From a virus: DNA of 29,587 bases. Location: IMG/VR virus record IMGVR_UViG_3300025086_000153, positions 1-29,587 of that record; one strand, written 5' to 3'. Every line of letters begins with the position of its first letter. Positions within the stretch are counted from its first letter, which is position 1. This document shows, piece by piece, positions 1 through 29,587 of this stretch. The notes below the pieces were generated by a model. That model saw nothing but the letters and a program-made list of their open reading frames with translations. It made no database searches and was not told the origin of the DNA. The translations under genes were made by a program, and so were the position numbers.

Positions 1-1
1 T

Positions 2-721
2 GGAGGTAGGGGTTACAACGTCTACTACGGCGGAGGCACTTTCGACAACACGCAAGGTCATCCAGGGAGAGTACTGCAGCCTACGCAGAATTCAATCCCT
101 AGTTCTGCTGCAGGTGCGTATCAATTTATGCCTGACACCTGGAAAGGTCTAGGTGGGGGTGCGATGACACCAGAACGTCAAGATCAGTATGCATACCAGC
201 TGGGTCTAGGTCGCGGTGTGGACTTTGATACCGCCCCGATTAATGCTGAAAACGTTGCTCTCCTAGCTCCCGAGTGGGCTTCTCTCCCAACCCTTGAAGG
301 AAAGAGCTACTACGGTCAGCCTGTCAAAAGTCTGGAAGAACTTAGTCAGTTTGCAAACACTGGTCGAGTACAGGAAAAAACACAGCAGGTTACTCAAGAA
401 CAAGTACCTACATTGATTAGGGTTATGGAGGGGATACTGAGTCCTTACCGTACCCCTACCCCTGCTTCCGATCAGTCGTCATCAAACATCGACGCTGACC
501 CTGAGTTATTAGCAGCTGCCTTAGCACCTGATCCAGAGCTAACTACACAAGCTCCAAATAACGACACAGCGATAAAAGAACTACAACGAACTCAAGACGC
601 AATCTTAAAGCTGTTAAAACAGAAAAAAGGTTACTCTGAAGAAGTAGCTACTAGAAATGCGCTTCAACAAAGTATTAGCGATGCTTACGCTGCATTCACA
701 GCCGGAAAGAGTGTAATCTAG
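2..721 (+). CDS. GH104 lysozyme-like transglycosylase, 5' end missing
   Basis: The reading frame is open from the left edge, so the gene begins outside the window; the ATG at 128 is internal. The visible part aligns well with the second half of lambda R endolysin (GH104 lytic transglycosylase). A GY-V-GG-F-HP block is followed by SAAGAYQFMPDTW, then TPERQDQYA, then WASLP and YYGQ with similar spacing. The catalytic Glu of GH104 lies further upstream and cannot be seen. After the domain comes a Pro/Thr/Gln-rich linker and a Lys-rich helical tail. A dedicated two-domain endolysin sits at 21034, so this protein is more likely a virion-borne enzyme that opens peptidoglycan at DNA entry, in keeping with the small structural-type genes that follow. 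The fold is well supported; the virion location is inference. Confidence 0.82.
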   Translation, partial: GGRGYNVYYGGGTFDNTQGHPGRVLQPTQNSIPSSAAGAYQFMPDTWKGLGGGAMTPERQDQYAYQLGLGRGVDFDTAPINAENVALLAPEWASLPTLEGKSYYGQPVKSLEELSQFANTGRVQEKTQQVTQEQVPTLIRVMEGILSPYRTPTPASDQSSSNIDADPELLAAALAPDPELTTQAPNNDTAIKELQRTQDAILKLLKQKKGYSEEVATRNALQQSISDAYAAFTAGKSVI

Positions 722-742
722 ATATAGATTTAGCTGTTATCC

Positions 743-1423
743 ATGCCTGTCGACAAGCCTGCTAGTGGAAGCGGTTCTGGTGGTGGCTCCAGTTCTTCCT
801 CTGTGTATAGCGATATTGGTGGTGCCCTTGGTGGTATCGGTAGCGTTATCGGAGCTTTCAATAGTGGCAGTAGCGGCTCTAGTTACCGAGACCAACTAGA
901 AGAACTTGAGGAGCGCATCCGAAGATCTACGGATGAGCTAGACCGCAGAGCGACAGAGTACGAGAACAAGATTCTTGGTCTGCAAGAACTAAACGATAGG
1001 TTTACAGGCCAAACAACTTCGGACGCTGTTGCTGATTACAAGAAGTACTTCGAGGATGTTGCCACTGGACTGACATCGCAATACTCAGACATGCTGCGTA
1101 ACTTCCGGCCTGATTTGAGTGACTCCACAAGCGGGCTGGCAGACAACATTGCTACTGCACGTGATACCTACAACTTAGGTAGATCAGATGCTTATAAATC
1201 GTATGAGGACGTTATCAACACTGATCCTCGTAAGATCTTCCCTAACGCTCTCGATTTCAGCGCAGAAGTTGGCTACAACCAGGCCAATCCTTTGATCACC
1301 TATATGAACGATCCAGACGCTGTTTCAATGATGAACTTTGGTAGAGCGCAAGTCAATGACTACACTCGTGCCATGACTGACGGTGCTGGCCCTGGTCAAT
1401 CACTCATGAATTACGGAGTCTGA
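743..1423 (+). CDS. Gly/Ser-rich coiled-coil protein, probable virion component
   Basis: This 226-residue protein has a Gly/Ser-rich N-terminus (about residues 7-48), including a small hydrophobic Gly-Ile-Gly segment that could contact a membrane. A charged heptad-like coiled coil follows (about 50-95, with EELEERIRR), then a mixed helical region. There is no enzyme motif. It sits 21 bases after the lysozyme-like gene, and its TGA overlaps the next ATG (TGATG), so the three are probably co-translated. Size, composition and position recall small internal-virion or head-tail proteins of short-tailed phages, but I recognise no family. The start is the first ATG after the preceding stop; no strong ribosome site is visible. 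Confidence 0.75.
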   Translation: MPVDKPASGSGSGGGSSSSSVYSDIGGALGGIGSVIGAFNSGSSGSSYRDQLEELEERIRRSTDELDRRATEYENKILGLQELNDRFTGQTTSDAVADYKKYFEDVATGLTSQYSDMLRNFRPDLSDSTSGLADNIATARDTYNLGRSDAYKSYEDVINTDPRKIFPNALDFSAEVGYNQANPLITYMNDPDAVSMMNFGRAQVNDYTRAMTDGAGPGQSLMNYGV

Positions 1424-1683
1424 TGCTCAGGCGGACTTCCGTAGAAAGGAGAGCTGACAGTAAAGTTTTTCGGCGATCTCATCACGTCGAAAAAGAAACT
1501 AAGTCAATGCGCTTTGCGGGAGAGATTTTTGGCATCGAAAAGAAAAACAGAGAAGACCGACCAAGCGGTAACCCCCGTGGGCTAGGTTTTGCTGATAAAG
1601 ATAAGTTTGGTCCTGACGAGAACTGGGATACAAAGGATCCTCTCAACAGTACACTCGACCCAACGTACTATAGAAAGTACTGA
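1423..1683 (+). CDS. Small hypothetical protein at end of virion module
   Basis: An 86-residue basic, then Asp/Asn-rich protein that starts inside the stop of the previous gene (TGATG). The C-terminal half, with GNPRGLGFADKDKFGP and a Tyr-rich end, looks like a real folded or capsid-associated tail. The first ~28 residues are Arg-rich and low in character, and an internal ATG at 1507 (MRFAGEIFG) is an alternative start. A different frame over 1460-1585 encodes a more protein-like N-terminus (KFFGDLITSKKK) but has no good start codon, so a frameshift or an unusual start is possible. The 3' end overlaps the convergent gene at 1643-2221 by 41 bases. No family recognised. Confidence 0.6.
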   Translation: MLRRTSVERRADSKVFRRSHHVEKETKSMRFAGEIFGIEKKNREDRPSGNPRGLGFADKDKFGPDENWDTKDPLNSTLDPTYYRKY

Positions 1684-2221
1684 ACTTCTCTATACTTTCC
1701 TCTAAGTTATCTGGAGGAGGGAAATAAAATATAAAGCCAAGTACCTTTGTAGACCTCAATGGCTTAAGGTTTTCGTCATCATTTAAGAGCTTAGGTTTTC
1801 TCTTCAAGATACACATAGGAAAGTCCAATCCTATTTTTTGTGTGACTAACAGTGCTACTTCAGTAGATGTTATGAGAGTAATTGCCTGGTGAAACTCTTG
1901 TTTAAGCCACTTCTGATAACACAGCTCTAGCCATACTCTCTGAGCAGACTTTTTATATTGCAAGTTTCTTGTAAACAAAGCAGTAGGTTTGGGTTGTTCT
2001 CTCTTAAGAAGTAGATCACGAGGTGGAAATAAATATAAATTTTTACAGGTCCAGTCCTGTAGTAACCCGTTGTTTTTCCACGTAAAGTATCTTTTTGCTT
2101 GCACAACACTGTTGGCGTGTTCGCTAGAAGCTGGATCTAAATCAATTTGACCGTCAAAGAACGCCGTGGTAGTAGCGACAAGGTCTATGGGAGAAACAAA
2201 ATCCTTACTGGCAAGCACCAT
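1643..2221 (-). CDS. Phage Dam-like N6-adenine methyltransferase fold, altered active site
   Basis: The N-terminus resembles the phage Dam family (PF05869): an SP-D-F segment, then DLDPASSEHAN (about residues 27-37), a YFTW-NNGL-DW block (45-57), and a strand ending at the catalytic loop. In that family the loop reads (N/D)PP(Y/F/W); here it is LFPPRD (64-69), so both the first polar residue and the aromatic are gone. A later WLELCYQKW helix and an AITLI strand fit the usual order of the fold. It is the last gene of the leftward cassette and overlaps its upstream neighbour by 17 bases. The fold assignment is fairly firm. Methylation activity is doubtful; the protein could bind SAM or DNA without catalysis, or be a divergent enzyme. 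Confidence 0.65.
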   Translation of the reverse strand: MVLASKDFVSPIDLVATTTAFFDGQIDLDPASSEHANSVVQAKRYFTWKNNGLLQDWTCKNLYLFPPRDLLLKREQPKPTALFTRNLQYKKSAQRVWLELCYQKWLKQEFHQAITLITSTEVALLVTQKIGLDFPMCILKRKPKLLNDDENLKPLRSTKVLGFIFYFPPPDNLEESIEKFSTFYSTLGRVYC

Positions 2222-2486
2222 TTACTGGTATCAACCTCATCTGAGCGACAATTTGAGTGCTTTGCATATTTGTCCAGAGGACATCGTAGTAAAAGCACTT
2301 TGATCCTCCTTTATTTGTTTTAGTTACGACGTTCTTTACTTCACCTACTCGTAGACCACCAAACTTAGATTTAGCTAATTTTGCTCCTGGTGTGTTTATA
2401 AGTATGTTGTGCTTGTTTTCTTGCACAGTATCACCTACTGAAAACTTGGGTTTGGCCTCTCGTTTGTTTCTCTTCCTGCTAGTCAT
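2205..2486 (-). CDS. Small SH3/KOW-like hypothetical protein
   Basis: A 93-residue basic protein. A Lys/Arg-rich N-terminus (about 1-13) precedes a beta-rich body with KFSVGDTV, GLRVGEVKNVV, CFYYDVLW and MRLIPV. That pattern of short strands (VGD-V, then G-V--V, then YDV-W, then -L-P-) resembles small SH3-barrel or KOW-type domains that contact nucleic acid or protein, but I cannot name a family. It is coupled on both sides: its ATG shares one base with the stop of the gene before it, and its 3' end overlaps the Dam-like gene by 17 bases. The coupling implies a fixed stoichiometry within the leftward operon. Confidence 0.65.
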   Translation of the reverse strand: MTSRKRNKREAKPKFSVGDTVQENKHNILINTPGAKLAKSKFGGLRVGEVKNVVTKTNKGGSKCFYYDVLWTNMQSTQIVAQMRLIPVNGACQ

Positions 2487-2902
2487 CAGTAAACAAGTCC
2501 GTTACTAAGTTGATCAATTGTCTCGTTAATTTGATCTGGATCAATGAGATTGACTGCTATGCCGTCCTCATAAGCCATTGCAACAATCGCTAAGTCAGAG
2601 TCTTTTTCTTTTTCGATGACGTTGATCATCTTTTGAAATCCGTCAGCAAAAACATCGTTGCAGTCCTCTTGAGCAAGGGAAAGATCGTTTTCTAAATCTG
2701 CTTTAGTCATGTACTTGCTTTTATCTGGTGCTTCAGGATTAAAAACAAGTAGACCCAAGCCCATCGCTTGTTTGTTCTCAAAAAAGAGTCTTGTGATATC
2801 AGAAAAGATTGTTCTGAGCACACCTGCCGAGATCATCCGTTCAGATTCGTTTCCACTGAACAGCATTTTGCGTAGATCGTTTACTCTCTTCTCGTCAAAC
2901 AT
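2486..2902 (-). CDS. Hypothetical acidic helical protein of the leftward cassette
   Basis: A 138-residue acidic protein, predicted mostly helical. Hydrophobic helices lie around RMISAGVLRTIF and MGLGLLVFNP, and the Asp/Glu-rich second half ends in a helix with ETIDQLSNGL. No enzyme, metal-binding or nucleic-acid-binding motif is visible. It starts eight bases before the stop of the HTH gene at 2895-3221, and its TGA overlaps the next start, so it is translated as part of the operon. Its acidity, next to several basic DNA-binding proteins, would suit a partner or DNA-mimic role, but that is speculation. No family recognised. Confidence 0.65.
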   Translation of the reverse strand: MFDEKRVNDLRKMLFSGNESERMISAGVLRTIFSDITRLFFENKQAMGLGLLVFNPEAPDKSKYMTKADLENDLSLAQEDCNDVFADGFQKMINVIEKEKDSDLAIVAMAYEDGIAVNLIDPDQINETIDQLSNGLVY

Positions 2903-3221
2903 TTTTAAAACTCTTCCAAGCTGAGTTCAGGATACGTCGAGAATCATAGAGGAACTTGGAACTGTTTCTTTCAGTTGGGTCTGTTCTGCAGAAGTGTATA
3001 CCTTCAACTAATCCACTGTCCCCTCCTGATGCAACACCTTGATGAATGAGTTTATCTAGAGTCACTGAAGGTACATTAAGTCTGTTGCAGATAGTTCTTT
3101 TACTAACAAACGCTGTGGTTTCCTGTTTGTCAGTCTGAGAAATACTTTGCAAAGAAGCATCAATACTCTCTAAAGTATATGAAATCTCTTTGAGTTGTTT
3201 TGTGAGTTGAGAAATGTCCAT
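2895..3221 (-). CDS. Coiled-coil protein with excisionase/MerR-like HTH
   Basis: This 108-residue protein has an N-terminal heptad region (about 3-33, ISQLTKQLKEISYTL) that could dimerise. A helix-turn-helix segment follows (about 40-60) with the pattern SKRTICNRLNVPSVTLDKLI. Then comes a wing-like stretch, with EGIHFC followed by a strand and a basic terminal helix (LYDSRRILNSAW). The arrangement of a recognition helix followed by 'EG-HF' and a basic helix is typical of excisionase and MerR-type winged-helix proteins in phages. It lies just downstream, in the leftward sense, of a 139-base palindrome-rich gap that is a natural target for autoregulation. There is no integrase in the window, so a regulatory role is more likely than excision. 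Confidence 0.65.
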   Translation of the reverse strand: MDISQLTKQLKEISYTLESIDASLQSISQTDKQETTAFVSKRTICNRLNVPSVTLDKLIHQGVASGGDSGLVEGIHFCRTDPTERNSSKFLYDSRRILNSAWKSFKNV

Positions 3222-3360
3222 AGTAGAGAAAATAGAATGGAGGACCCCCTAGGCCACCAAGTACTTGGCAACCAGGAGGCTTACGTGAGGGTCAGAAACC
3301 ACAAAAATGATGCCTCAACCTCCGGTGACTGTCAAGGCGGTTCTTGCTAAACAGTCGCCG
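3222..3360 (-). promoter_or_regulatory. Intergenic control region with palindromes and promoter-like boxes
   Basis: The only real gap inside the leftward cassette. Read on the minus strand it carries an exact TTGACA -35 box inside the hairpin arm, followed about 17 bases later by CATCAT, a poor -10. A perfect 12-base palindrome CCAAGTACTTGG lies at 3257-3268, close to the start of the HTH gene at 3221, as expected of an operator for a dimeric regulator. CCTAGG at 3249-3254 is a shorter palindrome. No open frame of useful length is present. The palindrome is seen directly; operator function is inferred. Confidence 0.4.
3323..3360 (-). terminator. Strong hairpin directly after the 3361-3807 gene
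   Basis: Outer arms 3323-3332 and 3351-3360 pair over ten positions with a single G-T wobble (CGGTGACTGT against ACAGTCGCCG). An inner CAAG/CTTG stem (3333-3336 with 3343-3346) surrounds a six-base loop. The hairpin abuts the stop codon of the leftward gene ending at 3361. No T-run follows on the minus strand, so it is not a textbook intrinsic terminator. It could attenuate, stabilise or mark processing of the transcript, and its left arm also contains the TTGACA box. Confidence 0.4.
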
Positions 3361-3807
3361 TCAGTCTAGTAGATCTCTTGCCTGATCTACAAAATTTGGT
3401 GGGTCTTCGATCAGCAATTCAACAAGAGTAGTGAATTTGTCGTCAGACTCAGTAAAAACTGTATCTGTGTTGAGATGCTTCCAGTACTTTAGAGCACTTA
3501 TGACGTATAGAGTTGACTGCTTAGCTTTATGTATTTTTCGAATCCGCTCGTAAAAATCAATTTCATCAAAAGACTCGTCTGTTAGCTCAGCTATCCTTTT
3601 TTCGCATCTTTTTACCTCTATCTGAAGGTCCATATCAGAAAGGGTGTGCTGTAGTGACGAGAGCTTCGCATTGCACTCGTTCATGTTTGCGGGCATTGGG
3701 TGATTTTTGTAAACCCAAGGAGGCAGATTCTCGATAACAAAAGCAGACTCCCACTTAACAACGAGCGTGGGCACCTCTCTAAAACTAGTTGTCGAATAGT
3801 CCATCAA
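3361..3807 (-). CDS. Hypothetical protein with helical coiled-coil centre
   Basis: A 148-residue protein. The N-terminus has a beta-like segment with PTLVVKWES and an aromatic/Pro-rich part (NLPPWVYKNHP). A long charged helix follows (about 45-95, including IEVKRCEKRIAEL), then a hydrophobic helix LYVISALKYW and a final helical pair. No catalytic or DNA-binding motif is evident. It overlaps the preceding winged-helix gene by 23 bases and ends immediately before the strong hairpin at 3323-3360. It is the last gene of the promoter-proximal half of the cassette. No family recognised. Confidence 0.65.
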   Translation of the reverse strand: MMDYSTTSFREVPTLVVKWESAFVIENLPPWVYKNHPMPANMNECNAKLSSLQHTLSDMDLQIEVKRCEKRIAELTDESFDEIDFYERIRKIHKAKQSTLYVISALKYWKHLNTDTVFTESDDKFTTLVELLIEDPPNFVDQARDLLD

Positions 3808-4192
3808 TGATTTTTGAGGAAATAGTTTTGTTGTAGAAACCGTTTATGCAGTACAAGGTGTGTTTTTCAAACACTATCTTTACTACCAAGTCACAAGAAA
3901 CTAGCTTGTCTAGTTGGTCTCTGGTTGTGTTTTTGGACTGCCCTATAGCGCCCGAGATGTGTTCTAGCTCCGCTGGCTGTATGGACTGTAGCTCATAAAT
4001 CAGAAAACGCAATTTTTTAATTCTTTTGCTTCTTTTACTGTCCGCTGCACTGATCTGACGGAAAGCTCGACGGAGTGCTCTTCTTGCAGAAAGAGTTGGA
4101 TCGTTCGAGGAGACATTCCCAGAGAGGACAGCTTCTCGATCAATGTTCGAATGCGCGTATCGAGCTTGCTGCGACGAGTTGGACTTAGACAT
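3785..4192 (-). CDS. Winged-helix regulator-like protein (start uncertain)
   Basis: The C-terminal 75 residues form a convincing winged helix: LRFLIYELQ (helix 1), PAELEHISGAIG (helix 2), KNTTRDQLDKLVSCDLV (recognition helix), then a wing, VVKIVFEKHTLYCI, as in ArsR/MarR-type domains. With the ATG at 4192 the protein has 135 residues but overlaps the upstream gene by 193 bases, and its first ~60 residues are Ser/Arg-rich and look like an out-of-frame reading of that gene's HTH. A TTG at 4012, in frame, would give a 75-residue protein with only a 13-base overlap, which fits the operon's other junctions better. I consider the short form at least as likely. No ribosome site decides it. Confidence 0.6.
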   Translation of the reverse strand: MSKSNSSQQARYAHSNIDREAVLSGNVSSNDPTLSARRALRRAFRQISAADSKRSKRIKKLRFLIYELQSIQPAELEHISGAIGQSKNTTRDQLDKLVSCDLVVKIVFEKHTLYCINGFYNKTISSKIIDGLFDN

Positions 4193-4776
4193 AGATGGTG
4201 TGGATTAAGGCATAAGCTGTTTCTACAGGTGCTAGTAACACAGAAACCTGGGGGAACAGGTTTTCTATAGAAATGCGTATACACAAAGTGACGTGTGCGA
4301 ATAATAGCGCAAGAGTTGCTTTCTTGAGGATCTTTGATATAGAGCTGGCCACAGTCGTCTGGAAGCTCTAGGTGGTCTTCCCTGTTGATTAGGGACCTGC
4401 GAGAGTCAAGCCACGCGGCAAGCCTCTCAGCTTTGGTTGTAGCAGAGTGCAGAGCGTTTTGACAGACATGACAGCCTGCAGAGGCATCCCTAGGAGGATG
4501 GCGCTTGACGTGGTCGGAAGGGAGGAAAAAAGGCTCTGATCGACCGCAGAGACAAGTAAAAGAGGAGCCGTTCCGGTACTCGGAAACTCTCCAAAAACCT
4601 TGAATTTTCGTGCGAACGACCAAACCTTGCGGCGTGGCATCCAATGAAGGATCCAAAACCCCAAAAAGCCGGGTCAACAGAGTTGTTTTGTCCAAATCAC
4701 TTTGATTTTCTTGTTCTTGTCTCATGATTCTAGCACACGAAACGCATATAAGTGCATGGTTTGCTCTGGTGCTCAC
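4000..4776 (-). CDS. His-Cys-box nuclease fold fused to HTH, catalytic residues replaced
   Basis: The protein has 258 residues with the GTG at 4776; an ATG at 4725 is an alternative. Two CxxC-type clusters (C75/C77 and C102/C105) precede a zinc-loop block at 179-196 of the form C-x4-C-x4-C-x-N-P-x-H-L-C. This matches the zinc-binding loop of I-PpoI-type His-Cys-box homing endonucleases. In I-PpoI the catalytic His sits two residues before the zinc Cys and the metal-binding Asn seven after the last Cys. Here those places hold Ser182 and Ser203. Residues about 208-250 form a separate HTH (LIEKLSSLGMSPRTIQLFL). The zinc scaffold and HTH are kept while catalysis appears lost, so a DNA-binding regulator is more likely than an active nuclease. 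It is the first gene of the leftward operon, facing the divergent control region. Confidence 0.65.
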   Translation of the reverse strand: MSTRANHALICVSCARIMRQEQENQSDLDKTTLLTRLFGVLDPSLDATPQGLVVRTKIQGFWRVSEYRNGSSFTCLCGRSEPFFLPSDHVKRHPPRDASAGCHVCQNALHSATTKAERLAAWLDSRRSLINREDHLELPDDCGQLYIKDPQESNSCAIIRTRHFVYTHFYRKPVPPGFCVTSTCRNSLCLNPHHLCLSPTRRSKLDTRIRTLIEKLSSLGMSPRTIQLFLQEEHSVELSVRSVQRTVKEAKELKNCVF

Positions 4777-5029
4777 GGGAGTCCGAAACCCCCTTACTCA
4801 AACTTTCTATAACAAAGGATTCCTTGACGCAAGTCGCGGCTTCAGGACTTTATATGCGGTCTCAGCTTCGCGACATGGTCAAACCCCTTGTATTTATAAA
4901 AATAATTTTAAATATCTATATAAATCTCAGCTCAACGACATTTTGTCAAGAAACCATTTTCTGAAAACTTTTCACCTTAGGGACGCACAAGAACAACACG
5001 TGGCTTTGTTGTAATCAGAAATAATCACG
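4777..5029. promoter_or_regulatory. Divergent control region between leftward cassette and 5030 gene
   Basis: 253 bases without a convincing gene, between two genes transcribed away from each other. A 35-base stretch of nearly pure A/T lies at 4891-4925. A rightward promoter candidate has TTGACG at 4824-4829 and TTTATA or CTTTAT about 18-19 bases downstream (4848-4854). Short open frames in this stretch overlap the AT-rich part and show no protein-like composition. I cannot place the leftward promoter with confidence. Confidence 0.45.
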
Positions 5030-5758
5030 ATGGGACATAAAAGGTGCTACTCTTCTACAGGACTCTTAGGAGTTACCCAAATATCCTATGCATTCATGTC
5101 TTACACAGCTACACAGCATCAACCGGACTCTTTCCGAGGACTTTCAGAGGAGGTTGGCAGACTTATTCCTGAAGACTGTCTGGAAAACGCAAAAAACATA
5201 ACTCTTGGAGACCTGTTGAGTACTGACATCTCTGTCTCTGAGTGCATTTCCCTCATTGAAAATGTCAGTAAGTACTCCAGGTTTTATGGCGACCTCGACT
5301 CTCAAGAAGAGCGTCTTCTTTCTGGTATTAGGGCACTGAAAGACCACATCTCTCCAAGATGCCGCAAAGAAGCGTTTTCTCTCATTCATCAAGTCAAGCA
5401 AACCCATAAACATGGTTTTGACAATCCTGAAGTCATTAGGAGAATTCCTGGAAACTCTCCGCCTGTGCAGAAACCTCAGCTTTCTCTGGAGGATGCCAAG
5501 GACATCGTTGGTGACTTTGTCGAAGAGCGGCGTCTAGCGAACAGAACTCTAATTTCGTTTGACGAGATCGCCAGTTTTGTGGAGAGTGACTATTTAGAGA
5601 ACGGTAAGTTTCAGTGGAGCACTGCTGATACTCCTCCAGGCAGAAATAGTAATCCACCGTGGAAAGCGGAGGTGTCTAATGCTCTACAGCAGCTGAAGAG
5701 TCAAGAGATTATTCAGTTTCTGCGTAAACACGATAAGTGGCACATCCTTCCTGAGTAG
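5030..5758 (+). CDS. Hypothetical protein with winged-helix-like C-terminus
   Basis: A 242-residue protein; the ATG at 5096 (MSYTATQHQ) is an equally good start and would remove 22 unremarkable residues. The middle is helical and charged. From about residue 155 a pattern typical of a winged helix appears: an ISFDEIASFV helix, PWKAEVSNALQQLKSQEII as recognition helix, and FLRKHDKWHIL as wing. Similar tails occur in phage and bacterial proteins that pair a nuclease or sensor with DNA binding, but no N-terminal enzyme motif is visible here. It is transcribed divergently from the leftward cassette and ends at its own strong terminator. It therefore forms a stand-alone transcription unit, as one arm of a possible two-way switch. 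Confidence 0.65.
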   Translation: MGHKRCYSSTGLLGVTQISYAFMSYTATQHQPDSFRGLSEEVGRLIPEDCLENAKNITLGDLLSTDISVSECISLIENVSKYSRFYGDLDSQEERLLSGIRALKDHISPRCRKEAFSLIHQVKQTHKHGFDNPEVIRRIPGNSPPVQKPQLSLEDAKDIVGDFVEERRLANRTLISFDEIASFVESDYLENGKFQWSTADTPPGRNSNPPWKAEVSNALQQLKSQEIIQFLRKHDKWHILPE

Positions 5759-5765
5759 ATCTCGT

Positions 5766-5788
5766 ATGGCCCTTCGGGGCTATTTTTT
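5766..5788 (+). terminator. Intrinsic terminator with UUCG loop
   Basis: A seven-pair stem (one G-T) closes a TTCG tetraloop: ATGGCCC / GGGCTAT, followed by six T in 5783-5788. It lies eight bases after the stop of the gene ending at 5758. This is the clearest rho-independent terminator in the window and isolates the regulator-like gene from the fibre module. Confidence 0.85.
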
Positions 5789-5845
5789 ATGACCTTTGCG
5801 GTTTTCTTCTTAATTTGTTAAGCTTTGAGCAATTGCATGAGACTC

Positions 5846-6025
5846 ATGGCTTCAACTCATCTGCAAGTTTCTACAGACCTTTCTTGGAGCGCCCTTAAAC
5901 GCAAGGCTGATCTTCTAGGAGTACCTGCTTGGAAGTTGGCAGAAGAGTTCACTTTTCATGCTCCTAATGGGTCATTAGTGGTAAAAGGTGAAAGCAGCTA
6001 TAGAAATGAGCTAAACTCAAAATAG
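5846..6025 (+). CDS. Small hypothetical protein before the fibre module
   Basis: A 59-residue protein from the ATG at 5846 (MASTHLQVS). In-frame starts at 5837 (ATG) and 5825 (TTG) would add a few residues. It has an amphipathic helix (SALKRKADLLGVPAWKLAEEF) and a short beta-like end. It lies between the terminator at 5766-5788 and the first fibre gene, so it probably opens the fibre transcription unit. The sequence GGGAGGG just after its stop can serve as ribosome site for the next gene. No family recognised. Confidence 0.55.
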   Translation: MASTHLQVSTDLSWSALKRKADLLGVPAWKLAEEFTFHAPNGSLVVKGESSYRNELNSK

Positions 6026-6043
6026 GGAGGGCGTTTATTACTG

Positions 6044-6988
6044 ATGCCGGAAAGAAATATTCCTCCGTGTGTAACGCACGGCTCTCTACCTCGTGCTCTG
6101 CATGAGGCTAATTTTAACGGCATAGTTACCGTTATTTCATCAATCATCGACACGGTTAGTGGCGTGGGAACAGTTTCTTACTCTCGGTGTCCCTACGGTT
6201 ATGAAGCTAATTTCGATGGTGTTGTCAGAGCTTTAGAAGACTTAAACACCTCTATATCCGGTATTTCTGGAGGGGGAGGAGGTTCAGCGAATATTGCTCC
6301 AGGTTCGGGTATTTATTTCACTGCTTCTGGCAGTACCACAATCATCAATGCATCTGTTGTTTCAGCTTCGGGTCTTTCAATCGGAGCTGGCTCTGGTATT
6401 TACCTGACTCAAGGTGGTTCTGTTGTAAACGTCAACTACGACGAGGTGTACGACAACGTAGTTTCAGGTCACTTCCTGGACGAAGGTTCCGTCACTATTA
6501 CGTATAGCGGTAATAATGTCATTATTAGCGGCACCGATACCCAAGGAGGGGGTGGTGGAGGCACCGTTGTAAGCGGCATATCTGTCACTGTTTCTGGCTC
6601 TCCCGGTACTGGTTACGGAACCGGTGATCTGTGGTTCGACGTTAACCAAGGTCGAATGTTTGTTTACGCATCCGGCGGTTCTGTCGCTCAACCGGATTGG
6701 TATCAAACCAACGCTGAAGGAATTATTCTTAAGGGCACTACCCCTCCTTCGGGCACAGGAACTAACGCGCCACCTCGCGATGGATCGGCTTTCTTCCACG
6801 AACTGGTGGGGTCGATATTTGTGTACGACGCTGCCACCTCTGGTTGGTACGAGTCTGGTCCTCGTCGTTCCTTCGCTTACTCAGCTGCTGCACCTTCTGC
6901 TCAAGTCCCTGGAGAGGGTTGGTACGACGATACAGCCAACGCACTCAAAGTATGGAATGGCACTACTTGGGTTGACGCAAATCCTTGA
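6044..6988 (+). CDS. Tail-fibre or virion adhesion protein, Gly/Ser-rich
   Basis: The protein has 314 residues and a good Shine-Dalgarno site (GGGAGGG about 10 bases upstream). A short N-terminal domain (about 1-75) is followed by a Gly-run (SGGGGGS), repeated 'GSGIYFTASGS / GSGIYLTQGGS' beta strands (about 88-130), another Gly-run, and then repeated modules of the type 'GDLWFDVNQGRMFVY...W' (196-225), 'GSIFVYDAATSGWYE' and 'EGWYDDTANALKVWNGTTWV'. The last three are short beta units that present an aromatic at regular places, common in cyanophage fibres. It is likely a trimeric fibre component that is first in the fibre operon and might anchor to the tail. The structural role is well supported; the exact position in the virion is not known. 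Confidence 0.75.
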   Translation: MPERNIPPCVTHGSLPRALHEANFNGIVTVISSIIDTVSGVGTVSYSRCPYGYEANFDGVVRALEDLNTSISGISGGGGGSANIAPGSGIYFTASGSTTIINASVVSASGLSIGAGSGIYLTQGGSVVNVNYDEVYDNVVSGHFLDEGSVTITYSGNNVIISGTDTQGGGGGGTVVSGISVTVSGSPGTGYGTGDLWFDVNQGRMFVYASGGSVAQPDWYQTNAEGIILKGTTPPSGTGTNAPPRDGSAFFHELVGSIFVYDAATSGWYESGPRRSFAYSAAAPSAQVPGEGWYDDTANALKVWNGTTWVDANP

Positions 6989-7036
6989 TGACAGTTTGTT
7001 GTCAGTCGCTAAGCTGACTAGAACTACTGCATACCA

Positions 7037-7168
7037 ATGGCCAAGGCTAAATCGGACGCCTCTAACCACATTTTTTCTAAACCAAAAACCACTGCTATTG
7101 GCAATGGTCGTCACTCACGTCCAGAACGTAAAGGCAAGAAGAAATACCGTGGTCAGGGAAAGCGCTAA
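7037..7168 (+). CDS. 43-residue basic protein
   Basis: ATG 7037 to TAA 7168. The product is very basic and Gly-rich, with the core AIGNGRHSRPERKGKKKY and the end RGQGKR. Small proteins with this 'G-G-HSRP...GKK-YRGQG' signature are conserved in cyanophages and other marine phages, which is why I call it despite its size. Function unknown; it could bind nucleic acid or be a minor virion component. It sits in the 200-base gap between two structural genes, on the same strand. Confidence 0.7.
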   Translation: MAKAKSDASNHIFSKPKTTAIGNGRHSRPERKGKKKYRGQGKR

Positions 7169-7194
7169 ACTTAAGAATATGGGTTTAGGCAGAG

Positions 7195-7674
7195 ATGGCG
7201 ATTGCGAGTTTAATTGCTAGCGAAAACATTTCTGCTGGAAACGCGGTCTATGTGACTTCAACCGGTCAGGCTGCACTTGCCGCAGCTGACACAGTTACTA
7301 AAGCATCGGTTCTTGGGATCGCAATCGATACGGTAAGCTCTGGGGCCATACTTCGTGTCAACGCTGATGGAGTTTACACTGGTTATTCTGGTCTGACTCC
7401 TGGTGAGTTTAGGTTTTTATCTATTATCACTCCTGGTTTACTAATCTCTTCTAGTGAGTTTTTTGCTGAGTTAGCAATTGTCTCTCTAGATGCTTTTTTA
7501 ACTAATGTAGGCCGCGTAATTACTCCCACAACTTTATCTATTGAGACTGTACCTCCTCAGCTTACTGTTAATCCAAATTCAGTTATCCTTCTGGAATCCA
7601 GTTTCGGAATATCGATTGAGGCGTTATTATTAGAAGACGGATCGACTATTGATCTAGAGACCGCATCTGCTTAA
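7195..7674 (+). CDS. Small beta-rich structural protein (decoration-type domain)
   Basis: 159 residues. The first ~80 form a beta domain seen repeatedly in phage structural proteins: NISAGNAVYVTSTGQA, then ASVLGIAIDTVSSGAILRV, then GVYTGYSGLTPGEF. This is the pattern 'AG-xxV-xxG, A-xxGIA-xxxxSG-xxxV, G-xxxxxxxLxPG-xYFL'. The rest (about 85-159) is hydrophobic beta, with an odd Leu/Ile/Ser composition (VILLESSFG, IEALLLEDGS). The same domain occurs, split by a large insertion, in the three big fibres downstream. It probably decorates or links fibre parts. Confidence 0.65.
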   Translation: MAIASLIASENISAGNAVYVTSTGQAALAAADTVTKASVLGIAIDTVSSGAILRVNADGVYTGYSGLTPGEFRFLSIITPGLLISSSEFFAELAIVSLDAFLTNVGRVITPTTLSIETVPPQLTVNPNSVILLESSFGISIEALLLEDGSTIDLETASA

Positions 7675-7679
7675 ATCGC

Positions 7680-8291
7680 ATGGCAAGCCTAAAGATTTCG
7701 CAACTTGGTGCGATTACAACGGTTGCGAGCGGTGATTACTTTCCTATTGTCAGAGCTTCTGGTGTAACTAACCAAAGGGTAGATATTGGCGTTTTAGATG
7801 TACGTTATGCGCCTAGTTCTAGTGGAGATGTAGCACACGAAGCTCTTGCTTCCGGTAACGCTGCGCTTGTTGATGCCAGTGTAGCTCTGGCTTCAGGTAA
7901 CGCTGCGCTTGTTGATGCAGCGGCGGCGGAGACTACTGCTAATACCAAGCTCGCTATTTCAGGCGGTATTCTTGACGGTCAGCTCCGTTCCGTTGTCACT
8001 GCATTGGGTGCAAACGGAAGCGGCATCCCCGTGGCTTCTGGCAATTACTTTACTGCCACGCTGAGCACCGACTCTACTGTAACGTTTATCAGTCCTTATC
8101 CTGCTGGGTCTTATAGTCTTACTTACGAAGTTGAGAACACTGGCGGTACAATCACTTGGGACAGTTCAATTAAATGGCCAGCAGATACGGCTCCGACCCT
8201 AACTACAGGCAAGACTCATTTGTTCATGTTCGTTACTGATAATTCTGGCAGTACCTGGCGTGCATCTTCTCTTGTTGACTACACCACTTGA
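7680..8291 (+). CDS. Fibre protein with ASGNAAL repeats and beta head domain
   Basis: 203 residues. The N-terminal segment MASLKISQLGAI...VASGDYFPIVRASG is the common phage-fibre start domain. Two exact ALASGNAALVDA-type repeats (about 57-85) should form a trimeric coiled coil or stalk. The C-terminal ~85 residues (VASGNYFTATLSTDSTVTF to STWRASSLVDYTT) form a small beta sandwich of the kind seen at fibre tips. Its ATG is five bases after the stop of the previous gene. Because it is short, it may be an adaptor or accessory fibre. Confidence 0.72.
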   Translation: MASLKISQLGAITTVASGDYFPIVRASGVTNQRVDIGVLDVRYAPSSSGDVAHEALASGNAALVDASVALASGNAALVDAAAAETTANTKLAISGGILDGQLRSVVTALGANGSGIPVASGNYFTATLSTDSTVTFISPYPAGSYSLTYEVENTGGTITWDSSIKWPADTAPTLTTGKTHLFMFVTDNSGSTWRASSLVDYTT

Positions 8292-8296
8292 TATAA

Positions 8297-10234
8297 ATGG
8301 ATCCTACTACTCAACGTCTAATGGAAGGTGCTGCTGGTGCAGCAGGTGATCCTATTTATGTTGATGACGTTTTTAGTACGTTTGTGTATCAAGGGAATAA
8401 TGGGGGTGCAACAATTATTAATGGAATTGACTTATCTGGTGAAGGTGGGCTTGTTTGGTGCAAAAGACGCGACGTTAATCCCGAAAGACATTGTTTATTT
8501 GACACTGAAAATGGAATAACACAAACGTTAGCCACTAACGAAGCCACTGCCGCAAGAACTAGAAGTTGGGTGCAATCTTTTAATTCAAATGGGTGGACGA
8601 TGGACACCTCGGATACTGAATTAAATAACGTTAGCTCCACTTACGCTTCCTGGAGCTTCCGCCGAGCACGTGGATTTTTTACGATAAAAAAATTCTCAGG
8701 TACAGGTGCAGCACAAACCATAGACCATGACCTGGGGAATACACCGGGCTTTATACTCGTCAAAGCACTGAATGATGCTCAAAACTGGGCGGTTTTTCAC
8801 ACGTCTCTGGGTGCAACATCTGGTTTGAGCATCAACGACGTTAATGGTAGTGGCACAAGTCCTATTTATTGGAATGACACTGCGCCTACATCTACTCAAT
8901 TTACAGTAGGCAGTGCTTGGAGCGCATCGGGCAAAAACTACGTAGCTTACCTTTTCGCTAACGATGCTCAATCGTTTGGCACAGACAGGAATGAGGCGAT
9001 TATTAAATGTGGGAGTTATGCGGGTACAGGAGCCGATAATAATTTTCAAAATTTGGGATTTGAACCCCAGTGGGTACTGATTAAAAAATATGACGGCACT
9101 GGCTTCTGGAACATAATTGATAATGTGCGTGGTTGTTATACCCTGTATAACGATTCAGTTCTCAAGGCAGACCAAACTGACGCAGAAACCGATTTGCAAT
9201 ATGTAGACCTAGCAGCGACTGGGTTTAATGTAATGGGCGCTGCTTCGCAGGTGAATCAGGTCGGAAGTAACTATATCTACGTAGCAATCCGCCGTCCTAA
9301 TAAGCCGCCCGCAGCTGCAACGGAAGTGTTCGATCTAGCGTCATTCGCTAGTGACACCAGTGGCTTCTTGAGTAGCAACACAGTCTTTGGAGATCTGCTT
9401 ATTAATTTCAACAATCCGGGCAGTGGTAATGTTTACAAATATTGGTATTCTCGTCTGTCAAGTTCTTATCTAGCTGTCGCTATTGGTAATGAAGTAAATA
9501 GCACTAGTTTTTTCAATGCGGAAAGAAACGCTGGCTTTTTGCAAACAAGTTTTTGGGGTACTACTCCTTTCATTGACTACACTCTACGCCGTGCTCCCGG
9601 CTTCATGGATGTAGTTTGCTACACCGGAACAGGTTCCAGCGTGGGAAACACTGGACAGCAAAACGTAGCTCATAATCTCCAAGCTGTACCAGAGTTGATC
9701 ATTGTAAAAGGTAGACAATTTTCAAGTGATTTTATTGTTTACAACGCAACCTCTGGACCGGGGAAAAATATGCGACTCAATAGAGCTAATGCAGACATAC
9801 CTGATACCTACTGTTGGGACAACACAACACCCACTTCAAGCGTGTTTAGGGTTGGTGCTGCATTAAACGGTGATACTAATGTCAGCGGCCAACCTTTTAT
9901 CGCCTGGCTCTTCGCATCTGTAGACAAAATATCAAAAATAGGTAACTACACAGGAACTGGTGCTGCTGTTGATGTCGACTGTGGGTTTACGGGAGGCTCA
10001 AGGTTTGTGATGATCAAGCGCACTGATGTTGCCGGTGAATGGTTTTATTGGGACACAGAACGCGGCATTGGTACCGGCAATGAATCAGCTTATACCATGA
10101 ACGGAAACCCTGGTACTGCTTTTGCGGGGAATGATTGGCTTGACCCACTAACCGCTGGGTTTACAGTAACAGCAACAGCCCCTATCGAGCTTAACGCTGT
10201 AGGAGGTACTTTTATCTTCATAGCGATTGCCTAA
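8297..10234 (+). CDS. Repeat-containing tail fibre (DUF7483-like modules)
   Basis: 645 residues built from repeated ~100-residue beta modules of the form 'F-YTGTG-xxxx-I-HxLG-xxPxxxIVK...W-VY...'. Copies lie near residues 126-225, 231-335, 440-540 and 550-645, and an N-terminal module at 35-125 starts with the 'GGLVWCKRRD' type strand. The modules match what is annotated in cyanophage fibres as DUF7483, though I name that domain from memory. There is no signal peptide or enzyme motif. It begins six bases after the preceding stop and is followed by a tail-assembly-chaperone-like gene. The modular repeats are a plausible receptor-binding surface. Confidence 0.75.
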   Translation: MDPTTQRLMEGAAGAAGDPIYVDDVFSTFVYQGNNGGATIINGIDLSGEGGLVWCKRRDVNPERHCLFDTENGITQTLATNEATAARTRSWVQSFNSNGWTMDTSDTELNNVSSTYASWSFRRARGFFTIKKFSGTGAAQTIDHDLGNTPGFILVKALNDAQNWAVFHTSLGATSGLSINDVNGSGTSPIYWNDTAPTSTQFTVGSAWSASGKNYVAYLFANDAQSFGTDRNEAIIKCGSYAGTGADNNFQNLGFEPQWVLIKKYDGTGFWNIIDNVRGCYTLYNDSVLKADQTDAETDLQYVDLAATGFNVMGAASQVNQVGSNYIYVAIRRPNKPPAAATEVFDLASFASDTSGFLSSNTVFGDLLINFNNPGSGNVYKYWYSRLSSSYLAVAIGNEVNSTSFFNAERNAGFLQTSFWGTTPFIDYTLRRAPGFMDVVCYTGTGSSVGNTGQQNVAHNLQAVPELIIVKGRQFSSDFIVYNATSGPGKNMRLNRANADIPDTYCWDNTTPTSSVFRVGAALNGDTNVSGQPFIAWLFASVDKISKIGNYTGTGAAVDVDCGFTGGSRFVMIKRTDVAGEWFYWDTERGIGTGNESAYTMNGNPGTAFAGNDWLDPLTAGFTVTATAPIELNAVGGTFIFIAIA

Positions 10235-10255
10235 TCTTCAAAGTAGAATCGAGTT

Positions 10256-10762
10256 ATGGAATTACGTATTCGCGACACTGGTGAGGTAATTACGGAATCT
10301 GAATTCCGTTTTCGCCACCCAAACACTTCGTTTCCTAAGGTTATTAGCCGTGAAACGATGGATAATTTCGGCGTGGACCCTGTTTTTGAGGGGCCAGCTG
10401 CTGTGTGCACTCCTCCTTACCAGACCAGTGTACGATCCGGCGTCCAGGAGATTAATGGAAACTGGTTTACACGCTACATAGTAGGTCCTGTTTTCACTGA
10501 TTCTGTTGATGAAAATGGTGTTACAACTACTGCACTGTCTCAGCAAGCTGAGTATGAAGCTAACGTAGATGCAGTTCAAGCAGGTAGTGTACGTAGCTTA
10601 CGTAATAAGAAACTAACTGAATGTGACTGGACTCAGTTAACTGATTCTCCTTTAGATGAGGATGGCAAAGGCGTGTGGGCTGACTATCGTGCGTCCTTAA
10701 GAGCGTTGCCGGAACAGGAAGGGTTCCCCTGGACTGTCACCTGGCCCGTCGAACCTACCTGA
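10256..10762 (+). CDS. Tail fibre assembly / tail assembly chaperone-like protein
   Basis: 168 residues. The C-terminal ~65 residues match the Phage_tail_APC type domain (PF16778): R-LRNKKLTECDWTQL, then DSPL, then WADYRASLRALPEQEGFP and TVTWP. This block is found at the end of many fibre-assembly proteins next to fibre genes. The N-terminal half is a small mixed domain with VISRETMDNFGVDPV. The placement directly downstream of the 645-residue fibre suggests it helps fold or trimerise that protein, or forms its distal part. Confidence 0.75.
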   Translation: MELRIRDTGEVITESEFRFRHPNTSFPKVISRETMDNFGVDPVFEGPAAVCTPPYQTSVRSGVQEINGNWFTRYIVGPVFTDSVDENGVTTTALSQQAEYEANVDAVQAGSVRSLRNKKLTECDWTQLTDSPLDEDGKGVWADYRASLRALPEQEGFPWTVTWPVEPT

Positions 10763-10766
10763 GTAC

Positions 10767-10856
10767 ATGGGAACTATTATCGCTGTTGGAGCCCTTGGGT
10801 TTCTGTACCTCATGGGTTTTTGTTTAATGGCGATCAATCCCCGTGATGACGAATAA
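10767..10856 (+). CDS. 29-residue single-span membrane peptide
   Basis: ATG 10767 to TAA 10856. It is almost entirely one hydrophobic helix (GTIIAVGALGFLYLMGF) with the charged end NPRDDE. It starts four bases after the preceding stop, in the same direction. The composition is too membrane-like to be chance, but the length makes the call uncertain. It could modulate lysis or the host envelope. Confidence 0.45.
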   Translation: MGTIIAVGALGFLYLMGFCLMAINPRDDE

Positions 10857-10904
10857 GTATCGAACATGGACTATGATTAGAGAGACGAAGTCTGGGTGTA
10901 AGTA

Positions 10905-11411
10905 GTGACTAACCGGGCGATTTTCAATCGAAAGTACACTGAATTTCAACCTGGGGACACTCCCGTTTTCCTCGTTAATGGCGGCGGTGTTACTTCTTCT
11001 TCACCTACATCTCTAGTAGATTTTGTAGCAGGTGCTGACCTTATTCAAGGTGAGGTAGTTTATGTAAGTGGAGTTTATGCAGTCCCGGCTACCGCCGCAA
11101 GCGGTGTGGACGCAGCTCAACACCAAGCAATTGGTCTTACTGCAGAGGCAGCGGTGCAAAATGCCACTGTTTCGGTCAATTTGGACGATATTGCAACCGT
11201 AAGTGCTGCCAACATTACTGCTGGTACTGCTCTAGTTCCTGGACAGTATTATTATCTGTCCAAGTCTCAAGGACAGCTTACTGAGTTCAGTACTGCTTCT
11301 GGAACTGTTACCGCTGCAAGTGGTTACGCTAGCCTTGTTAATCTTGGACTTGCTATTAGTAGTACTGCTTTACACGTAGAAATCCAACCACCTGTAGACC
11401 TCTTTAGTTAG
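10905..11411 (+). CDS. Small structural protein, decoration-type beta domain
   Basis: 168 residues from a GTG. After a short N-terminal arm (MTNRAIFNRKYTEFQPGD) comes the same beta domain as in the 7195 gene: ADLIQGEVVYVSG, then AQHQAIGLTAEAA, then ALVPGQYYYLSKSQGQLTE and LGLAISSTALHVEI. This domain also frames the propellers in the following three fibres. It is positioned immediately before them and probably forms a base or collar that pairs with them. The family is recognised only at the level of fold pattern. Confidence 0.65.
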   Translation: MTNRAIFNRKYTEFQPGDTPVFLVNGGGVTSSSPTSLVDFVAGADLIQGEVVYVSGVYAVPATAASGVDAAQHQAIGLTAEAAVQNATVSVNLDDIATVSAANITAGTALVPGQYYYLSKSQGQLTEFSTASGTVTAASGYASLVNLGLAISSTALHVEIQPPVDLFS

Positions 11412-11435
11412 GTCTTGTTTTACTGAGGTTTACAA

Positions 11436-13316
11436 ATGGTCCGCCGCCGCCCCTTAGTCACTGAAGATGGTTTAGTTTCCGAACTCCTCGCAGGAGATAC
11501 GGTACAAACCGGAGGGTCTTCTACTGAAGTTATCGCTGGAAGTGGTCTGGTCGGTGGTGGCGCTATCGGACCTGCTACTAGGCTCGATTTTGCGATAGCA
11601 GCAAACCCTAGTGGTGTTATTTACGCAGGAGACAGCATCGGTAATGACGGCGTTTCGTTTGTAAACGCTACAACCGCACTTAGTTCTGGTAATGCAGCTT
11701 TAACTGACTCAGTTGATGCTGTTGCCTCCGGTAACGCTGCGCTTTCTGTTGGAACAACAGCTCTCGCATCTGGTAATGCTGCTCTGGATTTACTCCCTAC
11801 GCTCGGGGGTGGGGCAAACACTACGATTATCGAAGCTTCAAGCTCTGTGGCATCAGGAATACCAGTCGGAGTTGACGATACGGGCCGAGTCCGATCTATT
11901 GAATCTTTTACGGCTAGTGTAACTCCTGCGTTTCAAACTGGAGGTAGTTGGACTACATATGCTTCTGCGAGCTACAGTGGTACTAATGCTTACCCTAAGC
12001 TAGTCTGTATAGCTGGTCAAGATACGTGGGTAATAATAGATCGTATGGACGGTAGTGCTTATATGCGGTATCAAGTTTATTCCTGGAACGGAAGCAGTAT
12101 AACTGCAGGAACTTTAACTACTGCAGTATCGTCAAATAGTCAGGACATTGCTCAAACGTACAACGAAGCCACTGATACTATCGTTCAAATCCACACTAAC
12201 TATGGTGGCGGTGATGCTACTAGGATGAGGACATGGTACTTAAGTGGCGGTACCTCCCTTGCTGCTGCGGATATATCTACTGTGTCTGCAGCTACTTATG
12301 CTCAAAGAAACTTTGTAATTTCGAATACTACTAATAATACAGGCATGATTGGGTACTCTATAGGTGCTGGAGCAGTTGTACTAAAACCATGGACTATTAC
12401 TGCAGGTACTCGACAAATAACCAAAGGCAACGGTAAATACAGTGCTTTCGCGGACTTCGGCGCTTCTAGAGGTTTTTACGCTGCTAATGTTGATCGATAT
12501 ATTATTTTATGTAATGAAGGTGCCCAGGTTACTGCACAGGCTTTTCAGATAACAGGTACTGGAGGAAGTGCATCCATTAATGATGGTACCGAAGTTGTAG
12601 TAGGTGCTACTGCCGGTTCAAGTTATAGAAACTTTTCTCTTATGAAAATAGGCGAGGACGGTGATCATGTAGCGCTATATAAAGATGCTTCGAATAATAT
12701 GATGGCACGTTATGGTACTTTGTCGGGCCTAACACTCACATACTCTGCTGCGCAGAATGTTATGAGTATGGGTACTGACATTTTTATGGATGTAGCTTGG
12801 TTTCCTTCTCAAAGGGCAGCTTTGCTGACAATTCAACAAGGCAATGATGCACAAACCTATAACTTGGTAGTTGACGGGTCTAATAATGTTTCTGCAACTG
12901 CAGGTGTTCTTTGTACCGCTGGAGGATACAACCTGCAAAACTTTGTAGCATCAATCAACACAGCAAACACTGTTGCTATAGGTGGCAACTACAACAACAC
13001 CAATCTTGGGGCGGCAGTCGTTAGTGCCGGTGCTATCGATGGAATTAATCCGACCCTTAACTCTCAAACTAACGTGTTGGGCGTGGCCGACTCTACCGTA
13101 GCTAGTGGTACTGATTGTACAGTGGTTCTACCTGGATCAGTATATAACGATTCTACTGCTCCTTACACGCCTGGAAAGTTTTACTACGCTGACCCCACCA
13201 CAAGCGGTTTGACTGAAACTTCAACAGCTCCTACTTCATGGTCTGGAGCAGTTCCTTGGAATTACCTGGGTAAAGCAGTAACTACAAGTGGTTTACTGCT
13301 GATCAACTCACTTTGA
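11436..13316 (+). CDS. Large tail fibre, paralogue 1 with diverged propeller-like centre
   Basis: 626 residues. The N-terminal ~65 (RRRPLVTEDGLVSELLAGD... AGSGLVGGGA... NPSGVIYAGDSIGNDG) are shared with the fibres at 13351 and 15616. They are followed by three SGNAAL stalk repeats (about 83-126). A half domain at 135-155 (SSSVASGIPVGVDDTGRV) is continued only near the C-terminus, at NVLGVADSTVASGTDCTV. The ~380 residues in between are beta repeats with a loose period and Tyr/Trp-rich strands, so they may also be a beta-propeller, but diverged. It probably forms a receptor-binding trimer. Confidence 0.75.
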   Translation: MVRRRPLVTEDGLVSELLAGDTVQTGGSSTEVIAGSGLVGGGAIGPATRLDFAIAANPSGVIYAGDSIGNDGVSFVNATTALSSGNAALTDSVDAVASGNAALSVGTTALASGNAALDLLPTLGGGANTTIIEASSSVASGIPVGVDDTGRVRSIESFTASVTPAFQTGGSWTTYASASYSGTNAYPKLVCIAGQDTWVIIDRMDGSAYMRYQVYSWNGSSITAGTLTTAVSSNSQDIAQTYNEATDTIVQIHTNYGGGDATRMRTWYLSGGTSLAAADISTVSAATYAQRNFVISNTTNNTGMIGYSIGAGAVVLKPWTITAGTRQITKGNGKYSAFADFGASRGFYAANVDRYIILCNEGAQVTAQAFQITGTGGSASINDGTEVVVGATAGSSYRNFSLMKIGEDGDHVALYKDASNNMMARYGTLSGLTLTYSAAQNVMSMGTDIFMDVAWFPSQRAALLTIQQGNDAQTYNLVVDGSNNVSATAGVLCTAGGYNLQNFVASINTANTVAIGGNYNNTNLGAAVVSAGAIDGINPTLNSQTNVLGVADSTVASGTDCTVVLPGSVYNDSTAPYTPGKFYYADPTTSGLTETSTAPTSWSGAVPWNYLGKAVTTSGLLLINSL

Positions 13317-13350
13317 CTCAGGCTAAAGTAGATTTAAAGGTCATCAAATT

Positions 13351-15201
13351 ATGGTAGCGCGGCGTCCTGTTGTTTCGATTAGCGGCCTTCGGACTGAGCT
13401 GCCTCCTGGTGACACGATCATTGGTGCATCACCAGGAACTTTAATCGCAGGTAGTGGTCTAGACGATATTGGAGGAGGGAATTTAGGTGAAGATGTTGAG
13501 ATTGATGTGTCGATCGCTCCGAATCCGAGCGGTCTGATCTTTGTCGGTAATAAGCTGGGTGACGACGGTGTAGCGCTACGTCTTGGAGAAGCTGCACTCG
13601 CAAGTGGAAACCAGGCTATCGGACTTGCTTCTACTGCTTTGGCAAGTGGTAATGCGTCTATTGCTCTTGCTCAAACTGCTTTAGCAAGTGGAAATGCTGC
13701 GCTTGAAGCAATCTCTGCTACACCGGGAGGTGTGGAGGGACAATTTACAGCCTCAAGCACTGTAGCTGTGGGTAATTCTGTTGGTTTAGATGATTTAGGT
13801 AAAGTTAGACCTATTACTACTGTTACTGATGGAGCTAATAGATCTTACGGAACACCAGTTGTTTTTGAAACTGCTAACTCTGAGTACATTTCCACTACCT
13901 ACGACTCTTCAAATGATCGAGTTGTTATAGCTTACGCAGACGACGGAAATTCAAATTACGGTACTGCAGTTGTCGGCACTGTTTCTGGTACATCTATTTC
14001 ATTTGGTACTCCAGTTGTTTTTGAATCTGCTGAAGTTAGATTTGTTTCAACAGTATATGACTCTACTAATAATAAAGTAGGTATTTTTTATAGACAGCAA
14101 AGCGCCCCTAATTATCCCGGCTTCGGGATTGTTGGCACTGTTTCCGGTACCTCTATTTCATTCGGTAGTGCAGTTATTTTTAGAAGCCAATATTGTGAAG
14201 AAATTTCAGCAGTATTTGACTCCACTAGTAACAAGGTGGTTGTTGCTTATTTGGATGGCAGTAACTCTGATTATGGAACAGCTGTCGTCGGCACTATTTC
14301 TGGAACATCTATTTCATTCGGTAGTGAAGTTGTTTTTGAATCAGCCGCTACTTATCAAATTAGTACTACCTACGACTCCACAATTGACCGAGTCGTAATA
14401 GCTTACAGAGATGCCGGAAATTCAAATTACGGTACTGCAGTTGTTGGTACTGTTTCTGGTACATCTATTTCATTCGGTACTCCAGTTGTTTATTTGAGTT
14501 CTCTAGTTTCATTTAATTCCGCTACCTACGATTCCAAAGAAGAGCGAGTCGTAATAGCTTACAGAGATGGCGGAAACTCAAATTACGGTACTGCAATCGT
14601 CGGTAGTGTTACTGGTACTTCTATATCGTTCGGTACTGCAGTTGTTTTTGAAACTGGTGTTACTAACTTTATTAGCGCTACTTACGACTCCACAAGCGAT
14701 AAAGTTGTTATAGCTTATGAAGACGGCTCAAACTCAAGTTATGGTACTGCGATTGTCGGTACTGTTTCTGGTACTACTATATCCTTCGGCACTGCAGTGG
14801 TTTTTGAAGCAGCTGATTCTGGCTACATATCCGCTACCTATGACTCTACAGACGATAGAGTTGTTATAGCTTACAGAGATGTCGGAAACGGAAATTACGG
14901 TACTGCTGTGGTGGGCTCCCCCGGCTCTTCAATTGTGCCCAAAGTTTCTTCTCTAAACAACTTTATCGGTGTCGCAAAAACTGTTGCCGCTAGTGGTTCT
15001 TCTGTGACCGTGGGACTTCCTGGTGCAGTACAGAACATTTACACTGGTTTGGTTGTTGGTTCTGGGTATTACGTTGATCCCACTTCTAGTGGTATTACAA
15101 CCTCTAGTACTGCTCCTGCAGATTGGTCAGGCGGAACAGCGTGGCAAACAATAGGAAGAGCGGTATCTTCTACTGAGTTGTACCTGACTGACAGCTTGTG
15201 A
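13351..15201 (+). CDS. Large tail fibre, paralogue 2 with seven-unit beta-propeller
   Basis: 616 residues. An N-terminal attachment block (1-75) is shared with two neighbours, followed by three to four LASGN repeats (82-120). A half decoration-type domain (132-156) precedes seven repeats of about 52 residues with the core YDSxxDRVVIAYxDxGNSxYGTAVVG and a GTSISFGT strand; the YDS positions are 184, 236, 289, 341, 393, 445 and 497. Residues 165-181 supply an extra strand pair and the last unit lacks it, as in a ring closed like a propeller. The second half of the decoration domain follows (about 535-600). It is likely a host-recognition fibre. Confidence 0.78.
   Translation: MVARRPVVSISGLRTELPPGDTIIGASPGTLIAGSGLDDIGGGNLGEDVEIDVSIAPNPSGLIFVGNKLGDDGVALRLGEAALASGNQAIGLASTALASGNASIALAQTALASGNAALEAISATPGGVEGQFTASSTVAVGNSVGLDDLGKVRPITTVTDGANRSYGTPVVFETANSEYISTTYDSSNDRVVIAYADDGNSNYGTAVVGTVSGTSISFGTPVVFESAEVRFVSTVYDSTNNKVGIFYRQQSAPNYPGFGIVGTVSGTSISFGSAVIFRSQYCEEISAVFDSTSNKVVVAYLDGSNSDYGTAVVGTISGTSISFGSEVVFESAATYQISTTYDSTIDRVVIAYRDAGNSNYGTAVVGTVSGTSISFGTPVVYLSSLVSFNSATYDSKEERVVIAYRDGGNSNYGTAIVGSVTGTSISFGTAVVFETGVTNFISATYDSTSDKVVIAYEDGSNSSYGTAIVGTVSGTTISFGTAVVFEAADSGYISATYDSTDDRVVIAYRDVGNGNYGTAVVGSPGSSIVPKVSSLNNFIGVAKTVAASGSSVTVGLPGAVQNIYTGLVVGSGYYVDPTSSGITTSSTAPADWSGGTAWQTIGRAVSSTELYLTDSL
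13843..14916 (+). repeat. Seven direct repeats of about 156 bases inside the fibre gene
   Basis: The units encode the propeller blades of the 13351 gene. Blocks such as GGTACTGTTTCTGGTAC and TACGACTCTAC recur in most units with few changes, and the same blocks recur in the 15616 gene. This gives DNA homology both within and between the genes, enough for slippage or gene conversion. Confidence 0.75.
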
Positions 15202-15233
15202 GTCTGTATAGTTGTTAAGTGAGTCTTATTTCC

Positions 15234-15578
15234 ATGAAAACAATCTGCCGACTGCCGGATTTTACAGACGGACCTAATGTCAGCCTCTACCTCTTTGAGG
15301 ACAGTAAACAGGTTCTTATTGAATCCGACAAAACCGTCATCGGCGATCCAAGCAAACCTGATGTCATCATCATGGATTGCAACTCAAGTAATGTAGTGCT
15401 TCACGAAGGCGTTACTGATCCGGACGACTGGTGTGGTTGGAAGTATTTTTACACAACTGACGACGGTTGGGTTTTGAATCCGAACTGGGTTGATCCTAAT
15501 CTTCCTGTTCCACCTAACCCACCTTTTGCAACAGACTCTGCAGATTCTGAATCAGGCGAATCGGGGCTTCCAGAGTAA
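15234..15578 (+). CDS. Small conserved-looking hypothetical protein between fibres
   Basis: 114 residues from the ATG at 15234 (MKTICRLPDFTDG); a GTG at 15219 would add five. It is compact and beta-rich: NVSLYLFEDSKQVLI, TVIGDPSKPDVIIMDCNSSN, VLHEGVTDPDDWCGWKYFY. It ends in a Pro/Asp/Ser-rich acidic tail (VPPNPPF... DSESGES). Proteins of this type occur between fibre genes of cyanophages, but I know no function. It might cap or chaperone the neighbouring fibres. The acidic tail would suit a soluble assembly factor. Confidence 0.65.
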   Translation: MKTICRLPDFTDGPNVSLYLFEDSKQVLIESDKTVIGDPSKPDVIIMDCNSSNVVLHEGVTDPDDWCGWKYFYTTDDGWVLNPNWVDPNLPVPPNPPFATDSADSESGESGLPE

Positions 15579-15615
15579 GTTTATCCGATAAAATAAAAGT
15601 AACTAGGTAGTATTA

Positions 15616-17457
15616 ATGGCTGAGAAACTCCCTCTTATTTACATAGACGGAGCGCTCAGCCAGCTGCCTCCGGGTGTTCAAATTGAAGGTGGTGCACTCG
15701 GAAACCTTATTCCGGGTAGTGGTTTAGTCGGCGGCGGAGACTTACAAACTGGAAATAAAAGGCTTGATGTTGCACTCGCCTCGAACCCTAGCGGCGTAAT
15801 TTTTGTTGGTGACACTATCGGCATGGATGGTGCTGATATTGTTGCTGCTGATGCTGCCTTATCTTCAGGTAATGCTGCCTTAGTTGATGCAGTTCCCGCT
15901 CTAGCCAGCGGTGTGGCAGGTTTAGCAGATGCGAATATCGCACTCGCCTCTGGTAATGCTGCTTTAACTGAAGCGGCAAATTTTGTAGGAAGTAGTTCTG
16001 TAATTCTTACTGCTTCTAGTGTTATTCAGGCAGGTAATCCTGTTGGTTTAGATGATGCAGGTAAAGTTCGTGCTATTACTCAAGTTACAAATGCAGATAG
16101 TAGAACTTATGGGCCACAAGTAGTTTTTGAGAATGCTGAATCTGGAGACTTTTCTGCAGCTTACGACTCTACTAATAATAAAGTTGTTGTATCTTACTAC
16201 GACGACGCAAACTCACGTTATGGCACTACCGTAGTTGGTACTGTATCTGGCTCATCTATTTCTTTTGGTACTCCAGTTGTTTTTCATTCTTCTGCTGTAT
16301 ACACTACTGGTTCTACTTACGATTCTTCAAATAATAGAATTGTCATAACTTTCACTGACAGTTCGAACTCAGAGCGAGGCAGTGTAGTAGTTGGTACTGT
16401 CTCAGGAACATCTATTTCGTTTGGTACTGCAGTTGTTTATAATAGTTCTGGTAGTACTTATAGTTCTTCTATTACCTACGACTCTACAAACAATAAGGTT
16501 GTCGTTGCTTACATAGACGGATCAAACTCAAGTCGCGGCACCGCAGTGGTTGGTACTGTCTCTGGTACATCTATTTCATTTGGTTCTGCAGTAGTTTTCG
16601 AAGTTGATGGTATTTCTTACCCCAACATCACCTACGATTCTTCAAACGAGAAAGTAGTGATTGCTTACAGGGACAGCGGAAACTCAAGTCGCGGCACCGC
16701 AGTGGTTGGTACTGTTTCGGGTACATCTATTTCGTTTGGTACTGCAGTTGTTTTTAATAGTTCTGGTAGTACTGGGTATGCTTACCCTTGTTTTGACTCT
16801 TCTAATGGTAAAGTCGTCATAGCTTACTCCGACGACAGTAACACCGGTTCTGCCATTGTAGGTACTGTTTCTGGAACATCTATTTCTTTTGGCACTGAAG
16901 TCGAATTTGACTCGAATTCCGTTAGTTATGTAGAAACCGCTTTTGATTCTACTAACAATAAAGTAATTGTTTCTTACAGGGCAAACTCAGGGTACCTTAC
17001 TGCGTTAGTTGGCACTGTTTCTGGTACTTCCATTGCATTTGGTTCTCCAGTTGTTGTGAATGCGGCAAGTACTTATTTTCCTTCCTCTGTTTACGACCCT
17101 ACAAACGATCGAGTAGTTATCTCTTACAGAGACGACGGAAACTCCCGATACGGTACTTCTCAAGTTGGCTCCCCTGGAGCATCTACGTTTCCGACATTAG
17201 GCGGTGTAAACAACTTTATCGGAACCGCTAGCTCCACCGTGGCAAGCGGAAATTCTGTGCAAGTTAACGCTCCGAAATCCATTAACTACAGTAACGCCGG
17301 TTTGTCTACGGGTTATTTCTATTATGTTGACCCTACTGTAAGTGGTTTCACTACCGCTTTAGGTCAACCTTCGAGTTGGACGCCAGGAGATTATTCTTGG
17401 GGTCCTGTAGCTAAAGCAGTTTCCTCCTCTGGTCTTCTTATTCTTGATACTATTTAA
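15616..17457 (+). CDS. Large tail fibre, paralogue 3 with seven-unit beta-propeller
   Basis: 613 residues with the same order as the 13351 fibre: an N-terminal block (1-72, PGSGLVGGGDL... NPSGVIFVGDTIG), SGNAAL stalk repeats (82-118), a half domain (130-153, ASSVIQAGNPVGLDDAGKV), then seven units with YDS/FDS at 183, 235, 288, 340, 393, 443 and 493. The remaining half domain follows (NNFIGTASSTVASGNSV to the end). The blade cores are nearly identical to those of the 13351 fibre, while the loops between strands differ. That is what one expects if the loops bind different receptors. It was probably duplicated within this lineage or exchanged with related phages. Confidence 0.78.
   Translation: MAEKLPLIYIDGALSQLPPGVQIEGGALGNLIPGSGLVGGGDLQTGNKRLDVALASNPSGVIFVGDTIGMDGADIVAADAALSSGNAALVDAVPALASGVAGLADANIALASGNAALTEAANFVGSSSVILTASSVIQAGNPVGLDDAGKVRAITQVTNADSRTYGPQVVFENAESGDFSAAYDSTNNKVVVSYYDDANSRYGTTVVGTVSGSSISFGTPVVFHSSAVYTTGSTYDSSNNRIVITFTDSSNSERGSVVVGTVSGTSISFGTAVVYNSSGSTYSSSITYDSTNNKVVVAYIDGSNSSRGTAVVGTVSGTSISFGSAVVFEVDGISYPNITYDSSNEKVVIAYRDSGNSSRGTAVVGTVSGTSISFGTAVVFNSSGSTGYAYPCFDSSNGKVVIAYSDDSNTGSAIVGTVSGTSISFGTEVEFDSNSVSYVETAFDSTNNKVIVSYRANSGYLTALVGTVSGTSIAFGSPVVVNAASTYFPSSVYDPTNDRVVISYRDDGNSRYGTSQVGSPGASTFPTLGGVNNFIGTASSTVASGNSVQVNAPKSINYSNAGLSTGYFYYVDPTVSGFTTALGQPSSWTPGDYSWGPVAKAVSSSGLLILDTI
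16105..17169 (+). repeat. Seven direct repeats of about 156 bases, second propeller
   Basis: Same type of unit as in 13843-14916. Neighbouring units share long runs around GGTACTGTTTCTGGTAC and ACATCTATTTC, and several match units of the other gene more closely than their own neighbours by eye. A dot plot would settle this. Confidence 0.75.
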
Positions 17458-17537
17458 ATCTTGATCTTTTAAAATAATTGGACGATTAAGCGTATTTATT
17501 TTACGCCGTTTAGACTTGGGTAGGCAAGACATACTGC

Positions 17538-17945
17538 ATGGTTGATTCCGAGCAGGAACTCATTTTATCTCTTGAGTGTTTATGCAAGAGTACTGCCCGA
17601 AAGAAATTTCGAAAGGACATAAAAGACAGTTGGAATAATAGATGCGCATACTGCGGAAGTGATGAGGCATATACCCTCGATCACATCGTGGCAAAGAGTA
17701 AAGGCGGTCCTACTCGGAGACACAACTTAGTTGCCTGCTGTGGACCTTGTAACCTCCGTAAGTCTGACGAGGACTGGTTTACTTGGTACAGACAGCAGAA
17801 ATTTTATTCCGGGGAATTTGAGCTTAAAATCTTTCAATGGCAGTATGCTGACCATGATCGATTTATCTCAGTCAAGGTTATAGGGGTGGTGTTCAGCCCA
17901 CCCCCTTCACCTTATAAAGCACTTACTGCTTCGACACTTTTGTGA
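17538..17945 (+). CDS. Free-standing HNH endonuclease
   Basis: 135 residues. It is a complete zinc-type HNH core: CAYC at 36-39, LDHI with D48-H49, KGG-T then HNL with N63, and CGPC at 68-71 followed by NLRKSDE. Such short HNH enzymes sit between structural genes of cyanophages and can act as homing nucleases that spread their own locus and nearby variants. All key residues are present, so it is probably active, unlike the His-Cys-box protein at 4000. The last ~20 residues (GVVFSPPPSPY...) are encoded by a hairpin and overlap a gene on the other strand by 23 bases, so the natural C-terminus may be a recent read-through. Start ATG 17538. Confidence 0.85.
   Translation: MVDSEQELILSLECLCKSTARKKFRKDIKDSWNNRCAYCGSDEAYTLDHIVAKSKGGPTRRHNLVACCGPCNLRKSDEDWFTWYRQQKFYSGEFELKIFQWQYADHDRFISVKVIGVVFSPPPSPYKALTASTLL
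17883..17904. terminator. Hairpin between convergent genes
   Basis: GGGGTGG (17883-17889) pairs perfectly with CCACCCC (17898-17904) around an eight-base loop. It sits at the meeting point of the rightward HNH gene and the leftward gene ending at 17923, inside the 3' end of the HNH frame. No T-run follows on either side, so terminator activity is uncertain. Confidence 0.45.
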
Positions 17946-18099
17946 AAAGACCAGCCATCTTCTCAACTACTTTGTAGAAACGAGCATATGCTTCGTCGTC
18001 TTTTGGCGTGGGAGTTAAGTTGACGACTGCAAGCGCCACCAAGTGAGCTGCACCTGCGACTCCGACAATCTCGGACCAGTTGTTGAAAATAAACGACAT
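17923..18099 (-). CDS. 58-residue membrane protein, holin-like in size
   Basis: ATG at 18099 on the minus strand to TAA at 17923. One clear transmembrane helix (about residues 9-29, IVGVAGAAHLVALAVVNLT) is followed by the motif TPTPKDDEAYARFYKVVE and a basic end (TKVSKQ). The 'hydrophobic helix, then TPTPKDD, then a short amphipathic helix' layout is one I know from small marine-phage membrane proteins annotated as hypothetical or holin-like. It is the only leftward gene for several kilobases and overlaps the HNH gene tail to tail. Function is not proven; lysis timing or envelope modification are options. Confidence 0.65.
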   Translation of the reverse strand: MSFIFNNWSEIVGVAGAAHLVALAVVNLTPTPKDDEAYARFYKVVEKMAGLFTKVSKQ

Positions 18100-18142
18100 C
18101 AAATTTTCGGGTAGAATAAGACTACTCTAGCTCCACTTAGTA

Positions 18143-18439
18143 ATGGCAGATAAGCACGATATTTTGAGCAAGGCGGTGCATAGTATCCGTGAAGAGAATC
18201 CCAAAATGTCCAAGGATTCTGCTTACGCTATTGCAGTTAGTACTCTCCAGAAGTCTGGTGACTTAAAGAAAGGTACCTACGAAAGCACAGAGAAAGGCAA
18301 GCGTAGGGCAGAGATGTCTAAGGCAACCAGAGCCAAAACTCGCGCAAAGAAATACAAGATTGAACGCGAGAAGGAACGTAAGGGTGAAGCACCTTCACGC
18401 GATGGTAAGGACGAGCGCAACACTTCAGGGAGACTCTGA
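18143..18439 (+). CDS. Small basic protein, cyanophage type
   Basis: 98 residues. The N-terminal half is a helical unit with DILSKAVHSIREENP, MSKDSAYAIAVSTLQKSG and LKKGTYESTEKGKR, a signature I recall from small cyanophage proteins. The C-terminal half is almost entirely Lys/Arg/Glu (KATRAKTRAKKYKIERE) and probably disordered or DNA-binding. It opens a run of five to six basic genes on the same strand. Function unknown; a virion or DNA-compaction role is possible. Confidence 0.7.
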   Translation: MADKHDILSKAVHSIREENPKMSKDSAYAIAVSTLQKSGDLKKGTYESTEKGKRRAEMSKATRAKTRAKKYKIEREKERKGEAPSRDGKDERNTSGRL

Positions 18440-18441
18440 GC

Positions 18442-18654
18442 GTGGCTAACGACTGGATTCAAAAAGCCATCGGGAAAAAGGACGAGGGCAAGTTCTCAGC
18501 TAAAGCAGATCGAGCTGACATGTCTACTGCTGAGTTTGCTAATCACGTCTTAGCTAACAAAGACGAATACCCTGCTAAAACTGAAAAGCAGGCAAACTTA
18601 GCTAAAACGTTAGCTAAAGTGAGGAAGTATAAAAAGAGTCGCTCTGACCGCTAG
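18442..18654 (+). CDS. Small basic protein with DWIQKAI motif
   Basis: 70 residues from a GTG two bases after the previous stop. The pattern ANDWIQKAIGKKDEGKFSAK, then MSTAEFANHVLANKDEYPAKT, then QANLAKTLAK occurs in small proteins of many phages and marine viruses (three short helices). It is basic at the end (KYKKSRSDR). The tight spacing shows translation coupling with the 18143 gene. Function unknown. Confidence 0.75.
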   Translation: MANDWIQKAIGKKDEGKFSAKADRADMSTAEFANHVLANKDEYPAKTEKQANLAKTLAKVRKYKKSRSDR

Positions 18655-18669
18655 GGAGGTATAGTTTCT

Positions 18670-18894
18670 GTGGCTGAAACTGCGAAGAAAAAACACCCTG
18701 AAAAGTGGGCTAGAGCAAAAGCTAAAGCCCGCAAGAAAATGGGTGGTCACTCTGCACGAGCTATGCAATTAGCGACTAAATATTATAAAGACATGGGCGG
18801 AAAGTACGAAGGTAAAAAGTCAAGTAAAAACAAACTTTCTAAGTGGGGTAAAGAGGACTGGCAAACCCGTGAAGAGTACGAGAAGAAAAAATAA
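18670..18894 (+). CDS. DUF5872-like small basic protein
   Basis: 74 residues, GTG start with GGGAGG 12-17 bases upstream. The core PEKWARAKAKARKKMGGHSA, with RAMQLATKYYKDMGGKY and the end LSKWGKEDWQTREEY, fits the small DUF5872-type family (helix, 'WSARxAQLA', 'GGGY', 'KWTxxDW'). About one third of the residues are Lys/Arg. It is found in phages and in actinobacteria; its function is unknown to me. Third member of the basic-protein run. Confidence 0.75.
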   Translation: MAETAKKKHPEKWARAKAKARKKMGGHSARAMQLATKYYKDMGGKYEGKKSSKNKLSKWGKEDWQTREEYEKKK

Positions 18895-18898
18895 TCTC

Positions 18899-19465
18899 AT
18901 GACTGAACTTAAAAGCAAACTGCTTCTTGATAAAAAGATTACAGAAGTAAACGGTGCGTGTCCCCTTGCCACTGTGGACATTGAGGACAACATAAAAAAC
19001 AGAGATTGGACAATTAAAAACTACGGATACGGTCCACTCAACCCTGCCGTTCCTGATCCGAATTTTTGGGAAGAAAAAGCGGAGCTGTGGAATACTGATC
19101 TAGACACTGTGAAGACCGCAAGATGCGGTAACTGCGCTGCATTTGATCAGTCAGATGTGATTCTTGGTTGTATTGAAAAAGGAATCAACGAAACCAAAGC
19201 GGCTGACCCCAGGGAAGTTATGGAGCTAGCTGATCTTGGGTATTGTCAGTTGTTCAAGTTTAAGTGTGCGGGTAGTAGAACTTGTGACGCTTGGCTTTTT
19301 GGTGGACCTATTCGTGATCAGGCAAGACAAACGATGCCTGAGACCGAAACTGAAAACGAGCTGACAGAAATTGTTAGTCAATTAGACAAAGCGTCTCAGA
19401 CACACAGAAGCCAAGCAAATAGACTTGAGATACTTAAAAATTCTTTGGGAGGTTATGGCCGATAA
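18899..19465 (+). CDS. Cysteine-rich protein with HiPIP-like cluster motif
   Basis: 188 residues from the ATG at 18899; an upstream ATG at 18869 is out of character and overlaps the previous gene. Six cysteines form a pattern: C76-GN-C79, C91, C116, C123, C129, in the context RCGNCAAFD...DLGYCQLFKFKC...RTCDAW. The 'CxxCxxF ... G-x-C ... C-x2-W' order recalls high-potential iron-sulphur proteins and could hold an Fe-S or zinc site. Related proteins occur in cyanophages and pelagiphages near small structural genes. The C-terminal ~45 residues form a helix. The metal is inferred only from spacing; a structural zinc site is equally possible. Confidence 0.7.
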   Translation: MTELKSKLLLDKKITEVNGACPLATVDIEDNIKNRDWTIKNYGYGPLNPAVPDPNFWEEKAELWNTDLDTVKTARCGNCAAFDQSDVILGCIEKGINETKAADPREVMELADLGYCQLFKFKCAGSRTCDAWLFGGPIRDQARQTMPETETENELTEIVSQLDKASQTHRSQANRLEILKNSLGGYGR

Positions 19466-19670
19466 AGCAAGAGAAAAAGGACGCACTGAGCGTTACCTGC
19501 CCAAATCAGCGTGGGCCTCAATGTCTGCTGAGGAAAGGAAAGCTACTGATGAAAAAAAGAAGGCGGCTACACGAGGTAAACCAGTAAACACTCACGTAGC
19601 CAACACTGAAAAAGCTAAACGAGCTGGCAAAAAAGCTCGTGCGTACAAAGCATCTAAAAACAATGGCTAA
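19455..19670 (+). CDS. Small basic protein (RYLPKSAWASMS type)
   Basis: 71 residues. The start is the ATG at 19455, directly after a strong GGGAGG site; an upstream ATG at 19425 lies within the previous gene. The sequence has RYLPKSAWASMSAEERKATD, then KKAATRGKPVNTHVANT, and a Lys/Ala-rich tail. The same order is seen in small cyanophage proteins. It overlaps the previous gene by 11 bases and the next by 8. Function unknown; basic enough to bind DNA. Confidence 0.72.
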   Translation: MADKAREKGRTERYLPKSAWASMSAEERKATDEKKKAATRGKPVNTHVANTEKAKRAGKKARAYKASKNNG

Positions 19671-19809
19671 GCAAGGAACCTGTTGGGACGGTTACGTCCA
19701 AGAAGGCATGAAGAAAAAAGGAGACCGAATGGTCCCCAATTGCGTTAAGTCTGGTAAAGCTGCTTCAGCTAAATCTAAGGCTCGCGCTCGGAAGTCCAAG
19801 GCGAAGTAA
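19663..19809 (+). CDS. 48-residue basic protein with C-W-GY motif
   Basis: ATG 19663 to TAA 19809. The sequence has TCWDGYVQEGMKKKGDRMVP and NCV, followed by a Lys/Ala/Ser-rich tail. The motif 'C-W-GY-x-G-KKKG-xx-VPNCV' is widespread in small proteins of phages and large DNA viruses of aquatic origin. The two Cys frame a short loop. It starts eight bases inside the previous gene and is the last of the basic run. It overlaps the convergent gene 19775-20095 by 35 bases. Confidence 0.75.
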   Translation: MAKQGTCWDGYVQEGMKKKGDRMVPNCVKSGKAASAKSKARARKSKAK

Positions 19810-20095
19810 GACGCATTTCGCCACCTAAAAGTTTTTGTGCTTCTGATCCATCTGGAGGTGTTTCGCTGTAAAAGGGTTGGTTTTTTTCGTCTTCCTCTAT
19901 CTTCCATAGAGCGTGAAGATCTTCGATGCGTTTATCTAAATCTTTCATCACTAGTTCAGTACGCCAGTCTGCCCAGTCTTCGTGGCAGTATTCCCTAATT
20001 TTTTCGACCCACACTCGGTGAATAAAGCCTGGCATAAATTTTTCTATAAACTCAGTGAGTTGATAAACGAGAGCGTTCTTGCGAGAGTAAGCCAT
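19775..20095 (-). CDS. Solitary leftward hypothetical protein
   Basis: 106 residues, ATG at 20095. It is helical, acidic and aromatic-rich: ALVYQLTEFIEKFMPGF, then YCHEDWADWRTELVMKDLDKRI, then LHALWKIEEDEKNQPFYS. No motif recognised. It lies alone on this strand between rightward genes, with its own 107-base upstream gap that it shares with the rightward gene at 20203. The 3' end overlaps the basic gene at 19663-19809 by 35 bases, so the two transcripts form a complementary end. Confidence 0.65.
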   Translation of the reverse strand: MAYSRKNALVYQLTEFIEKFMPGFIHRVWVEKIREYCHEDWADWRTELVMKDLDKRIEDLHALWKIEEDEKNQPFYSETPPDGSEAQKLLGGEMRLTSPWTSEREP

Positions 20096-20202
20096 TAGTC
20101 GCAGTGGAGAGTACTCTATCGTATTCTAGAGTGTCAGTAAATTGTTAGTTATTAAATTAATCCAAAAGCGGTAGACTATAAACATCGAAGTATTTATCAG
20201 CC
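20096..20202. promoter_or_regulatory. Short divergent intergenic region
   Basis: This 107-base gap lies between the leftward gene at 20095 and the rightward gene at 20203. It holds a perfect ten-base palindrome AGAGTACTCT at 20108-20117 and an AT-rich stretch TTATTAAATTAAT near 20150. No clear -35/-10 pair can be assigned. It must contain the start signals for the leftward gene. Confidence 0.35.
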
Positions 20203-20604
20203 GTGGCTCAATTCACTTTTAATCGAGAGCTTGGTGCCAACCCCGCAGGAATTACTCGCTTTAGGCAGTATCGAACTGAGGATGGGGGAAACATCACTGT
20301 CAACTCCATCACTGAAGATACGACTGAGGGTTCTGAGCCAAGAGCTGATCTTTTCGCTGTTACCTCTTCTGCAACAGGGACAGGTACGGTCACTTTACAA
20401 GCAGGCTCTCACGCTGTTGGTCGAATCTTTATCCGCAGCGGTACCGACGGCACTGTAATGGGCGAAGTCACTGCTCCTAAAATTTCTAATCGCCAGGATG
20501 TTTCTTTTACTTTCTCAGTAGGTGCTTCTATCGAGAACTACCTCTACGTCGAGAAAAAAGATCGTTCTCCTTGTGTTTATAGGGTTACCTACACAGCTGC
20601 ATAA
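20203..20604 (+). CDS. Small beta-sandwich structural-type protein
   Basis: 133 residues from a GTG. It is nearly all beta: FTFNRELGANPAGITRF, NITVNSITEDT, TGTVTLQAGSHAVGRIFI, DVSFTFSVGASIENYLYV, CVYRVTYTA. The alternation of strands and Gly/Thr turns suggests an immunoglobulin-like or decoration fold, as in head- or fibre-decorating proteins. There is no enzyme motif and no signal peptide. A weak hairpin (TGAACG/CGTTCA at 20616-20638) lies after its stop. No family recognised. Confidence 0.65.
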   Translation: MAQFTFNRELGANPAGITRFRQYRTEDGGNITVNSITEDTTEGSEPRADLFAVTSSATGTGTVTLQAGSHAVGRIFIRSGTDGTVMGEVTAPKISNRQDVSFTFSVGASIENYLYVEKKDRSPCVYRVTYTAA

Positions 20605-20615
20605 GTTTTAAGAGG

Positions 20616-20638
20616 TGAACGGAGCTAATATACGTTCA
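20616..20638 (+). terminator. Weak hairpin before the lysis genes
   Basis: TGAACG at 20616-20621 pairs with CGTTCA at 20633-20638 around an 11-base loop and is followed by GCTTTTATT. The stem is short and the T-run is interrupted, so termination would be partial at best. Confidence 0.35.
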
Positions 20639-20655
20639 GCTTTTATTCAGCAATT

Positions 20656-21024
20656 GTGTCTAGATCCTACGGGATGGTTCGGGCAATCAACATGTTCCCC
20701 CGAACCTTTTTCGAAATTTGGTTAGGTTCCCTGCTCGTTTTGTCCGAGGGGACCATAACCAAACTTTCATCACCTGTGGTGAAAATTGCTTATATGGTTG
20801 CTGCACCCGCAGCAATTGCTTTTTCTTTAACTTGTCTCCTGATTAGCAGGATGACATTACTGACTTCGTTATTTTTGCTGTTCGTTCTTACGACCTTCTC
20901 TGGTCTTGTTAGTCTTGCTCTGCAGGACTCCGTTTACCCTGCTCAGTCGTTACTCATGGGTATTGCAGCGTCTGCATTTGCGTTGCTTTTTGATTCACTG
21001 ATTGTCAAAATAAGATCACGCTGA
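20656..21024 (+). CDS. Multi-span membrane protein, candidate holin
   Basis: 122 residues from a GTG; an ATG at 20674 is an alternative. Three hydrophobic stretches appear as transmembrane helices: about residues 41-63 (VKIAYMVAAPAAIAFSLTCLL), 65-88 (MTLLTSLFLLFVLTTFSGLVS) and 97-115 (SLLMGIAASAFALLFDSLI). The end is basic (IKIRSR-like), as in holins. The endolysin gene follows nine bases later, and holin then endolysin is the usual order. There is no sequence family I can name, so the holin call rests on topology and context. Confidence 0.55.
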   Translation: MSRSYGMVRAINMFPRTFFEIWLGSLLVLSEGTITKLSSPVVKIAYMVAAPAAIAFSLTCLLISRMTLLTSLFLLFVLTTFSGLVSLALQDSVYPAQSLLMGIAASAFALLFDSLIVKIRSR

Positions 21025-21033
21025 TGCAGTGTT

Positions 21034-22269
21034 GTGAAAATCTCTGACAACGGACTAGACATAATTAAGAAGTTTGAAGGGTTGAGACTTGAGAGCTATA
21101 TGTGCCCCAGTTCAGTCGCCACTGTGGGTTATGGGCATACTCATGGTGTCAAACTAGGCATGACTATTACTAAGGAGCAAGCAGATGAGTTCCTTAAGCA
21201 CGATGTAGAAAGTTTTGAGCAGTGTGTTTCAACATTCACAAACGTAAAAGTTAATCAAAACGAGTTCGATGCACTCGTATCCTTTGCTTTTAACGTAGGC
21301 TGTGGCGCATATAAAGACTCCACTCTTCGTCGTTTGTTGAACGAAGGACAAGATAAGAAAGTAGTTGCTGAGCAGTTCGGTCGATGGGTGAAGGGAGCCG
21401 ACGGGCAACCACTTCCTGGTTTAGTGACACGTCGTCAAGCTGAGAAAGATCTTTTTCTTGAAAAGATTAAACATCCGAAGTTGGGGCAGTCCATTTATGC
21501 CAAGCAAGATACGTATCTAAAGAAGAGAATGGCTGACTCTTCCTCTTTGCTACCCGAAGAGAAAGTCTTCGTACCTAAAGGATCTGCGTGGGAGTGGAAT
21601 GAGTTGACGATGTTTGCTGGTAAAACTCACCAACGAGTGCTTCTAACTGCTGACCAAAAGAATTGGTATATCTGGGGCGAACATTGGAAGGTGATTAATG
21701 ATGTTCCACCCGGTGCAGTCACACATAACAAGGGATCTGGTATAGATCTGGATGTTAAATACTATTCACAGCGAGATAATTACAGGGACTCTGATCGCAC
21801 CTGTTATTCTTCTTCTTGTGCGATGTTATTGAACTACTTAAAACCAGGAATAATTAGTAATGACGATGATTACATCAAAACTGTTTTCTCGATTGGAGAC
21901 ACTACAGAAGCGTGGGTGCAACTTAAAGCACTCTCTTCTTATGGAGTTGAAGCCGAGTTCAGGCAGGACATGGGTTGGGAGGATGTCGAGAACTTGCTGC
22001 GCAACTCTATTCCTTGCCCCCTTGGGATTCTGCATAGAGGCTTGTTGGATTCCCCCAGTGGAGGAGGGCACTGGATCCTTGCAAAAGGAATTAGCCCGGA
22101 CGGAAAGAATATTATCTGTCACGACCCATTCGGATCCCTCGATCTGGACACAGGGGTTTACCTTTCTGCGAATGGTGCCAACCAGCTGTACAACAAAGAA
22201 AAACTCGGAAAGAGATGGACTATTTCATCTGCCCATGACGGATGGGGCATTGTGGCAGAACACCCCTAG
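21034..22269 (+). CDS. Two-enzyme endolysin: GH24 muramidase plus C39-like peptidase
   Basis: 411 residues, GTG start. Residues 1-145 are a GH24 lysozyme with the catalytic set E15, C24 and T30, the E-x8-C-x5-T form of the T4-type E-D-T triad, and VGYGHT directly after. Residues 165-222 form an SH3-like linker (KVFVPKGSAWEW... WYIWGEHW). Residues 235-411 are a papain-like C39 domain: C257 in RTCYSSSCAML, H346 in GGGHWILAKG and D364 in CHDPFGS. It probably cuts the glycan strand with the first domain and a peptide link with the last, in the cyanobacterial wall. The Cys in both active sites is intact. Related fusions are known from cyanophages. Confidence 0.88.
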   Translation: MKISDNGLDIIKKFEGLRLESYMCPSSVATVGYGHTHGVKLGMTITKEQADEFLKHDVESFEQCVSTFTNVKVNQNEFDALVSFAFNVGCGAYKDSTLRRLLNEGQDKKVVAEQFGRWVKGADGQPLPGLVTRRQAEKDLFLEKIKHPKLGQSIYAKQDTYLKKRMADSSSLLPEEKVFVPKGSAWEWNELTMFAGKTHQRVLLTADQKNWYIWGEHWKVINDVPPGAVTHNKGSGIDLDVKYYSQRDNYRDSDRTCYSSSCAMLLNYLKPGIISNDDDYIKTVFSIGDTTEAWVQLKALSSYGVEAEFRQDMGWEDVENLLRNSIPCPLGILHRGLLDSPSGGGHWILAKGISPDGKNIICHDPFGSLDLDTGVYLSANGANQLYNKEKLGKRWTISSAHDGWGIVAEHP

Positions 22270-22287
22270 AGTGAGGCCCTTCACTCT
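22268..22287 (+). terminator. Perfect hairpin after the endolysin gene
   Basis: AGAGTGA (22268-22274) and TCACTCT (22281-22287) form a perfect seven-pair stem around GGCCCT, starting within the endolysin stop codon. It ends seven bases before the ATG of the next gene. There is no T-run, so it is more likely an RNA-processing or translation-control hairpin than a terminator. Confidence 0.4.
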
Positions 22288-22293
22288 GATGCC

Positions 22294-22482
22294 ATGAATA
22301 CCGACTACCTCAAGGACTGGGACTGCCCTCTGGAAAACCAGAAAGCTGAGTTCATGCAATTTTTGTATGAGCGTAGTGGTCGCACTAATGGTCTTTTGAC
22401 TGGGCTTTGGCAAGCGTGGGACAAAGAAAACGAGGGTTTTGGAAGAGAAGCTCGTGAAGCATTCTTTGCTGACCGAGTATAA
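22294..22482 (+). CDS. Small hypothetical protein after the endolysin
   Basis: 62 residues with a helical, aromatic-rich sequence: DYLKDWDCPLENQKAEFMQF, YERSGRTNGLLTGLWQAW and GREAREAFFADRV. The 'CPLEN-KAEF--YLYE--GRTNGL-TGL' pattern is one I have met in small cyanophage proteins, with no function known. It is preceded by the hairpin at 22268-22287, which leaves little room for a normal ribosome site. Confidence 0.65.
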   Translation: MNTDYLKDWDCPLENQKAEFMQFLYERSGRTNGLLTGLWQAWDKENEGFGREAREAFFADRV

Positions 22483-22506
22483 TTAGGTAGCGTAAAAGGT
22501 CCCACG

Positions 22507-22749
22507 TTGAGTAGATCTGACCGCGATTATCGTAAGGAGTACGATGATTACCACGGTACGCCAGAACAAAGAAAGCGTCGGGCAGCGCGTAATAAGGCAC
22601 GTAGACATCTTGCTAAGAGTGGTCGCGTGGCTAAGGGAGACGGAAAACACGTCGACCACAAAAACTACAACGCGGAGGACAACAGCTCTAAGAATCTTCG
22701 GGTAGTCGACGCTAAAACCAACCTTAAAAAACAACCTAAAAGGAGTTAA
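22507..22749 (+). CDS. Small HNH-like basic protein
   Basis: 80 residues from a TTG. The N-terminus has the widespread signature DYRKEYDDYHGTPEQRKRRA, with RNKARR following. The C-terminus has the shortened HNH-type block GKHVDHKNYNAEDNSSKNLR. This carries a D-H pair (VDHK) and N-residues as in HNH cores but no zinc Cys. Such proteins are very common in phages, often near packaging or structural genes, and may assist DNA packaging or nick DNA; the activity is not established. Very basic overall. Confidence 0.75.
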   Translation: MSRSDRDYRKEYDDYHGTPEQRKRRAARNKARRHLAKSGRVAKGDGKHVDHKNYNAEDNSSKNLRVVDAKTNLKKQPKRS

Positions 22750-22757
22750 AGTAAGTC

Positions 22758-23279
22758 ATGGCTTATCTACAACGCCCAGGCGGGAACGGACCACTGCCAA
22801 AGATGACTCCTTTAGGAGGGATGGCAGCTGTAACTACACAGTTACCTCCTCCGCCTGCCATGTACCACTCTTCTAATACAGCCGTCACCGGCTTGCGAGG
22901 TTTGGACAACATTAATCGTGTTATTACTCAGTACGAGGTAGACACGGGAAAGTACCAGCGCCCAGCAGTAGGGACTACTAACTACCAGCTGGGCAACATT
23001 ATGCCAAGTCAAGAGCCCGTGGGCGTTGCAGGGTACAACCAAGCAGGCAAGATGATTATGCCTGGAAAAGCGGCTGACTTGAGTCACCAACAGTATCTGA
23101 TTGCAGAATCTAATAATTTGAATCCTGCTCTGCGTCAAGAGGTTGCTATGGCGACTTCTGTACCTCAGCAGAACTTCTTTAACGATCAGAATCCTTCTAC
23201 ATACCCACTGATTAACTACAACATGCCTGACAATCTCTACATGCCAGGCGTGGTTCCTGAGGAGAAAAAAGGTGAATAG
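22758..23279 (+). CDS. Hypothetical Pro/Asn/Gln-rich protein
   Basis: 173 residues. Low-complexity start (LQRPGGNGPLPKMTPLGGM, QLPPPPAM), then a region rich in Asn/Gln/Met/Tyr with NNLNPALRQEVAMAT and YNMPDNLYMPGV. There are no motifs and little predicted helix, so the protein is probably extended or disordered, as minor virion proteins often are. It begins eight bases after the previous stop. Its end overlaps the following small gene by eight bases. No family recognised. Confidence 0.6.
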   Translation: MAYLQRPGGNGPLPKMTPLGGMAAVTTQLPPPPAMYHSSNTAVTGLRGLDNINRVITQYEVDTGKYQRPAVGTTNYQLGNIMPSQEPVGVAGYNQAGKMIMPGKAADLSHQQYLIAESNNLNPALRQEVAMATSVPQQNFFNDQNPSTYPLINYNMPDNLYMPGVVPEEKKGE

Positions 23280-23430
23280 TCGTCTCCGCAGTGAGCAAAT
23301 GCCAGGTTCTGGCGTTCGCATGGCAGGTATGCAAATTGGGCTGGGACCTTCCGAAGTGATTCGAATGGTGAGCAACCCTTCTGAGATCACAAAAAGACTC
23401 CGATATCAAGAGGCGTTCCCCCGAACCTAG
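23272..23430 (+). CDS. 52-residue hypothetical protein, coupled to 22758 gene
   Basis: GTG 23272 to TAG 23430, with GGAG in GAGGAGAAAAAAG upstream as ribosome site. The sequence has VRMAGMQIGLGPSEVIRMV, followed by a basic helix and QEAFPRT. It starts eight bases inside the preceding gene. The amphipathic helices suggest a real but tiny protein; function unknown. Confidence 0.5.
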   Translation: MNSRLRSEQMPGSGVRMAGMQIGLGPSEVIRMVSNPSEITKRLRYQEAFPRT

Positions 23431-23459
23431 TATGCTGAGTGCCATTATCTTGGCGCTAA

Positions 23460-24149
23460 GTGCATACTGCTGAACTCGATTGGATCACTCCTCATGCAGA
23501 GGAAGTTATTGCTCGTCATGCAAGGGTGTCGACGAAAAACCCTGATCGAGCTGAGTTCAAAAAGCTAATTAGTTTTTGCATCAAGCACGGTCATTGGTCG
23601 GTGTTCGAGCAAGCCAGTGCGAGCTTCGAGATCTTGACCACCAGGGCGATCTCCCCACAGATCCTTCGTCACAAGACTGCGAATTTTCAGGAACTTTCTC
23701 AGCGGTACTCGAACCCGTGGGAAGTATTGGAAGAGTTGGAGATCGATGCGACTGACTTCTCGATGCGTCAGCAGGCAACCAACAATCGTCAAAGCAGTTC
23801 TGTTGAGATCCCATACGAGATTCAAACTCAGTTTCGTAAACAGATCCAACTGCTAGATAAAACTGCGCGAAACCTGTACGAAGATATGCTCGATGCAGGT
23901 GTTGCCCGTGAATGTGCTCGAAATATCCTCCCGCTCTACACGCCGAGCAGACTCCACATGGCTGCCCCCATTCGCACTTTTGTGCATTACGTTGGCTTGC
24001 GTGGCCAGGGTGATACTCAGCTGGAACATAGAAAAATTGCTCTTTCTATTGGGAGACAGCTACAAAAGCTCCTGCCGACAATTACAGAAGCGTTGACGGA
24101 AGTCGAGGACTCGGCTCTTTCAGGTTGGAAATCGCTTCGTACCCTCTGA
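23460..24149 (+). CDS. thyX: Flavin-dependent thymidylate synthase ThyX
   Basis: 229 residues, GTG start. ThyX makes dTMP from dUMP with methylenetetrahydrofolate, FAD and NADPH, and supplies thymidine for phage DNA. The N-terminus (EVIARHARVSTKNP, CIKHGHWSVFEQ) and the C-terminal block (ILPLYTPSRLHMAAPIRTFVHY, then LRGQGDTQLEH) are of the cyanophage ThyX type. The signature RHRx7S reads RHKTANFQELS, so its third residue is Lys, while the Ser and the FQE-SQRY part are kept. Lys is a mild change but touches the nucleotide-binding site. The last 20 codons (24090-24149) are repeated in altered form at 25210-25269, so the 3' end has probably taken part in a recombination. Confidence 0.9.
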   Translation: MHTAELDWITPHAEEVIARHARVSTKNPDRAEFKKLISFCIKHGHWSVFEQASASFEILTTRAISPQILRHKTANFQELSQRYSNPWEVLEELEIDATDFSMRQQATNNRQSSSVEIPYEIQTQFRKQIQLLDKTARNLYEDMLDAGVARECARNILPLYTPSRLHMAAPIRTFVHYVGLRGQGDTQLEHRKIALSIGRQLQKLLPTITEALTEVEDSALSGWKSLRTL

Positions 24150-24162
24150 CTCTCTAACTACT

Positions 24163-24414
24163 ATGAAAAATTTACTTTTCTTCCTTTTTGCTTTGTATGG
24201 TGTTGGTGTTTCTGTAATTTCAGCTTATGGTTTGTTTGCTCTAGACATGCCTGCTTTAGAGCAAGCAGTTGCAGTCAACGCTAAAGACGCTGAGATGCGT
24301 CATCGAATGAACGTTGCTGCTGAAGGCAACTGGATTTTGCTTGGCAATATTATTACCGTTGTGGCGCTATCGCAGATGTTGGGCCGCCACGGTAGTAGGG
24401 ATGGTCAGGATTAA
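24163..24414 (+). CDS. Small two-span membrane protein
   Basis: 83 residues. It has two predicted transmembrane helices (about 3-27, LLFFLFALYGVGVSVISAYG; about 54-74, NWILLGNIITVVALSQML) separated by an Ala/Glu-rich loop with HRMN. The first could be a signal anchor. The final 20 residues are basic (GRHGSRDG). It overlaps the convergent gene by 62 bases (24353-24414), a long antisense stretch. It lies between thyX and the recombination scar and may have arrived with that block. Function unknown. Confidence 0.6.
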   Translation: MKNLLFFLFALYGVGVSVISAYGLFALDMPALEQAVAVNAKDAEMRHRMNVAAEGNWILLGNIITVVALSQMLGRHGSRDGQD

Positions 24415-25180
24415 GTTCACCAATTACTTGCTCTCGACCACGGGGATACTTGTTGGCCCACCCAGAATCATCTAGTGCTCTGAATAAGATATTGCCTACT
24501 GACTCCGCTGCTTTAGGTACATCTCTTCTTGCCAAATTATCCATCAATTGTCCTTGATGGTAACCGTCACCTCGGGTGTCATACAACTCATTTACTGTGA
24601 CCTTATTGTCGTAGCCGGGAATACCTACAAACTGTCCAACAATTCCAGCGCCTTCTATGTTGCTAGGGAATCTAGTCTCTTCGTAGTTTGGCTCTCCTAG
24701 CCCGTGGTACAACTTGCCATCTCTAACTGAAGCACCATCAATTTGTCTTTGAAGTTGCTCTGCTGTTCCTGGGCTTCTGAGTATTCTAAAATTTGTACCA
24801 AACGGACCTGCTGCATACTTAGCTGCAGTCAGCAATGCTTCCATTGTTGGATTTATTGTGGGAACTGGGAATGCACCTTTATCAGGAATTTCATTTATGT
24901 AAGTTGATATAGGACTATTTGCATCTGCATCTGTCCATCTCTCGCTAGCTCGTACATATCTAGTAGGCGCGGGCTCAGACGGTTGTGGAGTCTCAGGAAC
25001 TCCATAAGGTAGTCTCCCTCCTACTGCACTATCTAGAGTGTTATAACCTTCATTTAGTCTGCCATAAACATGAGACCCTACGTCATTAGCTGTCTTGATC
25101 AAATCAGTTGCTACTTTAAGTAGGTCAGGATTTAAATTATCAGGCAGTTTTACTAGACCTGCCAAGCGAGCGAATGGCAT
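24353..25180 (-). CDS. Hypothetical protein with duplicated start at 25354
   Basis: 275 residues, ATG at 25180. The N-terminus RLAGLVKLPDNLNPDLLKVA is followed by a Pro-rich linker (PETPQPSEPAPTRY) and an ordered C-terminal half with GKLYHGLGEPNYEE, GQFVGIPGYDNKVTVNELYD and ELNPDHPYYRGG. There is no family I recognise and no enzyme motif. The length and the Pro linker would suit a virion protein. A short leftward frame at 25354-25205 starts with a similar segment (AGGVKLPDKMDPRLLKAAEE), so the beginning of this gene exists twice. Confidence 0.65.
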   Translation of the reverse strand: MPFARLAGLVKLPDNLNPDLLKVATDLIKTANDVGSHVYGRLNEGYNTLDSAVGGRLPYGVPETPQPSEPAPTRYVRASERWTDADANSPISTYINEIPDKGAFPVPTINPTMEALLTAAKYAAGPFGTNFRILRSPGTAEQLQRQIDGASVRDGKLYHGLGEPNYEETRFPSNIEGAGIVGQFVGIPGYDNKVTVNELYDTRGDGYHQGQLMDNLARRDVPKAAESVGNILFRALDDSGWANKYPRGREQVIGELNPDHPYYRGGPTSAIAPQR

Positions 25181-25204
25181 CAGTTTGTATTAGTTACTCA
25201 AAGT

Positions 25205-25354
25205 CTAGAGCGTGGACGGAAGTCGAGGACTCGGCCCTGTCCGGCTGGCGATCCCTTCGTACACTGTGACGTTGGGACTACTAGGTATAGCTTCCTCGGC
25301 TGCTTTGAGTAACCGAGGATCCATTTTGTCGGGGAGCTTAACTCCACCTGCCAT
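25205..25354 (-). pseudogene. Truncated second copy of the 24353-25180 gene start
   Basis: A 49-codon leftward frame. Its first ~23 codons (MAGGVKLPDKMDPRLLKAAE and EAI) align with residues 6-28 of the 275-residue neighbour at around half identity. The remaining codons read antisense to the duplicated thyX tail and have no counterpart. This is a fusion of a broken gene head with unrelated sequence, a scar rather than a working gene, although it keeps an ATG. Confidence 0.6.
25210..25269 (+). pseudogene. Duplicated 3' end of thyX
   Basis: Twenty codons including the stop align without gaps to the end of thyX (24090-24149). The peptide is 17 of 19 identical (TEVEDSALSGW then RSLRTL, against KSLRTL). 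At the DNA level 50 of 60 bases match, with most changes at third positions. The two copies have thus evolved under selection in separate genomes before being brought together. No thyX sequence precedes the fragment, so it cannot be translated as ThyX. Confidence 0.8.
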
Positions 25355-25378
25355 TCGGATTCTGATCATTCAATAAGT

Positions 25379-25951
25379 CTATAACCCAGGAGCTACTCCG
25401 TTCCAAGGGTCGGGCTTTTCAAGTTCTGTCGGTTTTGATTGCATTGCAGCCGCTGCTTGCTGAGCCTGAATCATTTGGATCGCTCTTTTGTGCTGATCCA
25501 AGTCTTGCTGCAGTTGTTTGGTTTGTGCTTGGGCCCAGTTTGATGCGTTTTTAGAAAGATCGTCTAAGGCATTTTGAGCGTGGGGAAAGTTGAACACCAC
25601 TCCAACTCCCTGTTTAGTAGCGATTTTTTGTCCGTTTGACTCTTCAGCAATGACGTTTAAAAAATCGTGAGCATGGTTAAGAGGACAGTTAGCCAAGAAG
25701 GAAAGCTCAACCGGATCTACTAGCCCTCGGTTTTTGTCGTAGAGAGTGGCGAAGGTTACTCCTACTCTCTCAGCTTCCTTATCCGTTTTTTCCTTCTTGA
25801 CAGATCGTTGCTCTTGGAGAGAAGCACCCCCAAGTAGTCCTCCCATAAACGCGAGAGAGGCTCCGGTATAAACAGGATTAACCATGGTGGTGGCAACTCC
25901 GATTGCACCTCCGATGATTAGAGCTACGTCAACTGCTTTGAACTGAATCAT
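25379..25951 (-). CDS. Membrane-anchored winged-helix-like protein
   Basis: 190 residues from the ATG at 25951 (MIQFKAVDVALIIGG); a start at 26029 would extend 26 residues into the primase gene and is unlikely. Two hydrophobic helices (about 8-26 and 31-47, MVNPVYTGASLAFMGGLLGG) form a hairpin anchor. A Lys/Glu-rich linker follows, then a compact domain: ATLYDKNRGLVDPVELSFLA, HAHDFLNVIAEESNGQK and GVGVVFNF, a winged-helix-like order. A Gln-rich helix (QTKQLQQDLDQHKRAIQMIQ) and a Pro tail end it. It overlaps the primase-helicase stop by 23 bases and so is co-translated. It may tether replication DNA to the membrane. Confidence 0.6.
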   Translation of the reverse strand: MIQFKAVDVALIIGGAIGVATTMVNPVYTGASLAFMGGLLGGASLQEQRSVKKEKTDKEAERVGVTFATLYDKNRGLVDPVELSFLANCPLNHAHDFLNVIAEESNGQKIATKQGVGVVFNFPHAQNALDDLSKNASNWAQAQTKQLQQDLDQHKRAIQMIQAQQAAAAMQSKPTELEKPDPWNGVAPGL

Positions 25952-28667
25952 GCTTTTTAAATGCTTTGTCCCACTTGTTGAAATCAGGGTCTTCCGCAAA
26001 CTCGACAGGCGTGGGAAGCCGTGTGTCACCTACAGAAGCTCGATCGGATGTTACGTCATACTTTTTGAGTCGTAAACCTTGGACGGCAAAGCCTCCATTC
26101 TTCTGCACTATATTGCCACAAGCTGGGAGTTTAAGGATATTTTGCAAAGTCTCCTTTATACGTCCCGTAAAGTTTGGCTTATTGCAAGGTCTGTATTGAC
26201 ATGCACGTGAGTACTGCACGTAGCTTGCATATAGTTCACTGTATGCATCTTTGACGATTAGTCCTCTCTCCTGCTCGTCTGCTGAAGCTTTGAAAGCACC
26301 TTTACCAATCGGAGTGGTTGTATTGGGGGAGTAGAGACAACACTCATCAAGCCACGACACGTAAGGGTTGTTGATCTTCAGTGCTTCGAGGTTACTGACA
26401 GCGAGCGAAGGCACATGCTTAACGGGATTCGAAAGCACATCGCGCATTTTGTCAAAACTCATCGACAATGCCCACGCCACGATGCCGCTCATCTCAGGCA
26501 CAAAAGCACCCTCAATACGATCTTCGTAGACATCTAGAAGCTGGCGTCTGCTGCTCGCAGGGACTACTTTGTCCATAACGATGGTCAAGCGACGACGTTC
26601 AAGTCCAGAGCTGGAGTCGTTAGAAGAGATGTGCTCGTTAGATGCAATACACACCAACAGTTCAGGTTTAAAGCTGATGGTTTCTTTGCCGTACTTGCGC
26701 TCAGCACGAAGGGTGTCAGACGCCGAAGTAAGTTTCTTTAGAACGTCCATACGTTTGTTGTAGTTGGACTCGTCAGTGAGCAGGAGCAGTTTCTTTCCCA
26801 TCAAGTTGTACGTTTCGAACTTGTTGGTTTCGATAATCTCCAAGGACGACGTGTGGGTGGAAGTAAAGCCAGCAAGCGCAATCATCAATTGCTGCATCGT
26901 TGACTTACCAGTACCACCAGGACCAACTAAGTGCAGGAAACGTTCGCCGGAAGTGTATCCAGTCAGCAGTGCACGAGCGTAAGCCTGAATCAATACAGAC
27001 TGCTTTTTCCGCAGAGAAGTCTCAAGCCAGTTAAGAAACTGAGGGCAAGTAGCCTGAGCGTCATAGTCAAACCCTAGTTTTGCCCGGATAAACAAGTCTT
27101 TATGAAGTCCCTCCTGGAACTTCATTGCTTTGGTGTCATAGACACCGTTCTTGAAAGGGATATAACCTTGAGCTGTGCTCCAGATGGACTTACGTCCGTT
27201 GTCTAGAGACTTCAAGAACTTGCCTTTAAGGATTTTAAAAATCGAGTCAATAGTGGTAGCAGTGTATTTGGCAATCAGAGTCGCTTTGACAAAGGTATCC
27301 AGAGCAGAACAGATCTTCTGTTTGATGTGCTGCTCATCCATGGAGTACCACACACCCATCTCTTCGTCATAGGTGTAGAAGCGGTCTTGGACACTGTCAT
27401 ACACAAAGTTATGACCAAAGGTGTTGCTGATTGCATTGGCTACATCGTTCTCAGCAAATGCTGCTTTGTCGCCACCTGCGTCCGGTAGGTCGATCTTCTG
27501 GGTGGGTTCTTTGATGCTTGTCATAGGTTTTGATGTGTTCTCTAGGACGTAGTCGTCTAGAGAGAGGATGTTGTTAGAAGGCCCAGGTCGCCTTTCGGCG
27601 AGTTTTTGCTGGTCTTCTTTAGGAGCAAGCTTCTCGAACAGAGCGTGGTCGAGGAGAGCTACCTTTTTCCAGCAAGCTACGACTCCCAACTCGGAAGCCA
27701 AGGAGATCGCTGGTAGAAGGTCGGGTGCGTTTCGAATCGAATCGAGGATCCGACGAAACTTACCGTCGAGGTCGTGTGGGTAGCTGTAGATATTGTAAAA
27801 CGCTTCTTGCGCAACTGTCAACCCAGATACACTGCTTGACAAACTATGCTTATCAAGCCAGTTGCACCAACCTATGAGTTCCTTGAACACGTTGGCCATG
27901 GTGGCGCTACGGTCGTCGACCTCGTTTCCTTCAAGGACGTTTCTCACTAACTGAGAGCAGAGCTTCGTTAGATCGAGACCGTCAGGGCTGGTGTTGTTTC
28001 TAGAAAGAATTGTGTGACCGTCACTATCGTCTTCCTGTTCCTCTTCTTGTGCTGTAGCAGCGTACTTTTTGTAAGCCTCGTCGATGACAGCAGAGGGTAT
28101 GAATTTATCTGTGACTGTTAGGATCCCTTCAACGCCGTGGGCTCCGTAGAACAAGTGAGGAACTGAAAAAGCTCTGAAGTCCGATCCAGGAATTTGCTTA
28201 CCAATTGTTTTTGAGAACCACTGGTAGAACTTGGGGTCTCGGATTTGTTTTTCTAAACCGAAGACGAGTCTAAATCTCGGCCAGTTTTCTGTACCAGAAG
28301 GTGAGTCATAAGCAAAGCTGAGATACTTTTGACATATAGGTAAATCGAGAGCTTCAGCATATGTAAGTTCTTGCTGCTGAATTTTCTCACCATTAGGTCC
28401 TTTTTTATCTGCCTGATTATCGATGTCAACGATAATAAGACCGGCTTGTATTAGCCCTGTGTTCTTTGACTCTCTCTTACCATCTAGTAATTGCCACGCA
28501 CAAAGACCAGATTTAAGTGCAACGTATTCAGATATCTCATGCGAGTCTATTTCTGAAGCTTTCCAGTTTTCGTTGAAAGCCTGGAAATTACCACCCTGAA
28601 GAATCTTGCCTGTCTCATTGTCGACATACTTTGCGACTACAGTGTTGATGGAGCATGAGAATTTCAT
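25929..28667 (-). CDS. Primase-helicase, D5/SF3 type with AEP-like N-terminus
   Basis: 912 residues, ATG at 28667. An archaeo-eukaryotic-primase-like N-terminus carries the metal motif IIVDID (D81, D83) and a later RFRLVF strand. A linker and D5_N region (VYDSVQDRFYTYDEEMGVWY, then YIPFKNGVYD) lead to an SF3 helicase. Walker A GPGGTGKST lies near residue 583, Walker B is KLLLLTDES, and the sensor part is ELLVCIASNEH. A wHTH-like end closes it. It would make primers and unwind DNA at the fork, the core of the phage replisome. It is transcribed leftward with the exonuclease upstream and a promoter candidate at 28689-28717. Confidence 0.88.
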   Translation of the reverse strand: MKFSCSINTVVAKYVDNETGKILQGGNFQAFNENWKASEIDSHEISEYVALKSGLCAWQLLDGKRESKNTGLIQAGLIIVDIDNQADKKGPNGEKIQQQELTYAEALDLPICQKYLSFAYDSPSGTENWPRFRLVFGLEKQIRDPKFYQWFSKTIGKQIPGSDFRAFSVPHLFYGAHGVEGILTVTDKFIPSAVIDEAYKKYAATAQEEEQEDDSDGHTILSRNNTSPDGLDLTKLCSQLVRNVLEGNEVDDRSATMANVFKELIGWCNWLDKHSLSSSVSGLTVAQEAFYNIYSYPHDLDGKFRRILDSIRNAPDLLPAISLASELGVVACWKKVALLDHALFEKLAPKEDQQKLAERRPGPSNNILSLDDYVLENTSKPMTSIKEPTQKIDLPDAGGDKAAFAENDVANAISNTFGHNFVYDSVQDRFYTYDEEMGVWYSMDEQHIKQKICSALDTFVKATLIAKYTATTIDSIFKILKGKFLKSLDNGRKSIWSTAQGYIPFKNGVYDTKAMKFQEGLHKDLFIRAKLGFDYDAQATCPQFLNWLETSLRKKQSVLIQAYARALLTGYTSGERFLHLVGPGGTGKSTMQQLMIALAGFTSTHTSSLEIIETNKFETYNLMGKKLLLLTDESNYNKRMDVLKKLTSASDTLRAERKYGKETISFKPELLVCIASNEHISSNDSSSGLERRRLTIVMDKVVPASSRRQLLDVYEDRIEGAFVPEMSGIVAWALSMSFDKMRDVLSNPVKHVPSLAVSNLEALKINNPYVSWLDECCLYSPNTTTPIGKGAFKASADEQERGLIVKDAYSELYASYVQYSRACQYRPCNKPNFTGRIKETLQNILKLPACGNIVQKNGGFAVQGLRLKKYDVTSDRASVGDTRLPTPVEFAEDPDFNKWDKAFKKHDSVQSS

Positions 28668-28688
28668 TTGATGTCAGCTTGGTCTGCT

Positions 28689-28717
28689 ATTATGATTCCT
28701 GTGCGGAATGTACGCAA
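28689..28717 (-). promoter_or_regulatory. Sigma-70-like promoter candidate for the primase-helicase
   Basis: On the minus strand, TTGCGT (28717-28712) is followed after 17 bases by CATAAT (28694-28689), five of six matches to the -10 consensus. Initiation near 28682 would leave a ~15-base leader before the ATG at 28667. It sits in the only gap (84 bases) between the exonuclease and the primase-helicase. Confidence 0.5.
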
Positions 28718-28751
28718 GGGGTGCAACGGTGAGCTGTAGCTTTTCGCTAGC

Positions 28752-29534
28752 TTAGGCGCTCGCTGCCTGCATATCATAATATTGCCCAACTAATTCCATC
28801 CACTTCTTTTCGTCTTTTTCCACCATTTTTTCACCAAAAGTGAATACTTGAGTACTGAACTGCTCTACAGCAGTGGTAACAATTATTTGCGTTTTAGAGA
28901 TCTTGATGTCAAGGCACTCCTCTGCTGCGAGTTTGTACGCAGCTAGTTGCAGACGTGTCTTCTTAGCCTTGAACGCACCTGAAATTAAAGCTTTTCTGGT
29001 TTTCATATCTATGTCTGCGTCCTTTGGTGGGAACTTGGCAGCGTAGGGTCCGTTGGATGTTTTAAAGTCCGCGAGGATAATTTCACCGTTTGCGTCTTCG
29101 TAGATGAGATCGCAGCAGCCTGCGTAACCTTGCTGACGCTTGGTGTCGTAATAAAAGATACGCCCTACTCCGTCATCACCAACGTATTTGTTCCACCGTG
29201 GTTGTTGGTAGGGACGCTCAGACCACAAGACTTTCCCCCCTTCGAGCAAAGAGTCGATTCTTTCTGGCATGCCTTGCCAGTAAGGGAAGTAGTCATTAGG
29301 AGGAACTACCTTTAAACCAGTGATGTGGTTTTCTACTGCATTGTGTATCCAGGTCCCCCTTGTGGCGGCAGAGTCGGCTACTCCTGGATTCATTTTGTTC
29401 CAATAAGCTAGCTTTCTCTGCTGTTCTTCTGATTGTGTAGCTGACAGAATTGAAGTGACGCTAGGTAGAGGTTTAGGAACACCACCGCAAACGTAGTGCC
29501 TAAGGCCATTAATAGTTACTCTTGTATCACTCAC
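28752..29534 (-). CDS. PD-(D/E)XK exonuclease of RecB type
   Basis: 260 residues. The motif order of the PD-(D/E)XK superfamily is complete: RGTWIHNAVENH (59-70), a WSERP strand (104-108), CDLIY with D142, then ILADFKTS with D156-x-K158, and QLAAYKLAAEE (196-206) as the Q-x3-Y helix. The N-terminal 'LPSVTSILSAT' is usual in phage exonucleases of this family. The enzyme probably digests duplex DNA for recombination or recycles host DNA. It is placed between a probable SSB and the primase-helicase, which fits replication-coupled recombination. All key residues are present. Confidence 0.88.
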   Translation of the reverse strand: MSDTRVTINGLRHYVCGGVPKPLPSVTSILSATQSEEQQRKLAYWNKMNPGVADSAATRGTWIHNAVENHITGLKVVPPNDYFPYWQGMPERIDSLLEGGKVLWSERPYQQPRWNKYVGDDGVGRIFYYDTKRQQGYAGCCDLIYEDANGEIILADFKTSNGPYAAKFPPKDADIDMKTRKALISGAFKAKKTRLQLAAYKLAAEECLDIKISKTQIIVTTAVEQFSTQVFTFGEKMVEKDEKKWMELVGQYYDMQAASA

Positions 29535-29542
29535 AGGGGTGC

Positions 29543-29587
29543 TCAGAAAGGATTAGCTAGGTCGTCGTTGCCTACTGAACTGTTGTC
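29543..29587 (-). CDS. C-terminal end of a probable single-stranded DNA-binding protein
   Basis: Fourteen codons and a TGA are visible on the minus strand, reading SSVGNDDLANPF at the end; the rest is beyond the right edge. An acidic stretch ending in Asn/Pro-Phe is the hallmark of SSB tails, which recruit partner enzymes. The gene stops eight bases before the exonuclease starts, which fits a recombination operon. With only the tail seen, this remains tentative. Confidence 0.4.
   Translation of the reverse strand, partial: DNSSVGNDDLANPF

Follow-up and report, generated by a model that had tools for sequence, protein, structure and literature searches.

Why the 3′ end of thyX occurs twice within a short distance is the question raised by the stretch of viral DNA analyzed here in its full length of 29,587 nucleotides (hereafter the window). 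The gene itself (23460..24149, plus strand) encodes an intact flavin-dependent thymidylate synthase of 229 aa, as indicated by Pfam (Thy1, E 4e-37) and by its identity to relatives, which amounts to 97% for contig L003, 89-90% for L005, and 77% for L006. The repeat search and the comparison of the tails revealed a direct repeat with 1120 positions from start to start, the first copy of which (W1, 24089..24149, plus strand) is the 3′ end used by thyX, while the second (W2, 25209..25269, minus strand) is thyX-tail sequence that now forms the 3′ end of a small gene, h (25205..25369, minus strand, 54 aa). Over the final 20 thyX codons (24090-24149 and 25210-25269), 50 of 60 bases and 17 of 19 residues are identical, exactly as the initial annotation had reported, and the cross-match between the two copies has an E of 6e-12. 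The repeat starts no more than 1-4 bp from the end of h, whose stop codon (25205-25207) adjoins the first base of W2; on the basis of the sequence and the repeat, this point (25205..25209) is presumed to be an illegitimate joint. An assembly artifact is countered by contig L001, which may stem from a related sample and has the same arrangement; over 7973 bp it agrees with the window in all but five single bases, none of them from 22871 to 25721.

The thyX query led to two informative sister lineages, L003/L004 and L005, and in all three contigs the 1.06-kb block that separates the two copies in the window (24150..25208) is absent. Instead, they possess a single thyX tail with a complete convergent h directly behind thyX, and they are the relatives that the initial annotation had predicted, namely phages in which a full thyX is joined to the context of the second tail without the block. 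In L003 and L005, h encodes 55 aa, one codon more than in the window, and its last 68 bp overlap thyX tail-to-tail. Judged against these phages, the thyX-tail DNA inside h is the normal thyX/h overlap, present twice in the window, where each gene retains its own 3′ end, thyX via W1 and h via W2. Comparison with L003 and L005 also indicates that h is under purifying selection: codons 1-33 of the window and L005 differ by 7 synonymous and 0 non-synonymous changes (neutral P 3e-5), and L003 and L005 by approximately 10.5 synonymous to 2.5 non-synonymous changes (neutral P 6e-5). Because of this selection, and because the compact thyX/h arrangement is standard in the sister phages, h is best described as an intact conserved gene, not a collapsed remnant. 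No match was found for its product in a protein search of annotated phages, and in IMG/VR it was found only in the twin of the window, the genome of L005, and L003/L004.

These results bear on the history first proposed for the locus, in which a foreign block composed of thyX and the two genes of the insert (mem and H) was imported beside the resident copy, after which the middle of the resident was deleted and a scar was left. Such a history agrees with a foreign block and with diverged tails. However, the supposed collapsed version is the normal state of two sister lineages with an intact, selected h, and the existence of block-free relatives makes any deletion in the lineage of the window unnecessary, so that import followed by deletion appears quite improbable. 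A much older collapse, with h as a shortened H, is possible if it predated both L003/L004/L005 and the window phages. An apparent scar or pseudogene can thus be an intact small overlapping gene.

The inserted block, defined by its absence from L003, L004, and L005, carries two genes. The first, mem (24163..24414, plus strand), is an ORF for a putative membrane protein of 83 aa, whose N-terminal part is hydrophobic as judged by eye and which matches L039:1269-1526 at 36%; the second, H (24353..25180, minus strand), is an ORF of 275 aa that matches a protein of 223 aa (L039:1462-2133) at 28-29% (E 4e-11). Both genes are convergent, and their 3′ ends overlap tail-to-tail by 62 bp. Their homologues are adjacent in the genome of L005 (L039:1269-2133), at 57.3-58.2 kb of a 61.7-kb contig and far from thyX, with the same convergent layout and an overlap of 65 bp. 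Since the homologues sit together with the same layout elsewhere in that genome, the comparison supports a role of mem/H as a portable two-gene unit, for which only two loci are known. The second pair occupies a convergent junction with a methyltransferase gene nearby, and no convincing similarity to the thyX tail or to h was detected around it. The search of the junctions of other related contigs did not find mem/H next to thyX, and in IMG/VR both genes were found only in the twin of the window and in the genome of L005. The products of mem, H, and h had no match in Pfam, PHROG, or family libraries, nor did protein searches with H and p216, the ORF that faces thyX, or a DNA search with 23300-25500, yield any match among annotated phages; one scan of bacterial genomes for H was also negative, and an AlphaFold model of H built from two sequences reached a pLDDT of 31, with no usable fold. 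The base composition of the block is ordinary (43.7% G+C, rank 153 of 571 windows), promoter-like sites in its region are at chance level, and of four terminator-like sites, against 1.4 expected, none is convincingly placed. A transposon or site-specific integrative element was rejected on the grounds that mem, H, and h match no Pfam or PHROG family and that no inverted repeat brackets the block.

The first 34 codons of H (25079..25180, minus strand) are homologous to the first 34 of h, as supported by a protein match and shuffles: the ORF at 25205-25369 aligns with residues 5-34 of the 275-aa protein, with 15 of 30 residues identical and no gaps (E 1e-7), and none of 2000 shuffles equaled this match. 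The copy of the start of H that had been described behind the second tail is therefore real as protein homology over the first 34 residues but loose as DNA, 39 of 87 bases being different. The ungapped likeness stops at residue 34, the codon overlapping the thyX stop, and the homologue of H in L005 (223 aa) lacks these 34 N-terminal residues. In addition, the W1 side retains ACTACTA, a 7-base match to h that is in register and falls after the thyX stop and before the start of mem. Given that the N-terminus of H resembles h only to residue 34, and that the L039 homologue is without it, mem/H may have entered h, with H becoming fused to its first codons. The divergence between the N-terminus of H and h is saturated (dS of approximately 2) and exceeds that between W1 and W2.

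Comparison of the two tails with the block-free relatives, available at approximately 4% and 17% thyX divergence, points to a different history for the inserted segment. As sisters, the window and L003 have a thyX body dS of 0.16, L005 being outside (0.94-1.0; 0.94 for the window and L005), whereas W1 and W2 differ by a dS of 0.78, a rough value based on 19 codons that comes near the distance of L005 and is of the size seen for thyX genes of separate phages. The tails are consequently more diverged from each other than the lineage of the window is from its sister, and with this rough dS estimate they would come either from different lineages or from an old duplication. Between the window and L003, identity is about 96% in the thyX body to approximately 24109 and only about 78% in the tail. 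Because the L003 tail is separated from each of the window tails by 13-14 of 60 bases, against only 26 of 629 in the left flank and 3 of 91 in the right, import by recombination is supported, and the segment from approximately 24110 to approximately 25265 seems to have a history other than that of its flanks. The import of a foreign block beside a resident thyX, as claimed in the initial annotation, is in this respect supported by the comparison of the tails with the thyX bodies, and the doubling would fit either two parents or a duplication that took place long ago in the lineage of the donor.

A young local tandem duplication can be rejected, the tail dS being far above the value for the window and L003 bodies. 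An older one, in which the thyX-tail/h unit (approximately 190 bp) was duplicated locally and mem/H subsequently entered the first h copy without any second parent, would have to have been kept in an unsampled lineage, and the even greater divergence of h from the N-terminus of H also argues against it. In its favor, W1 and W2 agree at 24110, 24113, and 24144 in alleles found in neither L003 nor L005, and with 10 differences, against 11-14 for the other tail pairs, they are marginally closest to each other, although the pairwise distances of the 60-bp tails (10-14 differences) form nearly a star. When the changes are polarized by L003 and L005, all three clear private changes of W1 are at third positions, compared with one of four in W2; because three of the four private W2 changes are not at thyX third positions, W2 looks free of ThyX constraint, which would also suit a local duplication. 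We regard this history as unlikely. The earlier claim that a local duplication is the less likely origin consequently holds for a recent event, while an old one in an unsampled lineage may have occurred, and the argument from third-position differences that the tails diverged in two genomes fits the changes of W1 but is weakened by those of W2 and by the near-star distances.

The distribution of tail alleles in the relatives could also be read in the reverse direction, with the state of the window as ancestral and the block lost from L003 and L005 by recombination between the tails. L003 resembles W1 to the left of 24131 and W2 to the right of 24134; at the few diagnostic tail sites, it is like W1 at 5/6 on the left and like W2 at 3/3 on the right, and L005 at 4/6 and 3/3, respectively. 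These sites would suggest a switch at approximately 24132 of the kind that the single copy of mycobacteriophage Brujita shows with respect to the repeats of Island3 (PMC3029335), where the left part matches one repeat and the right part the other, the corresponding sites in L003/L005 being few. However, with L003 as the sister of the window and L005 outside, the block would have to have been deleted twice at an identical breakpoint, and mem/H lies beside thyX in no other related contig searched, making this direction highly improbable.

The reading that we consider fairly probable is the insertion of a gene cassette into a hotspot flanked by thyX and p216, which face each other, by way of a donor fusion, an illegitimate joint, and homologous recombination. 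The right-hand gene, p216 (25379..26029, minus strand), is a 216-aa ORF conserved in relatives that faces thyX across the hotspot, with the start of h lying shortly past the stop codon of p216. The first step would have taken place in a donor lineage, where mem/H entered h just behind the thyX stop, H being fused in frame to the first 34 h codons; a single illegitimate joint at 25208/25209 would then have set the block ahead of a second thyX-tail/h unit; and the segment would have reached an L003-like backbone by ordinary homologous recombination within the conserved flanks, thyX on one side and h on the other. The doubled piece may have survived as approximately the least sequence that keeps thyX and h both whole, and with the product each of the two facing gene sets would gain one gene at its end. 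Annotated phages, IMG/VR, and one scan of bacterial genomes yielded no donor in which thyX-mem-H occurs without a second tail. Against the first step, the saturated divergence of H and h would require fast change after the fusion or an ancient split. The change of L003 from W1-like to W2-like sites also speaks for this reading but involves few sites. The breakpoints are placed by few sites, and whether the window or L003 changed at the junction is inferred by parsimony only. If correctly reconstructed, the window offers a well-preserved example of how a phage adds genes at a convergent junction without breaking their neighbors.

The gap behind thyX is, as indicated by comparison among related contigs, a hotspot of turnover, and the window shows this quickly changing locus in one of its states. 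Across about 40 thyX-family contigs, the thyX-p216 gap ranges from -1 to 2647 bp, with differing small genes in those inspected, providing a series of junctions with differing cargo for comparison. L082 and L083 (82-85% identity) differ by 1.1 kb; the left boundary falls a single base short of where the homologous stretch of the thyX ORF ends in L082. L119 and L138, approximately 99% identical, differ in the gap by several hundred bases. Among 17 other thyX junctions checked, none had a tail repeat, except for a 16-bp inverted match in two. A different insert (L003:5784-6142), with a 96-aa ORF that had no match in family libraries, was observed between h and p216 in L003/L004 and not in the window or L005. 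In L087, L100, L104, L108, and L115, small opposite-strand ORFs behind thyX run 12-85 bp into its 3′ end, and antisense overlap at the end of thyX may recur with unrelated genes. Elsewhere in the family, an in-frame intein that carries an HNH endonuclease (Pfam Intein_splicing and HNH; L119:2645-4456, also L126, L138, and perhaps L139) splits thyX behind residue 78-79, and the thyX of L138 lacks 98 bp and looks broken. A homing enzyme of this kind inside thyX could promote recombination at the adjoining hotspot.

We read the window as a clear case of the gene exchange usual among phages at variable sites, one for which a close parallel has been published. In mycobacteriophage cluster I, the insertion of Island3 gene 68 is accompanied by a repeat of approximately 60 bp of the 3′ end of its neighbor, of which the relative Brujita has a single recombinant copy (PMC3029335, section 13, Fig. 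5C). As in that case, a close relative lacks the insert at the corresponding position and the repeat is the 3′ end of the upstream gene, covering 19 C-terminal residues compared with 18 in Island3/Brujita. Unlike it, the second copy in the window supplies, on the other strand, the 3′ end of a gene that is convergent and overlapping, and the insert is a convergent pair, of which H appears fused to the N-terminus of the overlapping h. These two features, the opposite-strand use of W2 as the end of h and a cassette gene that seems to have taken the N-terminus of h, are what is distinctive here. Phage morons, described in PMC3029335 as segments present in one genome and missing between the same two genes in relatives, resemble the block in its absence between adjacent genes of the related L003/L004/L005; however, the two convergent genes of the window extend both flanking gene sets, with no promoter or terminator flanks shown. 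For T4-like cyanophages, PMC3037559 (citing Millard 2009) describes a hypervariable region and mobile gene cassettes; variable accessory genes between conserved ones and a cassette at different loci in different genomes are likewise found here, but in another phage group, at the convergent thyX/p216 junction, and with cargo that has no family match. More generally, phages might repeatedly use the doubling of an antisense overlap to open up convergent genes that are fused at their ends, with cassettes kept only if each facing gene obtains its own copy of the shared 3′ end and with tail-to-tail overlaps providing ready-made homology for capturing cassettes and fusing genes in frame, a generalization to which we give little credence.

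Other features of the window lie to the left of thyX. Three successive ORFs of 613-626 aa (11436-17457), with similar N-termini, many internal cross-matches, and no Pfam family, are possibly repeated genes of tail fiber type, and behind these three tandem ORFs is the ORF of a free-standing HNH endonuclease (17538-17945; Pfam HNH, E 8e-10). An endolysin of 411 aa, in which a phage lysozyme domain is fused to a C39-like peptidase domain, is encoded at 21034-22269. Regarding L003, both ends of its 81.6-kb contig match the window around 3088-3191, and because of this the contig looks circular or terminally redundant and is perhaps a complete genome.
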